From positions 124,001-188,000 of the forward strand of contig JABDKG010000040.1 of NCBI GenBank assembly GCA_013002305.1: a stretch of 64,000 nt of DNA, written 5' to 3'. Origin of the DNA: Hellea sp. GTDB lineage: Bacteria; Pseudomonadota; Alphaproteobacteria; Caulobacterales; Maricaulaceae. Position numbers and translations under genes: made by a program. Positions 1 through 64,000 of this stretch are shown here, in pieces (position 1 is the stretch's first letter; the number at the start of each line of letters is the position of its first letter). The notes below the pieces were generated by a model that saw nothing but the letters and a program-made list of their open reading frames with translations, made no database searches and was not told the DNA's origin.

Positions 1-430
1 CCCAGCATAGTAGAAGCGGAACATCGGTGCTGATGATGGTTGACGACAGCCACAGGGCCGGCATCAATAAATAGACCGCCGCTGCCCAAAACCCGGCCAC
101 GCTGGAAAAAGCGAACCGGGTTGTGCGATATATAATGTAGGCCGTGATTGAGTGGAGCAAAGGTGAGCCCATTCGAACCGCCCATTCCGCGTCCCCGAAA
201 ACAAATGTGACGGCGGCGATTACGGCGGCAATCCCGGGCGGTTTGGTGAAAAAGCCCCAATCCAAATCGTTGGACCAAGCCCAATACTGGGCTTCATCGC
301 CATGAAGGTTAAAAGGTGAAACTAAAAGAACACCTAGCCGGATCAGGAACAGGCTGCCAATCAGAAGCAGGACATATTTGTGATAATTTGGGCCTGAATC
401 TGCAGGGCTAATATTATTCCCTGCAGTCAA
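1..430 (-). CDS. GT39/ArnT-type membrane glycosyltransferase, N-terminal part
   Basis: The 3' part of this gene lies outside the window; about 143 N-terminal codons are visible. Proteins of this family sit in the inner membrane and move a sugar from a polyprenyl-phosphate donor onto a lipid or protein. After a first membrane segment (about residues 18-37) comes the loop motif HGDEAQYWAW followed by a TKPPG sequence, the arrangement typical of the acidic first periplasmic loop that carries the catalytic Asp in GT39/ArnT-like enzymes. Further hydrophobic segments follow. I place the start at a TTG (428-430) directly after the TAA of the upstream gene, since no ATG or GTG precedes the conserved region in this frame. 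The substrate cannot be told from the fragment. Confidence 0.72.
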   Translation of the reverse strand, partial: MTAGNNISPADSGPNYHKYVLLLIGSLFLIRLGVLLVSPFNLHGDEAQYWAWSNDLDWGFFTKPPGIAAVIAAVTFVFGDAEWAVRMGSPLLHSITAYIIYRTTRFAFSSVAGFWAAAVYLLMPALWLSSTIISTDVPLLLCW

Positions 431-1387
431 TTAGCTGATCTTTTCGTGAAACTGACCATGTTTGCGGTAGCGCTCTAAATAGGGCGGTACGATCGCTTCT
501 ATCGTTTCCAGATCAATCCCTAAATCGCTAAAGGATTTGGCGTTATCAGAAACGACATTATCCTGTTTCAGATTAGTCACCTGATCACGGGTCAGAAATG
601 GTTTCACGAACGGAAGCGCACCGATGATCTCGCCGACCATGCCAAGCGCGGTCGCGCCAACCCAAGGGACGGGCGCAAGAAAGCGTTTGCGGTCTATGGT
701 TTCAAGGGTGAACTGCATCAGCTGTTTGAATGTATAAGTACTGGGTCCGCCGAGTTCATAGGTCTCTCCGCTTGTGCCGTTCGCAAGTAATTTGGCAATC
801 GCCTGCGCGACATCGCCGGCGTAAACAGGTTGAAATTTTGTATCACCGCCAATGAGTGGAAGAATCGGAGTCATAGTTGCCATTTTGGCGAACCGGTTAA
901 AAAAACTATCTTCCGGGCCAAACATGATCGAAGGACGGATAATATCAGCGCTTGGAATCTCGTTTTGTAAATGTTCTTCGGCAAGACCTTTGGTATGGGC
1001 ATATTCGCTGCTTGAGTCCTTATCGGCGCCAATTGCAGACACTTGAACAAAATTTGTTACGCCGGCCATTTTGGCGGCCAACGCTAAATTTTCAGCGCCC
1101 GTCATATGCACGCTACCGAATTTTTGTTTTCCGGCTTCAAACAGGATCGACACCAGATTAACAACGGCGTCGGAGCCCTCAACGGCGCGAATGACCGAGT
1201 TTCTGAAGCGGATATTTGCCTGCATCAACTGGACTTGACCGACATTTCCAATCACGCGCAAATCTTGTGCTGTATGTGGGCGGCGAACCGGAACGCGAAC
1301 ACGCCAGCCATCTTTGACAAGCGCTCTGACAACATGTTTGCCGAGAAAACCCGAACCGCCAAAAACTGTGACCAAACCTTTTGTCAT
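431..1387 (-). CDS. NAD(P)-binding epimerase-like protein, complex I NDUFA9 family
   Basis: The 318-residue protein is an atypical short-chain dehydrogenase with a Rossmann fold. The dinucleotide-binding motif GGSGFLG is at residues 10-16, and the rest resembles the NmrA/NDUFA9 group of NAD(P)H-binding proteins, which in alphaproteobacteria and mitochondria include the accessory NDUFA9 subunit of respiratory complex I. Whether this protein binds complex I or acts as a free reductase cannot be read from sequence. Its stop codon directly abuts the TTG start of the downstream glycosyltransferase, so the two are probably cotranscribed. The length is usual for the family. Confidence 0.8.
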   Translation of the reverse strand: MTKGLVTVFGGSGFLGKHVVRALVKDGWRVRVPVRRPHTAQDLRVIGNVGQVQLMQANIRFRNSVIRAVEGSDAVVNLVSILFEAGKQKFGSVHMTGAENLALAAKMAGVTNFVQVSAIGADKDSSSEYAHTKGLAEEHLQNEIPSADIIRPSIMFGPEDSFFNRFAKMATMTPILPLIGGDTKFQPVYAGDVAQAIAKLLANGTSGETYELGGPSTYTFKQLMQFTLETIDRKRFLAPVPWVGATALGMVGEIIGALPFVKPFLTRDQVTNLKQDNVVSDNAKSFSDLGIDLETIEAIVPPYLERYRKHGQFHEKIS

Positions 1388-1456
1388 TTCGATACCTTTT
1401 ATATTCGCCGCTGAAATACGGGGTTTAGAGGTTCAAGTCCACGTATTTTTTAAGGC

Positions 1457-3187
1457 CTATTCCGATAAGGCCACGCCCTCGCGGCGCGGGTCAGCCCCGC
1501 CCGTATAGCTGCCATCAGGATTGCGATAAATGATGTGAAGCCCGGATATTTCGCCTTGGCTACGAACCACCTTATGACCTTTGGCTTCAAGCGCTTCGAT
1601 GATGGCGGCGTCGAGACGATTTTCCTCGAGGCGTACCGAGCCATTTCGGGCAATGACATTTGGAAGCACAATTGCCTCTTGCGGCGTTAGGCCCCAATCG
1701 ACAATTCCAACGATCGACTTGGCGGTATAGGCAATGATTGAATTCCCGCCCGGCGAACCACTGGTGAATAAAAACTCGCCATCGGCATCGAACGCGATCA
1801 TCGGCGCCATGGATGATCTCGGGCGTTTATGTGGCGCCACTGCATTGGCAATCGGTTCACCATTGTCGTCATGCGACCGGAAAGAAAAATCCGTCAGCTG
1901 ATTGTTGAGCATGAAGCCGCGCACCATGCGTTGGCTGCCAAAGACGCTTTCAACGGTTGTTGTCATGGCGACGGTCAGCCCGTCCTTATCGACAATTGTA
2001 AAATGCGATGTGCCAGGACTATCCGGGGTCGCGTCTTTGCCGCGTACGAAATCAACCGGGTTACCAGCCCTCACATCTTGCATTGCACTATCCATTGAGA
2101 TTAGCGTCGCGCGAGATTTTAGATAGTCTTTATCGAGCATCTCTTTGATCGGAACCGTGACGAAATCATCATCGGCAACATATTTATCCCGATCGGCATA
2201 AGACAGAAAGCTCGCCTCAATAAATGTGTGCCAGCCTTCCGCACTATTGCCGAGCCCGGCCATGTCAAAATTCTCAAGCGTTCCTAAAATCGACAAAACC
2301 GCCAATGATCCTGACGCAGGCGGCATCGCCCCGCACAGGGTCAATTCGCGATAATCTCCGCAAAGAGCAGGTTCTTTTTGAGCCTCATAGGCGGCCATGT
2401 CATCGAGGGTTAAATAGCCGGGCAGGGGCTCTTCCTGGGTCGCGGCAATTATATCATTGGCGATGGGCGGCTCGAGCAATGCGCGCGGGTTATCCTGAAG
2501 GGCACGCAGGGTTTCGGCATAAGGCTGATTGTCCCGTAAAAACCCAACCTGATGCGGCTCGCCATTGTCATCAAAAAAGTAGGCACCTGCATTAATATCG
2601 CTGCCAAAACCATATCCCGCAGCGCGTTTGATCAGTCCGGCAAGACGCGGACTGATTTCAAAACCATGTTCTGCAAGCGCAATGCCGGGTTCGAAATTTT
2701 TCTCCCATGCCAGTTTACCATAGTCCCCGTGAGCTTTCTCAAGCATTGACATGACGCCCGGAACGCCGGTTGAGCGGCCAGAGGTGATTCCGGAGAAATA
2801 GCGGATAGGCTCTCCAGTTTCTGGATCCAGAAACATATCCGAGCTCACGCCAGCAGGCGCTTTTTCTCTCCCATTATAAAACCAGACATCACCGGTCTTA
2901 TTATCATAGACGATCATAAATGCGCCGCCGGCAATGCCGGAACTTTGCGGCTCCACCAATCCCAGGACGGTTTGAACGGCAATTGCCGCATCTACAGCAG
3001 AGCCGCCTTCGCGCAGGATTTCCAATCCGGTCTCAACCGCGTGGCGATTAGCTGCAGCCACCATCCCCGGCGCGGTCGCAACTGTTATGCCCACACCTGG
3101 TATAATTTGTGTTTCTTCAGCCTGCTTGCCCTTGCATCCGGCAACGACCAGTACAGCCGAAATTAGTAGTCCAGAAAGCGCTTTCAT
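1457..3187 (-). CDS. ggt: Gamma-glutamyltransferase, lipoprotein form
   Basis: The enzyme cleaves gamma-glutamyl bonds such as that of glutathione and passes the glutamyl group to water or an amino acid. It is made as a proenzyme that cuts itself before a Thr, which becomes the nucleophile of the small subunit. Here the Thr is at about residue 393 in the motif PGTSHFTIVD, and a GSPGG motif lies further on, as in the family. The N-terminus is a lipoprotein signal with lipobox VVAGC (Cys18), so the enzyme is probably anchored in the envelope and faces the periplasm, unlike soluble periplasmic E. coli Ggt. The length of 576 residues is normal. The gene is divergent from a P1-family peptidase, with only 29 bp between the two start codons. 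Confidence 0.93.
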   Translation of the reverse strand: MKALSGLLISAVLVVAGCKGKQAEETQIIPGVGITVATAPGMVAAANRHAVETGLEILREGGSAVDAAIAVQTVLGLVEPQSSGIAGGAFMIVYDNKTGDVWFYNGREKAPAGVSSDMFLDPETGEPIRYFSGITSGRSTGVPGVMSMLEKAHGDYGKLAWEKNFEPGIALAEHGFEISPRLAGLIKRAAGYGFGSDINAGAYFFDDNGEPHQVGFLRDNQPYAETLRALQDNPRALLEPPIANDIIAATQEEPLPGYLTLDDMAAYEAQKEPALCGDYRELTLCGAMPPASGSLAVLSILGTLENFDMAGLGNSAEGWHTFIEASFLSYADRDKYVADDDFVTVPIKEMLDKDYLKSRATLISMDSAMQDVRAGNPVDFVRGKDATPDSPGTSHFTIVDKDGLTVAMTTTVESVFGSQRMVRGFMLNNQLTDFSFRSHDDNGEPIANAVAPHKRPRSSMAPMIAFDADGEFLFTSGSPGGNSIIAYTAKSIVGIVDWGLTPQEAIVLPNVIARNGSVRLEENRLDAAIIEALEAKGHKVVRSQGEISGLHIIYRNPDGSYTGGADPRREGVALSE

Positions 3188-3216
3188 TTCTTGTCCTGTC
3201 CGTTAGTTTTGAGCCT

Positions 3217-4170
3217 ATGAAAAATAATATACTCGATGTCGGCGGTTTGAAAATCGGTAACGCCTATGACGAAAAGGTCAAGACCGGCGTGACCGTTATT
3301 CTACCTAATGAACCGGCTTTTTGCGCAGTTGATGTCCGCGGCGGCGGACCGGGCACCCGCGAAACCGATGCCCTATCGGATGGAGGCCTGATCGATCAGG
3401 TTCACGCCGTCGTTTTATCGGGCGGTTCGGTCTATGGGCTTGCAGCCGCAGACGGGGTTACGTCATGGCTGGGTGATCAGCGTATCGGCTATGCGCCGGG
3501 GCCTGCGCCCATTCCGGTTTCGCCTGTCGTTCCATCGGCCATCCTGTTTGACAATGCTAATGGCGGCGATAAAAACTGGGGCAATAATCCACCCTTTCGC
3601 GGATTAGGCTTTGCCGCCTGCAATGCAGCGGGTCGGGGCCTCGGACAGGGCCGTATCGGCGCGGGATATGGCGCAAGTGCTGGGCTCTATCCGGGCGGAC
3701 TTGGGAGCGCGTCGGAAAAAGTTGGCGATATCACGGTCGGCGCGATCATTGCGGCCAATCCTGTAGGATCACCCTTTATGCCCGGGACCGATTGTTTTTG
3801 GGCCTGGCCATTTGAACAAGAAGATGAATATGGCGGCAAGCGCCCGCCCGCCGATTTTAAATATTCGCCGCCCAAAGATACAAAACTTGAATTTCTAAAA
3901 TCCGGGGGTCAATCGACCGTCATTGGCGTGATAGCGACTGACGCGAAGCTTGGCCGCCGAACGCTCAAACGTCTCGCAATTATGGCGCAGGACGGCATTC
4001 CGATGGCAGTACAGCCGTCTCATACGCCGCTTGATGGCGATACGATATTTGCCCTGTCCGTGGGTGACATAGAATGTATTTCGCCGCCCCATTTGGCCGA
4101 GCTTGGCGCAGCAGCAGCGCGCTGCGTCGCACGGGCCCTATCGCGGGGTGTCTATGAGGCGATGAAATGA
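3217..4170 (+). CDS. P1 family (S58, DmpA-like) peptidase
   Basis: This is a relative of DmpA/BapA, aminopeptidases that self-cleave into two subunits and release N-terminal residues from small peptides, including D- or beta-amino acids. Family features seen are DVRGGGPGTRETD near the start, the motif LSGGSVYGLAAADGV, and the presumed processing site around GGQST followed by VIGVIATDAKL, where a Ser/Thr becomes the new N-terminus. The reading frame stays open upstream to 3109, but that part runs antisense inside ggt. The ATG at 3217 gives 317 residues and starts on the conserved region. No clear Shine-Dalgarno sequence precedes it. The stop overlaps the next start by 4 bp (ATGA), so translation of the acetyltransferase is probably coupled. 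Confidence 0.85.
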   Translation: MKNNILDVGGLKIGNAYDEKVKTGVTVILPNEPAFCAVDVRGGGPGTRETDALSDGGLIDQVHAVVLSGGSVYGLAAADGVTSWLGDQRIGYAPGPAPIPVSPVVPSAILFDNANGGDKNWGNNPPFRGLGFAACNAAGRGLGQGRIGAGYGASAGLYPGGLGSASEKVGDITVGAIIAANPVGSPFMPGTDCFWAWPFEQEDEYGGKRPPADFKYSPPKDTKLEFLKSGGQSTVIGVIATDAKLGRRTLKRLAIMAQDGIPMAVQPSHTPLDGDTIFALSVGDIECISPPHLAELGAAAARCVARALSRGVYEAMK

Positions 4171-4643
4171 TCGGCGGTATTCGTCCGGTTCATTATCCTC
4201 AGCTCCTCAAGATCAATGAAGAATTTGTCCATTGGCTATCTCCGCTCGATGAACAGGAGCTCAAACGCATTTTAAAACTCGCTGGCTATGCCCGTCAGAT
4301 CAATAGCGCGCAGGGCGTCATCATCGCCTACCCGCATGATGTCGATTATCCGGATCATAAGAATCTAAATTGGCTAAGGCCGCGCGTCGAGAATTTTTTC
4401 TATATAGACCGGGTCATTATTGACAGCGCCGCGCAAGGCAAAGGCTTTGGCCGTCAGCTCTATAATGATTTTGAATATTATGCCCGCACGAAAGGCTTTT
4501 CAAATCTGGCCTGCGAGGTGAATACAAAACCAGATAATCCCGGATCCCACAAATTTCATCTGTCTCTAGGATTTGAGCCAATCGGTGAGCAGTATTTTCA
4601 AAGCTACGAGAAATCAGTCCGTTATTATAAAAAAGCGCTTTAA
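4167..4643 (+). CDS. GNAT family N-acetyltransferase
   Basis: A 158-residue protein with the GNAT layout: an N-terminal strand-helix (IRPVHYPQLLKINEEFV), a beta-strand stretch FYIDRVIIDSAAQGKGFGRQLY carrying the acetyl-CoA-binding Q/R-x-x-G-x-G/A pattern (QGKGFG), and a C-terminal part with NTKPDNPGSHKFHLSLGF, the usual motif B. The acceptor is unknown. The ATG overlaps the stop of the P1 peptidase by 4 bp, suggesting one operon, possibly with peptide or amino-acid derivatives as substrates. It converges on the damaged cupin gene with a 4-bp overlap at the 3' ends. Confidence 0.85.
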   Translation: MIGGIRPVHYPQLLKINEEFVHWLSPLDEQELKRILKLAGYARQINSAQGVIIAYPHDVDYPDHKNLNWLRPRVENFFYIDRVIIDSAAQGKGFGRQLYNDFEYYARTKGFSNLACEVNTKPDNPGSHKFHLSLGFEPIGEQYFQSYEKSVRYYKKAL

Positions 4644-5104
4644 AATGACGAGCCATCTTTTCTGACCCATACCCGATCGGCGGCGCCGGTCATAGGGAGA
4701 TCCATATCAATATCTGGATAGTAACAATGATCCTTTTCGGGCGCTCGCGTTCCGATGACCAAAAATGTAACATTCTCATTTGAGCGGTTGATCATGTGAT
4801 GGCCATTTCCGTCTCCGCCAGGATGAGCTGTAATTTCACCGGGCGACAATAGCTGTTCACCATCATCATCTATGAAGGTCGGGTGGCCTGAAATAATATA
4901 AACCAATTCATCCTCAAAAGAGTGCCAGTGACGCTACGATGACCAAGCACCCGGGGGCAGAGTATAAGTTCGTGCACCAAATTGAGTTAGTCCGGCGGCA
5001 CCGCTGATATCGCGGCTACGTTTTGTCAGGCAGGGCACGTCAAATGGCGCGGGATATCCAGTGCCAATATTCTCGTCTAGTGCCATGTGATTTATTTTGG
5101 GCAT
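4640..5104 (-). pseudogene. Cupin-domain protein gene interrupted by an in-frame amber codon
   Basis: Read from the ATG at 5102-5104, one frame encodes a 154-codon cupin but carries a TAG at 4934-4936. Upstream of it is a normal N-terminal part (begins MPKINHMALDENIG, ends LPPGAWSS). Downstream the frame continues as RHWHSFEDELVYIISG and reaches a proper end. The family motif is typically SSQRHWH, so TAG most simply replaces CAG (Gln) by one transition. The metal-binding His residues of the cupin motif lie just after the stop, so an N-terminal fragment alone would be inactive. A TTG at 4904-4906 could restart translation but would lose the HWH motif. Either this is a young pseudogene, a sequencing error, or the stop is read through. 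Confidence 0.8.
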
Positions 5105-5154
5105 GAGCTTAGCTCCTTCTTGCGCTTTGGCTATTAAAACGCTTTAAGCCTCTC

Positions 5155-6318
5155 ATGTCGAGAATTGTAACATGTGATCCGGTAAAATTTGCGCAGGACC
5201 TAATTCGCAAGCCGTCTATCACGCCGGTTGATGCGGGCGCCTTGGATGTCTTGCAAAACCACCTGGAAAATCTGGGCTTTGCCTGTACGCGCTATCCGTT
5301 TGGTGAAGGCGAAGATCGAGTTGATAATCTGTATGCCCGCCTCGGAACGGCTGCGCCGAATTTTTGTTTTGCGGGCCATACGGATGTTGTCCCGGTCGGC
5401 GATGAGGGAAAATGGGACAGCGCCCCGTTTGACGCGGCGCTCAAAAACGGTGAGCTTTGGGGACGAGGCGCCGCCGATATGAAAGGCGCGATTGCCGCCT
5501 TTGTTGCTGCGCTAACCAATCTGCTTGCCATTGGCTGGAAGCCGTCTGGATCGATTAGTTTTCTGATAACAGGAGATGAAGAAGGTCCGGCGGTCAACGG
5601 CACGGATAAACTCCTTAAGGCGATCACTAAAGCCGGCGAAGTGATTGATCATTGTCTGGTCGGGGAGCCGACCAATCCTGACGCGCTCGGCGATATGATC
5701 AAAAATGGCCGCCGCGGATCGCTTAATGCCAAGCTGACTGTCAAAGGCCAACAAGGCCATGTTGCTTATCCGCACCGGGCGAGTAATCCGCTGCCGACCA
5801 TGATCACGCTTTTATCGCATTTGCAGGAACGGCACCTGGATGACGGGAACGATTTTTTTCAGCCGTCTAATCTGGAAGTCACCTCAATAGATGTTGGCAA
5901 CACCGCCCACAATGTCATTCCCGAAGAGGCCCATGCCAAATTTAATATCCGCTTTAACACAGAACATCGCGGGGACGATCTTAAGGACTGGATACAAAAA
6001 GAAGTCGCCGCCATACAATCGGGCTATGACGGCGTTATCGAAGCTGACCTTCGTGTCACAGGCGAAGCATTCCTGACCGACCCCTGCAGCTTTACTGACA
6101 CGATCCAATCAGCGGTTGAAGAGATCACAGAACGCCGCCCCGAGCTATCCACGTCCGGCGGCACGTCAGATGCGCGCTACATCACACATTATGCACCCGT
6201 CGTCGAGTTTGGACTGGTGGGCGCAACCATGCATCAATTTAATGAACGGGTCGCCATTTCGGATATTGAGACGCTCACAGAAATATACAGCCTCGTGCTA
6301 CGGAAATATTTCTCATGA
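5155..6318 (+). CDS. dapE: Succinyl-diaminopimelate desuccinylase
   Basis: DapE hydrolyses N-succinyl-LL-2,6-diaminopimelate to LL-diaminopimelate and succinate, a step of lysine and peptidoglycan precursor synthesis. The protein of 387 residues is an M20 metallopeptidase. Visible are the first metal motif [10 protein letters not shown] (His75, Asp77), the bridging Asp in GRGAADMKG (about Asp108) and the catalytic Glu pair in TGDEEGPA (about 142-143). The dimerisation domain in the middle and the C-terminal GGTSDARY segment are typical of DapE rather than of other M20 members. The stop codon overlaps the next start by 4 bp. dapB and lysC of the same pathway lie elsewhere in the window and are not clustered with it. 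Confidence 0.95.
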
Positions 6319-6902
6319 ATCTCGCCCGTTATTTTTCAGGCACGATTAAGGCACTCGGGTCATCTAAAACTTGGTCCGATGATTTTGATCTGACCCGTGC
6401 CGGGTTGCAGCAATCATTTCTAGCGCTTTTATTATCGCTGCCATTTTATTTTGTTTGCGCTGCGGCAGTGGTAAAATTTCGTAACGAAGTGCTCGCCAAT
6501 AGTCCTGATTATGACGGTGCTCCTGACGCTTATCTGCCGATTGGCGGATTTGTTCTTTTGCTTCTGCTCTATGCGCTGATGTTTCCGCTCTGCGTTTATA
6601 TTTTCACGCTCGTCTTTGATCGGCAAGACCGGTTTCGGCCCTGGGTGATTGTGCGCCATTGGGCGTTTTTCTTTGTCGCATTGGCCGCCGCTATTCTAAT
6701 GGGATTATCGCTGCTCGGGGTGCTCCCATTTCAAATGGCTTTGCTCCCCGTATTTATTCTTTATCTCGGAACGCTCGCTATCGATATTAGGCTCGCGCAA
6801 AAAATCGGCGGATTTGAATGGGGTGCGGCTATACTGGCCGGATGCCTGATCACGGCCATGGGCCTAATGATGATCCTGATCGGCATGACCCAATATATTT
6901 AA
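6315..6902 (+). CDS. Unknown integral membrane protein with about five TM segments
   Basis: A 195-residue hydrophobic protein that I do not recognise. Likely membrane segments are at about residues 31-53, 75-100, 112-136, 138-158 and 168-192, with a short N-terminal cytosolic part. No catalytic motif is visible. The ATG overlaps the dapE stop by 4 bp, so it is probably translated by coupling and belongs to the dapE operon. Membrane proteins of this general look are common beside dapE in alphaproteobacteria, but this does not give a function. It converges with the next gene with only 2 bp between their ends. Confidence 0.7.
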
Positions 6903-6904
6903 CC

Positions 6905-7375
6905 TTAAGCGTCTACGACAAGGCTACCATTTCTAACAGAAATCCAATTTCTGTCCTGGTTTCGATTATCGAATAACGCCCATTCTGGGTCACCTTTGGA
7001 ATTCATGAATGACAATACATGATACTCATCGGCAAGCGAAACTGAAATTTCGGGGAGACGGCCAAATAGTGAAATAGCTTTAACTTTTAGCCCTATTAGC
7101 TTCCCAAATGCCGATGGCCATTCCTGCTCGTCACACCAAGCGCCGCATAATACCTGATTACTCTTTTCGATGCGCCAATTCCACTCGATCATAATGTTAA
7201 ATTCGCCACTTGGATTACCCGGCGAACCGTCCGTTCTCAATCTATCTTTAAGGGGTCCAAATTCCAAAAATATCGCAGAACCATGACCTTGCCAGATATG
7301 TGACAGCTTGAGGCCAATCAATTCATTTGCTAATTTGGCGAAAAGTTTTTCGACGCTAACTGCTGTCATAATCAA
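6905..7375 (-). CDS. Hypothetical protein, small soluble beta-rich type
   Basis: A 156-residue protein of unknown function. It has no signal peptide or membrane segment. The pattern of alternating hydrophobic residues, a conserved-looking tryptophan-rich stretch (IEWNWRIE) and a late segment DPEWALFDN suggest a mostly beta fold; such compact proteins occur among immunity-like and DUF families, but I cannot assign one. The start overlaps the 3' end of truA by 20 bp on the same strand, which suggests it is the last gene of the truA operon. The MIM start could equally be the second Met. Confidence 0.6.
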
Positions 7376-8102
7376 CCTTCACCAAATATAATCCGTCGGG
7401 CGGCGCAACCGGGCCGCAAGCCGTCCGGTCTTTGGCTTCGAGCGCGTCGATGACGTCGTGTTTTGTCCAATTGCCGCGTCCAACTTCGTTGAGCGTGCCA
7501 GTGATTGAGCGCACTTGTTTGTGCAGGAAGCTTTGGGCACGGACTTGGATGTGAACTTCATCGCCTGCGCGCAGAACGGTGATGGCGTCCATGGTTTTGA
7601 TGGGGCTTTTGGATTGGCATTGCGTATCCCGAAAGGTGGTGAAGTCGTGTTTTCCGACCAGCTCCTGCGCGGCCTCATGCATGGCGTCAACGTCGACTTT
7701 ATAGGGTACGCGCCAAACCCGGCCCCGCTCAAGGGCGAGCTTTGGACGGCGATCGATCATACGGTAAAGATATTGACGCTCAATGGCATCGAAACGCGCA
7801 TGAAAGTCGTCGCTAACTTTTACCGCATTTATGACAGAGATTGGATGATCACCCAGATGGAAATTGATCGCATCGCGAACTTTGTCATTTCGCAGGTCTT
7901 TAACGAGGTCAACATGGGCGATTTGCGAAAGGGCGTGGACGCCGGCATCGGTGCGGCCCGACCCGTAAACCAACGCTGGTTCGCCGTTGAGTCCGAGAAC
8001 GGCTTCTTCCATAGCGCCCTGAACCGTCGGGGCGTGGTCTTGCCACTGCCATCCAGAATAGGGCCCGCCATCATATTCGATTGTCAGCTTATATCGAGGC
8101 AT
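7356..8102 (-). CDS. truA: tRNA pseudouridine(38-40) synthase
   Basis: TruA converts uridines 38, 39 and 40 of the tRNA anticodon arm to pseudouridine. The protein has 248 residues, the usual length. The catalytic Asp is Asp52 in the motif [12 protein letters not shown], the family signature. The N-terminus ([18 protein letters not shown]) and the C-terminal [15 protein letters not shown] segment also match. It follows fmt and def on the minus strand with an 8-bp gap to fmt, and this def-fmt-truA order is common in alphaproteobacteria. Confidence 0.95.
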
Positions 8103-8110
8103 GAACCGTC

Positions 8111-9028
8111 TTAGCTGAAAATACTGCCTGGCGGAACCGGAAGCCCGTGCAGAAAATCTTCGGCGTTCATTTTCGGTTTTCCGGGGGCTTGAAGCTCCGT
8201 GACCCGAAGCGCGCCGTCTCCGCAGGCAATCAATAGATTATCATCCAGCGCTTCGCCGGGCTCCCCGGTTCCGTCTTCGGGTTTGGCGAAATGGATCTTA
8301 AGCCGTTTGCTGTCCAGTTCACACCATGCGCCGGGAAACGGATTTAGGCCTCTTATATGGCAATCTAGTTCAGCGGCGGGACGGGTCCAGTCTATCCGCG
8401 CTTCCTTTTTTGAAATTTTCTCTGCGTAGAGCGGCTCGCCCGTTTGCGGTGTCGGAACAAACCCGCCGCGTTCCAGCGCCGCTAAGGCGCGAGGCCACAT
8501 GCCCGCGCCAATTCGGGAGAGCCGATCAAATAATATTTCCGCTGTGTCGTCGTCGCGAATATCAACGAATTCCGAGAGCAGAATATCGCCAGTATCCAAT
8601 CCTTTGGCCATTTGCATAATCTGGCACGCCGTTTGTTGATCGCCGGCCATGATCGCGCGCTGCACCGGCGCCGCGCCGCGCCAGCGGGGCAAGAGCGAGG
8701 CATGTAAATTCAAACAGCCATATTTCGGCGCGTCGAGCGCGCGCTGCGGCAGGATCTGCCCGTAAGCCACAACACAGGCAACATCGGGCTCGAGCTCTTC
8801 CAGATCATCAATGATGGTGGACTTGCGAAACTTTTCCGGCGTATGAACGGGGATGCCCATAATTTCGGCGAACTGATGGACCGGACTTTTGGTTAGGCGC
8901 AAACCGCGGCCAGCTTTGCGCGGCGGCTGCGTATAGACGCGCGCCACATCATAACCGGCGGCAATAATTTCAGAGAGACTGGGCACGGCAAATTCCGGCG
9001 TGCCCATAAACACGACGCGCAGAACCAT
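8111..9028 (-). CDS. fmt: Methionyl-tRNA formyltransferase
   Basis: Fmt transfers a formyl group from 10-formyltetrahydrofolate to initiator Met-tRNA. The 305-residue protein has the catalytic signature [15 protein letters not shown] with Asn107 and His109, and the later catalytic Asp in [12 protein letters not shown]. The C-terminal tRNA-binding OB-like domain follows (from about residue 205). The gene lies two bases after def, so the enzymes that add and later remove the formyl group are in one operon. Confidence 0.96.
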
Positions 9029-9030
9029 GC

Positions 9031-9549
9031 TTAGCTCGCGGCTTTCAGTTTCTGGGCTTTTTGTACCTTTTTTATAGCGCGGGTTTTTTTGAGCTTGGAC
9101 AGATAGTCGATAAAGACGACGCCCTTGAGATGGTCCAATTCATGCTGAATACACACGGCGTAAAGTCCCTCGGCCCATTCCGTGACCCGCTTGCCGTTAT
9201 AATCTAAGTAGGTGATCCGGCAGCGTTTAGGACGATCTACCGTATCGAAAACTTCCGGAACCGACAGACAACCCTCATCATATGGGACAAATTCTTCATC
9301 GACCTCAAGAATTTCCGGATTGACGAAATAACGCGGCGCAGGCTCCTCGCCTTCTTTGGCAAGATCCATGACGATGACATTGATAGGCTCGCCGATTTGA
9401 ATAGCCGCAAGGCCGATGCCGGGCGCAGCATACATAGTCGCCAGCATGTCATCCATCAGGGCGCGTGTTTCATCGGTCACCGCTTTGACAGGCTTTGACA
9501 CCTGTTTGAGGATCGGATTGGGCACGGTCAATATTTCGCGTATAGCCAT
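9031..9549 (-). CDS. def: Peptide deformylase
   Basis: Def removes the N-formyl group from nascent proteins. The 172-residue sequence carries all three motifs: GIGLAAIQ (44-51), EGCLSVP (92-98, with the metal-ligand Cys94) and QHELDHLKG (135-143, with metal ligands His136 and His140 and catalytic Glu137). The presence of Leu in HELDH is a small variation on the usual HExDH. The C-terminal Lys-rich tail is normal for type 1 enzymes. It is the first gene of the def-fmt-truA set. Confidence 0.96.
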
Positions 9550-9580
9550 GAAGGTTAGTTAGGGACGGGCAGAGGCCGGG

Positions 9581-10267
9581 TCAAGAGTTGGTGTTAAGCC
9601 AGCTCGCCAGATTATCCGTCATATGATCAACCCAGTCGGCCGATGTTTCAGCGCTCGCTGGACGCGCATGCTGGGGTTCATGGCTCCAATCAGCATCAGA
9701 AGTCACCAGCACGGTTGACATGCCCATGAATTTCGGGACTTCAAGATTGCGGACACTGTCTTCAAACATGATGGCCCGAGAGGGTTCAACGTCAAACACA
9801 TCGCAAAATTTGACATAGGGCGAGCGTTGCGGCTTGGGAACATAATCGACATCTTCAATGCCAAAGACCCCGTCAAACAAATCATATATTCCGAGATGTT
9901 TGCCGACATTCTCGGCATGTTTCTGTGACCCGTTTGTGAAGATATATTTCTTACCGGGAAGGGTGCTAATAGCGGTAGGGAGATCAGGGCAAGGATCCAA
10001 ATGGCCGAGATCGACATCATGGACAAAATCCAAAAAAGGCGCTGGATCCATACCGTGCACCGCCATTAATCCGGATAAGGATGTTCCATATTCAGCCAGG
10101 AACTGCTTTTGAATCTTCCGAGCATCCGGCGGATCAAGCTGCAGGTAATCACTAATATAGGCTGTCATCTTTTTATCGATTTGCGAGAAAAATGCCGCGT
10201 CCCCGGAATAAAGCGTATTATCGAGATCGAAGATCCAATGATCTATATGATCAAGCTTGATCGTCAT
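9581..10267 (-). CDS. Pyrimidine 5'-nucleotidase-like HAD hydrolase
   Basis: A 228-residue HAD-superfamily phosphatase. The nucleophile motif WIFDLDNTLY has Asp14 and Asp16. Motif II lies in KYIFTNGS and motif IV in IMFEDSVRNL. The sequence resembles the SDT1/PHM8-like group of pyrimidine 5'-nucleotidases found throughout alphaproteobacteria, where the gene often sits near argB. The start codon overlaps the stop of the DUF1036 gene by one base (TAATG), so coupling is likely. The exact substrate is inferred from the family only. Confidence 0.82.
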   Translation of the reverse strand: MTIKLDHIDHWIFDLDNTLYSGDAAFFSQIDKKMTAYISDYLQLDPPDARKIQKQFLAEYGTSLSGLMAVHGMDPAPFLDFVHDVDLGHLDPCPDLPTAISTLPGKKYIFTNGSQKHAENVGKHLGIYDLFDGVFGIEDVDYVPKPQRSPYVKFCDVFDVEPSRAIMFEDSVRNLEVPKFMGMSTVLVTSDADWSHEPQHARPASAETSADWVDHMTDNLASWLNTNS

Positions 10268-11343
10268 TATTGGCGAAGTCCTGTGACGCTGCCATGCGCA
10301 AAGTCCGCATCGGTCAGTTCAATGACCACGCCTTCCTTGTCGATCGGGAGTGGTCTGAAGTTGGCTGGCTTATAGCCCATATCGCCGCAATTCTCACGGC
10401 CTATGACCGAAAAACGCGAATCTGAAACACAAAACTGGGTCGGCTGTGTTGAAACGGACCGTATCAGTCGATCCGCGCCGCGCTTACCGTCTTCGTCCAG
10501 CACTCCTTCTTGGAGGGCATAATAGGACACATCATTAGATATCAAGGTTTCGGTAAAAACCTGGCCACATCCTTCCGGCTCAATGCTCCACCAGCCCCGG
10601 GATTCCCAATTGCCTTTGCGCCGCCGACCTATCGCGGCCCAAACGGAATTCGATGATTTGTTACACAGGGTCAACCCGACATCTTTGATGCCTTCCATGG
10701 CCGCCGTTTCAAGCGCCGCCAATTGTTCTTCAGTTGAAATCGTGCTGGCAAGGCCCCGCGATTTTAAAAACTCATTCAAAGTGCGTGATGTGCGCCTCCC
10801 AGCCACGCCGTCGACCCGGGTAATGTCATAGCCATTATCTTTTAAAAGCCGCTGAATACCGGCCGTTGCAGCATTATTTCCAAAATCTTCAATCTCGACT
10901 AATGTTGTTATTGCCTCGCCGGGATCGACTGAAAGATAAGCGCGCATATGCATGTCTTGCAGCGCACACCCTATATTGGGATCAGCCTTGAAATCTTCGT
11001 CGCTGGTGCAAAGCGCCATCTGGCCCTTCCACTCGCGAACGCCGCCACGGTGGGCCGGGGAACTTTCAGCATATAAAAATCGCGGCGTTCCAGGCTGGGC
11101 CTTGATGCCTATACATTGGCCTGCATGGACTTTGTCCCAGCCTTTGGGCTGAATTTTGCCCTCAATTGTTGTGGCCGTTGCCAGGCGCAGCGAAAACGAT
11201 GTTTCATTGCAGACCTGCCACGCCGGTGTCTGGGCCGCCGTGACGGTCGTCTCGGCCAGTAGGTCTGTGTCGGTTTGCGCCTGCGCGCTTAGACCTATTG
11301 CAAGCGCGCTCGCAACGGTCAGAATTAGTTTTGCCTTGTTCAT
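10267..11343 (-). CDS. Secreted double-DUF1036 protein with internal peptidoglycan-binding-like domain
   Basis: The 358-residue protein has a signal peptide (cut after about residue 22, SAQA). Two segments look like DUF1036 domains: residues about 43-145 (begins [13 protein letters not shown], with [12 protein letters not shown]) and about 228-345 ([13 protein letters not shown], with [13 protein letters not shown]). Between them, about 160-215, is a helix pattern like the PG_binding_1 domain ([23 protein letters not shown]). DUF1036 is a periplasmic domain of unknown function common in alphaproteobacteria. A role at the cell wall is an inference from the middle domain. It lies between argB (4-bp overlap) and the HAD gene (1-bp overlap). 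Confidence 0.82.
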
Positions 11344-12197
11344 CGAATAAGTGTCCCTGCACCTTTATCTGTAAACAATTCAACCAGAAGACCGTGCGCC
11401 CGTCGCCCGTCAATAATGACGACAGCCCTCACGCCTGTTTCGACCGCGTTGATGGCTGTTTCAAGTTTGGGAATCATGCCGCCTTGGGCCGTACCGTTCT
11501 TGATCAGATCGCGCGCATCGTCCGTTGAAAGATTAGTCAACAGGTTCTTATCAGAATCCAGAACTCCTTCAACATCTGTTAGCAGTATAAGCCGGGCCGC
11601 GCCCAAATCTCCGGACAAAATCCCCGCCGCCGTGTCAGCATTGACATTGTACACCGTATTATCATCGCCAGCGCTGATCGGCGATATAACCGGTATAAAC
11701 CCGTTTTCGGACAACGTATTCAAGACCGAGACATCTGTATGGGCTGGTTTGCCGGCAAATCCTAAATCTTCGCGTAATTTTTTAGCCGTGATGAGATTGG
11801 CGTCCCGGCCCGAAATGCCGACAGCCTTTCCACCGGCCTTATTGATCGCCTGAACCAGAACTTTATTGATCCCACCCGAAAGAACCATTTCGGCAATCTC
11901 GACCGTTTCAATGTCAGAAACCCTGAGACCATCGACAAATTCGGACTTGATATTAAGCCGCTCGAGCATCTGCCCGATTTGCGGACCGCCCCCGTGAACA
12001 ATGACGGGACGCAGGCCAAATTGTCGGAGCAGGACGACATCATTGGCAAACTGCCGGGTCAGTTCTGGATCGCCCATGGCGTGACCGCCAAATTTTATAA
12101 TAATAGTTTCGTTGGAATAGCGCTGAATAAACGGCAGAGCTTCGGATAAAACTCTGGCGCTATCCCACTGATCTTCATTTTTTCTACGGCGTTGCAT
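11340..12197 (-). CDS. argB: Acetylglutamate kinase
   Basis: ArgB phosphorylates N-acetyl-L-glutamate in the second step of arginine synthesis. The 285-residue protein belongs to the amino acid kinase fold: [10 protein letters not shown] near residue 35 binds phosphate, [11 protein letters not shown] follows, and the C-terminal part ([13 protein letters not shown], then [11 protein letters not shown]) binds nucleotide and substrate. The N-terminal extension of about 30 residues is typical of the arginine-sensitive hexameric form, so feedback control is possible. It sits just after engB (8 bp), as in many alphaproteobacteria. Confidence 0.95.
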
Positions 12198-12205
12198 GGC
12201 CGTCC

Positions 12206-12856
12206 TTATAGCCGAGAATCTGGCAAGGCCAAGGCTGCAATTTCGGCCCGAAGTTCATCCATTCCATCTTTCTTGACGCTGCTGGTCGCGACGAGGCCGG
12301 GAAAGGCCGCCGGCCGTTTGGCGATTGCTGACATGGTCTTGTCTTTGACCATTTCGAGTTCGCCCTTTTTCAATTTATCGACCTTGGTCAGAACGAGTTG
12401 ATAAATCACGGCGGTTTCGTCGAGCAAGTCCATTATATCTAAATCGCCGGGTTTTAATCCGTGGCGGCTGTCTATCAGCAGAAAGACGCGGCGCAGGCCC
12501 TGACGTCCGGCGAGAAATTGCCGCGTTAGTTTCGTCCAATTCGCAATTTCTGTTTTCGAAGCACGGGCATAACCATAGCCCGGAAGGTCAACCAATCGGA
12601 TCCGGTTATCGGCATTGAAATAATTCAACTCTCTCGTACGACCCGGCGTATTGGAGGCCCGTGCCAAATTTTTTTGTCCTGTCAGAGCATTGATCAGGCT
12701 TGACTTGCCGACATTGGAGCGTCCGGCAAAACAAATTTCAGGTAGATCGGGTGCGGGCAATTGTTTGAAGCTGACGACGCTCAGCATAAATTCGACAGGG
12801 CGGGCAAAAAGCAGCCGCCCCTCATCGAAATATTTTTCGTCGAGAGCTTCGCGCAA
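12206..12856 (-). CDS. engB: Ribosome biogenesis GTPase YihA/YsxC (EngB)
   Basis: A 216-residue small GTPase needed for assembly of the large ribosomal subunit. The G1 motif is GRSNVGKS (45-52), G3 is DLPGYG, G4 is LTKVDK and the G5 region follows. The N-terminal extension is common in alphaproteobacterial EngB. The start codon is 2 bp downstream of the yidC stop. Its position between yidC and argB is the conserved alphaproteobacterial arrangement. Confidence 0.95.
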
Positions 12857-12858
12857 GA

Positions 12859-14637
12859 TTAGCTCGCGTCGGCTTTAGGCTTGCCAAAAAAACGGCCGAT
12901 AAATTTATCAAACGGCGTGTCGACACCATATTTGCGGGTGAAGTAATATTGCTGACCAAAGGACAGAATATTGTTCCAGATCCAGTAAACCAGAAGACCG
13001 GTCGCAAACGGCGCCAGAATAAACATGAACACCCATGGCATCCATTTAAAGATTTTCATCTGCATTTGCACCATTTCACTATTGGCGCCGCCGGCTGTAC
13101 CCATAGAGGACAATGAGAATGTCATGGCCATGGTCGCGCCGTAAATGATTGCTAACGGACCAATCGCGAAGAAATTGAGGAAGCTGCCCGGCATGCCGTC
13201 AAATGGCAGGATGCCAAACAGATTAATGATTGAAAGAGGGTCGCGAGCTGACAGATCCTGTATCCAGCCAAAGAACGGCGCATGGCGCAGCTCAACATTG
13301 ATAAACACGGTTTTATAAAGGGCAAAGAATACAAAGATAGTCGGGATGATCAACAGGCAGCCGGCCAGCGGATTGACGCCTTCTTTTTTGTAGAGCGCCA
13401 TAACTTCCTGCTGTAGTCTTACCCGGTCGTCTTTGTAGAGCTCCTGAATTTTCTTTTGCTTGGGCGCGACCTTCTTCATTTTTGCCTGGCTGGCATATTG
13501 TTTGTTAAAGAGCGGGAATAAAACAAGCTTGATCAAGGTCGTTAGCGCAAGAATGGCCAGTCCGTAATTGCCTAAAATCCGATAGAAAAAAGTCAAAGCC
13601 TGATTCATTGGCTTAGTCAGCAAACGGAGCCTGCCCCAGTCAATGGCCCGTTCCAGCTGATCGATGCCCATGTCTTTTTCATAGCTCTTTAAGGTTGCGC
13701 GGTCTTTCGCGCCGGCAAAAATAAATCCTTTGGATTCAACGGTTGTGCCAGACGTTAATGTCATAGGCTCGGTTTTATATCCGGACTCAAATATTTTATC
13801 ATTGTTTTGATTACGATATCGAAACTCGGTCGAGATCGTTGTGCCTTGCGGCGCGATTGCGGCTGACAGCCAATATTTATCGGTTAAACCCGCCCAACCA
13901 GCCTCGCCATAATTGACGACCTGCCGCTTATCTTCGAACTTTTTATATTTTAGCTGAACCTTGTCACCATCGACAATTGCGACAGCGCCCTGGTGCAAGA
14001 TGAAACTGATATCACGCGCATCGCCGTCGCCTTCCGGGATGCCATGCTGGATTGCCGTTCCGACCCGGTTTAGGGTTAAATTGTCAGATGTATTATTGGT
14101 GATCCGATCAGAAAGTGTGATCAAATAACGATCATCGATCGTTATGGTCCGCTCGACAGAGAACCCGTCACCTTGGTAGCTCAATACAACCGGCATTGTT
14201 GCTGTAAGTTTAGATCCGGATTCAAGCGCCCACGGCGAATTTGAACCGCTGCCGGAATCTACCATCGCCCAATTATCCTGAATATAGGCGGCCTTTTCGG
14301 CTCCCTCCGGTGTCAGCAAAACAACATTTTCGCTATCATCCTCGAGGGTTTTCTTATGCTTCTTAAGAGAGATATCATCAAAGCGGGAGCCTTCAACCAA
14401 AAACGAGCCGGATAGTGAGTCAGTTTCTATCTCAATGCGTCGCCCGGTATTTAACACCATTTCGCGAGGCTGAAGCACTATGGGTTCGGATTGGGCCGCA
14501 ATTTGTGCGTCCTGCTGCTCATAAGCAGCTTCGGTCTGGATTTGTTCGACGTTTTTTTTGCCGAAAAAACTCCAATATCCCATCATGATTAAAAATGAGA
14601 GGAGGAGAAAGGTAATAAAATTCTTCTGGTCTTCCAT
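12859..14637 (-). CDS. yidC: Membrane protein insertase YidC
   Basis: YidC inserts and folds inner-membrane proteins, alone or with SecYEG. The 592-residue protein has the Gram-negative form: N-terminal membrane segment (about 7-24), a large periplasmic beta domain (about 45-340), then the conserved 60-kDa inner membrane protein core with five membrane segments (about 355-565), including YGLAILALTTLIKLVLFPLF, with the conserved Arg-region equivalent absent from the short part I read. The C-terminal tail is short. The gene follows rnpA after 42 bp. The small yidD gene that separates the two in many bacteria does not fit in that gap. Confidence 0.96.
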   Translation of the reverse strand: MEDQKNFITFLLLSFLIMMGYWSFFGKKNVEQIQTEAAYEQQDAQIAAQSEPIVLQPREMVLNTGRRIEIETDSLSGSFLVEGSRFDDISLKKHKKTLEDDSENVVLLTPEGAEKAAYIQDNWAMVDSGSGSNSPWALESGSKLTATMPVVLSYQGDGFSVERTITIDDRYLITLSDRITNNTSDNLTLNRVGTAIQHGIPEGDGDARDISFILHQGAVAIVDGDKVQLKYKKFEDKRQVVNYGEAGWAGLTDKYWLSAAIAPQGTTISTEFRYRNQNNDKIFESGYKTEPMTLTSGTTVESKGFIFAGAKDRATLKSYEKDMGIDQLERAIDWGRLRLLTKPMNQALTFFYRILGNYGLAILALTTLIKLVLFPLFNKQYASQAKMKKVAPKQKKIQELYKDDRVRLQQEVMALYKKEGVNPLAGCLLIIPTIFVFFALYKTVFINVELRHAPFFGWIQDLSARDPLSIINLFGILPFDGMPGSFLNFFAIGPLAIIYGATMAMTFSLSSMGTAGGANSEMVQMQMKIFKWMPWVFMFILAPFATGLLVYWIWNNILSFGQQYYFTRKYGVDTPFDKFIGRFFGKPKADAS

Positions 14638-14679
14638 GACTTCTGTCTTTGTCTGTTTAATGCCCGATTGGGGTGGTAC

Positions 14680-15024
14680 TTAATTTGCGAGGGTTAACAA
14701 GGCCTTTTTTACGTCCCCGAGCAATTCTTCGAAATTCCGTCCATTAGTTTTGTCACGGGCTATAAAGACATAATCATGTCCTGCAAGGCCATATTGGGGC
14801 AGGAGCTCTCTGGCGCAAGCCCGCAGCCGTCTTTTCGCGCGATTTCGCTGAACAGCCCCGCCAATTTTTTTGGTGGCGGTGAAGCCAACACGAATAATAT
14901 CTGACTTATCAGGGTTTTCCCGCATTTGGATGACAACGCCGCCAATAGCGCGATATTTGCCGTTTCTGACAAACAAAAACTCGGACCGCTTTTTCAGCTG
15001 TCCGAGTCTGAATGATGTGATCAT
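14680..15024 (-). CDS. rnpA: Ribonuclease P protein component
   Basis: RnpA binds RNase P RNA and helps it recognise the 5' leader of tRNA precursors. The 114-residue protein is basic and contains the conserved arginine-rich RNR motif as RNRAKRRLR (about 69-77), preceded by VGFTATKKIGGAV. The length is usual. It lies 35 bp after rpmH and is almost certainly cotranscribed with it. Confidence 0.95.
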   Translation of the reverse strand: MITSFRLGQLKKRSEFLFVRNGKYRAIGGVVIQMRENPDKSDIIRVGFTATKKIGGAVQRNRAKRRLRACARELLPQYGLAGHDYVFIARDKTNGRNFEELLGDVKKALLTLAN

Positions 15025-15059
15025 TTTAAACGCCGATTGCGGGCGTTAGTCCGCCATAA

Positions 15060-15194
15060 TTAAGCGGACAGAACCTTGCGGCCTTTGGCGCGGCGACGGG
15101 CTAGAACCTGACGGCCGGATTTGGTTGCCATACGTGACCGAAAACCGTGGCGGCGCTTGCGAACCAGCTCAGAAGGTTGGAAAGTACGTTTCAT
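15060..15194 (-). CDS. rpmH: 50S ribosomal protein L34
   Basis: A 44-residue, very basic protein translated from ATG at 15192-15194 to TAA at 15060-15062. It starts [20 protein letters not shown] and ends in a KGRKVLSA tail, the L34 signature. It is part of the large ribosomal subunit near the exit-tunnel rRNA. An AGGAG Shine-Dalgarno sequence precedes the start, and a good promoter lies about 50-80 bp upstream. It is the first gene of the rpmH-rnpA-yidC-engB-argB string. Confidence 0.97.
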
Positions 15195-15244
15195 TTTAAA
15201 CTCCTGTGCACGCGATCTTGCATGCAGATAATCTCAAGCGGCGG

Positions 15245-15273
15245 CTATTACAGACGCAAACGGCCTAAGTCAA
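15245..15273 (-). promoter_or_regulatory. Predicted rpmH promoter
   Basis: On the minus strand a TTGACT box (15268-15273, inside CTTGACTT, the favoured alphaproteobacterial -35) is followed after exactly 17 bp by TAATAG (15245-15250). Transcription would start about 45 bp before the rpmH ATG. This is the only strong promoter match I see for the rpmH-to-argB string. Confidence 0.6.
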
Positions 15274-15362
15274 GCGATCAGATGGGCAGAATTATGACAT
15301 AAATTGTCGTCTTGCCCTACCCAAATCAGGCGCTATGTTGCGGCAAATTCTAAGAGGAAATT

Positions 15363-16148
15363 ATGGAACTCAATTCTGATATTGCGGCTGTAGTCACGGG
15401 CGGCGCTTCCGGCCTTGGCGAAGCCACAGCTCGCAAACTCGCTGCCCATGGCGTAAAGGTGGGAATATTTGACATGAACGCCGAGCGCGGAGAGAAAGTC
15501 GCCAAGGAAATTGGCGGTATTTTTGCCAAAGTCGACGTTTCCAACAATGACTCAGTTGATGCTGGATTTGCAACCGTTCGCGCCGTTAATGGTCAGGAGC
15601 GCTTGATGATCAATTGTGCTGGCATTGGCGGCGGTATGAAAACCGCATCTCGCAAGCGCGACACGGGCGAGATTATGGCGCACGATGTCGATTATTATGT
15701 CCGCATCATCAATATTAATCTGATCGGCTCTTTTCTGTGCGCCTCAAAATCAGCCGCCGGCATGATGGCGCTTGACCCAACCGATCCAGACGGGGAACGC
15801 GGCGTGATTATCAATACCGCCTCTGTCGCCGCTCAGGATGGGCAAATCGGCCAGGTGGCCTATGCATCTTCGAAGGGCGGTATCCTTGCTATGGCACTGC
15901 CTATGGCGCGAGACTTGGCCCGCGAAGGCATTCGGGTCAATACGATCCTGCCGGGTTTTTACGAAACGCCGATTTATGAACAGATGAAGCCGGAAGTGAA
16001 GGAAAGTCTAAAAGCCCATGTTCAGTTCCCGAACCGTTTTGGACAGCCTGAGGAATATGGCGACTTGGTCGCCTTCATGTGTGAAAATGTTTATATAAAC
16101 GGAGAATATATACGATCCGACGCCGGCGCCCGTATGCCCCCAAGATAG
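15363..16148 (+). CDS. SDR oxidoreductase, 3-hydroxyacyl-CoA dehydrogenase type-2-like
   Basis: A 261-residue classical short-chain dehydrogenase. The cofactor motif TGGASGLGEA is near residue 13, and Asp in GIFDMNAE suggests a preference for NAD over NADP. The catalytic residues are Ser in NTASVAAQDG and Tyr/Lys in YASSKGG. The overall pattern, including long GIGGGMKTASRKRDTGE and PGFYETPIYEQMK segments, resembles HSD17B10-type 3-hydroxy-2-methylbutyryl-CoA dehydrogenases, but substrate assignment is inference. An AGAGGAAA ribosome site precedes the ATG. It stands alone, divergent from rpmH and converging on the HerA-like gene. Confidence 0.85.
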   Translation: MELNSDIAAVVTGGASGLGEATARKLAAHGVKVGIFDMNAERGEKVAKEIGGIFAKVDVSNNDSVDAGFATVRAVNGQERLMINCAGIGGGMKTASRKRDTGEIMAHDVDYYVRIININLIGSFLCASKSAAGMMALDPTDPDGERGVIINTASVAAQDGQIGQVAYASSKGGILAMALPMARDLAREGIRVNTILPGFYETPIYEQMKPEVKESLKAHVQFPNRFGQPEEYGDLVAFMCENVYINGEYIRSDAGARMPPR

Positions 16149-16250
16149 ATGCTACGCTCTTTGCTCGGAGTGCATTTCGACATTTTGCGGGCTTCAGTTG
16201 CCGCGCCGGCTCTGATTAAATTTGCAGCATCTATAATCTTAGGATCAAAA

Positions 16251-17762
16251 TTAGCGGCGCATCATCCCGCCGAGAATTCCGCGCAGAATACGGCCTCCTG
16301 TGACGCCGCCGATTTTCTTGCCAAATTCATAGGCAATTTGGCGCGCGCCAGACTCCATGCCTTTACGGACCGAGCTTTTGCGCCGGCTAGTTGAGCGCCG
16401 CGTTGTGGTTTTTTTGCGGGTCTTTTCGCGGACTTCTTTTTCAGCAGCTTTTTGCTGAGCCTTGCGGATTTCCTCGCGCTTTTTTTGGAGAATCTCATAG
16501 GCGCTTTTGCGGTCAACCATTTCGTCATAAAGGCCTTTGACCGGGCTATCCCCCATGACCAATTCACGCTCTTTCTTATTTGCCGGACCAAGACGGGAAG
16601 CGGGCGGACGAATGAGAGTCTGGCCGACGACCTGCGGGCGACCTTTTTCATCGAGCACAGAAACCAGAGCCTCACCAACGCCGAGCTCGGTGATAACATC
16701 AACGGTTTTGAATGCTGGATTAGGCCGAAAGGCTGAGGCGCTGGCTTTGATGGCCTTTTGTTCTTTCGGCGTAAAGCCGCGCAACGCGTGCTGAATCCTA
16801 TTACCGATCTGGCCTAGAACGTCGTCGGGAATGTCGGCAGGATTCTGGGTAACAAACCAAACCGAAACACCCTTGGAGCGGATCAAGCGGGCAACCTGGG
16901 TAATTTTGTCAACCAGCGCTTTGGGCGATTCGTCAAATACTAAATGAGCTTCATCAAAGAAAAATGCCATGATCGGTTTATCCGGATCGCCAACTTCCGG
17001 GAGCTCTTCAAATAGCTCGCTCATCAGCCATAGCAAAAAGGTGGAGTAGAGCTTTGGCGTATTAATCAGTTTATCGGCAGCGAGAATATTGACAAAGCCC
17101 ATTCCGTCTTCGGTCTTGCGCATCAGATCGGAGAGTTTAACCGCAGGTTCGCCGAAAAACTCATCCGCGCCTTCTCGGTCGAGCACGAGTAAGGAGCGTA
17201 TAATTGCGGCAACAGATTGAGAGGTAATATTGCCATATTCCATCATCAAGACATCGCGGTTTTCAGCGATGAAGTTTAGCGTCGCCTTGAGGTCCTTAAG
17301 GTCAATCAGCGGCCAGTCATTATCTTCAGCGACATCGAAGGCGATATTCATGATCCCTTCTTGCGTGTCGGTCAGATCCATGAGGCGTGAGAGGAGCATA
17401 GGGCCCATCTCTGTGATTGTCGTTCGGATCGGATGCCCTTTTTCGCCGTGCAAATCCCAAAATACGGTTGGCAAGGCCATATATTCATAATTTTTAAGAT
17501 CGATTTTCTCGGCCCGCGATATGAGTTTGTCGTGAAGCTTATGGTCCGCTGAACCAGATTGCGAAATGCCGGAAAGATCGCCTTTCACATCAGCTGCGAA
17601 GACAGGCACCCCGGCTTTGGCAAAGCCTTCGGAAAGAATTTGCAGCGTGACAGTTTTACCGGTCCCGGTGGCTCCCGCGACCATGCCGTGACGATTAGCT
17701 TTCTCAAGCCGCAATTGCTGGGCTTTGCCGTCCGTATCTTTACCAATAAAGATTGTGCTCAT
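16251..17762 (-). CDS. HerA-like helicase (DUF853)
   Basis: A 503-residue ATPase of the FtsK/HerA superfamily. Walker A is GATGTGKT (30-37), and Walker B is MAFFFDEAHLVF, with an arginine-finger-like ARLIRSKGVSVWFVTQNP segment after it. The C-terminal 100 residues are basic and rich in Lys/Arg/Thr (KKREEIRKAQQK, TRKKTTTRRS). DUF853 proteins such as E. coli YjgR are predicted DNA-translocating or nucleotide-dependent enzymes of unknown cellular role. No NurA-like nuclease is next to it, so an archaeal-style HerA/NurA pair is unlikely. Length and composition match the family. Confidence 0.88.
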   Translation of the reverse strand: MSTIFIGKDTDGKAQQLRLEKANRHGMVAGATGTGKTVTLQILSEGFAKAGVPVFAADVKGDLSGISQSGSADHKLHDKLISRAEKIDLKNYEYMALPTVFWDLHGEKGHPIRTTITEMGPMLLSRLMDLTDTQEGIMNIAFDVAEDNDWPLIDLKDLKATLNFIAENRDVLMMEYGNITSQSVAAIIRSLLVLDREGADEFFGEPAVKLSDLMRKTEDGMGFVNILAADKLINTPKLYSTFLLWLMSELFEELPEVGDPDKPIMAFFFDEAHLVFDESPKALVDKITQVARLIRSKGVSVWFVTQNPADIPDDVLGQIGNRIQHALRGFTPKEQKAIKASASAFRPNPAFKTVDVITELGVGEALVSVLDEKGRPQVVGQTLIRPPASRLGPANKKERELVMGDSPVKGLYDEMVDRKSAYEILQKKREEIRKAQQKAAEKEVREKTRKKTTTRRSTSRRKSSVRKGMESGARQIAYEFGKKIGGVTGGRILRGILGGMMRR

Positions 17763-17852
17763 CGAAATCCCTCTATAGATTTCGAAAAGTGATAATTAGT
17801 GCCAAGTGATTTGGCAATAAGCTGAAGGCAATATGCCAAGTTGAGGGAAAAG

Positions 17853-18959
17853 ATGCAAAACGATCGAACCATCCGGGCTTGCCTGTTATTTATATGCTTC
17901 GTTTTGGCGGTTTACAGCCTCTATGTCACCCAGCATCTTTTAGCGCCGTTCGCTATGGCCATATTCATCTGGATTGTCATTGATACATTTGCCCGCTGGA
18001 TTGACGGCCTAACCTCCAAAATTCCCTATTGGGCGGCTTTGACCATGGCTTTGACGATAGTGTTTTTAGGGCTGACAGGCGTGGTGTTAATCATCACGGA
18101 TACGGCAGTAACCATTGCCAATGATAGTGAGGGCTATGCCAAAAAAATCACCAGAATATTTAACGGGGCAGGCAATTTCTTTAGCAAATTTGAATGGGTT
18201 CGCGAAAATGTCGACATGACGTCTGAAGGTCTTAATGAACGTTTCGGGATCGCGGCGAAAGTCCAAAGCGGTATACTTGGCTTTACCAGCGCCATTATCA
18301 GCATCTTGCAAAATTTTGTCTTGATCGCAGTGTATGTCGCTTTTCTATTTGCGGCGCAGGCCGGCTTTACCAAGAAAGTGGATGATCTTTTTCCGGACCC
18401 AAATAAGAAATCCAGCGCCGTTAAGATCATGACGCGGATCCGGACCTCGGTTGAAAAATATGTCGGCGTTCAAACCGTTGTCAGCCTCGTGCAAACCGTG
18501 CTGAGCTATTTTGTCATGGCCGGGCTCGGACTAGAAAATGCGTTGTTCTGGGCCATGGTGATTTTCATCATGAATTATATTCCGATCATTGGCGGGATCG
18601 TTGCCGTCGCTATGCCGGTCCTGTTCGGCGTGGTAGAGTTTGACAATATGACCTCAGTGGCGCTGCTGGCTGGCGGCCTATTTTTGGTCCAGTTCATTAT
18701 CAACTCCACACTTCAACCCAAAATGATGGGCGACAGTATGAATTTGTCATCACTGGTAGTCCTATTGTCCTTGGCGATGTGGGCAGCTCTTTGGGGCGGA
18801 GTCGGCGCGTTTCTCGGTGCGCCGCTCACCGTTATGTTGATGATCATACTGGCGCAGTTCGAGACCACCCGCTGGATCGCGATCTTGCTCTCAGCCGATG
18901 GCCATCCCGAGCTTGACGAAATTGAGAAAAAAGTGATTCAAGCCACGCCGGGCATGTGA
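17853..18959 (+). CDS. AI-2E family (UPF0118) transporter
   Basis: A polytopic membrane protein of about 368 residues. The family contains E. coli TqsA, linked to autoinducer-2 export, and Na+/H+ antiporter members, so the substrate cannot be inferred here. Two N-terminal segments (from LLFICFVLAVYSLYVTQHLL) are followed by a soluble amphipathic stretch and then a cluster of C-terminal segments with the conserved NYIPIIGGIVA motif and GAPLTVMLMIILAQF near the end. The frame extends to a TTG at 17841, but the ATG at 17853 has an AGGG ribosome site at the right distance, so I use it. Confidence 0.85.
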   Translation: MQNDRTIRACLLFICFVLAVYSLYVTQHLLAPFAMAIFIWIVIDTFARWIDGLTSKIPYWAALTMALTIVFLGLTGVVLIITDTAVTIANDSEGYAKKITRIFNGAGNFFSKFEWVRENVDMTSEGLNERFGIAAKVQSGILGFTSAIISILQNFVLIAVYVAFLFAAQAGFTKKVDDLFPDPNKKSSAVKIMTRIRTSVEKYVGVQTVVSLVQTVLSYFVMAGLGLENALFWAMVIFIMNYIPIIGGIVAVAMPVLFGVVEFDNMTSVALLAGGLFLVQFIINSTLQPKMMGDSMNLSSLVVLLSLAMWAALWGGVGAFLGAPLTVMLMIILAQFETTRWIAILLSADGHPELDEIEKKVIQATPGM

Positions 18960-18974
18960 GCATTGGGTTGGCGC

Positions 18975-21104
18975 CTAAGCAGCAACGTCGAATTCTGCGA
19001 GTTGAGCAATTTCGCTTAGACCGCCTATTGGTGATAATACGCGGCAGAGCAATCTATATCGGCCCTCTGGGAGCGAAGTATAAGTGATTGTATTGAGCGC
19101 TTCAAATGACGACCAATTGTCATCAAAACCGACTAGCTGATATTGCATTTGACAGTCGCTTTCATCCAAGTACCAACGGAACTGCAAATCAATTTCGACG
19201 CGCCATTTCCCTGTTTTTACGGTGAAAAAATTTTTCTTGAGCTTAACTTGGGTATTTTGCCATTTTATTTTGCTTAGCAAAGGCGCCGGCGGCGACTTTA
19301 CACTCTCAAGCTTGTCTATATCGATAAATTTTAAACCAGAAGATAGGCCACATGCAATATATTTGCCGTGGGCTTGAATGGAACGACTGGTGGTGAATTC
19401 CCATTGATCCTTACCTGACCCATCGGCCAAACGGTGCAGCATGGAACCAGCATTTGTGTCATAGACGACCAATCCATTTGATGTCCCCGCATATAGACGA
19501 CCATTTCCTGGGCAGTGAAGTGACCAGGCTGCGACCGGTTCCGGCGTTTTGATGAGAAAATTTTGGTGAGAATGAATTGGCTCTATTTGTTCGATCATAT
19601 CATCATGAGCGATGTACATCTCGAACGATTTAGAGTGCGCCAATGCATAGACGTTACTCGTTGGCGTAAGGTGCCCAGCAGATATTTTTTCAACTATATC
19701 GCCTTTTAAACGCCATAACCCGTTGCCCAAGGTCGCTATCCACAGATCATTGTGAGGCCCAATATGTAAAGAGTAGACATATCCTAGACTTGCGCCTGAA
19801 TTATCTAAGACTTCTTGGGTTCCGGCTCCGTCAATCCTTCCTAGGCCACGCAACGTGCCAACATAAAGATAGCCTTTGAAATTGACAACACACCGGCCGG
19901 GCCCCGCTAGGGCCGATTCATGAGTTAAATAGGGTTGTTCATCCATTGAATTTGTAAATGAATGTAGACCATTTTCGGTTGCTGCCCATATTCTACCGTT
20001 TGCATCCATCACGGCATCCCAAACTTTGATGCCTCTTAAAGCCTTCTGATTCTTTTGAAAAAGGACCCCTCTACTTCCGCATAGAATAGATCCTCTGGCT
20101 GATGGTGATATAGACAATATACCCCCGATATCAATTTGTTCTTGGCTTTTGTAGATATGGCGCAATCCACTGATGCGGGCAATGCCGTCTTCGTCTGTCG
20201 CTACCCACACATTCCTAAATTCATCGACCCTTAAATCACGAATGTTTGTCTTCGGAATAAGCTGATCAATATAGGTCATAGTACTGCCATGAATGGAAAT
20301 ACGCCGAAGACTGTCACCTTCACCTGACCATATTAAATTGTCTGCATACAATAGGCTTGATACAGGTGCGAAAGATTGAATCACGATAGCTTGTCGGTCG
20401 TCTTTAAAGTATAAGACAATTCCGGAGTTGCCGCCGATTAGAATTCCGTCTTCGGGGCCCTGCGCGAAACAGGACGGAGCGCCAATGGCATTCTGGATAT
20501 TTGCTGGGATTGAATGCCATTTGCCTTGTTGAAAATAAGCTGCGCCCGTGTCAGGTCCAGCGATCCATAGGGCGTGTTCTTCATCGCGAAATGTTCTTGT
20601 TATTTGCGCGTGAGGTTTTGTGCAAACATTTAGAGATTTAAACTTTCCAGTTTTCTTTACAGAAAAGACGCCCGTTGGGGTGCCTAATATCGCTAAATTG
20701 TCGGACATTATCGTAATAGAATCGATTGTCCCTTTGAACCTTGATTTTCTTAATATGGGCTCGTGAGAATTTAGTTCTAAAATATCTAATCCAAAATCTG
20801 TCCCAACCCAGAGATTGTTTTTATGATCAATTGCCAGACTGCGAATTCCGTGAGAGCTTAGCCCGTCTTTTGGCCCAAATGTCTCAAAGGTAACTCCATT
20901 GTAACAGACCAACCCTGTAGGAGTTGCCGCCCATATGCGCCCGTCCATAGAGATTTCCAATGCGTGCACTTGAGTGCTTGGAAGGTTGTTTTCACGATTA
21001 AACCACCGCGTCGGTAGATCGGTTTTCTTCAAGTCCTTCGGTAAAGGATGTTTTTGATTCTCTGAATCAAAAAAAGGCGACGGTGAAGCATATTGTTGTT
21101 GCAT
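18975..21104 (-). CDS. Propeller-type sensor protein with Y_Y_Y domain, no output domain
   Basis: About 709 residues. Most of the chain is a repeat of short beta-propeller blades like those of two-component regulator propellers: WFNRENNLPSTQVHALEISM, IWAATPTGLVCYNG, LWVGTDFGLDIL, IWAATENGLHSF, LWIATLGNGLWRL and similar. The last 70 residues match a Y_Y_Y Ig-like domain (MQYQLVGFDDNWS, then EGRYRLLCRV). In known members this periplasmic sensor precedes a membrane segment and a histidine kinase or GGDEF domain. Here the chain ends directly after Y_Y_Y, and I see no signal peptide, membrane helix or kinase. I chose the ATG at 21102-21104; a TTG at 21125 is also in frame. No two-component partner is adjacent. 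Confidence 0.8.
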   Translation of the reverse strand: MQQQYASPSPFFDSENQKHPLPKDLKKTDLPTRWFNRENNLPSTQVHALEISMDGRIWAATPTGLVCYNGVTFETFGPKDGLSSHGIRSLAIDHKNNLWVGTDFGLDILELNSHEPILRKSRFKGTIDSITIMSDNLAILGTPTGVFSVKKTGKFKSLNVCTKPHAQITRTFRDEEHALWIAGPDTGAAYFQQGKWHSIPANIQNAIGAPSCFAQGPEDGILIGGNSGIVLYFKDDRQAIVIQSFAPVSSLLYADNLIWSGEGDSLRRISIHGSTMTYIDQLIPKTNIRDLRVDEFRNVWVATDEDGIARISGLRHIYKSQEQIDIGGILSISPSARGSILCGSRGVLFQKNQKALRGIKVWDAVMDANGRIWAATENGLHSFTNSMDEQPYLTHESALAGPGRCVVNFKGYLYVGTLRGLGRIDGAGTQEVLDNSGASLGYVYSLHIGPHNDLWIATLGNGLWRLKGDIVEKISAGHLTPTSNVYALAHSKSFEMYIAHDDMIEQIEPIHSHQNFLIKTPEPVAAWSLHCPGNGRLYAGTSNGLVVYDTNAGSMLHRLADGSGKDQWEFTTSRSIQAHGKYIACGLSSGLKFIDIDKLESVKSPPAPLLSKIKWQNTQVKLKKNFFTVKTGKWRVEIDLQFRWYLDESDCQMQYQLVGFDDNWSSFEALNTITYTSLPEGRYRLLCRVLSPIGGLSEIAQLAEFDVAA

Positions 21105-21173
21105 GTGCCGTTCTTTCCAAACCAAGCATTTAGTTTAGGATGGAATGATTAACTTTCACTTTAATGCCTCACA

Positions 21174-22640
21174 TTAAATCCCAGCAAAGCCTAAAATTAG
21201 GTAAAGTACAAATGTGATCACGCCGCCGATTAGCGCGTAAGGTAACTGTGTCCGGATGTGGTCAATATGGTCACTGGCGCTGGCCATGGATGAAATTATC
21301 GATGTATCCGATGTTGGCGAGCAATGATCGCCGAAGATTCCGCCACCCAGAACTGCGGCGATGGCAAGGCTGACATTTGTGTCCATCGTTTGCGCAAGCG
21401 GAACCGCAATAGCCAGCATGATCGCAAATGTACCCCAGCTTGTGCCTGTACTAAAAGCGATGAAACAGGTGATGACAAATATCAGCGCTGGAACGAGCGC
21501 CGGGGAAATATATTTTGACGCTTGTTCGGCGACATAATCGCCCGTGCCAAGGTCATTGCAAATATTACCAATCGCAAAAGCAAGAACCATAAGGATAGCA
21601 AGCGGAAGAAGCGCGCCCATGCCCTTCATGAAAGTATCAAAGCTCTCTCTTATTCTTAGAGTGCCTGTCAATTTATACATCAGTGCGGCGATAATGCAGG
21701 CAAAGCTGCTGGCATAGAGAATAGAGGAGCCACCAGAACCTTCACGGAGCGCCAGAAAAACATCGCCCTTGCCGGCTTCCCAACCGGTCATGATCAAGAA
21801 AGTTGGAACCAAAGCAACCAGCGATAGGATCGGAATGATCATATTGCGGGCTTTTGGAATGGCGCCTTTTTTGATCGGCATTTCAAGCGCCTCATCACCA
21901 ACCATGGGCTGAGCGCCGTCACGGATGAGTTTGCCGGTTTCGGCGGCGCGGACTTCTGCGGATTTCATCTCGCCAATATCGCGTCCGGATAGGATCACAT
22001 AGAGCATGATGATGATTACCAGCATGGGATAAAAGTTGAAGATCAACGCTTTGAAAAGATCATTAAATCCGCCGGTCAGTCCAAGCGTCGCCAGATGACC
22101 AATAATAAAAGCGCCCCAAGCATTGAACGGAAACAAAATGCAAGAGGGGGCTGATGTGCTGTCGGCTATATAGGCCAGTTTTTCGCGCGGAATCTTAAGT
22201 CGATCAAAAACAGGCCTATAAAGCGTGCCAACCGTCAGTATCGAAATATTGCTCTCAATAAATAAGAAGGTCCCGGTTAAGAGCGCCAAAATTTCAACCT
22301 TTTTGCGCTGGCCGCGCGTGGTGGCTTTGGCAGATTCTTTATCAAGATATTTTAAAATACGCCGGACAAAGCCGTCGACTCCGCCGGAGCGCTGGGTCAG
22401 GGCAATCAGCCCGCCAATTACGAGGGTGAAAATGACGATTTTTGTATTATAATTACTGGAAAACACATTGGCTAGACCCTCAAGTGTGTCGAGCGTTCCA
22501 TAGAACGGATTCCAATCTGCCAAGATAGTGAAGCCAAGCCAGATACCGGCCAGAAGGGAAAGAAAAACCTGCCGTGTATAGAGCGCTAGAGCGATCGCCA
22601 TGACAGGCGGCAAAACCGAAAGAAGACCAACAGATTCCAT
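21174..22640 (-). CDS. Na+/H+ antiporter, NhaC family
   Basis: A 488-residue polytopic membrane protein. It has the NhaC-family signature features: an early LAGIWLGFTILADWNPF segment, a GTFLFIESNISILTVG stretch in the middle, FSTGTSWGTFAIMLAIAVP and the motif GGGIFGDHCSPTSDTSIISSM in the C-terminal half, which contains the conserved HCSPxSDT sequence. Members exchange Na+ for H+, and some relatives (Mal/lactate type) carry organic acids. About 11-12 membrane segments are likely. It fits a marine organism, though that is inference. It stands between the propeller protein and the MATE gene on the same strand. Confidence 0.9.
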   Translation of the reverse strand: MESVGLLSVLPPVMAIALALYTRQVFLSLLAGIWLGFTILADWNPFYGTLDTLEGLANVFSSNYNTKIVIFTLVIGGLIALTQRSGGVDGFVRRILKYLDKESAKATTRGQRKKVEILALLTGTFLFIESNISILTVGTLYRPVFDRLKIPREKLAYIADSTSAPSCILFPFNAWGAFIIGHLATLGLTGGFNDLFKALIFNFYPMLVIIIMLYVILSGRDIGEMKSAEVRAAETGKLIRDGAQPMVGDEALEMPIKKGAIPKARNMIIPILSLVALVPTFLIMTGWEAGKGDVFLALREGSGGSSILYASSFACIIAALMYKLTGTLRIRESFDTFMKGMGALLPLAILMVLAFAIGNICNDLGTGDYVAEQASKYISPALVPALIFVITCFIAFSTGTSWGTFAIMLAIAVPLAQTMDTNVSLAIAAVLGGGIFGDHCSPTSDTSIISSMASASDHIDHIRTQLPYALIGGVITFVLYLILGFAGI

Positions 22641-22672
22641 AAATCTGCTCTAGCCGAGTTTTCCGAGTCTGG

Positions 22673-23977
22673 CTAGGCGGGCCTGACCTTCGGATAGTAA
22701 AAATAAAGCGTGGCCGCGCGCGCAAGATAATAAGCCCAAAATGCATACCAAATTCGCGTGGGACCGAGGCTTTCGGGCAGGGTAAAGTGTATAGCGAGAT
22801 AGATAGCCAGCGCAGCAAGACCGGCATTACGCATTTCCTTGGTCTTGGTGATACCGATGAAAATGCCGTCCATCTGATAGGCCCCTGCGCCGAGCAGCGG
22901 AACCATCGCGCAAAAGGGAAGATATTTCTTAGCCATGTCCCGAATGTCAGTTTCCGTCGTTAAGAGATCGATCGCCCAAGGACCAAGAAAATATATTGCT
23001 AGCGAACAGATCAGGCCAAACAGATAGGCAAATTCCGTCGTGAGTCGAACTGCCCTGTCAAATTCCGGCCGTGACCTGGCACCAAAGGCTGCGCCAACCC
23101 TCGCTTCGGCCGTATTGGCGAATCCGTCAAGTATGAAGGCTGATAGGGTAATCAGTTGAAGATGAATATGAAATCCAGAGAGAAAGAGGTCACCCTGCGC
23201 GGCGGCAGCGCTTGAGAAAAATGTAAAACCGAGGGTCAGCGCCGCCGTGCGGATAAAGATATTTGTATTGGCCTCGCCCAAAGTTGTGAGGGCGGCGACA
23301 TTTAATATATTTCCGCGTCGCAACAATTGTTTGCGAATGCCGCCGCGTTTTTTGATAATTCGCACCGCCAGTACAAGACCCGTAAACAGGCCTATCCATT
23401 CGGCGACGGCGGTTGCAATGCCAACGCCTGTCAGGCCCCAGCCAAATTCAGCGACAAACAAAAAGGAAAGGACAATATTTAATCCGTTAAAAATTATCTG
23501 CATGACGAGCGCGTTACCGGCGCGGCCGAGACCGATGAACCAGCCCATTATAGCAATCAGCCCGAGATAGGCCGGGAGCCCCCAAAGCCTTGCCTGAATA
23601 TAGATCGCGCCAGCCGATTCGGTTTCCGGTGTGCCTTGGTAGAAATAATATCCGGCCGGGATGAGCAAAAATTGCAGTAAAAATATAGTCAGGCCTAAAA
23701 TAATGCCGAGCGGAACGGCCCGGTAAAGGTGGGACTGAACCGCCGCCTCGTCCTTTGCGCCCTCGGCTTGCGCTGAAAGGCCGGCGGTTGTCATGCGTAG
23801 AAATCCGAAACCCCAATATATGATTGCGTAAATGGCAGCGCCGGCGCTCATACCGGCGAGCGCAACGGGCTCAAACCGGCCAATGACAAAAGTATCGACA
23901 ATTGCAGCCAGCCCAATGGCGGCATTGGCCAGAATGATCGGCCAACTTTGTGAGAAAACTTGCGCCCGGTTTAAAAT
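22673..23977 (-). CDS. MATE family efflux transporter (DinF-like), noncanonical start
   Basis: A 12-TM multidrug/toxin exporter of about 434 residues. From the first ATG in frame (23849-23851) only 392 residues result, and the conserved N-terminal segment SQSWPIILANAAIGLAAI, followed by VDTFVIGRF, is missed. That segment is plainly encoded in frame upstream, but the frame back to the TAA at 23990-23992 contains no ATG, GTG or TTG. The first plausible initiator is ATT at 23975-23977 with AGG 9 bp before it, at the stop codon of the thioesterase gene. Translation from ATT/ATC/CTG, coupled to the upstream gene, or an undetected frameshift would explain this. Family assignment is firm; the start is not. 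Confidence 0.82.
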   Translation of the reverse strand: MLNRAQVFSQSWPIILANAAIGLAAIVDTFVIGRFEPVALAGMSAGAAIYAIIYWGFGFLRMTTAGLSAQAEGAKDEAAVQSHLYRAVPLGIILGLTIFLLQFLLIPAGYYFYQGTPETESAGAIYIQARLWGLPAYLGLIAIMGWFIGLGRAGNALVMQIIFNGLNIVLSFLFVAEFGWGLTGVGIATAVAEWIGLFTGLVLAVRIIKKRGGIRKQLLRRGNILNVAALTTLGEANTNIFIRTAALTLGFTFFSSAAAAQGDLFLSGFHIHLQLITLSAFILDGFANTAEARVGAAFGARSRPEFDRAVRLTTEFAYLFGLICSLAIYFLGPWAIDLLTTETDIRDMAKKYLPFCAMVPLLGAGAYQMDGIFIGITKTKEMRNAGLAALAIYLAIHFTLPESLGPTRIWYAFWAYYLARAATLYFYYPKVRPA

Positions 23978-23982
23978 CGGAT

Positions 23983-24396
23983 CTAGCCTTTATAATCAGC
24001 AGTCAGGAAATTGCCCATCAAAACAGCGACCGGATTATCCATATCATCCTGCCAGGCTTCGACCCGAACATTGGCGATCCGCGAGCCTTGCCGAACAATA
24101 TTAGTGCGCGCAAAACAGTCTTGAGGTTTGCCGCGGCGCAAATAGCCAATATTGAGGCCGATAGGTTTTGGGACCTTAGTATAGTCGCCGCTAAACATCA
24201 GGCCCGCAATCGCCGACACTTCTAAAAATCCGCCGATCGCCCCGCCGTGCAATGCTGGCAAAAACGGATTGCCGATATTCTTCTCTTGATAGCGCATGAC
24301 CATGGTCAGCTCTTCATCCATCAATATCGGTTCGACATTGATAAAAGACGCGTAGGGCAGTTTGCCCAAAACTCTGACAATTTCCGCGCCGGTCAT
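23983..24396 (-). CDS. Hotdog-fold thioesterase (PaaI-like)
   Basis: A 137-residue single hotdog domain. The helix motif HGGAIGGFLEVSAIAGL, typical of the 4HBT/PaaI family, is at about residues 49-65, and the strand GLNIGYLRRGKPQDCFART follows. Such proteins hydrolyse acyl-CoA thioesters; the substrate is unknown. The start overlaps the stop of the preceding hotdog gene by 4 bp, so the two form a pair and may act as a heteromer, which is inference. Its TAG (23983-23985) lies directly before the MATE coding frame. Confidence 0.82.
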   Translation of the reverse strand: MTGAEIVRVLGKLPYASFINVEPILMDEELTMVMRYQEKNIGNPFLPALHGGAIGGFLEVSAIAGLMFSGDYTKVPKPIGLNIGYLRRGKPQDCFARTNIVRQGSRIANVRVEAWQDDMDNPVAVLMGNFLTADYKG

Positions 24397-24857
24397 GGCT
24401 TGCCTCCGGCATGCGAGATCATAAATGTGGCCTGCGACGTGGCGACCGGATCATTATCGTCGCCGTCATGGGCGATTGCGCGCACAAAGGCGATGTGATG
24501 AGTGGTTTTATAACAATGGGCTGTGGCGATAACCGTCTCGCCCGGTTTGGCAGGACGCATGTAATCGATCGATAAATCGAGGGTCGCGACGCCGGTCATG
24601 GCCAGAATATTTTCCTCGGTAACAATTGCCGCAACTGCCGCAAGGCCGCTAACTTGATCCAGCACCGTCGTGATAGCGCCGCCGTGAATAACCCGCGTTG
24701 CCGGGTCGCCAATAATCTTGGCACTATACGGAAGAGCCATGGTCGCTTTCCCGCGATCAACCGAAACAAATTTTATTCCAAGCGCTTTTCCGTGCGGAAC
24801 GCCTTCCACAAAAGCCGGGGCCATAGCCCACATTTTCTCCATGACACTGTCACTCAT
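24393..24857 (-). CDS. Hotdog-fold thioesterase (PaaI-like)
   Basis: A 154-residue hotdog protein similar in layout to the gene that follows it. The motif VIHGGAITTVLDQVSGLAA (about 52-70) is the HGG-helix signature, with an Asp/Gln at the catalytic turn, and LSIDYMRPAKPGETVIATA is the typical central strand. It probably acts on acyl-CoA esters, substrate unknown. It overlaps the next thioesterase gene by 4 bp. Tandem PaaI-like genes are common in alphaproteobacteria. Confidence 0.84.
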   Translation of the reverse strand: MSDSVMEKMWAMAPAFVEGVPHGKALGIKFVSVDRGKATMALPYSAKIIGDPATRVIHGGAITTVLDQVSGLAAVAAIVTEENILAMTGVATLDLSIDYMRPAKPGETVIATAHCYKTTHHIAFVRAIAHDGDDNDPVATSQATFMISHAGGKP

Positions 24858-24898
24858 GGCGCTTTTGCTGACATGGTTTCATCAGCCTTGCAAGCAGG

Positions 24899-25375
24899 CT
24901 AGAGCGATTTTTTCATGTAAAGCGAACATCCCATGGGATTGTCGTAATAGCGGTCAATATCAGTGAAACCGAGCTGACGATAAATTTTAACCGCGTGGCT
25001 AAGCGCCGGATCTGTGTCCAGATATATTTCGGAAAACTCACGGCGGCGCGCCTCATCCATGGCCGCGACTGTGAGGCGCTCCCCGAGCTTGTGCCCCCGT
25101 CCCGTCGCCCGGGCGTAAAGCCGTTTGAGCTCGGCAATATCCGGTTTGAACTTTTTGACGCCGCAAGCCGCGACCGGTTCGCCGCCGAGCTTGGCGAGCA
25201 AGATAAATTCGTAAACATCGGGGAAGGATGCGAACTCTTTCTTCGTATCTTGAAAATCAAGCGGCTGGCAGAGAAAATCTTCGATAAATTCCAGATATTC
25301 AAGAAACAGCACTTTGACGGCCGCAATATCTTCAGGACTTTGGGCGAGATTTATGGAAATTGAGCCAGACGACAT
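24899..25375 (-). CDS. GNAT family N-acetyltransferase
   Basis: A 158-residue GNAT protein. The core strand KPDIAELKRLYARA leads into the acetyl-CoA pyrophosphate loop TGRGHKLGERL, then helix VAAMDEARRR, and the motif B region IYLDTDPALSHAVKIYRQLGF matches the family. The acceptor is unknown. It is the first gene on the minus strand of a run that continues with the two hotdog genes and the MATE gene. It follows the PodJ-like gene by 25 bp, also on the minus strand. Confidence 0.86.
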   Translation of the reverse strand: MSSGSISINLAQSPEDIAAVKVLFLEYLEFIEDFLCQPLDFQDTKKEFASFPDVYEFILLAKLGGEPVAACGVKKFKPDIAELKRLYARATGRGHKLGERLTVAAMDEARRREFSEIYLDTDPALSHAVKIYRQLGFTDIDRYYDNPMGCSLYMKKSL

Positions 25376-25400
25376 AGCCGTCTTTTAACGGCAATTCTAC

Positions 25401-28400
25401 CTAGACGCCAGCGGCAGCTTCAAGGCGGTCGATTAAAGAGGCTGAAATTGCGCCGGTTTCAGGCAAACCATTGGAGCGTTCAAAAGCGATAACCGCTGCC
25501 TGTGTTTTTGGGCCCATATCGCCGTCCGGAACACCAACTTCATACCCTAATTGACCGAGAAGTGATTGCGCGTCGCGGACTAGATCTGCTGATGGCCGCA
25601 TATCCTGTTCGGGTAATGTCCAAGGGACGTCGCGAAAAATACCATTGGCCGCTTCATCAATTGAGGTTGGCTTAAACTGGGCGATCCGGCGATCTGCCCG
25701 ATCGATTTCGCTCTTTGTCATATTGGCTTTGAGATTTGTAAGCTGCCCGCTCGCCAACTGATCGCCTTGTTTAGACGCAATTGAAAACCAGACATAGGCG
25801 GATTCAAAATCGTCTTTAATTTCTGGCGTTGATCCATACAGGACACCCAAATTATACTGCGAGTCTACGACCCCGCGCTCAGCGGCTTTTTCAAACCAGG
25901 ATAAAGCTGTGGTCATGTCCGGGGCAACGCCGCCGCGGCCTTCGGCATAGTAAAGACCAAGATCGTGCATGGCGACACGGTTGCCAGCCAGCGCCGCTCG
26001 TTCTGTCAATTGCCGGGCCATTTTTGGGTCAGCCGTGACGCCAACGCCGGCTTCATATAATTTTGCGAGGCGATATTGCGCCGCCGGTTGACCTTGATTG
26101 GCGGCAGAGCGAATATATTTGATACCGTCCTGAGTACGGCCAGCGTCCAGATAGCTTATGCCCAGCTGAAACTGTGCGACGGCGTTGCCGCCTTTTGCAG
26201 CGTCTTCTAGACTGCCTGCGTCGGCTGTCGACGCGGTTATAACAGGTATGTCCGTTCCAGCAATAATTCCAGCCGATCCGTCAATTTGGGCTGTGGGTTC
26301 AATAGTTAAAACCTCGGAAACGAGAACCGGAGCTTCACCAGCCGGCACAATTGATGATGGCTGAGTTGATACCTGGGCGGGTTCTAGGGCGTCGCCGCCC
26401 ATAAAACTTTTTAGTCCGAAAAATCCAAGACCTGCTAGAGCGACTGCCAGTACTGCGACCCGTAAGTTGCGCCCGGAAACCGGCAATTTGCTTAAAACAG
26501 ACTCGCCATCAGAGTTGTCTTTAACTTTTTTCTTTCGGCCTGATTTCTTGGCGTGCGGGTTTTCAATGTGACCTGGTCGTGACACGGCCGGTTCACTAAC
26601 TGTTTCAGGTGCGGGAATGGCTGTTGCCGTTTCGCCATAACCTGGATTATCGTACGGCAGTTCATTGGCGCTGAATGCTTGATCCGGCACAAATTCAATC
26701 GGTCCCTCAGACGGGTCATAGACCGGCATTTGTGTTGGAGTCTGCATTTCCGCGGCTGGCGGCAATTCCGGATAGGCGAATGCGTCCTGCACCGGAGCGG
26801 GTTGAGTCTGCACTGGCGGTAAAAGCGCGGCTTGAGCCGGATCAACATAATGGTGCTGCACCGGCTGGGCAGGTTGATTTGAACCTGGCTGAAATTCTTG
26901 AGGCATATCAAGTGCCGCTTCGGCTTGATTGCCGTAGGCCGGAAGGGAGCCATACTCGGGCTGGACCGGAGCAACATAGGCTTCAGGGACCGGGAAATGC
27001 TCAATATTACTTGGAACCGGACTCTGAACGGGAGCTTCGGCGACGCTTGGCTGCGGCGGCACGATGTCGGTAGGTGCCGATATTTCGGCGGCGGCAACGG
27101 CAAATGCATCTTCATACTCTATTGGGGACATGGCCGCCGCCGCGGTTTGTTCAAGCGGTTGCGTTAGCCCAAATTCCAACTTGTCCAATCGATCTGAAAG
27201 ATTATTCAAAGTACGATCCAAAGAAAGATTATGATTGCGCACGCTATTTTCGAGATTTTCCATTCGGGTTGAAAGGTCGTTGCGTTGTTGATCAAAATCT
27301 TTTTGAGTTTGTGCGGCGACATCATTCATTTTTTCGCGCAGATCTAGATTTTGCCGCTCTAATTTAGTTTGATAATTTTCTGCCGTTTTGAGGACATCAT
27401 CACCGATCTTACGGATTGCTGCGGCGGTTGTGTCTTCGACGGCGCGTATACGATCATAGGCCAGAGACTGAACGCTGGAAACGCTAGCTTCGATTTCCGA
27501 TAGTTTTTCAGATTGCCGATCAATTCTGGATTGGGTCGTCTTAAAGCGGCTATCAATGGCCCGCGCCAGCTCGGCGATGTGACGATTGATTTTGGTCAGA
27601 GCCTGGCTGCGGGTATGCTCTGCAACGGATAAGCGCTGTTCGCTACGCTGTAACGCGGCGTCAAGTCCGCCCGCTGACGGGTTTTGAATTGCGGATTTTA
27701 ACTCAGTTGCAATCGTGCGTTTGGTTTCAGCCAGTGACGAGGTCAAAAAGCTCGTAAGTTGATCAACACGCCGGGTTAAAGCCGCGTGATTGACATGGTG
27801 ATGGTCTTTGACTTGCTTCTCGAGGGCGGCATAGGCGGCTTCGAGCGACTTTACACTTTTGCGGGTTTTTGTATCCGCGCCTTTCAGCATTGTGGTAATC
27901 CGGTCAATATGGGCCCGCAGCGAGGCGACAGTTTCTTTATTGCTCGCGGTTGGGGTTGGGGACTTTGTTTGGGCCTTAGCCTCAGTGGCTGTTTTAACAC
28001 GGGTTTTAACGGGCGCTTTGACGGTTGCCTTGGCTTTGGCGGTTGTCTTGCCTTTTTCAAGTGGCTGGGCTTTGGCCGTTGCAACCGGCTTACGGACGAG
28101 GGGCTTTGGCGTTTTCCCAGTTAGTTTGGATGATTTCGCGGCCGTTTTAACGGGCGCCTTTGCGACGCTAGTCGGAGCTTTTCTTTTTTGTGCTGCTTTC
28201 TGAACGGCCTTAGCGGATACCTTCTTTTTCGCTGTTACAGGTTTTTTTGCTGAAACTGTTTTATTAGTCGCAGCCGCCTTTTTAGTCGAAACCGCCTTTT
28301 TAGGTACAGCAGCCTTTTTGGGGGACTTAGCTTTAGCGGTTGCCTTGACGGTTTTCACGCCTTTAGGCGCTGACTTTGACTGAGTTTGTCGTTTTGCCAT
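25401..28400 (-). CDS. PodJ-like polarity protein: basic tail, coiled coil, TM, Sel1 repeats, PG-binding domain
   Basis: A 999-residue protein with the Caulobacter PodJ order: N-terminal cytosolic coiled coil (about 155-430), a Pro/Gln-rich linker (430-640), one membrane segment (about 645-667), periplasmic Sel1/TPR-like repeats (about 733-880, for example AAKGGNAVAQFQLGISYLDAG) and a C-terminal peptidoglycan-binding domain (about 938-995). PodJ localises pili and adhesion functions to one pole. Distinct here is the first 155 residues, a Lys/Ala/Thr/Pro-rich tail of KKA, AKA and VK units like histone H1 or AlgP, not something I know from PodJ. Many alphaproteobacterial Sel1/PG-binding proteins share the C-terminal half, so PodJ orthology is probable but not proved. 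Confidence 0.72.
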   Translation of the reverse strand: MAKRQTQSKSAPKGVKTVKATAKAKSPKKAAVPKKAVSTKKAAATNKTVSAKKPVTAKKKVSAKAVQKAAQKRKAPTSVAKAPVKTAAKSSKLTGKTPKPLVRKPVATAKAQPLEKGKTTAKAKATVKAPVKTRVKTATEAKAQTKSPTPTASNKETVASLRAHIDRITTMLKGADTKTRKSVKSLEAAYAALEKQVKDHHHVNHAALTRRVDQLTSFLTSSLAETKRTIATELKSAIQNPSAGGLDAALQRSEQRLSVAEHTRSQALTKINRHIAELARAIDSRFKTTQSRIDRQSEKLSEIEASVSSVQSLAYDRIRAVEDTTAAAIRKIGDDVLKTAENYQTKLERQNLDLREKMNDVAAQTQKDFDQQRNDLSTRMENLENSVRNHNLSLDRTLNNLSDRLDKLEFGLTQPLEQTAAAAMSPIEYEDAFAVAAAEISAPTDIVPPQPSVAEAPVQSPVPSNIEHFPVPEAYVAPVQPEYGSLPAYGNQAEAALDMPQEFQPGSNQPAQPVQHHYVDPAQAALLPPVQTQPAPVQDAFAYPELPPAAEMQTPTQMPVYDPSEGPIEFVPDQAFSANELPYDNPGYGETATAIPAPETVSEPAVSRPGHIENPHAKKSGRKKKVKDNSDGESVLSKLPVSGRNLRVAVLAVALAGLGFFGLKSFMGGDALEPAQVSTQPSSIVPAGEAPVLVSEVLTIEPTAQIDGSAGIIAGTDIPVITASTADAGSLEDAAKGGNAVAQFQLGISYLDAGRTQDGIKYIRSAANQGQPAAQYRLAKLYEAGVGVTADPKMARQLTERAALAGNRVAMHDLGLYYAEGRGGVAPDMTTALSWFEKAAERGVVDSQYNLGVLYGSTPEIKDDFESAYVWFSIASKQGDQLASGQLTNLKANMTKSEIDRADRRIAQFKPTSIDEAANGIFRDVPWTLPEQDMRPSADLVRDAQSLLGQLGYEVGVPDGDMGPKTQAAVIAFERSNGLPETGAISASLIDRLEAAAGV

Positions 28401-28424
28401 GTCTTAAATACCCGGAAATCCTTA

Positions 28425-28429
28425 GAATC
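28425..28429. promoter_or_regulatory. GANTC (CcrM) methylation site in the PodJ-like gene promoter
   Basis: GAATC, a CcrM target, lies 25 bp upstream of the PodJ-like start codon. In alphaproteobacteria with CcrM and GcrA, such sites in promoters allow cell-cycle timing. One site alone is weak evidence. Confidence 0.35.
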
Positions 28430-28486
28430 CATTTCAGAAGCCAACCGGAGCCGACCATATACACTCTAGATAGACCGTGATTGTGG

Positions 28487-28501
28487 TTAACGGTGGGTTA
28501 A
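28487..28501. promoter_or_regulatory. CtrA box TTAA-N7-TTAA
   Basis: TTAA (28487-28490), seven bases, TTAA (28498-28501): a perfect match to the binding site of the cell-cycle regulator CtrA. It lies 87 bp before the PodJ-like start codon (minus strand) and about 90-110 bp before the MerR gene start (plus strand). In Caulobacter podJ is under cell-cycle control, so the PodJ-like gene is the likelier target. Confidence 0.5.
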
Positions 28502-28562
28502 AACGTTAACACTTTTCGTTGGTTTACTGTGAATAACTTGCTGATTTATAGTAAGTCATTGC

Positions 28563-28578
28563 TTGACGTTAACGTCAA
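28563..28578. promoter_or_regulatory. 16-bp perfect palindrome, probable MerR-family operator overlapping the merR promoter
   Basis: TTGACGTTAACGTCAA reads the same on both strands. It resembles the ACGT-containing palindromes bound by LiuR-type MerR regulators of acyl-CoA genes in proteobacteria (known for the family, recalled without a database). Its left half, TTGACG (28563-28568), is also a -35 element; 17 bp later comes TATATG (28586-28591) as -10. Transcription would begin near 28598, which is the A of an in-frame ATG, so the mRNA may be leaderless. A weaker copy of the half site, ACGTTAAC, lies at 28503-28510. Confidence 0.55.
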
Positions 28579-28588
28579 CGTTACCTAT

Positions 28589-29089
28589 ATGGATCTCATG
28601 TCAGCATCCCTGCCGCACATTTCAGCTGAAAATACCTGGTCTATCCGGGAATTTGCCGAACAATTCGAGATTACGCCGCGAGCATTGCGCTTTTACGAAG
28701 ATAAAGGCTTGATCAATCCGGATCGCGAATCCGGTACGCGCGTGTTTGGGCCTGTTGAGCACACAAAAATGACCAGCATATTGCGGGCCAAGCGCCTTGG
28801 ATTTACGCTAGATGATATTAAATCTGTACTCGATGTTACAGACGGACGTATCACCGACCGAACCGAACTTGCCGAGCGCAAATCAGGGTTTGAAAAGGTC
28901 ATCCAATCGCTCACTCGCCGTAAAACCGATATTGATATTTTAACCCGTGATATGAGCGAGCTTTGCCGTATTATGGATGAGAAACTCCTAAATACGGACG
29001 AAAATACGGAAGCTATTCAACTTGCCGAAGCCTATGATGAGGCATTCCGGCAACATCTTTCATCCGACAATCAATTCATTGGAAATTAA
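28589..29089 (+). CDS. MerR family transcriptional regulator, LiuR-like
   Basis: A regulator of 166 residues from the ATG at 28589 (or 163 from the ATG at 28598, which would coincide with the predicted transcription start). The winged helix is at about residues 18-80: WSIREFAEQFEITPRALRFYEDKGLINP, then the wing RVFGPVEHTKM and the second helix RLGFTLDDIKSVL. A coiled-coil helix and a short tail follow. There is no Cys cluster of the metal-sensing type. Next to a beta-oxidation operon in the same direction, the likely role is repression of these acyl-CoA genes in response to an acyl-CoA, as for LiuR. A longer upstream frame to 28529 exists but would put the operator inside the coding region. 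Confidence 0.78.
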   Translation: MDLMSASLPHISAENTWSIREFAEQFEITPRALRFYEDKGLINPDRESGTRVFGPVEHTKMTSILRAKRLGFTLDDIKSVLDVTDGRITDRTELAERKSGFEKVIQSLTRRKTDIDILTRDMSELCRIMDEKLLNTDENTEAIQLAEAYDEAFRQHLSSDNQFIGN

Positions 29090-29100
29090 GGGAAAATACC

Positions 29101-30891
29101 ATGCCAAGTTATAACGCTCCCCTGCGCGACATGTCCTTCGTTTTAAACGAGGTTTTAAATGTAGGCCAACTCACAAAATTCGATCGTTTTGAAGAAGCCG
29201 ATGCCGACATATTGGATGCTATTTTGGAGGAGGGTGCCAAATTTAGCCGCGATGTGTTGACGCCGCTTAATGTGGTTGGCGATCACGAAGGGTGTGTCCG
29301 TCATGATGATGGATCGGTGACAACCCCGACCGGCTTCAAAGACGCTTATAAACAGATGGTTGTAAACGGATATATGGGCATGTCTCAGCCTGTCGAATAT
29401 GGCGGAATGGGCATGCCTGGGATATGGCACTTGGCCGCTGGCGAAATGCAATCCGCCGCAAATATGGCCTTTGCCATGTATCCCGGCCTGACAAATGGGG
29501 CGATCAAAGCTATAAAAATCGGCGGCTCGGAAGAACAGAAAAAGACCTATTTGCCTAAGATGATCGCTGGCGAGTGGACAGGAACCATGAACCTAACTGA
29601 ATCTCATTGCGGAACCGATTTGGGTCTTCTGAAAACTAAAGCCGTGCCTCAAGGGGACGGTTCTCATAAAATCACCGGTCAGAAAATTTTCATTTCAGCC
29701 GGTGAACATGACATGGCGGATAATATTATTCACTTGGTCCTTGCCCGTGTTGAAGGCGCGCCTGCTGGAGTTAAAGGCATTTCGCTATTTATCGTGCCAA
29801 AATTCACGCTCGATGACGACGGTAATCCGGGAGAGCGCAACGGCGTTTCTTGCGGTTCAATCGAAGAGAAAATGGGTATTCATGGCAATTCAACGTGTGT
29901 CATGAATTATGATGATGCGACCGGCTACATGATCGGCGAGGAAAATAAGGGCCTAAAGGTCATGTTCGTCATGATGAACCGCGCCCGCCTCGACGTCGGT
30001 ATGCAAGGTATGGCCCAGTCCGAAGTGGCCTATCAAAATGCCGTCACCTATGCTCGAGATCGGTTGCAAGGCCGCGCCCTAACCGGACCGGTAAATGAAG
30101 ATGGCCCGGCCGATCCAATTATCGTTCACCCGGATGTGCGCCGCATGCTCATGGATACCAAATCCTTCAATGAAGGGGCCCGTGCCCTGATTTATTGGGC
30201 AGCGCTTTTAGAGGATCTTGAAAAAGTGCACGGCGACGAAAAATTTGTCGAAAAATGCGATGACTATCTTGGTCTACTGACACCGGTGATCAAAGGCTAT
30301 ATGACCGACCGCGCTATGCAGACCACGATTGATTGCCAACAGGTCTATGGCGGCCACGGCTTTATCGAGGAATGGGGCATGAGCCAATTCGTTCGCGATA
30401 CCCGTATCGCCCCGATTTATGAAGGCGCTAATGGAATTCAGGCACTTGACCTTGTTGGCCGGAAACTGGCCCGCAAAGGCGGCCGCGCCCTCATGTCGCT
30501 CAATGCCGAAATTGACGCCTACATCAAAGAGCATGAAAACAACGACAACATCAGCGATTTTGTTGAAGCCTTAAAATCGGCAAAAACCAAGCTCACTGAA
30601 GGCACGATGTGGCTGATGCAAAATGGCATGTCTAATCCTAATAATGCTGGCGCCGGTTCGGTTGACTATATGCACATGATGGGTTTGGCCGTGTTCTCCT
30701 ATATGTGGACGATGATGGCGGTGACCGCGCAGAAGGCCATTGATGACGGCACCAATGACGAGTTCTATGCCAATAAAATTATTACAGGTCGTTATTTTAT
30801 AAAGCGTGTCCTACCGATGATCGATACGCATTTGGCACGGATGAAGACCGGCGCAGAACCTGTGATGGCCTTGGCGGCGGACGCGTTTTAA
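29101..30891 (+). CDS. Acyl-CoA dehydrogenase with C-terminal extension
   Basis: A 596-residue FAD enzyme that makes trans-2-enoyl-CoA from acyl-CoA. It is the long form with the AcylCoA_DH_N start (MPSYNAPLRDMSFVLNEVL), the main dehydrogenase body with TMNLTESHCGTDLG (FAD and substrate contact), and an added C-terminal helical domain. The catalytic Glu is likely in IYEGANGIQALD, matching the YEG position of short/medium-chain enzymes. Chain-length preference cannot be read. It is the first structural gene after the MerR regulator, 11 bp downstream. Confidence 0.92.
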   Translation: MPSYNAPLRDMSFVLNEVLNVGQLTKFDRFEEADADILDAILEEGAKFSRDVLTPLNVVGDHEGCVRHDDGSVTTPTGFKDAYKQMVVNGYMGMSQPVEYGGMGMPGIWHLAAGEMQSAANMAFAMYPGLTNGAIKAIKIGGSEEQKKTYLPKMIAGEWTGTMNLTESHCGTDLGLLKTKAVPQGDGSHKITGQKIFISAGEHDMADNIIHLVLARVEGAPAGVKGISLFIVPKFTLDDDGNPGERNGVSCGSIEEKMGIHGNSTCVMNYDDATGYMIGEENKGLKVMFVMMNRARLDVGMQGMAQSEVAYQNAVTYARDRLQGRALTGPVNEDGPADPIIVHPDVRRMLMDTKSFNEGARALIYWAALLEDLEKVHGDEKFVEKCDDYLGLLTPVIKGYMTDRAMQTTIDCQQVYGGHGFIEEWGMSQFVRDTRIAPIYEGANGIQALDLVGRKLARKGGRALMSLNAEIDAYIKEHENNDNISDFVEALKSAKTKLTEGTMWLMQNGMSNPNNAGAGSVDYMHMMGLAVFSYMWTMMAVTAQKAIDDGTNDEFYANKIITGRYFIKRVLPMIDTHLARMKTGAEPVMALAADAF

Positions 30892-30913
30892 ATTGAAGGC
30901 AGCAGATTCCCTG

Positions 30914-30934
30914 CCGGACCTCAAGTCCGGTTTT
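30914..30934. repeat. Hairpin with TCAAG loop in the acyl-CoA dehydrogenase intergenic gap
   Basis: CCGGAC (30914-30919), loop CTCAA, GTCCGG (30925-30930), then TTTT. A stem of 6 bp with a short T run could act as a partial terminator or RNA-stabilising hairpin between the two dehydrogenase genes. The TCAAGT core also occurs in the repeat at 35593-35692, so it may be a worn half of the same element. Confidence 0.35.
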
Positions 30935-30956
30935 GAAGTTTTAAACGGAGACATAA

Positions 30957-32114
30957 ATGAGCGCATTGGATTTTAAGAACCCGCCTTGGTATGATGAGGA
31001 AGACATCAATATTTTCCGCGATGCGGTTTACGGGTTTTATAAAACCGAAATGGCGCCGCATTCCGAGCGCTTTCGCAAAAACCATATGGTTGACCGCGAA
31101 TATTGGAACAAAGCCGGCCAGATGGGTCTCCTCAACACCATGATCCCCGAAGAATATGGCGGCGGCGGCGGTGACTATCGCCACGAAATGATCATTATGG
31201 AAGAGCTTGAACGCGCCGAAGTCGACGGCTTTGGGCTTTCGCTCCACAACGCAATTGTGGCGCCTTATATCCTCCATTACGGCACAGAAGAGCAAAAACA
31301 AAAATGGCTCCCGAAAATGGCCTCCGGTGAATATGTCGGCGCGATCGCCATGACAGAGCCGAGCACTGGCTCAGACCTTCAGGGCATACGCACGACCGCC
31401 AAGAAAGACGGCAATGGCTGGATCATTAATGGCTCAAAAACATTCATCACTAATGGCGGAACCGCCAACCTCATTATCGTCGTGGCCGACACTGGCGGCG
31501 AAGGTAAACACTCGAAATCTCTATTCGTTGTCGAAACTGATGACCTTGAAGGATTCCGCCGCGGTCGCGTTCTCGACAAAGTTGGCGCCGAAGCCCAAGA
31601 CACAGCCGAGCTGTTCTTTGATGATATGAAAGTGCCAGCTGACGCGCTTCTCGGCACAGAAGCCGGGCAGGGCTTTATTCAGCTCATGACCGAGCTGCCG
31701 CAAGAGCGTCTCAATATCGCCGTTCAAGGCGTTGCGGTGATGGAAAAAGTCCTTGGCCACACCATTGAATATGTCAAAGAGCGCAAAGCTTTTGGCAAAC
31801 GCATTATCGATTTTCAAAACACCCAGTTTGAACTCGCGGAATGTAAAACCATCGCAACAGTCGCCAAGTCTTTTGTTTATGATTGCGCCGAGAAACATTT
31901 GCGCGGCGAGCTTGATACGGTCACGGCCTCTATGGCGAAACTGTGGGTCACCGATATGGAATGTAAGATCAATGATCGTTGCCTGCAGCTGTTTGGCGGT
32001 TACGGCTTTATGAATGAATACCTGGTCGCCCGTCAGTGGCGCACCTCCCGCGTTCAGCGCATTTATGGCGGCACTAACGAGATCATGAAAATGGTCATCA
32101 GCCGCTCACTTTAA
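30957..32114 (+). CDS. Acyl-CoA dehydrogenase, LCAD-like
   Basis: A 385-residue acyl-CoA dehydrogenase of standard length. TEPSTGSDLQG and WIINGSKTFITNGG mark the FAD-binding middle domain. At the usual short/medium-chain Glu position it has Gly (IYGGTNEI). Alignment of ELPQERLNIAVQGVAVMEK with long-chain/isovaleryl-type enzymes instead places a Glu (in VMEK) at their known base position. It therefore probably uses that other active-site geometry, as in LCAD and isovaleryl-CoA dehydrogenase, and complements the 596-residue enzyme. A GGAGA ribosome site precedes the ATG. Confidence 0.9.
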   Translation: MSALDFKNPPWYDEEDINIFRDAVYGFYKTEMAPHSERFRKNHMVDREYWNKAGQMGLLNTMIPEEYGGGGGDYRHEMIIMEELERAEVDGFGLSLHNAIVAPYILHYGTEEQKQKWLPKMASGEYVGAIAMTEPSTGSDLQGIRTTAKKDGNGWIINGSKTFITNGGTANLIIVVADTGGEGKHSKSLFVVETDDLEGFRRGRVLDKVGAEAQDTAELFFDDMKVPADALLGTEAGQGFIQLMTELPQERLNIAVQGVAVMEKVLGHTIEYVKERKAFGKRIIDFQNTQFELAECKTIATVAKSFVYDCAEKHLRGELDTVTASMAKLWVTDMECKINDRCLQLFGGYGFMNEYLVARQWRTSRVQRIYGGTNEIMKMVISRSL

Positions 32115-32146
32115 GAATATAATAGATAACCAAAGGAACCCCCAAC

Positions 32147-33358
32147 ATGACCGATGCATATATTTTTGATGCGGTGAGAACGCCGCGCGGCAAGGGCAAG
32201 AAATCTGGATCTCTGCATGAGATCACGGCTTTGTCTTTGCTGACCCAGCAGCTTGAAGCTATTCGTGATCGTAATGATCTCGATACGTCTAAAGTCGATG
32301 ATGTGATCATGGGTTGTGTGTCGCCGGTTGGCGAGCAAGGCGCAGACATTGCTCGCGTTGCCGCGATTAGCGCTGATTACGCCGAAACAGCGGCTGGTGT
32401 AACGATTAACCGGTTCTGTGCCTCTGGCCTCGAAGCGGTTAACATGGGCGCAGCCAAGGTCATGTCCGGCATGTCCGACATGATCGTCGCTGGCGGCATC
32501 GAATCGATGTCACGCGTCCCCATGGGATCGGATGGCGGCGCCATGGCGGTGGACCCAAGCTTTGCTTATGAGCACCAGCTTGTCCCGCAGGGTATCTCGG
32601 CTGATTTGATTGCGACCAAATACGGCTTCTCCCGCGATGATTGCGATGCCTACGCGGTCGAGTCGCAAAAGCGCACAGCCAAGGCTTGGGATGAAGGCCG
32701 TTTTGATAAAGGTATTGTTCCCGTCAAAGATCAACTTGGCGTCACTATTCTTTCCAAGGACGAACATATGCGTCCGAGCACAGACATGCAGAGCCTCGGC
32801 GCGCTTAATCCATCCTTTATTGGTATGGGGACTGTGATGCCGGGCTTTGATGGTGTGGCGCTGCAAAAATATCCTGAACTTGAAAAAATTAACCACGTTC
32901 ACCACGCGGGTAACTCTTCCGGTATCGTTGATGGCGCATCAGCCGTATTGATCGGCACCAAGGAAATGGGCGAGGCGCTCGGCCTGAAAGCCCGCGCCCG
33001 GATTAAATCATTCGCGGAAATCGGATCAGAGCCAACCATCATGTTGACAGGTCCTGAATTCGTCGCGGCCAAAGCCCTTAAGAAAGCCGGCATGGAAGTT
33101 GGTGATATCGATCTTTACGAACTGAACGAAGCTTTTGCGGCCGTTGTTCTGAGGTTCTTGCAGGCTCACGACATTGATCCAGCTATTATGAACGTTAATG
33201 GCGGCGCCATTTCTATGGGTCACCCACTTGGCGCAACCGGTGCCATGATCCTCGGCACAATGGTCGATGAGCTTGAACGCTCTGACAAAGAAACATCCTT
33301 GATCACACTTTGCGTCGGCGGCGGCATGGGCGCAGCCACCATAATTGAACGCGTTTAA
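32147..33358 (+). CDS. fadA: Acetyl-CoA C-acyltransferase (thiolase)
   Basis: A 403-residue thiolase that splits 3-ketoacyl-CoA with CoA to acetyl-CoA and a shortened acyl-CoA. The nucleophilic Cys is in [11 protein letters not shown], His and the second Cys in [16 protein letters not shown] and [10 protein letters not shown]. It lies 32 bp after the LCAD-like gene and 25 bp before the FadJ-type gene, giving all core steps of beta-oxidation in one transcript. The family also includes acetoacetyl-CoA thiolases; the partner genes favour a degradative role. Confidence 0.92.
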
Positions 33359-33383
33359 AGAAACAGAAGAATAAGAGAATAGA

Positions 33384-35579
33384 ATGGAACATTTTAAATT
33401 AGACCTCGACAAGAACGGCATATTGCTGATCACCTTTGATAGCCCGGGCCGGAGTATGAACGTATTGTCAAATGCCGTCATGGCGGAGTTTGGCCAGATC
33501 GTCGAAAAGATTAAAACCGAAGCTGACATTAAAGGCGCGGTTATCACTTCCGGAAAAGCGGCGTTTTGCGCCGGCGCCGATCTGGATGAAATGGGCGGCC
33601 AAACGGCTGAGCTGCAATCGATGATGTCGTCCGACCCGGAAGCCGCGAAAAAGAAACTGTTTGACCAGGTATACTCGCTTAATCAGGAATTCCGAGCCCT
33701 GGAAACTTGCGGCAAACCTATCGCGGCGGCTGTGAACGGCCTCGCGCTTGGCGGTGGTTTTGAAATCGTTCTAGCCTGTCATGGACGTTTTGCGGCCAAT
33801 GATAACCCGAAATTAAAACTAGGTTTGCCCGAAGCCCTAGTCGGTCTTCTGCCGGGCGCCGGCGGAACGCAGCGCCTGCCACGGCTTGTCGGTTTGATGG
33901 CAGCCGCGCCAATTTTGACACAAGGCAAACAGCTTAAAGCTTCTGAAGCGCAAGCCATGGGTATATTGCACGGTACAGCGCCTCAAACTGAACTAATCAA
34001 GACAGCTAAACAGTGGGTCAAGGACAATCCAAAAGCCAAACAGCCTTGGGATGCGGACCGGTTCAAATTTCCCGGCGGCGCGCCTTATACGGCGCAGGGT
34101 TTCCAGATGTTCGCAGGCGCGAACGCTATGATCCGGAAGGAAACCTATGGCAATTACCCGGCGATGGAGAATATTCTCAAAGCCGTTTACGAAGGCTCGC
34201 TGGTTCCAATGGATGCAGCGCTACGGATTGAGAGCCGTTACTTCGCCGATCTTTTCTTGCGGCCCGAAAGCAAGAACATGATCCGCTCTTTATTTGTCTC
34301 CAAACAGGCGATCGAAAAAGGCGAAGGCCGTCCGGCGGGTCAGACTAAAGGCGAAATCAATAAAGTTGGCGTTATCGGCGCTGGCTTTATGGGTGCAGGC
34401 ATTGCTTATGTGTCTGCCATGTCAGGCATCGAGGTCGTTTTGATCGATCGCGACCAAGAAGGCGCGGATAAAGGCAAACAGTTCACAATTGATGAGCAAA
34501 CTAAACGCGTTAAACGCAGAAAATCAACGCAGGAAAAAGCCGACAAGATTATCAACAGAATTGAAGCGACTACGGATTACGCCAAGCTTAATGACGTTGA
34601 TCTGATCGTCGAGGCCGTGTTCGAAGACAGCGCGCTTAAGGCCAAAATTACAGAACTGGCCGAAGACGTGATTGGCGACAAAGCTGTGTTTGGATCTAAC
34701 ACTTCAACCATTCCGATTACGGATTTGGCTAAGGCGTCCAAGCGCCCTGACAATTTCATCGGCATTCACTTCTTCAGTCCCGTTCACAAAATGATGCTGG
34801 TCGAGATTATCAAAGGTGAAAAGACATCAGACTATGCAATTTCCCGCGCGATTGATTTTGTCTCGCGGATTCGCAAAGTGCCGATCGTGGTTGAAGACAC
34901 GCGCGGCTTTTATGCCAACCGTTGTGTCATGCGCTATATTCAAGAGGGTTATAATCTCTTGTCGGAAGGCGTAAAGCCGGCTCTGATTGAAAACGCTGCC
35001 AAAATGGCCGGCATGCCAGTTGGACCTCTTGCGCTTCAAGACGAAGTTGCAATTGATCTGGGCTATAAAGTTATGCAGCAGACCAAAAGGGATTTGGGCA
35101 ATAATTATGAGCCCAATGCGGGCGAGCCGATCATTACCGCTATGGTCGAGAAATATGAGCGCTTTGGCCGTAAAAACGGCAAAGGCTTTTATGTTTATAA
35201 TGGCAAAGAAAAACATCTCTGGGAAGAGCTAGGTCAGTTCGCTGTCAATGGCATTTTGGATGAACAGCCCGCCGTTCAAGAGATTAAAGACCGGATCATG
35301 TACACGCAGGCGATCGAAGCGGCCCGCACATTTGACGAGGGCATAATCCATGACCCGCGCGAAGCTGACCTTGGCTCGATCTTCGGTTGGGGCTTTGCTC
35401 CGTTCACGGGCGGCGCGATCAGTTTCATTGATACGAAAGGCGCCAAAGCGTTTGTAGCGCGCGCTGATGAACTTCGTGATGCCCACGGATCGCAGTTTGA
35501 AGTGCCAGCACTTCTGCGCGACATGGCCGAAAAGGGCGACAGCTTCTATAGCCGTTTTGGTCAAAAGAAGGCGGCCTAA
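33384..35579 (+). CDS. fadJ: Trifunctional-type enoyl-CoA hydratase / 3-hydroxyacyl-CoA dehydrogenase
   Basis: A 731-residue fusion. The N-terminal crotonase domain (about 1-190) has CAGADLDEM for the first oxyanion-hole backbone and PEALVGLLPGAGGTQRLPRL carrying the catalytic Glu. The C-terminal NAD-binding part starts at about residue 325 (KVGVIGAGFMGAGIAYVSA), with the catalytic His in IGIHFFSPVHKMMLVEII, followed by two helical 3HCDH_C domains. It hydrates enoyl-CoA and oxidises the product, feeding thiolase upstream in the operon. The FadJ/FadB naming is by architecture; the closest ortholog was not tested. Confidence 0.93.
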   Translation: MEHFKLDLDKNGILLITFDSPGRSMNVLSNAVMAEFGQIVEKIKTEADIKGAVITSGKAAFCAGADLDEMGGQTAELQSMMSSDPEAAKKKLFDQVYSLNQEFRALETCGKPIAAAVNGLALGGGFEIVLACHGRFAANDNPKLKLGLPEALVGLLPGAGGTQRLPRLVGLMAAAPILTQGKQLKASEAQAMGILHGTAPQTELIKTAKQWVKDNPKAKQPWDADRFKFPGGAPYTAQGFQMFAGANAMIRKETYGNYPAMENILKAVYEGSLVPMDAALRIESRYFADLFLRPESKNMIRSLFVSKQAIEKGEGRPAGQTKGEINKVGVIGAGFMGAGIAYVSAMSGIEVVLIDRDQEGADKGKQFTIDEQTKRVKRRKSTQEKADKIINRIEATTDYAKLNDVDLIVEAVFEDSALKAKITELAEDVIGDKAVFGSNTSTIPITDLAKASKRPDNFIGIHFFSPVHKMMLVEIIKGEKTSDYAISRAIDFVSRIRKVPIVVEDTRGFYANRCVMRYIQEGYNLLSEGVKPALIENAAKMAGMPVGPLALQDEVAIDLGYKVMQQTKRDLGNNYEPNAGEPIITAMVEKYERFGRKNGKGFYVYNGKEKHLWEELGQFAVNGILDEQPAVQEIKDRIMYTQAIEAARTFDEGIIHDPREADLGSIFGWGFAPFTGGAISFIDTKGAKAFVARADELRDAHGSQFEVPALLRDMAEKGDSFYSRFGQKKAA

Positions 35580-35592
35580 CAATACCACAAAA

Positions 35593-35692
35593 CCCCGCTC
35601 ATCTCTGCGAAAACGGGGAACCAGATTGCGATTATGGTCCAGCAGGATTCAAATTGGAAAAGTGGATCCCCAATCAAGTTGGGGATGAGCGG
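35593..35692. repeat. Double-hairpin intergenic palindromic repeat
   Basis: Outer arms CCGCTCATC (35595-35603) and GATGAGCGG (35684-35692) are exact reverse complements. Inside are a hairpin CCCCG(35593-35597)/CGGGG(35614-35618) and a perfect hairpin ATCCCCAA-TCAAG-TTGGGGAT (35666-35686). The layout is that of a REP/BIME-like mobile palindromic unit; similar CCCCGCxxAAGCGGGG and TCAAGTCGGGG half-units are common between genes in Caulobacterales and relatives (recalled). It separates the FadJ and crotonase genes and may weaken transcription of the latter. Confidence 0.55.
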
Positions 35693-35714
35693 ATTTAAAC
35701 ATTGGAGAGAATAG

Positions 35715-36416
35715 ATGTCCGGAAACGTTTCCTACGCACATGATGACGGCATTGCCACGATCAAAATGGATGATGGCAAAGCCAACGCTTTATCTACTGC
35801 GATGATCGGTGAGCTTAACACCGCTTTTGACAAAGCAGAAGCTGACAATGCCATTATCATTCTGACGGGCCGCGACGGATTATTTTGCGGCGGGTTTGAT
35901 CTCAAGGAAATGGGCGATGGCCCGCAAGACGCACTCCAGCTGACATCACTGGGCTCCAAACTCGCCCGCCGGATTATGGCGTTTCCTCGCCCGGTTATTT
36001 TGGTCGCGACGGGTCACACCATAGCGATGGGTGCGTTTCTGGCATTGGCCTGTGATTATCGCATCATCGCTGAAGGTGACTTTAAAACCGGTCTCAATGA
36101 AACTATGATTGGCATGACCATGCATAATTTCGGGATTGAGCTTGGTCGTTATCGCCTCGCCAAAAACTATTTTAATCGATGCGTTATCAATGCCGAAATT
36201 TTCAGCCCGCGTGATGCTGTTCGTGCTGGCTTCTTCGACCGCACAGTGCCGGTTGATCAGCTGGCTATGGCAGGCCCGATGGCCGGGCAAATGTTCAAAC
36301 AGCTCAATGAAACCGCCTTTAAAAACACCAAACGCCGCTCCCGCAAAGCTGCCTTTGCGATCTTGGACCAAGCCATCGAAGATGATCTCGATCCGGCCAA
36401 AGTCCACGCGATGTAG
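35715..36416 (+). CDS. Crotonase/enoyl-CoA hydratase-related protein
   Basis: A 233-residue crotonase-fold protein. GRDGLFCGGFDLKEM gives one half of the oxyanion hole and VATGHTIAMGAFLALACDYRI the second. At the sites where hydratases have two Glu residues I see none clearly in position, so it may be an isomerase, hydrolase or another crotonase activity. A GAGAGAA ribosome site is 5-6 bp before the ATG. It follows the intergenic palindromic repeat, on the same strand as the beta-oxidation genes. Confidence 0.82.
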   Translation: MSGNVSYAHDDGIATIKMDDGKANALSTAMIGELNTAFDKAEADNAIIILTGRDGLFCGGFDLKEMGDGPQDALQLTSLGSKLARRIMAFPRPVILVATGHTIAMGAFLALACDYRIIAEGDFKTGLNETMIGMTMHNFGIELGRYRLAKNYFNRCVINAEIFSPRDAVRAGFFDRTVPVDQLAMAGPMAGQMFKQLNETAFKNTKRRSRKAAFAILDQAIEDDLDPAKVHAM

Positions 36417-36431
36417 TCCTGAAAGGCTCTT

Positions 36432-37313
36432 ATGAGCTTTAAGCGCAATTCTTACGATATGCCCGGCGGCACGATGTCCGCTCTGCATGTCAACGAAAGT
36501 AAAGGCCGAGCGCGTCTGGTATTTGCCCATGCCAATGGATTTAATGGCCAAACTTATCGCGCAATTTTAGGACCGCTCAATGTACATTCTATCGCCGTCG
36601 ATTTGCGCGGCCATGGATTTACGGACCTGCCCACCAATATAAAAGCCCTAAAAGGGTTTCAAATTTTTGCCGACGATTTGGTGACATTTATTAGCCGAAA
36701 TGTACCTGGCAAAGTCATTCTGTCCGGCCATAGTTTCGGCGCCGTCGCGGCCATACTCGCGGCACCGCAGCTCACGGACCGGCTCGCTGGATATGTTGGG
36801 TTTGATCCGGTTTCCATGCCCTGGATTGGACGGCAATGGCCGAACATTCCGGGCGGACGAGCCTGGATGAAAAAATATGTTCCCATTGCCAAAAATGCCA
36901 GAAATCGTCGCCGTCAATTTGACAGTCTCGAGGCGGCTTTCAAACGCTATAAAGGCCGCGCAGCGTTTAAAAAGGTTCCCGATGAAATCTTAAAGGACTA
37001 TCTTAAAGGCGGGATGGAGCCCAATGATAATGGCATGCAACTCTCTTGCGACCCTGAATGGGAACAAGCCGTGTTTTGCGCGCAGGCTCATAATCTATAT
37101 AAGGCGGCGCGGTTCTTACCGAAAAATTCAAAGGCGCATTATGCAGGAAAGTTTGCTGTAAGCTCTAAAGGTACAAGAGCAAAGCTTGGTCGGGTGATTG
37201 GGCAGAATAATATTATATTTAATCCGAAATTTTCACACCTGTTTCCGATCCAAGAGCCGGAATATGCGGCGGGCGCCCTAACGGATTGTATCAAGCATGC
37301 AGATTGGGAATAA
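36432..37313 (+). CDS. Alpha/beta hydrolase
   Basis: A 293-residue alpha/beta-hydrolase-fold protein. The early AHANGFNGQTYRAIL matches the oxyanion-loop HxNGF variant, the nucleophile elbow is GHSFGAV (Ser about 101), and a late FSHLFPIQEP holds the likely catalytic His. A substrate is not visible; thioester or ester cleavage would suit its neighbours. The start lies 15 bp after the crotonase stop. Its 3' end overlaps the convergent thioesterase gene by 23 bp. Confidence 0.82.
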   Translation: MSFKRNSYDMPGGTMSALHVNESKGRARLVFAHANGFNGQTYRAILGPLNVHSIAVDLRGHGFTDLPTNIKALKGFQIFADDLVTFISRNVPGKVILSGHSFGAVAAILAAPQLTDRLAGYVGFDPVSMPWIGRQWPNIPGGRAWMKKYVPIAKNARNRRRQFDSLEAAFKRYKGRAAFKKVPDEILKDYLKGGMEPNDNGMQLSCDPEWEQAVFCAQAHNLYKAARFLPKNSKAHYAGKFAVSSKGTRAKLGRVIGQNNIIFNPKFSHLFPIQEPEYAAGALTDCIKHADWE

Positions 37314-38199
37314 TCACTTTTCCGATCGCTTTAACGACTGATTTTTTAGGCACAACTAACTGCCGTTTTTCCAGATCAATTAGTCCGTTGACCGCAATCA
37401 TGGAGCCATAGGGTTTACCTGTAATTGGGTTAACGAAATGATGGACCAATTGCCGGACTTTGTCTTTTACACCGAGCACGCCGGAGCAAATGATAAATGG
37501 ATCGCCGGAGCTCGGGAAAATGTGAAAACGGTGGCGAATTTCAAGCAAGACACCCATGACAGGTCCTACTTCAATACCGTCAGGCCAGGCAGTTCCAAAA
37601 TGCCGGATACTTCCTGACAAGCGCCCGAGCACATGCTGCGCGCAAACCGTATCTGAATTTCCGGTTTCCCAGCTTTGAAACACGCCCCGCCCAATAGTCT
37701 CGCAGCCCCATTTTTGCAGGGTTTCCAAATTGGCACCAGTCATTTCTGTATCCGGCATTCCCTTGGGCATCGCGTAGTCCGGAGTTTCAATCAGATATTT
37801 TTTGGCATTCCGCTTGAGCCTATCCGGCCATGGAAACGTCTGATGTGTCGGTAAGTAAACATGCTCTAATTGTTCCCGAATAGTCGCGGCCAAACTGCCA
37901 TCATCATGATACATCACATGCACAAGCGACAGATCATTTTTTCCGAGACGGGTGATGGCTGTTTCAATTCGAAGCGCCGAGCCCGGACGGGCTTCGCGCA
38001 TATATTTGATGTGAAATTCACGAACGCGGACAGTCGAAGGTGTGCCCTTTTCAAAAGCGTGGACGAGCCCCATTTGCATGATGAACATTTGCCGGGCTTG
38101 CTGCGCCTTCGTCATATAATGACGCATGTTCAGATGGCCAAGCTCGTCGCATTCCTGTTGGCCGGCTTCGCCCTGCCATGTCGGTAAAAACTGTTTCAA
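37291..38199 (-). CDS. Double-hotdog acyl-ACP/acyl-CoA thioesterase family protein
   Basis: A 302-residue protein with two 4HBT-like halves. The first (about 1-130) has ECDELGHLNMRHYM, the DxxGHxN catalytic pattern, and a central helix. The second (about 165-300) has ETIGRGVFQSWETGNSDTV and FVNPITGKPYGSMIAVNGLIDL. The two-hotdog length is that of acyl-ACP thioesterase-like proteins. It may release fatty acids or clear acyl-CoA for the neighbouring degradative operon, which is inference. It lies 3 bp after the Fur-family gene on the minus strand, so both may be cotranscribed. Confidence 0.78.
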   Translation of the reverse strand: MKQFLPTWQGEAGQQECDELGHLNMRHYMTKAQQARQMFIMQMGLVHAFEKGTPSTVRVREFHIKYMREARPGSALRIETAITRLGKNDLSLVHVMYHDDGSLAATIREQLEHVYLPTHQTFPWPDRLKRNAKKYLIETPDYAMPKGMPDTEMTGANLETLQKWGCETIGRGVFQSWETGNSDTVCAQHVLGRLSGSIRHFGTAWPDGIEVGPVMGVLLEIRHRFHIFPSSGDPFIICSGVLGVKDKVRQLVHHFVNPITGKPYGSMIAVNGLIDLEKRQLVVPKKSVVKAIGKVIIPNLHA

Positions 38200-38202
38200 T
38201 GT

Positions 38203-38646
38203 TTAGTCAGCGCAGCTGTCGCACTGTCCGTAATGCTCGATCACACTGCGTTTGATGACAAATCCATCTGGGCGACATTCCAGATGATCATGAGCGTGAC
38301 GCTCTTCGACCATATCGCAGCTCTCGCAAATAAAAAATTCGGCTGCATGACCCTCATGAAGATGGTCGCAAGTAATATAGGCGTTCAGCGCCTCAACCCG
38401 ATGCACCAATCCGAGGCGGGTGAAAAAATCAAGCGCGCGGTATACAGTCGGCGGTTTAGGGGAACCATGTTCAGGCCGCAGCATGTCGAGAAGATCATAT
38501 GCTTTAATCGGCCCTCCAGCATCTATCAAAAGGCCGAAAATATGCTCCCTTAGCGGCGTGAAACGCTCGCCATGGGCGGTGCAGACGTTCCGCGCATTTT
38601 CCATACGCTGCTCTTTACTGGCCGGAATATGGTCGTGATCTGCCAT
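38203..38646 (-). CDS. Fur family regulator, Zur-like
   Basis: A 147-residue winged-helix repressor. HTH region GERFTPLREHIFGLL, then KAYDLLDMLRPEHG and KPPTVYRALDFFTRLGLV. Metal-binding features: ITCDHLHEGHAAEFFICESCDMVEERHAHDHLE and the C-terminal pair CDSC, so a structural Zn site with CxxC pairs is likely. Zur is the closest family guess by the C-rich tail and the position of His residues, but Fur, Irr and Mur in alphaproteobacteria cannot be excluded from this. There is no zinc-uptake operon beside it. Confidence 0.78.
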   Translation of the reverse strand: MADHDHIPASKEQRMENARNVCTAHGERFTPLREHIFGLLIDAGGPIKAYDLLDMLRPEHGSPKPPTVYRALDFFTRLGLVHRVEALNAYITCDHLHEGHAAEFFICESCDMVEERHAHDHLECRPDGFVIKRSVIEHYGQCDSCAD

Positions 38647-38664
38647 GATGGTTTCCCTTTTTAA

Positions 38665-38677
38665 GATAACATAACGC
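38665..38677. promoter_or_regulatory. Possible Zur box upstream of the Fur-family gene
   Basis: On the minus strand this reads GCGTTATGTTATC, holding two GTTAT half-units. Known alphaproteobacterial Zur sites resemble GTTATATTATAAC. It sits 19-31 bp upstream of the Fur-family start codon, so autoregulation is possible. The inverted half is degenerate, so the call is weak. Confidence 0.25.
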
Positions 38678-38812
38678 CTAAAGTCGATTTTGCAAACGCG
38701 CTAAAATAGGAATTTCCAAGCGATTCGCGTGATTCTTTCATTGAAGCCCTATTGTATTTTCGCTAGGAGGCCCCAAATTTTCAAATAACGAATTCCAACA
38801 TATGAGGGAAAA

Positions 38813-39598
38813 ATGGCGAAAGCTCCGAAAGAAAATGATGTGTCCGTAACCGGCAATGTCATGTTTTACAACAATCCAAAACCACTGAACAAAGATGCAC
38901 ACGGCAAATCCGGTGTAAAGCCTGTCGATAAGCCATTTGAATTTATGGCCAAAAACCACTTTGTCCCGCTGACAGCACAAGAATTTGGCGCGGCTGCCGC
39001 GTCTTATCCAGTGGTATTTGCCGGCGATGAGAGAAACCCGATTGCTATTATGGGCATCCGGACCGGGGAAAACCTGTTCGTCTCTGAAGGTCAGTTTGCG
39101 CAAGACTATTATTTGCCTGCATTTGCACGCCGTTATCCATTTGTTTTGGCTAACGACCCGGACAATCAGAGATTTGTTGTCTGTGTTGACGAAGAAGCGG
39201 AATGCGTCACCAATAAAAAACCCGAGAAAAAGTTCTTTGATGGTGATCAGGCCTCTGCATTTACTCAGGAAGCTTTTCAGTTCCTGCAAAATTTCGAACG
39301 CGATCGTCAATCCACTCAGAATATGATCGCCCGTTTTAAAGAGCTCGATCTCTTTGAAATGAAAGACATGCACTTCCAAGGACAAAATCCTGATGGATCA
39401 CCGTCCGAGCGTCAGAAAATTGCGGAATATTTCGCGATTACAGAAGAGCGCCTCAAAGCCCTTCCGATCGAAACCATTAAGGAACTCAATGATAATGGCA
39501 TGCTTGCTGTTGCCCACGCGCACATGATTTCTCTCGGAAACTGGCAGCGTCTGGTCAATATGACCTTGCGCCGGGCTGCTGAAGAAGCCGCGAGTTAA
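38813..39598 (+). CDS. SapC family protein
   Basis: A 261-residue soluble protein whose middle part matches the SapC-like family (NHFVPLTAQEFGAAAASYPVVFAG, then VALYDLF-type DPDNQRFVVCVDEE). The name comes from Campylobacter S-layer genes; in alphaproteobacteria and other marine bacteria SapC proteins are widespread and their role is unknown. No signal peptide is visible. A strong terminator follows, so it is monocistronic. An AGGG ribosome site is just before the ATG. Confidence 0.82.
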   Translation: MAKAPKENDVSVTGNVMFYNNPKPLNKDAHGKSGVKPVDKPFEFMAKNHFVPLTAQEFGAAAASYPVVFAGDERNPIAIMGIRTGENLFVSEGQFAQDYYLPAFARRYPFVLANDPDNQRFVVCVDEEAECVTNKKPEKKFFDGDQASAFTQEAFQFLQNFERDRQSTQNMIARFKELDLFEMKDMHFQGQNPDGSPSERQKIAEYFAITEERLKALPIETIKELNDNGMLAVAHAHMISLGNWQRLVNMTLRRAAEEAAS

Positions 39599-39621
39599 GC
39601 GTTCTGTAGAATGATAAATTG

Positions 39622-39645
39622 CCCGGCCCTTGTGCCGGGTTTTTT
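39622..39645 (+). terminator. Rho-independent terminator after the SapC-family gene
   Basis: CCCGGC (39622-39627), loop CCTTGT, GCCGGG (39634-39639), then TTTTTT. A 6-bp GC stem with a run of six T, 24 bp after the stop codon. Confidence 0.85.
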
Positions 39646-39728
39646 ATTTGCCTCACACTGTGTTCAAATGTGCGTGAGACTGCGTTTTCTGCATGGGCTT
39701 GTTAACTCATTTACGGTAAGAGGCCGCC

Positions 39729-41828
39729 ATGCGATTCATAATTCTGACATTATCGGCGCTTTGGATATGGATGAGCGTTACGGACGCGCAGGCTTCCGAG
39801 TCAGCCCTTGTCGATACGGGCTATGTTAACGCTCAGCTCGTCAGTGATCACAGCGAAGTCGCGCCGGGCCAAACCTTTCATATCGCGTTACGTCAGCTTA
39901 TGGATAAGGGCTGGCATACTTATTGGTATAATCCGGGCGATAGTGGCGAGCCTGTTCAAATTAAGGGCTGGGACAAATCTGATGCGTTGACAACCGGCGA
40001 AATAATCTGGCCACTACCGCGCGCTATTCCAACCGGGTCCGATGATTTTATTTTAATTAATTACGGATTTGATGACAGCGCCGTTTTTCCGGTACCGGTA
40101 ACCGTTTCGCCGGACGCGGCTCTTGGGGATGTGCTCTCTATCGAGGGCGATTTTTATTATTTGGTCTGTGAGGATATTTGTGTCCCTGAAGGGACGAAAC
40201 TATCACTCAACGTCATAGTCGGCGAGCCTAAACTCGACGAACAATGGAGCGGATTGATCGAGCAAAGCCGTGCCAAATCACCAAAGCTCGGAACGATCGA
40301 CGCCGGAATCATCAAGCGGGATAAGCGCGCAATATTGCGGTTTAAAAACCTGCCCACCGGTGAATATGATCAGGCCCATTTTTTTCCTTGGGAGCAGGGC
40401 ATTATTGAGCCGAGCGTTCCGCAAGTTCTGACAATTACTAATCAAGGCCTTCAAATTGAAACCGATACCGGCTTTGGCTGGAAAAAAGACCCACCAGAAA
40501 CCGCAGGCGGTGTCTTACGCTATTTAGGCAAAGACGGGCCGGTCGGCGTGGACGTAATTGTCAAAACAGATTCTATCCCGGATATTGGGGCGGTCGCATC
40601 GGCGCCTGCGACAGTCGGGCCTGACAATGACACGGCTAATATCGGCCTTCTGAGCATGATTTTCGCAGCGTTCCTGGGGGGCGTAGTTTTAAATATCATG
40701 CCCTGTGTATTTCCAATTGTATCTTTGAAGGCACTCAGTATCGCTAAAATGGCCCATGGGGATTTGCGCCAGGTTCGCCGCGATGCCTGGATGTACACGA
40801 TCGGGATCATCGCCTCTTTCCTTTTAATGACGGCTCTTATCCTGATGCTTAAAGCCGGCGGCAGCTCGGTCGGCTGGGCGTTTCATTTTCAAGACCCGAG
40901 GGTCGTTGGCGTTTTAGCAATTTTACTATTCGCGATTGGGCTCAATCTTTTAGGCGTATTTGAAGTGGCTGGCGGGTTTCAAAATACCGGGCAATCTTTG
41001 ACGCAAAAAGGCGGACTGGTCGGATCATTCTTTACCGGTGTCTTAGCCGTTATTGTTGCAACCCCTTGTATGGCCCCGTTTATGGCGGGCGCCGCCGGCT
41101 ATGCCATAACCCAATCTCCGAGCAGCGCAGCAATTATTTTCCTAACGCTCGGCATCGGGTTTGCGCTGCCTTATCTGCTGATCGCCTATATTCCGGCCCT
41201 CTCGCGCAAACTGCCCAAGCCCGGCGACTGGATGGTCAAATTTAAAGAGTTTCTGGCCTTCCCAATGTTTGGCGCTGTGATCTGGTTGATTTGGGTCTTG
41301 GTACAGCAATCCGGCGCAGAAGGCCTGTGGATGTTGCTAACGGCCATGCTGGTCTTAGGGTTCGCGATTTGGCTTCTGCATCAAAACTGGCAATGGGCAA
41401 AAGCTTTAGGTGTGATCGCGCTGCTTGCAATGGCAGCCATAACTATCGCTCTCCATCCTCGGCAGATCAGTACTGAGGGCGAGAAATGGTCTGCGGAGCG
41501 GGTTGCAGAATTGCGCGCCCAAGGAAATCCAGTATTTGTAGATTTTACAGCCGCTTGGTGTGTGCCGTGTAAAGTCAATGAGGGACGGGTCTTAAACACA
41601 ACAGAAATCAAAGAACTCTTCAGCGAGACGGGCACTAGATTTCTAATCGCCGATTGGACCAATCGTGATCCCGTCATTGCCGATGAGTTGGCGAAATTTG
41701 GACGGGCCGGGGTTCCGCTCTACCTCTTATACCCGCCGGGTAACAATGACGTGATGCCTGAAATTTTACCTCAAATTCTGACCAAATCTATGATAAGAGA
41801 GAAAATTCAGGCGGTACGCTCAAACTGA
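39729..41828 (+). CDS. dsbD: Protein-disulfide reductase DsbD family protein
   Basis: A 699-residue three-part protein that carries electrons from cytosolic thioredoxin across the membrane to periplasmic thiol proteins. After a signal segment comes a periplasmic N-terminal domain of the DsbD-alpha type (about 25-200, with Cys in VCEDICVPEG). The membrane domain of eight segments (about 300-560) holds the Cys pair in IMPCVFPIVSLKAL and ATPCMAPFMAGAAG. The C-terminal thioredoxin-like domain (about 585-699) has WCVPCK. All three redox sites are present. It is followed by a secreted redoxin, a plausible electron acceptor (inference). Confidence 0.92.
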   Translation: MRFIILTLSALWIWMSVTDAQASESALVDTGYVNAQLVSDHSEVAPGQTFHIALRQLMDKGWHTYWYNPGDSGEPVQIKGWDKSDALTTGEIIWPLPRAIPTGSDDFILINYGFDDSAVFPVPVTVSPDAALGDVLSIEGDFYYLVCEDICVPEGTKLSLNVIVGEPKLDEQWSGLIEQSRAKSPKLGTIDAGIIKRDKRAILRFKNLPTGEYDQAHFFPWEQGIIEPSVPQVLTITNQGLQIETDTGFGWKKDPPETAGGVLRYLGKDGPVGVDVIVKTDSIPDIGAVASAPATVGPDNDTANIGLLSMIFAAFLGGVVLNIMPCVFPIVSLKALSIAKMAHGDLRQVRRDAWMYTIGIIASFLLMTALILMLKAGGSSVGWAFHFQDPRVVGVLAILLFAIGLNLLGVFEVAGGFQNTGQSLTQKGGLVGSFFTGVLAVIVATPCMAPFMAGAAGYAITQSPSSAAIIFLTLGIGFALPYLLIAYIPALSRKLPKPGDWMVKFKEFLAFPMFGAVIWLIWVLVQQSGAEGLWMLLTAMLVLGFAIWLLHQNWQWAKALGVIALLAMAAITIALHPRQISTEGEKWSAERVAELRAQGNPVFVDFTAAWCVPCKVNEGRVLNTTEIKELFSETGTRFLIADWTNRDPVIADELAKFGRAGVPLYLLYPPGNNDVMPEILPQILTKSMIREKIQAVRSN

Positions 41829-41852
41829 TATCTCAAAGGAGAGCCCTAGATT

Positions 41853-42476
41853 ATGTCTCGTAATTTAATAAAATTAGCCGTTCTCGGTGTTGCTACATTG
41901 GCGCTAACCGGCACAGCTCATGCCAAGATCGAAACCGGTAGCACGGTCTCAAATATCTCCGTCGTGGATTCTGATGGAAATTCGCACAATCTGTCAGATT
42001 TTGCCGGGAAGAAGGTTGTTTTAGAATGGACCAATCACAAATGTCCCTATGTGGTGAAACATTATAATCCAGCTCATGATGGCGGTAATATGCAAAACCT
42101 GCAACAGGCTGCCGCCGATGATGGCGTCGTCTGGTTATCGATCATTTCATCGGCTCCGGGCAAGCAGGGCTATGTGTCCGGTACGCAGGCCAATCAACTT
42201 TCTGCCGACCGCGGCGCAGCTCCTTCGGCGGTCATTCTGGATGCTTCTGGCGAAGCCGGCCAGATGTTTAGTGCCAAGACGACGCCGCATATGTATGTGA
42301 TCGATGAAGCTCAAACCCTGGTTTATCAAGGCGCAATTGATGATATTCGCTCGACCAATGTCAATGATATCGCCAATGCGACTAATTATGTCACGGCAGC
42401 GCTCAGCGCGATGGATGCCGGGACGCCGGTCGCTGAAACCGATACCAAGCCTTATGGCTGTAGCGTTAAATATTAA
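41853..42476 (+). CDS. Secreted thioredoxin-fold (redoxin) protein
   Basis: A 207-residue protein with a signal peptide cut after about AHA (residue 24). The thioredoxin-like fold starts at ISVVDSDGNSHNLSDFAGKKVVLEW. A single redox Cys lies in TNHKCPYVVKHY; the second CxxC Cys is absent, so this may be a peroxidase-like or one-Cys redoxin. Its position just after dsbD suggests it receives electrons there, which is inference. A GGAGAG ribosome site precedes the ATG. It is widespread beside dsbD in marine alphaproteobacteria, as far as I recall. Confidence 0.82.
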   Translation: MSRNLIKLAVLGVATLALTGTAHAKIETGSTVSNISVVDSDGNSHNLSDFAGKKVVLEWTNHKCPYVVKHYNPAHDGGNMQNLQQAAADDGVVWLSIISSAPGKQGYVSGTQANQLSADRGAAPSAVILDASGEAGQMFSAKTTPHMYVIDEAQTLVYQGAIDDIRSTNVNDIANATNYVTAALSAMDAGTPVAETDTKPYGCSVKY

Positions 42477-42589
42477 TATCTTCGCCTAGGTTCCTCCCAC
42501 AGGTGCGAAGGCGATGAAGGCGATGTCCTCCGTTTGAGAGGGCAGCGTTTTATTTTGCCTAATACACATCACACCGTTATAGCGATGCC

Positions 42590-43402
42590 ATGACACAGAT
42601 AATTGATATTGGCGTTCTCGGGGCTGAAGGCCGGATGGGCGCGGCGATCATTCAGGCCTTGCGGGCTGAGCCTAAAGCCCAGCTAAGCGTGGCATTGACA
42701 TCGCCAGCTTCTAGAAATCTCGGGCAGGATATGGCCGAAATTGCGGGTCTTTCTAATAGCGGTGTTCTTCTTTCATCCGATATTGGCACAGGCCTTGAAA
42801 ACTGTGATGTGATGATCGATTTTTCCTCACCCAAGGCCGCGATTGACGCCGCGCTAAATATGCACCGCGCAAGATGCGGATCGCTCGTGACCGGCACGAC
42901 TGGATATACCTCAACGGAGGAAAAGGCCTTATTAGCCGCGGGCGAGAGTATTACATTGCTTAAATCCGGCAATTTTTCGATGGGCGTGAATATGCTCGAG
43001 GCGTTGGTTGAACTGGCGACCGAAAAGCTCAACCAAGATTGGGACATCGAGATCTCGGAAATGCATCACCGACATAAAATCGATGCGCCGTCAGGCACCG
43101 CGTTGATGCTCGGCGAAGCGGCAGCGCGAGGGCGCAGGGTCGCTCTTTCCGAACAGCAAGTTTTATCACGCGAGGGTAGGGGCGCGGCGCGGCAAAGTGG
43201 GCAAATCGGATTTTCGGCTCTGCGCGGCGGCGGTGTTATCGGGCAGCATAATGTTCATCTGGCCACCGAACTTGAAATGATAACTCTATCTCACGAAGCC
43301 TTTGACAGATCTGTCTTTGCCAGCGGAGCCGTCGCGGCTGCCATTTGGGCTCACGACAAGCCTAAAGGGCTATTCTCGATGCGCGATGTCTTAGGAATTT
43401 AG
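42590..43402 (+). CDS. dapB: 4-hydroxy-tetrahydrodipicolinate reductase
   Basis: DapB reduces (hydroxy)tetrahydrodipicolinate with NAD(P)H in lysine/DAP synthesis. The 270-residue protein has GVLGAEGRMGAAI for the dinucleotide site, TGTTGYTSTEE, and the catalytic EMHHRHKIDAPSGTALM, with the second His and the Lys conserved. A C-terminal GGGVIGQHNVHLATELE segment matches the family. The gene is alone, with its own 113-bp upstream gap. Confidence 0.95.
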   Translation: MTQIIDIGVLGAEGRMGAAIIQALRAEPKAQLSVALTSPASRNLGQDMAEIAGLSNSGVLLSSDIGTGLENCDVMIDFSSPKAAIDAALNMHRARCGSLVTGTTGYTSTEEKALLAAGESITLLKSGNFSMGVNMLEALVELATEKLNQDWDIEISEMHHRHKIDAPSGTALMLGEAAARGRRVALSEQQVLSREGRGAARQSGQIGFSALRGGGVIGQHNVHLATELEMITLSHEAFDRSVFASGAVAAAIWAHDKPKGLFSMRDVLGI

Positions 43403-43420
43403 TTCGGAACTCTTTGTTGA

Positions 43421-43654
43421 TTATTCCGCGGCGTTGGCGATGCCGTTTTCGTCAGGTTCATATTCCAATAGGTCAGCCGGTTGACAATCCAGCTCCCGGC
43501 ACAAAGCTTCGAGAGTTGAGAAACGGATAGCCCGGGCTTTGCCGGTTTTCAAAATCGATAAATTGGCCAGCGTTATACCGACCCTCTCGGCCAGCTCAGT
43601 TAGCGACATACGGCGATCCAGCAAAATGCGGTCGAGATTTACGCGAATTCCCAT
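43421..43654 (-). CDS. Small HTH (YozG/HTH_26-type, XRE) regulator
   Basis: A 77-residue Cro/C1-type HTH protein: RRMSLTELAERVGITLANLSILKTGKARAIRFSTLEALCRELD is the helix-turn-helix, followed by a short acidic tail (QPADLLEYEPDENG). This is the YozG subfamily, which commonly pairs with DUF2975 membrane proteins. Its start overlaps the DUF2975 stop (TAATG), so the two are coupled. It is the best candidate for the protein binding the AT-rich motif upstream of the operon. Confidence 0.85.
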   Translation of the reverse strand: MGIRVNLDRILLDRRMSLTELAERVGITLANLSILKTGKARAIRFSTLEALCRELDCQPADLLEYEPDENGIANAAE

Positions 43655-44196
43655 TAGACTGTGAGCTCCTGATCGCGGCGAAGTTCAAGTCCAATACGGA
43701 AAACCTCGGCCATAATTGCGATAAACAGAACCAATATCCATGCCTGCAATCTGATCTCGACGCCGATTACAGTCTCCGAAGACACAGAATTTGCAGCGCC
43801 ATTATTAAATATTATCGAGGCCAGCATGCGCACGATTTCAGCGAGCGCAATGATAATCCAAGTTTTGCGCAGGCGCGAAATATTTTCGCTAACAAATGGG
43901 TTGCCTCTGACGGTCGTTTTAACAATCGCCCGGACAACAAAGGCGACATAAAGATATGCGGCCAATATTATCGACCCGCCTAATATCCCACCAGCCATAA
44001 GCCCGCCAACCGATGTCACCATGCCGGATTTGTCGCTTTCTTTTAAAACGTCCTCGAACCCAGGATCGAAATGCGCTAAAACTCCGACGATAATAAATAG
44101 GATCAGAAACAATAGCAGCATCGCAATTACGATATTGATTAAGATATTTAGCGTTTTCGCTGCGCGGAAATATTGAGATGTATTTTCAGTACTCAT
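43654..44196 (-). CDS. DUF2975 membrane protein
   Basis: About 180 residues with four membrane segments (about 16-40, 65-88, 113-130, 150-170). The DUF2975 signature GNPFVSENISRLRK (about 96-109) between segments 2 and 3, and the end EVFRIGLELRRDQELTV, are both present. I start at the ATG at 44194-44196 with GGTGG 6 bp upstream; a longer frame reaches 44289 but covers the operator motif and looks non-coding. The family probably senses a signal at the membrane and controls its partner HTH protein; this is inference from pairing. Function unknown. Confidence 0.82.
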   Translation of the reverse strand: MSTENTSQYFRAAKTLNILINIVIAMLLLFLILFIIVGVLAHFDPGFEDVLKESDKSGMVTSVGGLMAGGILGGSIILAAYLYVAFVVRAIVKTTVRGNPFVSENISRLRKTWIIIALAEIVRMLASIIFNNGAANSVSSETVIGVEIRLQAWILVLFIAIMAEVFRIGLELRRDQELTV

Positions 44197-44218
44197 AGCC
44201 ACCAATTGTGATTTAGCT

Positions 44219-44238
44219 TTATCGATAAACAATAATTT
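44219..44238 (-). promoter_or_regulatory. AT-rich operator candidate, copy 1 (DUF2975/HTH operon)
   Basis: On the minus strand, AAATTATTGTTTATCGATAA, 23-42 bp before the DUF2975 start codon. The same 20 bases occur exactly at 57882-57901 upstream of urcA, with a second related copy there. The core ATTATTGTTTA-N3-ATAA contains the palindrome TTATCGATAA in this copy. The likely ligand is the HTH protein encoded in this operon (inference). Confidence 0.6.
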
Positions 44239-44300
44239 AATATCTGGCAAGAGCTTTACCCAGACCTTTAGAGAGATTATCGAGAGCATTAGGAGTGTTT

Positions 44301-44915
44301 ATGGAAAAATTGACCAAATTTCTCGTCGCCTCGCATAATCAAGGCAAAGTTCGAGAGATCAGAGAATTACTCGCGCCTCTTGGCGTAGAGACTGTGAGCG
44401 CGGCAGAGCTTGACCTACCAGAGCCGGAAGAAACAGAAACGTCATTTGCCGGAAATGCCCGGTTAAAAGCTCAGGTTGCCGCCGAGCTTAGTGGGCTGCC
44501 GTCACTTTCCGATGATAGCGGTTTAGCGGTTGATGCGCTGGGCGGTGATCCGGGGATTTATGCGGCGCGCTGGGCCGCTATACCCAAGGTCGAAGGCGGT
44601 GGTCGCGATTTTGATATGGCAATGTGGCGGGTGCATTCGCAAATGCAGGATAAGGGCGGCCCGGATACGGCGCGGTTTATCTGCGCGCTATGTTTAGCTT
44701 TCCCGGACGGTGAGTATGAAATTTACGAAGGCAAGGTTGAGGGCCGGATTGTATGGCCGCCGCAAGGCGTAAAAGGCTTTGGCTATGATCCGATTTTCCA
44801 GGCCATAGGCGATGAAAAAACATTTGCTCAAATTGATCCGGCGGAAAAACATGCCAAGAGCCACCGCGCCGATGCGTTTGCAAAATTTTTGAAAGCCCGG
44901 TTCCCAAGTGGCTAA
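44301..44915 (+). CDS. rdgB: RdgB/HAM1 non-canonical purine NTP pyrophosphatase
   Basis: RdgB hydrolyses dITP, XTP and similar nucleotides, keeping damaged purines out of DNA and RNA. The protein, about 204 residues, has [23 protein letters not shown] and the conserved [23 protein letters not shown]. Of two close starts I choose the ATG at 44301 because AGGAG lies 5 bp before it; the GTG at 44295 is less likely. The 3' end overlaps hemW by 8 bp. Confidence 0.94.
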
Positions 44916-46044
44916 GAGCCCGCTCGCCATCTATATTCACTGGCCCTATTGCGCTCGGATTTGTCCTTATTGCGACTTCAATGTCTATAAGGGTACCCGC
45001 AACGATGCGCTTGTGTCCGCCATTGATCAAGACCTGACTTATTGGCGCGAGCGTACAGGAACGCGCGAGATAATCTCTATTCATTTTGGCGGCGGGACGC
45101 CCTCCCTTTTACCGGCCGCGCATATTGGACGGCTTGTTGATAAAGTCGACAAATTATGGGGCCTCGCCGCCGGAACCGAGGTCGGCCTTGAAGCCAATCC
45201 GGCAGATACCCGCCGGGACTATTGGAAGGCAATCCGCAGCTCAGGCGTGAACCGAATATCGCTTGGCGTTCAAAGTTTTAATGACGGCGCGCTTAAATTT
45301 CTTGGCCGGGATCATGACGGCGCGCAGGCCATAGCGGCGGCTGGTGATATCGCCTCTATATTTTCCAATTTTTCGCTCGATTTGATTTTTGGCTGGGCCG
45401 GGCAATCGGCCAACGACTGGTCGCAAGACCTAAAAATCGCTTTGTCTCTCAAACCCGCCCATCTTTCAACTTATCAGCTCACCATCGAACCCGGCACAGC
45501 TTTTGAGCGGGCCGAAGCGCGCGGCAATGAAAAGGCTGTCCACGCCGACCAAAGCGCTGATCTTTATGATCAGCTTCGGCGCCGGCTTACATCGTCGGGA
45601 TTTGAGCACTATGAAATTTCCAATTTCGCCCAGCGCGGCCATCGTTCGCGTCACAATCTCGCCTATTGGCAGGGTCATGATTATATTGGTGTCGGTCCCG
45701 GCGCTCATGGGCGGGTGACATCTGGCGGGCAGCGAATAGCGACCACGGCAAAGGCGCGCCCAGGAAACTATATAAGCAGCGTCCAAGACCAAGAACCAGA
45801 CCCACGCGATCAAGAACTTTTATCCGGCGAAGACTGGGCAGCAGAATATTTGATGATGGGGATGCGCATCCAGGACGGTATTTCAATTGCTCGTTTTGAA
45901 GAGCTCGTGGGCCACTCAATTCCAGCGGCCCCGCTTAATGATCTGATAGCGGCCGATTTGATCCAGAAAACAAAAGATAAAATGACGGCCACTGAGACGG
46001 GCCGGCCATTGCTGGATCACATTATCCGGAAGCTGCTAACTTAG
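44908..46044 (+). CDS. hemW: Radical SAM heme chaperone HemW
   Basis: A 378-residue protein of the HemN-like group. The radical SAM cluster motif CxxxCxxC is in [14 protein letters not shown]. The sequence lacks the first-Cys extension of true HemN and has the HemW pattern ([50 protein letters not shown]). HemW delivers heme to respiratory enzymes rather than making it. The GTG start lies inside the 3' end of rdgB, a common alphaproteobacterial arrangement. Confidence 0.93.
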
Positions 46045-47381
46045 GTTGGACCAGGCGTTCCGCTCGGCGCGGGGTCAATGATCACAAACCGTCCATTTTG
46101 AATTTGATAGACGGCTAGTCCTCTATCCGGACGTCCATCATAGGCCCAGCGCACCAATCCATCGACACCGAAAAATCCGGTTGGGTCTTCTGCGCGTTGG
46201 CGTCTGGTCTTGGCAGGACCGTCCGCGATCACCGCGCCAATTTTGACCGCGTCATAAGCCAGAGAGGCGAGGCGGCTCGGATCTTCGGCGAACTGTTGAT
46301 CATAAAGGGCGGCAAATCTTTGACGCGCATCTTGATCCGGGCCGGCGAAAATTCCGCCATTGATTGCAGGTTCGCGAACGACCTCTTCTTTGTGCCAAAG
46401 ACTAGTCCCGAGAAACTGAACTTTCTCAGGATCAATATCATAATAAGGAAGTAGCGGCGCAAGTGAGCGCAGCGGGACGCCGCCTTCCGGTAATATCACG
46501 GCTTCGAAATGCTGACGGTCGGTAGGCTGGGTAGTTTTCTCATGGGCGCGATAAGCATTGGCAAGATTTCGCGCTGGGCCTTGCATAACCGAAATATCAT
46601 TTCCGTCATAAGTTTCGCTGGCCCGTAATTCTCCAGCATTTTCTCTTACCGATGCGGTGTAAGCGGACATCACCCGGCGACCATATTCACTTTGCGGTCC
46701 GATATAGGCAAATCTCTGGACGCCAGTAGATGCAGCATAATCGACAATGCGTTTAACCTCGGCCTCCGGCGGGAAGCTTAAAAGATACGTCCCATTTCCA
46801 GCGACAGTTTGGTCCGTGGAAAAAGCGATAACCGGGACATCATTTTTACGAGCTTTGCGCGACGCGCCGCTTACAGACCGAGACAGGACAGGGCCTAAAA
46901 TGACATCAACTCCGGATTTTAGCGCTGCGTCGGTTGCAGAAGCAGCTCCGGTTTCAGTTCCGCCTGTATCGAGCGCTATCAGGACAACATCGGCGTCGTC
47001 ACGGTTAAAGACTGCGAGCTCGGCTGCCTTAAGCATAGAGGCGGCTTCGGCACGAAGGCGTGATGAGCCGGATGAGAAAGGCAGAAGAATAGCCATTCGT
47101 TTAATATCCCGGCCCGCCATGTGCGGCGGCGTAAGGCCATCGCGTCGCATAACCTGTTCAACCACGGTAGTTTCAGGCTGTTTAATTTCAGGAGCTTTAG
47201 TCTCGGTTTTAGGCGCCTGAGGAATTGGCTGCTGGGTCTGGGGCACCGGCCGATTAACGACTGGGCCTTGCTGCGGCGGAGTCGTCGTTGTCGTGCAGGC
47301 GCTCACAGCGACAATAGCAACAGTTAATGTTAGCCATTTAAGCTTCGTGCTGGACTGTTCAAACCGGGTTTTCCCTGTCAT
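46041..47381 (-). CDS. Penicillin-binding protein activator LpoA-like lipoprotein
   Basis: A 446-residue envelope protein. The N-terminus is a lipoprotein signal with VSAC, followed by a Thr/Pro/Gln-rich spacer (about 30-75). The remainder is a type I periplasmic-binding fold (Peripla_BP_6) with KRMAILLPFSSGS, then DVILGPVLSRSVSGAS and SEYGRRVMSAYT. This matches the LpoA/PBP activator family found in alphaproteobacteria, usually near rsmI. The N-terminal TPR domain of E. coli LpoA is absent. Role in activating PBP1-type synthases is by family only. It is divergent from rsmI. Confidence 0.85.
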   Translation of the reverse strand: MTGKTRFEQSSTKLKWLTLTVAIVAVSACTTTTTPPQQGPVVNRPVPQTQQPIPQAPKTETKAPEIKQPETTVVEQVMRRDGLTPPHMAGRDIKRMAILLPFSSGSSRLRAEAASMLKAAELAVFNRDDADVVLIALDTGGTETGAASATDAALKSGVDVILGPVLSRSVSGASRKARKNDVPVIAFSTDQTVAGNGTYLLSFPPEAEVKRIVDYAASTGVQRFAYIGPQSEYGRRVMSAYTASVRENAGELRASETYDGNDISVMQGPARNLANAYRAHEKTTQPTDRQHFEAVILPEGGVPLRSLAPLLPYYDIDPEKVQFLGTSLWHKEEVVREPAINGGIFAGPDQDARQRFAALYDQQFAEDPSRLASLAYDAVKIGAVIADGPAKTRRQRAEDPTGFFGVDGLVRWAYDGRPDRGLAVYQIQNGRFVIIDPAPSGTPGPT

Positions 47382-47411
47382 AAAGTGATCCTGTAACTAT
47401 CCGTTTTAACT

Positions 47412-48281
47412 ATGTCTTCTATCGACCTTATAAGCCCCAAAGAAACCGCGCAATCCCAATTATCACCCGGATTGTATATCGTCGCGACTCCGATCGGGAA
47501 TTTGCGCGATATAACCCTGCGGGCGCTGGAAGTTTTGCATGGCGCCGACCGAATATTGGCCGAAGATACAAGGCAAAGCCTGAAACTGCTTCAAAACTAT
47601 AAGATCGAGACGCCTTTAACGGCCTATCATGACCATAATGTGGCAAAAATGTTGCCCAAAGTGATGGAATGGCTGGATCAGGATTTGGTTGTTGCCCAAA
47701 TCAGTGATGCTGGTACGCCGCTCGTTTCCGATCCCGGATACAAGCTTGTTCGCGCTGCAATAGATAAGGGTCACAAGGTTGTGCCTCTGCCTGGCGCCTC
47801 GGCGTCTTTGGCAGCCCTCGTAGCAGCAGGACTGCCAAGTGACCGTTTCTTGTTTGCCGGATTTCTGGCCAATAAAACCAAGGCACGGCAGGCGGCACTG
47901 TCTGAATTGAAACCCGTAAAGTCGACTTTGATCTTTTTCGAAAGCCCTAAAAGAGTCGAAAAAAGCCTTGTTGATATTCTCGCCATATTGGGTAATCGAC
48001 CGGCGGTTCTGGCGCGCGAGCTTACCAAAAAGTTTGAAGAGGTGCGGCGCGGAAATGTCGAAGAATTAATTGAACAATGCCGGAATGATCCGCCGCGCGG
48101 CGAAATTGTTCTTGTAATCGGGCCGCCAGAGGGCGGGGAAAAATGGGACGAGGATGTCCTCGACAAAGCATTGGTGGACTTACTCCCGGATGTCGGCGCA
48201 AAACGGGCCAGTGCCGAACTGGCTGAAATATCGGGCTGGTCAAAGCGCGATATATATCAACGGGCTCTGACTTTAAAATGA
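47412..48281 (+). CDS. rsmI: 16S rRNA (cytidine-1402-2'-O)-methyltransferase
   Basis: RsmI methylates the ribose of C1402 in the decoding centre of 16S rRNA. The 289-residue protein is a tetrapyrrole methylase-type fold: GLYIVATPIGNLRDITLRAL at the start, DTRQSLKLL, QISDAGTPLVSDPGYKLV and PGASASLAALVAAGLP follow the family. It overlaps yraN by 4 bp and is divergent from the LpoA-like gene, the standard lpoA/rsmI/yraN arrangement. Confidence 0.95.
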   Translation: MSSIDLISPKETAQSQLSPGLYIVATPIGNLRDITLRALEVLHGADRILAEDTRQSLKLLQNYKIETPLTAYHDHNVAKMLPKVMEWLDQDLVVAQISDAGTPLVSDPGYKLVRAAIDKGHKVVPLPGASASLAALVAAGLPSDRFLFAGFLANKTKARQAALSELKPVKSTLIFFESPKRVEKSLVDILAILGNRPAVLARELTKKFEEVRRGNVEELIEQCRNDPPRGEIVLVIGPPEGGEKWDEDVLDKALVDLLPDVGAKRASAELAEISGWSKRDIYQRALTLK

Positions 48282-48637
48282 ATGAGCGTTTGAAGCGCGA
48301 AAAACTCGGTCGCCGCGCCGAAACATTGGCCGCGTTTTATCTACGCCTGAAAGGCTACACAATTGTCGCGCGCCGATTTAAAACGCCGTCGGGCGAAATA
48401 GATATTATCGCCGCGCGGCGCGATCTCGTGATCATGATCGAAGTAAAAGCGCGTGAACATTTGCAAATTGCGCGAGAGTCAATTTCGATGAAATCGCGCA
48501 AACGCGTAGAAACGGCAGCACGACAATTTTTATCCCGGCAAGCCCGATATCAAAATTACGGGATAAGGTTTGATGCGATTTTTGTGATTAAAGGTCGTAA
48601 AATTGTGCACGAGAAAGATTTCTGGCGCACGAACTAA
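48278..48637 (+). CDS. yraN: YraN family (UPF0102) endonuclease-like protein
   Basis: A 119-residue protein with the UPF0102 pattern: RRAETLAAFYLRLKGYTIVARRFKTPSGEIDIIAARRDLVIMIEVK. The spacing of GEIDIIA and EVK is that of the restriction-endonuclease-like (PD-ExK) fold. Function unknown. The 4-bp overlap with rsmI suggests coupled translation. Confidence 0.9.
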   Translation: MNERLKREKLGRRAETLAAFYLRLKGYTIVARRFKTPSGEIDIIAARRDLVIMIEVKAREHLQIARESISMKSRKRVETAARQFLSRQARYQNYGIRFDAIFVIKGRKIVHEKDFWRTN

Positions 48638-48706
48638 AGCATGAGGTCACGCAACTGTTATGAGGACTTGATCGAGGATCTGGGCGCATTCATCTATAAA
48701 AGACAC

Positions 48707-49366
48707 ATGAAAATAGTTCAAATTTCCGTGGCGGCGCTGGCATTTTCTATTCTTTGTCGTGAGGCGGATGCCGGCGAAACGCCGAAAGCCATTATCGAGC
48801 TGTTTACTTCGCAAGGCTGTTCTTCCTGTCCGCCGGCGAATGAATTTGTCGGCGAATTGGCGGACGACCCTGATAAACTCGTTTTGTCTTATGGCGTGAC
48901 CTATTGGGATTTTCTCGGCTGGGAAGATACATTCGCCGATCCGAAATTTACAGATCGCCAACGGCTTTATGGCGAGACGTTGGATATGGGTTATGTGTAC
49001 ACGCCGCAAATTGTTTTAAACGGCCGCCATCACAATTCCCGCTATACTATAGGGGATATCGAAAAAGCGCGGTTTACCCCGACCGCCATTAACTTGGACC
49101 TGTCGCAGAAAGACGGGCAATTGTTTTTAATCGGTGCGGATGATGGGGCCCTGATTGTGAGTTTTAAACCGGGCTGGCACTCAATCGATGTTAAGCGCGG
49201 TGAAAATCACGGCCGCAAACTGCGGGTTTCAAATGTGGTTACGGATGTGCAGAGCGCCGAAAATGGCAAAACGCCGATTTTAGTCAAGCAAGGTTTGGCC
49301 TACGCGGCGCTGGTTCACGACCCGGATTCAAATCAAATCATTGCTGCGAGCGTACTTCGGCCATAG
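48707..49366 (+). CDS. Secreted DUF1223 protein
   Basis: About 219 residues from the ATG at 48707. A signal segment (VAALAFSILCREADAG) is followed by the DUF1223 core ELFTSQGCSSCPPANEFVGEL, a thioredoxin-like fold with CxxC, and a VLNGRHHNSRY segment. It may act as an oxidoreductase in the envelope; no role is known. The frame extends back to 48641, just after yraN, but the shorter form fits the signal peptide. The 3' end overlaps the convergent ubiG gene by 34 bp. Confidence 0.78.
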   Translation: MKIVQISVAALAFSILCREADAGETPKAIIELFTSQGCSSCPPANEFVGELADDPDKLVLSYGVTYWDFLGWEDTFADPKFTDRQRLYGETLDMGYVYTPQIVLNGRHHNSRYTIGDIEKARFTPTAINLDLSQKDGQLFLIGADDGALIVSFKPGWHSIDVKRGENHGRKLRVSNVVTDVQSAENGKTPILVKQGLAYAALVHDPDSNQIIAASVLRP

Positions 49367-50130
49367 GCTCGGCGCGCCACGGTGACATAATTAATCGATA
49401 AATCCTCAGAATAAGACCAACGTTCGGTCAGAGGGTTTAAGCTCATACCGACAGAGGGTTCTGGCGAAAGCCCGGCATCTTTTATCCATTGGTGAAGGTC
49501 TTTCGGTTTTACCAATTTCTCAAATTGATGGGTGCCGCGCGGCAGCCATCGAAGAACATATTCCGCACCGACTATGGCAAAGGCAAATGCTTTGAAAGTT
49601 TGGTTGATAGTTGAGCAAATCATTAATCCGCCTTCTCGCACCATTGCACCGCAATCTTTTATAAAGTCGGGAGGATTAGCGACATGCTCGATCACTTCCA
49701 TATTCAGCACAGCGTCAAAAGCTTGTTCGCCGCTCGAGACTAATTGCTCGATCGTTCCGTGACGATAGTCGATGTCAAGACCCATTTGCTGTGCATGGGT
49801 TTTAGCGGTTTTGAGATTGTTCTTAAGCGCGTCGACTCCGGTCAGCTTAGCGCCAAGCCGCGTCAAAGGTTCGCACAATAGTCCACCGCCGCATCCAATA
49901 TCAAGAATTCTCAGCCCTGTTAATGGGAGGTCTTTGTCAGGATCCCGGGAAAAATGCTCGCAAAGTGTTTGCTTGATAAAGTCAATTCTAAATACATTCA
50001 TAATATGAAGCGGCTTGAATTTACCGCTAGGATTCCACCAATCGGCGGCCATACGGGCAAAGCTTTCCATTTCTTTCGGATCGACCGAAACTGATGAAAT
50101 ATGATCAGGGACTGTTTTTGTATGGGCCAT
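49333..50130 (-). CDS. ubiG: Ubiquinone biosynthesis O-methyltransferase
   Basis: UbiG methylates both hydroxyl groups in the ubiquinone ring pathway. The 265-residue protein has the Class I motif LRILDIGCGGGLLCEPL and VDALKNNLKTAKTHA, with KLTGVD before it. A conserved FARMAADWWNPSGKFKPLH near the start is the family signature. The frame extends to 50220, but the ATG at 50128-50130 begins the conserved region. It is divergent from lysC; this pairing is usual in alphaproteobacteria. Confidence 0.93.
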   Translation of the reverse strand: MAHTKTVPDHISSVSVDPKEMESFARMAADWWNPSGKFKPLHIMNVFRIDFIKQTLCEHFSRDPDKDLPLTGLRILDIGCGGGLLCEPLTRLGAKLTGVDALKNNLKTAKTHAQQMGLDIDYRHGTIEQLVSSGEQAFDAVLNMEVIEHVANPPDFIKDCGAMVREGGLMICSTINQTFKAFAFAIVGAEYVLRWLPRGTHQFEKLVKPKDLHQWIKDAGLSPEPSVGMSLNPLTERWSYSEDLSINYVTVARRAYGRSTLAAMI

Positions 50131-50232
50131 AGGATTTTTTCTTATTTTCAGAAGGACTTTAGCGTTCAGAATATGTTTGTAAAAGCCGCAAGTGGCGCGT
50201 AAAAGCGCCGCGTTTAACAAGACAGGTGGAAG

Positions 50233-51498
50233 ATGGCGCGTATCGTCATGAAATTTGGGGGAACATCAGTTGCGGATCTTGAACGGATTCGCCGTGTTGC
50301 CGACCTCGTGGCAAGTGAAGCCGGCGACGGGAATGAAGTCGCTGTCGTTGTCTCGGCAATGAGCGGAGAAACCAATCGTCTTGTGGCGCTGGTCGATGCA
50401 CTTGATTCTGATAAAATTGCGGAACAAACTAACTCCCTTGGCGGCGCTATCGACGATGAATATGACGCTATTGTCGCTTCGGGCGAGCAGGTTACATCCG
50501 GTCTTCTGGCAATTGCACTTCGGCGCCGCGGCGTTAAAGCTAGGTCTTGGCTTGGGTGGCAAATTCCGCTGCGAACCGATAGCGCCCACAGTAAAGCCCG
50601 TATTGAATCGATCGACGATGATCAGCTCGACCCATCTATGAAGGCAGGTAATGTCGCGGTCGTCGCCGGGTTTCAGGGAATGGCGAAAAGCGGCCGTATC
50701 TCGACATTGGGCCGGGGTGGTTCCGATACGTCGGCCGTGGCATTAGCGGTGGCTCTGAAAGCAGATCGCTGCGATATTTATACGGATGTCGACGGCATTT
50801 ATACGACTGATCCGCGCATTGTCCCAGAAGCAAGACGGCTCAACCGTATTGCCTTTGAGGAGATGTTGGAACTGGCCTCATTGGGTGCCAAAGTTTTGCA
50901 GGTTCGCTCTGTGGAGCTTGCGATGAACAATAATTTGCCCATAAGGGTTCTAACCAGTTTTGTCGAAAACGGGGCCGCAAACCCCGGCACACTGGTTTGT
51001 CATGAGGATGAGAACATGGAAGAAAGAGTTGTTAGCGGCGTTGCCTATTCCCGCGATGAGGCGCAGATCACGATCTTGCGTTTGCAAGACAAGCCGGGGA
51101 TGGTAGCCAAAGTTTGCAAGGTCATGTCGGACGCCAATATAATTGTCGATATGATTGTTCAATCAATCTCGCGATCAGACAATGCCGCTAATTTGACATT
51201 TACGGTTGGAAAACGTGATCTTGATAAAGCACAAGCCGCGCTTGAAGCCGCTAAGACCGAAATTGGTTTTGAAGGCATTAAATCTGATCCCAACGTGACA
51301 AAAGTATCGATCGTGGGTATCGGCATGCGTTCCCATACGGGTGTTGCGCAGACCATGTTTGAAGCTTTGGCGGAGCGCAATATAAATGTAGAGGTAATCG
51401 CAACATCTGAGATCAAAATTTCAGTCTTGATCAATGCAGAATATACGGAGCTTGCCGTTCGGGCCTTGCATAGCGCTTTCAATCTCGCGGTAGCATAA
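50233..51498 (+). CDS. lysC: Aspartate kinase
   Basis: LysC phosphorylates aspartate, the first step to lysine, threonine and methionine. The 421-residue protein has KFGGTSVADLERI at the start, the catalytic region RGGSDTSAVALAVAL, and two C-terminal ACT domains (about 265-420) with the motif SRSDNAANLTFTV. The ACT domains imply feedback control by lysine and/or threonine. In Caulobacter the next gene is ptsP, whereas here three other genes intervene. No riboswitch is visible upstream. Confidence 0.94.
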   Translation: MARIVMKFGGTSVADLERIRRVADLVASEAGDGNEVAVVVSAMSGETNRLVALVDALDSDKIAEQTNSLGGAIDDEYDAIVASGEQVTSGLLAIALRRRGVKARSWLGWQIPLRTDSAHSKARIESIDDDQLDPSMKAGNVAVVAGFQGMAKSGRISTLGRGGSDTSAVALAVALKADRCDIYTDVDGIYTTDPRIVPEARRLNRIAFEEMLELASLGAKVLQVRSVELAMNNNLPIRVLTSFVENGAANPGTLVCHEDENMEERVVSGVAYSRDEAQITILRLQDKPGMVAKVCKVMSDANIIVDMIVQSISRSDNAANLTFTVGKRDLDKAQAALEAAKTEIGFEGIKSDPNVTKVSIVGIGMRSHTGVAQTMFEALAERNINVEVIATSEIKISVLINAEYTELAVRALHSAFNLAVA

Positions 51499-51513
51499 CT
51501 TGGTCAGTTTATC

Positions 51514-53610
51514 ATGAAAAAATTTGAAACACTATTCCTGCATGTGGGGCTAGAGAAAACGGGGACGACCTCGATACAGCGCGCACTTGACGTTCATCGC
51601 GATGAGTTTGAGAAGCTCGGTTATTATTACCCTCAAGCTTTCGCGGTTGGACGCAACACACTGCTTGCCGCTATGTTTCATCCTAATCCAAACAAGAAAC
51701 CTAACTTCAAATTAGCGATCGAAAAACGAGGCGGTACTCAAGAGGCTCATATCGCCCATATGCAGGCTCTGCTCGAATCCGAATTTCAACGAACTCAAGC
51801 CACAAATTTAGTGTTATCGAGCGAGTTCATTGCGGCGCAGTGCGATATTGGCGCGTTAAAATCTTTTTGCGATCAACTGGCTGAGAAAACCAAGGTGGTT
51901 CTATATCTGCGTGAACAGGGATCTTTAATTTTAAGTTTGCACTCAACGCGCGTCAAAGGCGGCGGAGCCGAATTTGGAACACTCGGACACATTGAGAATG
52001 AAGTGTTGCCTAGTTTCCTAGACTTCAAAGATATTATTTCGAGGCTCGAGAAACATTATGACAGGTCGGACATAGAGGTTCGTTTGTTTGACCGTCGCGA
52101 ACTGGTCAATGGAGATGCTATTGATGATTTTGTATCGGTCATTGGAGTGCAGGCGGAAAAGGGAGAGTTTTGGATTGATCGCCTTAACGAGTCATTGAGT
52201 CATACCGGGATCGAGCTTCTTAAAGAGGTCAATAATTATATGCCGCCAATCATTGAGAGCGAACGAAATCGCGGCCGGCTCTTACTAATTGATGATATGG
52301 TTGAACTCGATGGAAGCGGTGATTTCGGCAAATATACGCTTAGTGAAAATCAGGTCGCAACAATTGGTAAGCTAACCAAATCAACTAATGAATGGGTTCG
52401 AAAGAATTATTTTAAAGACCGACCAAATCTGTTTGATACTACCGGTAGAACTGGAAAAGGCGAAATAACACCCGAGCAGACGATTGATTATTCTGCGCGG
52501 CTTCTGGCCAGAGCTTATGAAAGGATTTGGGCCCTTGAGCGCGCTGCCAAGCGGCAAGGTTTAAAAATTGGCACAGATTTATTGCCGTTCAAATCTCAGT
52601 CCAAAGTCGTGACCCCCGCTCCACGTTCTGGTTCGCACACAACATCTCATAGCAATATAAATCGGGTCATCATTCACATTGGGCGGCATAAATCGGGCAC
52701 GTCCACAGTTCAGCATTTCTTCAAAGACAACCGCGAGTTTTATGACAAAGCCGGAATCCTTTTTCCGCTAAGCGGGACAAACAAAACGACGGTCGCTCAC
52801 CATGACATAGCCATGCTATGCAATCAATCGGTCCGAGAAAACAGCAAACTTCTAGAGCTCTCGCAAGGCGTTTCCGATGAAGTTAAAGATCACCATAATA
52901 CGATCCTGATTTCAAGTGAAGCCTTTCAGAATTTGACGAAGAAAAAACCGCTGCGCCAATTCCTGGCACCGTTCTCCAGCGCCGAGATTGAGGTTGTTTG
53001 TTATGTTCGCGAATTTGCTGATTATATGGTGTCGTCATTTCGTCAGGCCGTTCAAAATCAAATCCGTTTTCAGACATTTGGTGAGTTTTCACGCCATCAA
53101 TATCAGGTCAAATTGTTTCTGAGCCTATGGAGCGACATCGGAAATTTAAAGCTAAGGTGGTTCCATCCCCAGCTATTGAAAAATAGCGATGTCGTGGACG
53201 ATTTTCTGGAGCAGAACGGACTTCCAGACCCCAATCTACGCGAAAAACCCACGAAGAACCCTTCAATTGGCGGAAATTTATTGTGGCTGAAACTGGCGGC
53301 CAACAAGGCCTTAATTCCTTTCCCGGGCTATTCCGATATGGCCCGACTAGCTCAGCATCGAGTGGAATTTCGAGAGCCATTTTACATTCCGGAAAAACGG
53401 ATTGCGAGTCTGCGCGCAAGTACAAAGTATAACAAGATTTTCGAAAAAAAACTGGGACCAGTTCCTTATGAAACTTGGGAGCATAATGATAGTTTGCCGA
53501 ATGATTCGCGATTGGCCGAAGATTTAAAGTTTCTGGAAGACAGTTTTCCAAAGATAGATTTTAGATCTTTGCTGGCTTATCAAAAAGAAGGGCGCGGCTG
53601 GTTCGTTTAG
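51514..53610 (+). CDS. Tandem double-sulfotransferase-like protein
   Basis: A 698-residue protein made of two sulfotransferase-like modules. Module 1 (about 1-350) has FLHVGLEKTGTTSIQRAL, the 5'-phosphosulfate-binding loop of PAPS-dependent sulfotransferases, and VLYLREQGSLILSLHS with Arg and Ser spaced as in the 3'-phosphate loop. Module 2 (about 385-698) repeats both: IHIGRHKSGTSTVQHFF and VCYVREFADYMVSSFR. PAPS binding is well supported; the acceptor (glycan, lipid or small molecule) is unknown, and the two halves may be duplicated or act on different sites. It lies 15 bp after lysC with no obvious promoter between. Confidence 0.75.
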   Translation: MKKFETLFLHVGLEKTGTTSIQRALDVHRDEFEKLGYYYPQAFAVGRNTLLAAMFHPNPNKKPNFKLAIEKRGGTQEAHIAHMQALLESEFQRTQATNLVLSSEFIAAQCDIGALKSFCDQLAEKTKVVLYLREQGSLILSLHSTRVKGGGAEFGTLGHIENEVLPSFLDFKDIISRLEKHYDRSDIEVRLFDRRELVNGDAIDDFVSVIGVQAEKGEFWIDRLNESLSHTGIELLKEVNNYMPPIIESERNRGRLLLIDDMVELDGSGDFGKYTLSENQVATIGKLTKSTNEWVRKNYFKDRPNLFDTTGRTGKGEITPEQTIDYSARLLARAYERIWALERAAKRQGLKIGTDLLPFKSQSKVVTPAPRSGSHTTSHSNINRVIIHIGRHKSGTSTVQHFFKDNREFYDKAGILFPLSGTNKTTVAHHDIAMLCNQSVRENSKLLELSQGVSDEVKDHHNTILISSEAFQNLTKKKPLRQFLAPFSSAEIEVVCYVREFADYMVSSFRQAVQNQIRFQTFGEFSRHQYQVKLFLSLWSDIGNLKLRWFHPQLLKNSDVVDDFLEQNGLPDPNLREKPTKNPSIGGNLLWLKLAANKALIPFPGYSDMARLAQHRVEFREPFYIPEKRIASLRASTKYNKIFEKKLGPVPYETWEHNDSLPNDSRLAEDLKFLEDSFPKIDFRSLLAYQKEGRGWFV

Positions 53611-53650
53611 ATCGCTGGGAACTCCAATATTAAGGGTGCAATAATTTGTT

Positions 53651-54409
53651 ATGGGTGCAATAGAATTAACAAAACGCGATCAACTGCCGCATGCGAGTGA
53701 ATTTGAGGGTCGGACTTTCATTATCCACAGCATGCCGCGTGCGGCCAGCACATCTTTTCGGGTCTGGTTCAATCAACAAAACGATATTGTCAGCCACGGC
53801 GAGATATTCGGCCCCAATAAAGTGCTCTCTACCAGCCATAAGCAGAAAACAAAATTCTCCCCGATTCGGCGAAACCGAAATCCGAGAAAATTTTTAAAAA
53901 CCTATTTTTGTGATCATGATGTCCAATATGCGGGCTTCAAAGCATTAAGCTCACACCTTATTGACCGCCAAAACCTTCCAGCACTGCGCTGGTTTTTCGA
54001 CACCAAGCCAAAAGTCATTCAGCTTTATCGCAAGGACCTCGTGGCGCGGTACAAATCAACTCTTTATCACCGTTTACGACATGGAACTATCAGTCAGGAA
54101 CTAATCCTGAATTTTCGAACAGAGGACGTTGAGATCGATTGTTTGGTCACTCAGGAGCAATGGCGTATGGCGCATAAATACTGGATTGATGGACTAGATG
54201 TGGTCAGATTAAATATCAAGGAAATCGGCGCAGACACGCCCCCTCAAGTCGAAGCGTTGATGGGAATTAAGTTTGACGGCGAGCTTGGCCACAATAATGC
54301 CGAGGCGTCCAAGAAGGCCCAAACGGCAAATCACAAGGCGGTTAAACATTTGGAAAAAATTTGCGAAGCAGCTTCTCTGGATCAGTATAGAGATGTCAAT
54401 TTCGATTGA
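53651..54409 (+). CDS. Stf0-like sulfotransferase family protein
   Basis: A 252-residue protein. IIHSMPRAASTSFRVWFNQ has the P-R-x-x-S-T-S loop of Stf0-type trehalose/glycan sulfotransferases and DUF-like relatives. A FDTKPKVIQLYRKDLVARYKS segment, with Arg and Ser, matches the 3'-phosphate loop. The C-terminal part (about 160-240) is helical. Acceptor unknown. It lies 40 bp after the double sulfotransferase gene on the same strand, so both probably serve one pathway. Confidence 0.68.
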   Translation: MGAIELTKRDQLPHASEFEGRTFIIHSMPRAASTSFRVWFNQQNDIVSHGEIFGPNKVLSTSHKQKTKFSPIRRNRNPRKFLKTYFCDHDVQYAGFKALSSHLIDRQNLPALRWFFDTKPKVIQLYRKDLVARYKSTLYHRLRHGTISQELILNFRTEDVEIDCLVTQEQWRMAHKYWIDGLDVVRLNIKEIGADTPPQVEALMGIKFDGELGHNNAEASKKAQTANHKAVKHLEKICEAASLDQYRDVNFD

Positions 54410-54488
54410 TGACGTAGTTTGGACGATCTTGGCTGGACAAAGACAGGCCGGTTAGGGTAGTTGGCGCCAACTTATAAGGGATAGTAAC

Positions 54489-55436
54489 ATGGCTGAACAA
54501 AATATAGATAAGCCTGGACGTCAGCGGGCAATCGCGGCTCGCAAAGCAGCGCGCGAAGCGGCCCAAGGCGTTGGAGTAAAATCAAAAGCCAAAAATGTAA
54601 AAGGCAAAAATTCAAACAAGCCTGGTCAGCCAGCGGCCAACAAAGCCGGCAACAACCAAGTTAATCCGGTCACGCGTGCTAAAAAGCCAGCCCCGAAAAT
54701 ACAGCGCGATAAATTTGCGCTCAAACTCAATACCAGCCGACCCAAGGCGCATTTGCTTGAACAATTGCGTAAGTATGAACCTTGGGGCCACCGGATCGAT
54801 TTTTCTAATGGTGTATCAACCATGGACGTTGGCCACAGGACCCCATTTTCCGAAAACCCAACGCAAAAAGCCCACTTGGCATTTTCCAATATTCCGACCG
54901 GAGATTTGAGAGGAAAACGCATCCTCGATATTGGCTGCAATTCGGGTTATAGTTCGATTTACGCAGCGACACAGTTTGGCATGCGTCCCACCGGAATTGA
55001 CGTCAATCCCCGCCATATTGAAGTGTCGACTATGCTGTCGAATATGGCCGACATTAAGGCGGAATTTAAGCTTGGCGATGCTGAGACCTATGTTGAAAGT
55101 GAGCAGTTCGATGTGGTTTTCCATTTCGGGACGCTTTACCACCTCCCAAACCCGCTTTTATCGCTGGCTTCGACCTATGAGAATCTAGTCCCGGGCGGCT
55201 GGGTTGCGGTTGAAACCCAGATTTATGAAGGGGCGGATAAGAACCAATGTTACTTTATGCATATGCATAATAATGATCATACAAATTTCTGGGCCCTAAG
55301 TCGCCATGTGATGCAGAATTATATGGAATTTATTGGCTTTCAGAATTTTAAAGAAATTTTGCGCGTGACGCCCAAGGCAATGGAAGTCGATGGTATGCAC
55401 CGAACCATTTCCATTGCGCAAAAAGCGCCAAACTGA
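54489..55436 (+). CDS. Class I SAM methyltransferase with basic low-complexity N-terminus
   Basis: A 315-residue protein. The methyltransferase motif I is RILDIGCNSGYSSIYAA, motif II region GMRPTGIDVNPRHIE, and FDVVFHFGTLYHLPNPL is motif IV, with YHL typical of small-molecule/lipid or CmoB-type enzymes. The first 75 residues are rich in Lys, Ala, Asn and Pro (AARKAAREAAQG, KSKAKNVKGK) and lack a fold, as if to bind nucleic acid or anionic polymer. It forms a cassette with the two sulfotransferase-like genes. Its substrate is unknown. Confidence 0.75.
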   Translation: MAEQNIDKPGRQRAIAARKAAREAAQGVGVKSKAKNVKGKNSNKPGQPAANKAGNNQVNPVTRAKKPAPKIQRDKFALKLNTSRPKAHLLEQLRKYEPWGHRIDFSNGVSTMDVGHRTPFSENPTQKAHLAFSNIPTGDLRGKRILDIGCNSGYSSIYAATQFGMRPTGIDVNPRHIEVSTMLSNMADIKAEFKLGDAETYVESEQFDVVFHFGTLYHLPNPLLSLASTYENLVPGGWVAVETQIYEGADKNQCYFMHMHNNDHTNFWALSRHVMQNYMEFIGFQNFKEILRVTPKAMEVDGMHRTISIAQKAPN

Positions 55437-55499
55437 TCTCGTAATAATTCTTAAATTTCTGCCCTAGTCGCACCGCTATCAGCTGGTGTAGGATACATC

Positions 55500-57785
55500 A
55501 TGAGCCAGGATCCCAATATCGTGACCCGGCCGCCAAGATTAATGCGGGCAATTCGCAACGCAATGGCGGGGACCGAGTCGGTTCAGGAGCGTCTTGACCA
55601 CTTTGTCGAGGCTATCACTGAAGCGATGCAGGTGGCCGTGGCGTCAATTTACTTGCGACGTCCGAGCCGCGAACTTGAATTATCGGCGACGCGTGGACTA
55701 AAAAAATCAGCTGTTCACAAAACATTGATGCAGCCTGGAGAGGGTTTGGTTGGTCATGTTGCCAAAACGGCTCGCCCGCTAAACCTGGATGATGCACCGT
55801 CCCATCCTTTATTCGCATATCGGCCCGAAACCGGTGAAGATAAATATTTGTCCTTTTTAGGCGTGCCGATTTTACGCGGCGGACGCACCCTCGGCGTGCT
55901 GGTTGTTCAAAGTGAAGACCGGCGAACCTTCAACGAAGAAGAGGTTGAAGACCTTTTGACGGTTGCAATGGTTTTAGCAGAAATTCTCATTGATGATGAG
56001 CGTATTGGTGGCAAAAAAGCGGCGCTAAAAGGTATCACTTTAGCCCCGACCAAACCCGAAACGTTTTCCGGCAAGGCTTTTGCCGAAGGCCTGACGCAGG
56101 GCGTTGCCCATTTACATGTCCCGCCGGTTCCACCGTCAAACATGTTGTCTGAGAACATTGCCGCGGAAGAAATCCGGCTTGAAGAAGGTGTCGCCAAGTT
56201 AAGAGCCTCTGTTGATGCGATGGTTAGCGGCGAGGCGGCCAGTCTTTCAAGGGCGTCGAAAGAAATTTACGAAACTTACCGTATGTTCGCCTATGATCGA
56301 AAATGGGTGAAGCGATTGCGCGAAGCTGTTCATTCGGGGTTAACTGCCGAAGCGGCAGTTGAGCGCGTTCGTAATGAGCACCGCGCCCGGTTGATGAAAT
56401 CGCCCGATCCCTATATGCGCGCCCGGCTGCACGATCTTGAAGATCTCGCCAATCGGCTCCTTCGCGCCCTATCCGGGGAACTTACCAGCCCCGGGAAAAA
56501 AGAATTACCGGACAATGCAATTATCTTCGCCCGAGATCTCGGGCCGACTGAACTTCTGGACTATGATCGGGAAAAGCTCGCAGGTATCGTTTTAGAAGAG
56601 GGCTCTCTAAGTAGCCACACATCCATCATATGCCGGGCTCTCGGCGTCCCGTTGATTGGCCGGGTTGAAGGTGTACTGGACCGGCTAGAGGTCGGAGATC
56701 AGGTTTTACTGGATGCCGAACTGGGTGAAGTCCATGTCCGGCCGGTGGAAAGCCGTATTGACGGATTTAAGCTGCGGGTCAATATACGAGGCGAAGTTAC
56801 AAAAGCCTATGAGGCGGTCAAACTCCAGCCGGCGATTACCAAAGACGGACGACATGTTTCGCTGCAATTAAATGCAGGTCTTCTGGTTGATCTTCCGCAG
56901 CTCGACTCGGCGGGTGCAGACGGAATTGGTTTGTTTCGGACAGAATTTCAATTCATGGTATCCGAGTTTATGCCGAAGCTCAAAGAACAAACCGATCTTT
57001 ATCTTCAGGCCCTAGAAGCGGCGGCGCATCGACCCGTAACGTTTCGGACCCTTGATCTCGGCGGCGACAAAATTTTACCTTATATGGACCCTGTGCCTGA
57101 AGAAAATCCGGCTATTGGCTGGCGCGCCATCCGGATCGGGCTCGACCGGCCCGCACTGCTTCGCTATCAGTGCCGTGCCCTGATCGTCGCAGCAGCAGGC
57201 CGTCATTTACGGGTCATGTTTCCGATGGTTACGACCGTAGATGAATTTATCGAAGCTCGCGCTTTGTTCGATGTCGAGGTTAAACGGGCCTCAAGTCTTG
57301 GCAAATCATTACCCAATAAAATTGAAGTTGGCGTAATGCTCGAAACACCGTCGCTGGCCTGGTCGGTCCGGGCCATTTGCGATCACGCGGATTTTGTATC
57401 TGTCGGCGCAAATGATTTGATGCAATTCTTCTTTGCATCTGATCGCGACAATGTTCGGGTCGCCGATCGGTATGATCCGCTGCACCCGGCCGCTCTTTCT
57501 ATATTACGGTTTATTGCTGATGGATGCCGCAAGGCGGGCGTTCCGATCTCCCTTTGCGGCGAGATTGCCGGGCGTCCGATTGAAGCCATTACGTTAATAG
57601 CGCTCGGATATGAGACGCTTTCTATGCCGGTAACCGGTATTGGTCCTGTCAAAGCGGCAATCCTGACGCTAGATGCCGCCAAACTACGAGAAGTGATCAC
57701 TCCGCTGATCAATGTCGATTCCCGTCTGTCGACCATTCGCGACCATGTTCGCCAGTTCTGCCTGGAAGAAGGCATACCGGCTTAA
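55500..57785 (+). CDS. ptsP: Phosphoenolpyruvate-protein phosphotransferase PtsP (nitrogen PTS)
   Basis: PtsP starts the nitrogen-type phosphotransfer chain by passing phosphate from PEP to NPr. The 761-residue protein has an N-terminal GAF domain (about 15-160), then the EI domains: the linking helix region, the phospho-His motif EEGSLSSHTSIICRALGVP, and the C-terminal PEP-binding barrel with GLFRTEFQFM, RTLDLGGDKILPYM and VSVGANDLMQFFFASDRDN. All key segments are present. The GAF domain suggests control by glutamine/2-oxoglutarate. In other alphaproteobacteria it directly follows lysC. Confidence 0.94.
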   Translation: MSQDPNIVTRPPRLMRAIRNAMAGTESVQERLDHFVEAITEAMQVAVASIYLRRPSRELELSATRGLKKSAVHKTLMQPGEGLVGHVAKTARPLNLDDAPSHPLFAYRPETGEDKYLSFLGVPILRGGRTLGVLVVQSEDRRTFNEEEVEDLLTVAMVLAEILIDDERIGGKKAALKGITLAPTKPETFSGKAFAEGLTQGVAHLHVPPVPPSNMLSENIAAEEIRLEEGVAKLRASVDAMVSGEAASLSRASKEIYETYRMFAYDRKWVKRLREAVHSGLTAEAAVERVRNEHRARLMKSPDPYMRARLHDLEDLANRLLRALSGELTSPGKKELPDNAIIFARDLGPTELLDYDREKLAGIVLEEGSLSSHTSIICRALGVPLIGRVEGVLDRLEVGDQVLLDAELGEVHVRPVESRIDGFKLRVNIRGEVTKAYEAVKLQPAITKDGRHVSLQLNAGLLVDLPQLDSAGADGIGLFRTEFQFMVSEFMPKLKEQTDLYLQALEAAAHRPVTFRTLDLGGDKILPYMDPVPEENPAIGWRAIRIGLDRPALLRYQCRALIVAAAGRHLRVMFPMVTTVDEFIEARALFDVEVKRASSLGKSLPNKIEVGVMLETPSLAWSVRAICDHADFVSVGANDLMQFFFASDRDNVRVADRYDPLHPAALSILRFIADGCRKAGVPISLCGEIAGRPIEAITLIALGYETLSMPVTGIGPVKAAILTLDAAKLREVITPLINVDSRLSTIRDHVRQFCLEEGIPA

Positions 57786-57881
57786 ACCCGTCCAATCTAA
57801 CGCTGTCTCACTTTCTGACCCGATACAACCCGGCCGATTGACTCTAACTACATTACAGGAACCCTACGGCAATCTTACCAA

Positions 57882-57901
57882 AAATTATTGTTTATCGATA
57901 A
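57882..57901 (+). promoter_or_regulatory. AT-rich operator candidate, copy 2 (urcA upstream)
   Basis: AAATTATTGTTTATCGATAA, an exact copy of the 20-base element at 44219-44238 upstream of the DUF2975/HTH operon. It is followed by TAATTT, so the arms AAATTATT and AATAATTT form an additional inverted repeat. It lies just before a TTGACG -35-like box (57910-57915). Confidence 0.6.
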
Positions 57902-57931
57902 TAATTTAATTGACGACAACTGTCGTTCTAT

Positions 57932-57949
57932 ATTATTGTTTAACAATAA
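57932..57949 (+). promoter_or_regulatory. AT-rich operator candidate, copy 3 (urcA upstream)
   Basis: ATTATTGTTTAACAATAA, which keeps ATTATTGTTTA and ATAA of the shared motif with three different bases between. It is 48 bp downstream of copy 2 and covers the expected -10/start region after the TTGACG at 57910-57915. Between the two copies is another small inverted repeat, ACGACA-AC-TGTCGT (57913-57926). Confidence 0.5.
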
Positions 57950-58052
57950 GAAGAAAGACCTATCCCTCCCCTGGATCAAAGCTTTCCGACCCCATAGGCC
58001 CAGCTACCCATAAGAGCTTGGCCATATTGTGACATTAACCATGGAGAGACAT

Positions 58053-58376
58053 ATGTTCACGAAAACAATCCTAACCTTCACCACGCTGGCTCTGGCCGGT
58101 ACCGCTATTTCGTCACCTGCCAGTGCTACCATCGTCAAGGGAGAGCGAGTTGAAACGTCTATTACAGCCACTGATCTGGCCACAGAAGATGGAATTGCGC
58201 GGGTCTACACCCAACTTGCAAAAACCGCAGCCGCCAAATGCGGTGTTGATGATTGGCAGACCTTATCTGACCGCCGCGTTGCCGCTGCATGTGCAGCGCG
58301 GCTATTGACGGATTTTGTTCAAAGTGTTGGGCACGAGCAACTGACCCAACTTCATAGCGCTAAAAAAAGCGGATAG
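58053..58376 (+). CDS. UrcA family protein, secreted
   Basis: About 107 residues from the ATG at 58053, with a GGAGA ribosome site just before it; two upstream starts (58029 GTG, 58041 ATG) are less likely. A signal peptide is cut after about PASA. The mature part (VETSITATDLATEDGIARVYTQLAKTAA, then CGVDDWQTLSDRRVAAACAARLLTDFV) has the UrcA pattern and two Cys that could form a disulfide. UrcA is a short periplasmic family of unknown function, common in Caulobacterales and Sphingomonadales. A strong terminator follows, so it is a single-gene unit with a complex AT-rich promoter. Confidence 0.8.
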   Translation: MFTKTILTFTTLALAGTAISSPASATIVKGERVETSITATDLATEDGIARVYTQLAKTAAAKCGVDDWQTLSDRRVAAACAARLLTDFVQSVGHEQLTQLHSAKKSG

Positions 58377-58396
58377 CCGTCTAACATCAGATTCAC

Positions 58397-58420
58397 AAAA
58401 GGCCCCGAACGGGGCCTTTA
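58397..58420 (+). terminator. Rho-independent terminator after urcA
   Basis: AAAAGGCCCC (58397-58406), loop GAAC, GGGGCCTTTA (58411-58420). A 6-bp GC stem extended by A-T pairs and a short T run, 21 bp after the urcA stop. Confidence 0.75.
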
Positions 58421-58480
58421 CTGTAAGCACGTCTCGTAATCCCGGCAACGGCCAGTTATGAGAGCGCTATCAGATAAATA

Positions 58481-58564
58481 TGGTACGGGTGGTCGGAATC
58501 GAACCGACACTCCAAAGGAACGGGATTTTGAATCCCGCGCGTCTACCAATTCCGCCACACCCGC
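58481..58564 (-). tRNA. tRNA-Leu (CAA anticodon)
   Basis: Minus strand, 84 nt, with 5' GCGGGTG pairing with 3' CACCCGT (one G-U at position 1-72), then A73 and an encoded CCA end. The anticodon loop TTCAAAA, closed by CGGGA/TCCCG, gives CAA, reading UUG leucine codons. The long variable arm (TTCCTTTGGAGT) and GGTTCGATTCC T-arm fit a class II tRNA. Transcription runs toward urcA, convergent with it. Confidence 0.95.
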
Positions 58565-59003
58565 TTCGAAGATGGCGCGTATATAAAACAGGCATAGGGG
58601 AATGGCTATAGCGGATTTCGCTATTTATAAGAAATTTTCATCTGCAATTATTGACGCTAATTTATATTTTGATGCTTTCAATCGAGGTCTGCCTACATCC
58701 AGCCCGCATGCGCCAGGCTGGCGCGCAATAGAATAACAGATACCGCCATTATGGTTCCGGCCAGCAGAAATTTTTGTGCAAATCGTCTCATGTTACGCCC
58801 CTATAAGGACATGGACTATAACACATTTCGCCCGCGAAATCATGACGCGTGTCACACATTTTACTATTTTCTCAATTGAGAGACATATTTGGCTTGCCTA
58901 TCGTGAACATAAGCTGAAAGGCGGAACTTTCCGGCAACCGCCTTATTCTTATCCTTATTCGCGTTTAAACCCGCATTCACACTTTCCATGCTAAGGCGCG
59001 CCT
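58565..59003. other. Intergenic region between tRNA-Leu and the YqaA-family gene
   Basis: About 440 bp. It holds a possible 32-codon gene on the minus strand (58693-58791, listed separately), a small perfect inverted repeat ATAGCG-GATTT-CGCTAT at 58606-58622 of unknown role, and AT-rich sequence likely to contain the tRNA promoter and that of the YqaA-family gene. I see no further gene I would support. Confidence 0.5.
58693..58791 (-). CDS. Candidate small hydrophobic protein, 32 residues
   Basis: ATG at 58789-58791, TAG at 58693-58695. The peptide begins MRRFAQKFLL, has a hydrophobic core of about 20 residues (AGTIMAVSVILLRASLA) and ends HAGWM, like a signal peptide or single membrane helix with a positive N-terminus. 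An AGGGG ribosome site is 6 bp before the ATG. Short membrane peptides of this type are often real but easily missed. No other evidence. Confidence 0.4.
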   Translation of the reverse strand: MRRFAQKFLLAGTIMAVSVILLRASLAHAGWM

Positions 59004-59615
59004 ATGAAGGGTAAGCTCAAATTTCTCAATGACTGGTACGAGGCGGTCAAACGTCTGGCGCGTCATGAGCGAGCAGAAACGGCATTGGCTGGCGTGTCAT
59101 TTATCGAAAGCTCGATCTTTCCTATTCCGCCGGATTTAATGCTGATCCCGATGGTGCAGGCCGATCACTCCAAGGCCTGGCGTTACGCATTTATCTGCTC
59201 CATTGCTTCAATATTGGGCGGAATTGCGGGCTATTTCATCGGTGTATTTTTCTATCAAAGCCTAGCCGTGCCCCTTATTGAATTTTTAGGGAAAACCGAG
59301 GCGCGCCTTGGTTTTGAAGCGCGTATTGCAAGCGCTAACAATAAAGACCTTGCCGTATTCGGCGCGGCGCTGACGCCGTTTCCATATAAAGTCATTACAA
59401 TAATGAGCGGCGCTTTGAGCATCAATTTTGCAACATTTGTCGCCGCCAGTGTCGCCGGCCGCTCGATCCGTTTTTTTCTGGTTGCTGCGATCGTCAAAAA
59501 GTTTGGCGATCAAGCGGAAAAACTGATGAAAGAGCATTTCGGGAAATTTACAATTGGATTATTTGTCCTGATGGCGGCGTTCTACTTTGGACTCAAAGCC
59601 CTTATGGGGCACTAG
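59004..59615 (+). CDS. YqaA family (DedA/SNARE-associated) membrane protein
   Basis: A 203-residue integral membrane protein of the DedA-like superfamily. It has FIESSIFPIPPDLMLIPM near the start, GGIAGYFIGVFFYQS and TPFPYKVITIMSGALSINF, the usual conserved stretches of YqaA-type members, plus GRSIRFFLVAA. About four to five membrane segments. Family members affect membrane homeostasis and lipid movement; the specific role is not known. Its 3' end overlaps the convergent murI by 57 bp. Confidence 0.82.
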   Translation: MKGKLKFLNDWYEAVKRLARHERAETALAGVSFIESSIFPIPPDLMLIPMVQADHSKAWRYAFICSIASILGGIAGYFIGVFFYQSLAVPLIEFLGKTEARLGFEARIASANNKDLAVFGAALTPFPYKVITIMSGALSINFATFVAASVAGRSIRFFLVAAIVKKFGDQAEKLMKEHFGKFTIGLFVLMAAFYFGLKALMGH

Positions 59616-60392
59616 GCCAACAACGCGTTCAAACCCGTATGCTAGAAAAGCAGATTTTCGCGGCTCATCGGCATTCGGACCGATCAGAAGCGCAATATCC
59701 GGACCGGGGCGCGGCGGCCCAAATTTTCGTAATGAAGCGATTACACTTTTGACCCGGCGGGCAATAGCCTGGCCGCTATCAATCCAGCTGATACCGGCGG
59801 GCGCTACGGCCGATAATTCGTCGATTAAAAGCGGGAAGTGGGTACAGGCAAGCACGACGCTGTCGACTTTTGGATCAATAAATAATGGTGCAATTTCTGC
59901 AGTTAAGGCATCCAGATTTACCGGACGCCCGGCGAGCTTGTCTTCGGCTAACGATACAAGTTTGGTAGAGCCATGCCGGATAATAGTTTGGGTAGGCGCA
60001 AATTCCTGTATCAATTTATCAACATATTTTTGGCGCACCGTACTGGGCGTCCCAAGAACCGCAAATCGACCTGTCTGGGTATATTTCGCGGCGGGTTTAA
60101 TCGCCGGAACTACGCCAATGACCGGAATTTTTAGCACCGCGCGTATTTCAGACAAGGCAGAGGTTGATGCGGTATTGCAGGCAATAACGGCAATGTCGGG
60201 CTTTACGGTCTCGCACAATGTCCAAAGTAGGGCGGGCAGGCGAGCTTTTAGAGCCGCGTCACTTTTCTCGCCATATGGGCGGAACTGATCGTCGGCGATG
60301 TAGGTCTGCTGAAGGTCGAGCAAACAGGTCCTAATTTCGGCCGAAACCGATAATCCGCCGACCCCGGAATCGAATATAAGCGCATGAGCCAT
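59559..60392 (-). CDS. murI: Glutamate racemase
   Basis: MurI converts L-glutamate to D-glutamate for peptidoglycan. The 277-residue protein has FDSGVGGLSVSAEI at the start, the two catalytic Cys residues in VIACNTASTSAL and VVLACTHFPLL, and IGVVPAIKPA. Length and motifs are normal. It converges with the YqaA-family gene, whose coding end overlaps the last 57 bp of murI. Confidence 0.94.
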   Translation of the reverse strand: MAHALIFDSGVGGLSVSAEIRTCLLDLQQTYIADDQFRPYGEKSDAALKARLPALLWTLCETVKPDIAVIACNTASTSALSEIRAVLKIPVIGVVPAIKPAAKYTQTGRFAVLGTPSTVRQKYVDKLIQEFAPTQTIIRHGSTKLVSLAEDKLAGRPVNLDALTAEIAPLFIDPKVDSVVLACTHFPLLIDELSAVAPAGISWIDSGQAIARRVKSVIASLRKFGPPRPGPDIALLIGPNADEPRKSAFLAYGFERVVGLVPHKGFESKVERRHQDK

Positions 60393-60458
60393 AGGGCATT
60401 CTTAAAGCCCAAATATGTCTAATTTGCGGTTAATTTCAGAAGGGTTTTACGGATCAGC

Positions 60459-60920
60459 CTAATTGCAAAGATGGCCTTTGACCATTTTACCAGCCTTACC
60501 CATATCCACCCGTCCGGCATAGTTGGATTTGAGTTGACCCATAATCTTACCCATGGATTTAAGACATGTCGCTCCGCTGTCTTTGACATAAGTTTCAATG
60601 ACTTGAGAAAGCTCATCATCGGAAAGCGGCTTCGGCATAAAAGTCCGGATCACATCAATTTCTGATCGCTCGCGCTCGGCCAGTTCAGGCCGGCCATTAT
60701 CTTCATAGGTTACGGCGCTTTCTTCGCGCTGTTTCACCATTTTGGCCAGCAGGGCCATGATTTCGCTATCTTCTATCCCGCCGCAACGATCTTCTGCGCG
60801 CGCCGCGATATCACGGTCTTTAATAGCGGCGTTGACCAATCTTAGGGTGGATAGACGAACAGCGTCTTTGCTTCTCATCGCGTCTTTGACGCCAGAAGAG
60901 ATCTCTTCACGAAGGGGCAT
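60459..60920 (-). CDS. GatB/YqeY domain protein
   Basis: A 153-residue protein from the ATG at 60918-60920; an upstream in-frame ATG at 60971 is less likely. It is helical with the YqeY pattern: LREEISSGVKDAMRSKDAVRLSTLRLVNAAIKD, MVKQREESAVTYEDNGRPELAERE and the end MGKIMGQLKSNYAGRVDMG. The domain resembles the tail domain of GatB that binds tRNA; the stand-alone protein has no settled role. It is divergent from carA, the usual arrangement in alphaproteobacteria. Confidence 0.9.
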   Translation of the reverse strand: MPLREEISSGVKDAMRSKDAVRLSTLRLVNAAIKDRDIAARAEDRCGGIEDSEIMALLAKMVKQREESAVTYEDNGRPELAERERSEIDVIRTFMPKPLSDDELSQVIETYVKDSGATCLKSMGKIMGQLKSNYAGRVDMGKAGKMVKGHLCN

Positions 60921-61060
60921 TTTCGTCCTTATGTCTCTCTTTGGTCCCACAACCAACCTCAAGTCTCGCAAGATTCCACAGGCAGCTTATACCGTCAATG
61001 GCAATTGGGCTGTTTCTACAGTTGAGCTGTGAGTTATAAATCCTGCAATTTTTCGTGCTT

Positions 61061-61089
61061 TTGACTTGCGTCTTGGCACCAAATTATTA
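61061..61089 (+). promoter_or_regulatory. Predicted carA promoter
   Basis: TTGACT (61061-61066), 17-bp spacer, TTATTA (61084-61089), 51 bp before the carA start. The -35 sits in the alphaproteobacterial CTTTTGACTT context. The -10 is weaker. No PyrR-type or attenuator structure is visible. Confidence 0.5.
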
Positions 61090-61139
61090 AAACGGGCCGA
61101 ATTTCCAAGAGCGCAGGCTCTCTAAAAAGGCGATATCAA

Positions 61140-62288
61140 ATGCAAGACCTTATTCCTCCGGCAACCGCTGCGCTTGTTTTAGCCAGCGGCGTAGTTTTTT
61201 ACGGCCAGGGATGCGGCGCTGAAGGACAGGCAGTTGGCGAAGTTTGTTTTAATACGGCGATGACCGGCTATCAGGAAATTCTGACAGACCCGTCTTACGC
61301 CCAGCAGATCATTTGCTTTACCTTTCCTCATGTCGGCAATACGGGCACGAATGTTGAAGACGAAGAAGCGAGTACCGCCCGTGCCGAGGGAGCCGCAGTA
61401 GGCGCAATATTCAAAGCCCCAATTACGCCGCCGTCTAATTGGCGCAATGAAAATCCGCTCGGAAATTGGATGGAAGCCCGCAATATAATAGGCATCTCCG
61501 GAATCGATACGCGGGCGCTGACCGCTTATATCCGCGAAGAAGGCATGCCTAACGGTGTTATTGCGCACGCCAAAGACGGGCAGCTTGACGTTCCGGCTTT
61601 GACGCAGATGGCTCAGCAGTGGAGCGGATTGGTCGGCGCGGACCTCGCCGCGGATGTTGCAAGCCTTGAAGCATTTGACTGGAAACAATCCCATTGGATC
61701 TGGCCAAAAGGCTTTGAAGACAAGCAAGGTGTCAAAAAAGTTATCGTCATCGATTACGGCGTGAAGCGCAATATTTTACGCAATCTGGTTGCGCAAGGCC
61801 TTGCCGTCCGTGTCGTTCCCGGTTCTGTATCGGCCAAAGAAATTCTTGCCATGAAGCCGGCCGGCGTTGTGCTTTCAAATGGGCCGGGTGATCCGGCCGC
61901 GACGGGTAATTATGCTATCCCAATTATCAAAGAATTGATCGCGTCAGATATGCCGATCCTTGGAATTTGTTTGGGCCATCAAATGCTGGCACTGGCGCTG
62001 GGCGCTAAAACATTAAAAATGGATCAAGGGCACCATGGGGCCAACCATCCGGTTAAAGATTTCACAACTAATAAGGTCGAAATCGTTTCGATGAATCATG
62101 GCTTTGCTGTGGATCGTGATAGCTTGCCGGAGAGCTGCGAAGAAACACATGTCTCTTTGTTTGACGGGTCCAATTGCGGGCTGCGTCTCAAAGGCAAACC
62201 GGTTTTTTCTGTCCAGCATCACCCAGAGGCCTCACCGGGGCCTCAAGATAGCTTTTATCTATTTGAGAGATTTGCCGGCGCGCTTTAA
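61140..62288 (+). CDS. carA: Carbamoyl-phosphate synthase small subunit
   Basis: CarA is the glutamine-hydrolysing subunit that feeds ammonia to CarB for carbamoyl phosphate, a precursor of arginine and pyrimidines. The 382-residue protein has the N-terminal CPSase domain ([34 protein letters not shown]) and the C-terminal class I glutaminase domain with nucleophile Cys in [11 protein letters not shown], and late His/Glu in [11 protein letters not shown]. carB is not next; it may be elsewhere, which also occurs in relatives. Confidence 0.95.
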
Positions 62289-62395
62289 AGTTAAAGTGCT
62301 GTTTGCTGTTTCAGACCTGTCCATATTTTAACATAATTTGCGGCTCTGCCCCTTGATTTCACGCGCTTTTTGTCGTCATACCCACTGTGAACTTC

Positions 62396-62506
62396 ATGGG
62401 TATGTTTATGTCGGACAAAGGGCGGGCTGCGTCACTTTCCGAAAGCCTTGTTCTCATTGATAGCCTGAACCGGGCGGGCCGCGCTCTTCGGGGCCTATTC
62501 GCGTGA
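62396..62506 (+). CDS. Candidate small leader protein overlapping the RND exporter start
   Basis: Three in-frame ATGs (62396, 62402, 62408) open a frame of 32-36 codons ending at TGA 62504-62506, which overlaps the GTG start of the RND gene by 4 bp (GTGA). The peptide (MSDKGRAASLSESLVLIDSL start) is amphipathic and partly helical. The coupling-type overlap is the main argument for it being translated. No known family. An alternative is non-coding leader sequence. Confidence 0.35.
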   Translation: MGMFMSDKGRAASLSESLVLIDSLNRAGRALRGLFA

Positions 62507-64000
62507 GTAAAATTCTAACAGGCTGGGCCGCAATTATCTGCCGGCACGCGACCATTATCATCGCGATGTCTTTTTTGATTTTTCTGGCGTCGCTGGGCTT
62601 GATGCGTAACTTGGTCTTATCAACCGATATTAATGCCCTGATGCCGGAGGGTGCTCAGAGCGTCCAGACACTTGAAAACGCGCTTGAAAAGATCGGGAAT
62701 TATTCATCGGTTCAAGTCGTCATTGAAGGCGAAACACCTGAGGCGGTCATTGCCGCATCTAAAAAACTGCAAGCCGAGTTCGAAACCAAAGAATGGGTGC
62801 AATCCGCTAAATATTATGAAGATGTCGAAGTCTTGATACGGCATGAACTTTTATTCTTATCAGAGAAAGAACTTCAGGAACTTGAAGCGGAAGTTTACAA
62901 GTCCATTTCAATATTTTTCGCGCGGGAACTATCTGAAGCATTCAATACCGAAGTCACCTTCACGCTTGGCGGTTTTAGCGGATCATCAAATGACGAATTT
63001 GATGAAGACCGGGTCAAAGAAGTTGAAGAGCTGATGTCTAAACCGCCATCTGAGCGGCGCTATTTTATCTCGGAAGATGAGACAACGATGATCTTGGTGG
63101 TAGCGCCTAAACCTGGAAACGAATCTCTGGGCGACGCCAAAATAATGATCGATGACAGTCATGCTATCGCGGAAAATTTTGAGGCGACGTCTGAGAATAT
63201 TGAGGTCGGAATTACGGGCAGAATAGCCGGGCAGGTCGGACAATTTGATGCTTTAATACGGGATCTCAAGATCGGTCTTGGGAGTGCTTTTCTCTTAATT
63301 TCCTTAGTATTATTACTGGCCTATCGGTCTTTCATGTCGATCCCCATTATCATTATTCCACTAATAACCGGGATATTGTCGACCCTTGGGCTGACAGCAA
63401 TTACTATCGGGCAGCTCAATTTGATCACAGCTTTTTTGACCTTGATCCTGTTTGGACTCGGCATTGATTTCGGTGTCCATAATTTTTCCAGATATATTGA
63501 AGAACGCCGGGCCGGAACCGATCGCAATACGGCCATCCAAATTGTCATAAACCGAACCGGCCGTGCGTCTTTCATGGCGGCGATTACAACGGCGGCGAGT
63601 TTTTTCGCGCTGACGCAAACCCAGTTTAGAGCCTTTTCCGAATTTGGCTTTATCGCCGGCTCTGGAATATTGTTTGCGTTTCTAGCCATGTATACTTTCT
63701 TCCCCGCTTTGCTGGTCACATTTGAGAAACTGGGCTGGGATCCCAATGATGTTATGATCGGGGAGGAGCCCAAAGAGCGGGGAAAATCAATATTGGCGAT
63801 GCGATATCCGAGGGCGGTTATATTGATCGCGATTTTAGGCCTGGGCTTTGCAGCCTATTCCGCGCCTAAAATCAAATTTGAGTCTAATACGAAAAACCTC
63901 GAAGCGAGCATGTCTTCCAAATATGAGAAAGCCCGCACCGCCGCCAAGACGGTTTTGGGACAATCGTCCTGGGCCGTAATGGTCGCCGACAGCTATGATG
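62503..64000 (+). CDS. MMPL/RND superfamily exporter, N-terminal part
   Basis: The gene runs out of the window; about 499 codons are visible. From the GTG at 62503 a first membrane segment (about 14-34) leads to the periplasmic loop beginning STDINALMPEGAQ, a typical RND/MMPL feature. Five close segments follow at about 252-415 (LIRDLKIGLGSAFLLISLV, then LFGLGIDFGVHNFSRYIEER, the conserved sterol-sensing-like TM4 region with GIDF in place of the proton-relay GxDY). A second half begins near residue 430. Candidates include hopanoid or lipid exporters (HpnN-type); this cannot be decided. Downstream of carA with a 214-bp gap. Confidence 0.8.
   Translation, partial: MSKILTGWAAIICRHATIIIAMSFLIFLASLGLMRNLVLSTDINALMPEGAQSVQTLENALEKIGNYSSVQVVIEGETPEAVIAASKKLQAEFETKEWVQSAKYYEDVEVLIRHELLFLSEKELQELEAEVYKSISIFFARELSEAFNTEVTFTLGGFSGSSNDEFDEDRVKEVEELMSKPPSERRYFISEDETTMILVVAPKPGNESLGDAKIMIDDSHAIAENFEATSENIEVGITGRIAGQVGQFDALIRDLKIGLGSAFLLISLVLLLAYRSFMSIPIIIIPLITGILSTLGLTAITIGQLNLITAFLTLILFGLGIDFGVHNFSRYIEERRAGTDRNTAIQIVINRTGRASFMAAITTAASFFALTQTQFRAFSEFGFIAGSGILFAFLAMYTFFPALLVTFEKLGWDPNDVMIGEEPKERGKSILAMRYPRAVILIAILGLGFAAYSAPKIKFESNTKNLEASMSSKYEKARTAAKTVLGQSSWAVMVADSYD

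Follow-up and report, generated by a model that had tools for sequence, protein, structure and literature searches.

A variable sulfotransferase-type cassette between lysC and ptsP in Hellea sp., a probable decoration locus for a surface glycan

Animals, algae and cyanobacteria are well-known sources of sulfated polysaccharides; reports from other bacteria are few. According to the available text of a 2021 paper such polymers were unreported in bacteria outside the cyanobacteria (PMC8205485), and the accessible part of a 2024 review describes them from six bacterial genera (PMC11625862). A 64,000-nt stretch of DNA from Hellea sp., analysed at its full length and called the window here, raises the question of what three genes with sulfotransferase and methyltransferase motifs do between lysC and ptsP, and on what their products would act. 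An earlier note on the window had suggested an inserted cassette making a sulfated and methylated surface or secreted molecule. The cassette is read here as probably an outlying, turning-over decoration locus for a sulfated surface glycan. Literature searches found no paper tying lysC, ptsP and sulfotransferase together, nor Hellea and sulfotransferase.

Layout and predicted enzymes of the cassette

The three called open reading frames (ORFs) lie on the plus strand and occupy 4 kb (Table 1), with gaps of 15 bp after lysC, 40 bp between ORF1 and ORF2, 79 bp between ORF2 and ORF3, and 63 bp before ptsP. Frames, gaps and motifs were all located, in agreement with the earlier description of three PAPS- and SAM-loop genes in one direction. 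The count of three holds for the ORFs but not for the domains, as ORF1 has two sulfotransferase-like domains that are separate genes in relatives. The ORF list and Pfam place no transport or polysaccharide gene within the cassette, as had been stated. The expected order ubiG-lysC-ptsP-prfA is seen only as far as ptsP, because GGQ[HSGN]V, the hallmark pattern of PrfA, is absent from every frame of the window.

Table 1. Features of the lysC-ptsP region, in window positions
Feature	Position	Strand	Basis
lysC, left flank	50233..51498	+	Pfam AA_kinase and ACT domains
ORF1, 698 aa	51514-53610	+	two fused sulfotransferase-like domains
ORF1 N half, sulfotransferase-like domain, residues 1-345	51514..52548	+	profile homology to C half
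ORF1 C half, predicted sulfotransferase domain, residues 376-698	52639..53610	+	model, fold matches, near-cut-off Pfam
ORF2, 252 aa, probable Stf0/NodH-like sulfotransferase	53651..54409	+	Seohaeicola homologue, weak model, PSB-like Arg
ORF3, 315 aa, predicted class I SAM methyltransferase	54489..55436	+	Pfam Methyltransf profiles
Spacer ahead of ptsP	55437..55499	+	weak conservation with occupied and empty sites
ptsP, right flank	55500..57785	+	Pfam GAF and PEP-utilisers

The cassette genes have a G+C content of 45-48%, against 51-53% for lysC and ptsP. Promoter-like sites number 3 against 6.3 expected and terminator-like sites 9 against 5.5 expected (sd 2.8), and both counts are therefore near chance. 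Alignment of 10 stretches upstream of ptsP, covering the spacer, gives 3 invariant columns and a mean column identity of 38%. A classical mobile genomic island was rejected: the ORF list and Pfam reveal no integrase or transposase within the cassette, no repeat pair of at least 14 bases was found linking both borders, and the sole tRNA gene in the window (Leu, 58481-58564) lies beyond ptsP.

ORF1 carries two PAPS-loop-like motifs, EKTGTTSIQ at residue 14 and HKSGTSTVQ at residue 392; ORF2 carries PRAASTSF at residue 29 and ORF3 the SAM motif LDIGCNSGYSS at residue 146. All are retained in homologues of each protein and are therefore more than chance. The C half of ORF1 stays below the Pfam cut-offs for both Sulfotransfer_1 (20.9 bits, cut-off 22) and Sulfotransfer_3 (13.6, cut-off 27), and PDB sequence searches with ORF1 and ORF2 returned no sulfotransferase at E 1. 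A review, in its available text, states that the Pfam sulfotransferase seeds miss bacterial members. The structure model of the C half (pLDDT 93.5) resembles NDST1 most closely in the VIA comparison (Z 12.3, rmsd 3.7, 222 residues aligned), followed by 3-O-sulfotransferases (Z 11.3-11.9); TPST (Z 8.3), SULT (Z 8.2) and adenylate kinase (Z 7.8) all rank below these glycan sulfotransferases. Foldseek gave nothing under E 0.001, its first match being a tyrosylprotein sulfotransferase at E 1.1e-3. In the numbering of the model, the HKSGT (PSB) loop lies between strand 9-15 and helix 21-30, and its K18 and G20 are invariant across 23 aligned rows. The predicted 3'-phosphate-binding (PB) element comprises strand 116-123, R124 and helix 126-140, with S132 present in at least 90% of the 23 rows. 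The PSB Lys and Gly and the PB Ser, common sulfotransferase features according to the portion of the review available, occur in the N and C halves alike. The model gives the C half a predicted fold of the PAPS-dependent sulfotransferase superfamily, and the earlier expectation that the P-loops would align with PAPS-binding enzymes is borne out for the C half, whose loop sits in a sulfotransferase fold.

As judged by profile comparison, the N half is a sulfotransferase-like domain homologous to the C half (hhalign 99.9%, E 5.3e-34, 271 columns), with the KTGTT and LREQ...S motifs lining up; it occurs as a stand-alone gene in genome G006 and on contig C65 of G004. ORF2 has no Pfam match at E 1, no match to the C-half profile and, on its weak model, no significant Foldseek match. 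Its homologue in Seohaeicola scores 28.9 bits for Sulfotransfer_3, above the cut-off of 27, and Arg occupies the PSB-like loop in all three aligned rows. VIA on the low-confidence model (pLDDT 60) places Stf0 first, at Z 8.6 at most, with sulfotransferases in 48 of 50 rows. ORF2 is probably a Stf0/NodH-like sulfotransferase, on weaker evidence than that for ORF1. ORF3 exceeds the Pfam cut-offs of Methyltransf_9 (64.6 bits, cut-off 23.8), _23, _31, _11, _25 and _12, and by these profiles is a predicted class I SAM methyltransferase. Identity with the tRNA carboxymethyltransferase CmoB was rejected at the NCBIfam equivalog cut-offs (TIGR00452, 65.8 against 275 bits; NF011650, 65.2 against 209).

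A site that is occupied, empty or scarred

In 64 of the 94 family genomes having both genes, lysC and ptsP are at most 166 bp apart, and the site is empty in four of nine testable genomes of the genus. The comparison of spacing called for earlier therefore shows that the same three genes are not in all relatives, and the cassette as a trait of the whole genus was rejected. What stands of the proposed insertion is extra DNA at a normally tight junction; a single insertion of a fixed trio does not. The other five testable genomes carry differing versions of the site, with ORF1 fused or split, ORF2 present or absent, and broken remnants. Scars with broken copies are found on contig C14 of G004, which also holds an SGNH-like remnant, and on contig C189 of G008. 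On contig C30 of the same genome as the window, a broken copy adjoins a lysC pseudogene, whose two pieces are matched by ten lysC proteins at 50-74% with no donor assignable.

Between congeners the site genes share 37-48% identity (29-57% for partial pieces), and lysC and ptsP are 78-87% and 75-87% identical, respectively, to those of other tested genus members. ORF2 occurs in two of 61 genomes, this one included, and the same count holds for a strong ORF3 match. On a lysC and ptsP tree the occupied genomes group no more tightly than in many of the shuffles, 82 of 500 of which scored as low. On the tree of C-half homologues the C30 copy branches within the site genes, which by themselves are therefore not a single clade. 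Depending on the genome, the lysC-ptsP junction carries genes, stands empty or bears scars, and its genes diverge and are exchanged.

The broken copies at the two scarred sites and beside the lysC pseudogene, together with the lower G+C of the cassette, would also suit functionless leftovers of transferred DNA decaying at a tolerant site. This is very unlikely, as the three frames of the window are open with family key residues intact, and the C genes at the site in G004 and G006 also keep open frames and key residues at 44-46% identity to the C half.

The full trio was seen at no other locus, so the co-occurrence sought by the earlier note extends to pairs, which recur in Rhodobacterales: an ORF2 homologue comes after a C homologue in Seohaeicola, and an ORF3 homologue directly precedes a C homologue in two Rhodovulum species. 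The Rhodovulum locus includes a carbamoyltransferase. C homologues adjoin glycosyltransferases or capsule genes in Rhodovulum, Shimia, Psychrobacter and plasmid pLA6_007, and one adjoins DNA polymerase I. Plasmid copies of the trio were rejected: a tblastn search of 72,556 plasmid records found nothing for ORF2 and 58 records for ORF1, and among the matches listed (20 of 58) all were below 60% identity and no single place covered 80%. Twelve pattern matches in viral contigs include no ORF1 relative. The phrase 'two sulfotransferase domains' appears in no paper among the matches listed.

A candidate acceptor and competing readings

The view that the acceptor comes from elsewhere has gained a candidate locus on another contig. 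At a second variable, unlinked site (contig C96), an ABC exporter, a glycosyltransferase and a sulfotransferase are flanked by an ArsC-like gene and by a conserved gene of 308 aa. Each of the four clear cassette genomes has the 820-aa glycosyltransferase of this module, and in four empty ones it is absent or a 27% partial match (one-sided Fisher 0.014, for 8 draft genomes with kinship ignored). The second site is not visible in G002 and G005, and in G009 it is empty too, at 125 bp. Cassette genes occur without the 820-aa glycosyltransferase in G004, a mixed bin that contains a different sulfotransferase module. On these small numbers, the C96 module is the best candidate source of the acceptor. 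PAPS supply does not follow the cassette and speaks against the decoration reading: APS kinase was not found in the cassette genomes G004, G006 and G008 (75-100% complete) and is present in three of four empty-site genomes, and the CysD and CysNC genes near the C96 module also occur in empty-site genomes. The genome of the window itself encodes CysD and CysN-CysC enzymes.

We infer PAPS use, catalysis, acceptor, place of action and transcription of the cassette. Its products would be enzymes that tailor a surface glycan in the cytoplasm, with two PAPS-dependent domains in ORF1 and one in ORF2, each probably sulfating a different sugar position, and ORF3 using SAM to O-methylate the same or a neighbouring sugar. 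PAPS would be supplied by the CysD and CysN-CysC enzymes. The glycan would most likely be built and exported by the C96 module, which co-varies with the cassette within the genus. The stretch from the lysC stop codon to just before ptsP would tolerate gain, loss and gene swaps, and so act as a variable decoration locus.

It is rather unlikely that the enzymes instead act like Stf0 and NodH and modify a lipid, a lipo-oligosaccharide or a small secreted molecule, with the agreement with the exporter module a coincidence or a matter of shared ecology. The first rank of Stf0, a trehalose sulfotransferase, for the weak ORF2 model and the Arg of its PSB-like loop, shared with Stf0 and NodH in the available text of the review, are consistent with such a substrate, and the Rhodovulum carbamoyltransferase might be part of a small-molecule pathway. 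Against it, the C half is nearest to polysaccharide sulfotransferases, capsule or glycosyltransferase loci harbour its homologues, and the presence of the cassette agrees with that of an ABC-exported glycan module. Sulfation of tyrosines or glycoproteins, for example of flagellin or a surface layer, appears improbable: tyrosylprotein sulfotransferase is Foldseek's first match for the C half and its second VIA fold group, but falls about 4 Z units short of the glycan sulfotransferases, and Pfam on the neighbours at 8 of 33 loci found no flagellar or surface-protein gene beside C homologues.

Beyond the preferred reading of a glycan decoration locus lies a bolder and more doubtful possibility, that the genus has a two-site, serotype-like sulfated surface glycan system. 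A C96-type module would make the chain, the fast-swapping lysC-ptsP cassette would set the pattern of sulfate, methyl and perhaps acyl groups, and the sites would be gained or lost together. If the cassette acts as proposed, marine Caulobacterales-type bacteria would vary the sulfation pattern of a surface glycan by means of a swappable cassette, with possible effects on phage attack, biofilm formation and settling on algae. Sulfotransferases missed or nearly missed by Pfam would be new bacterial relatives of the heparan sulfotransferases, and the agreement of two unlinked sites would name the glycan to look for.

Comparison with known systems

Among solved structures, the C half comes closest in fold to NDST1 and the 3-O-sulfotransferases, with 209-222 residues aligned. 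In the available text, NDST1 holds PAP with K614-T618, and the K-x-G-T loop of the C half would correspond in place. Unlike these enzymes, the C half is bacterial, shares 11-13% identity with them and gives no sign of a heparan substrate, and ORF1 fuses two such domains in one chain. ORF2 resembles the glycolipid sulfotransferases Stf0 and NodH in its PSB-like Arg and VIA rank, but its model is of low confidence and lacks a significant Foldseek or Pfam match.

As far as the available text describes it, Cobetia marina KMM 1449 combines an ABC exporter, glycosyltransferases, rhamnose and PAPS genes, and sulfotransferases for one sulfated capsule (PMC11766843) in one region of about 94 kb, whereas in Hellea some decoration genes would stand apart, at lysC-ptsP, and vary between relatives. 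In the portions available, the xss genes of Synechocystis (synechan) include two sulfotransferases with glycosyltransferases (PMC8205485), and a sulfotransferase adjoins a methyltransferase in a Pontiella glycan cluster (PMC7356697); in both, the glycan cluster itself contains the decoration genes, unlike at lysC-ptsP. A similar arrangement is found on plasmid pLA6_007 of Marinibacterium anthonyi, where a C homologue (36%) immediately follows a sulfotransferase gene, and kpsT, kpsM and kfoC belong to the same cluster; this homologue is plasmid-borne and within a capsule cluster, whereas the Hellea cassette lies between lysC and ptsP.

Architecture and fold of the cassette proteins

The three genes that the earlier note had read between lysC and ptsP are real open reading frames. 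Gaps of 15, 40, 79 and 63 bp separate, in order, lysC, ORF1, ORF2, ORF3 and ptsP, and G+C content is 45%, 46% and 48% in ORF1, ORF2 and ORF3 against 51% in lysC and 53% in ptsP.

Features of the lysC-ptsP region of the window and of related loci (L-numbers) in this and other genomes
Feature	Position	Length, strand	Description
lysC	window 50233-51498		left flank; named by Pfam
ORF1		698 aa, +	Sulfotransfer_1, residues 388-541, 20.9 bits against a cut-off of 22 (Pfam)
ORF2		252 aa, +	no Pfam match at E 1
ORF3		315 aa, +	methyltransferase (Pfam)
ORF3 N-terminus	window 54489-54730	about 80 residues	Lys/Ala/Asn/Gly-rich; mostly missing in three aligned homologues
ptsP	window 55500-57785		right flank; named by Pfam
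tRNA-Leu (caa)	window 58481-58564		sole tRNA gene of the window; about 3 kb past the cassette, far side of ptsP
Tailed relatives of ORF1 N half	L051 441-2489; L057 2051-3697; L060 2-781
ORF3 homologue, congener G007	L058 6385-8102		46%; adjoins Acyl_transf_3 gene at contig end; remaining contig reads as pyruvate-dehydrogenase-type genes
lysC-ptsP insert, G010 (another genus)	L062 3365-4552	1352 bp	different insert; repeat-like ORFs on opposite strand
Broken lysC fragment, own contig C30	L063 7650-8101		codons 134-284; one stop, one frame change
Receptor and fusion genes, own contig C70	L066 4137-10236		TonB-dependent receptor gene, then two TPR-Sulfotransfer_3 fusion genes
Module, own contig C96	L105 285-6166		ABC transporter pair, 820-aa GT2+GT1 protein, Sulfotransfer_2 gene; then conserved 308-aa gene, CysD-like gene, CysN-CysC
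Second CysN-CysC and CysD-like pair, own contig C101 (6 kb)	L106 44-2859		real copy or misbinned contig
Second variable site	L105, L118, L120, L131, L132, L133		module in own genome (G000), G001, G006; gap in G009; other content in G003, G004

ORF1 is two domains in one chain, an N half (residues 1-345) and a C half (residues 376-698), whose relatives occur as separate genes in congeners. In G006, 2 bp lie between an N gene of 548 aa and the C gene of 318 aa behind it, and on contig C65 of G004 a partial N gene shares one base with the C gene. The N proteins of G006, G008 and G001 (the last of them 682 aa long as a whole) carry at their ends a long tail, repetitive and helical-looking, that matches scattered coiled-coil-type models alone, nearly all under cut-off. 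ORF1 of the window has no such tail, and its two halves form one fused gene. Profile comparison shows homology between the N and C families (hhalign 99.9%, E 5.3e-34, 271 columns); both retain the K[TS]GT loop together with the SSE, R-E and N-x-S motifs. The 820-aa glycosyltransferase of the module begins with a charged, helical-looking stretch; contact between this stretch and the N tails is only an idea.

A model of the C half from 23 sequences (pLDDT 93.5, pTM 0.90) found nothing under E 0.001 in Foldseek, the best match being human TPST2 (1.1e-3). Structure alignment with VIA, run on 999 of Foldseek's first 1000 chains, gave its top score to NDST1 with PAPS (Z 12.3, rmsd 3.7, 222 aligned, 12% identity), followed by 3-O-sulfotransferases and the bacterial sulfotransferase 3rnl (Z 11.4), with TPSTs (8.3), SULTs (at most 8.2) and adenylate kinase (7.8) well behind. 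In NDST1, K614-T618 are listed among the PAP-binding residues in an excerpt of PMC10864358, and the K[TS]GT loop of both ORF1 halves should correspond to that loop. Features common to sulfotransferases, according to part of PMC11625862, are a PSB Lys or Arg with Gly and a PB Ser; PSB Lys/Gly and PB Ser are present in both halves. The ORF2 model is poor (pLDDT 60, three sequences), with a best Foldseek value of 0.029; sulfotransferases fill 48 of the 50 VIA rows listed for it, Stf0 first, at Z values of 8.6 or less, a level that is possibly non-specific. An Arg occupies the PSB-like loop of ORF2 and of both its homologues, a trait that the same source (PMC11625862) gives for Stf0 and NodH. The earlier note had read the motifs rightly.

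Occupation and turnover of the lysC-ptsP site

That the cassette is an insertion, as had been proposed, is borne out across the family. Among the 99 genomes searched, which are a sample of the family, lysC was found in 95, ptsP in 95 and both in 94. The two genes lie on the same strand 20-166 bp apart (median 60) in 64 of the 94, far apart on one contig in four, and on different contigs or strands in 21; spacings of 400-8000 bp occur in five (G000, 4004; G006, 2666; G010, 1352; G004, 715; G072, 401). Within the genus, represented by the own genome and nine others, nine genomes are testable, as neither gene was matched in G007 at the thresholds applied. Four are empty (G002, G003, G005, G009), with 78-129 bp between the matched ranges.

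The five occupied sites differ in content. The fused N+C gene, ORF2 and ORF3 are found in the own genome, N and C in G006, N, C and ORF2 on C65 of G004, a tailed N in G001, where the contig ends soon after, and the N tail and C on contig C25 of G008. Scars also occur. Contig C14 of G004 retains the first 78 codons of N and, behind them, a piece similar to the final part of an SGNH acyltransferase domain (20.9 bits against a cut-off of 27), and contig C189 of G008 carries the first dozen codons of N, then another C gene. The two ptsP genes of G004 are 74% identical in DNA, so this assembly is a mixed bin; G008 too has ptsP pieces on two contigs. Counting the own genome, 13 of 61 relatives searched have the ORF1 family, two have ORF2 and two a strong ORF3 match (the second being G007, 46%), while any ORF3 match, in 57 of 61, reflects a general methyltransferase fold.

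Window lysC and ptsP are 75-87% identical to those of the eight other testable congeners; the site genes are 37-48% identical and partial pieces 29-57%. A tree of 28 C rows unites the C genes of the site with a second C gene, on own contig C30, in a single clade (100/96), joined in turn by seven Rhodobacterales rows (98/95). Within the clade, the C30 gene groups with the G008 site copy (98/96) rather than with the C of the window, and directly upstream of the C30 gene lies the broken lysC fragment, about 66-69% identical to the window LysC protein. This fragment is interpreted as what is left, displaced and decayed, of a lysC-plus-cassette region. In the lysC+ptsP tree, empty G002 and occupied G006 are sisters (100/100), and the forks among G000, G001, G008 and G009 lack resolution. 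As G002 and G006 share 81% (lysC) and 79% (ptsP) DNA identity, their switch between states may be an old one. Conservation just before ptsP is weak and gives no more than a hint that insertions spare the start region of this gene. The locus is better described as a turnover site for probable glycan-decorating enzymes.

A second variable site and the candidate acceptor

In the small number of genomes compared, the turnover site goes together with a second variable site, the possible source of the glycan. There, in G001 and G006, a module of ABC exporter, glycosyltransferase and sulfotransferase genes sits between an ArsC-like gene and the 308-aa gene; the ABC permease on own contig C96 was named via its G001 homologue. 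In G009 (100% complete) the two flanking genes are 125 bp apart, leaving the second site empty. Another ABC exporter adjoins the 308-aa gene in G003, and MBOAT and Sulfotransfer_1 genes lie upstream of it in G004; the comparison covers genomes with the 308-aa gene, which was not found in G002 or G005. Matches to the 820-aa protein reach 71-80% in G001, G006 and G007; in G008 a fragment of it (55%) sits where a contig ends. At E 1e-20 there was no match in G002, G003, G004 or G009, and the sole one in G005 is partial (27%). Cassette and module agree in 4/4 clear cassette genomes and 4/4 empty ones (one-sided Fisher 0.014, uncorrected for relatedness, G007 not scored); with G004 as an exception the value is 0.040, likewise uncorrected.

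Beyond the module and its neighbours, at a distance of 4.5-14 kb, C96 also carries genes that read as rmlA, rmlC, rmlB and rmlD, together with a 907-aa glycosyltransferase and another two sulfotransferases. The rhamnose genes are no marker, because G009 has rml without the module, and the 907-aa glycosyltransferase does not track the cassette, being present only in G000 and G007 among 21 genomes. Sulfotransfer_2 genes are found in all five occupied genomes, yet in empty G005 too. The CysD/CysNC genes near the module occur also in G009 and G003, and are thus general genes that give no evidence for a dedicated PAPS supply. A search for APS kinase drew a blank in G004 (rated 100% complete), G006, G008 and G002, which counts against the sulfation reading.

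Homologues elsewhere and known systems

A scan with two short peptide patterns, one genome per species, yielded 33 loci, of which 13 were examined for ORF layout and eight, on chosen genes, with Pfam. By blastp of locus ORFs within the flanks covered, the full trio occurs in none of the 33. Pairs do occur by blastp: a C gene then an ORF2 homologue (29%) in Seohaeicola, with three more ORF1-like genes near, and an ORF3 homologue (32%) directly before a C gene in two Rhodovulum species, accompanied in R. kholense by a second C gene, a glycosyltransferase and a carbamoyltransferase. In Shimia, a Core-2/I-branching enzyme and a Sulfotransfer_2 gene come after C; in Psychrobacter, a rhamnan-synthesis/glycosyltransferase protein comes before it; and plasmid pLA6_007 carries it immediately after a sulfotransferase, within a cluster that includes kpsT, kpsM and kfoC. 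On Phaeobacter inhibens plasmid pPGA1_65, an ORF1-N-like region (27%, E 2e-6) lies within a glycosyltransferase of an exopolysaccharide-type cluster. The gene after C in Marimonas, DNA polymerase I, is uninformative, and the single genes checked in L082 and L083 had no Pfam match.

Such genes are described, in the portions of the sources consulted, for marine bacteria with sulfated polysaccharides, Cobetia (PMC11766843) and Pontiella (PMC7356697), so this kind of system is already known. A limited literature search found no published report of an outlying, swapping cassette or of a tandem sulfotransferase fusion, and it is these two traits that are the variant here relative to the known systems.
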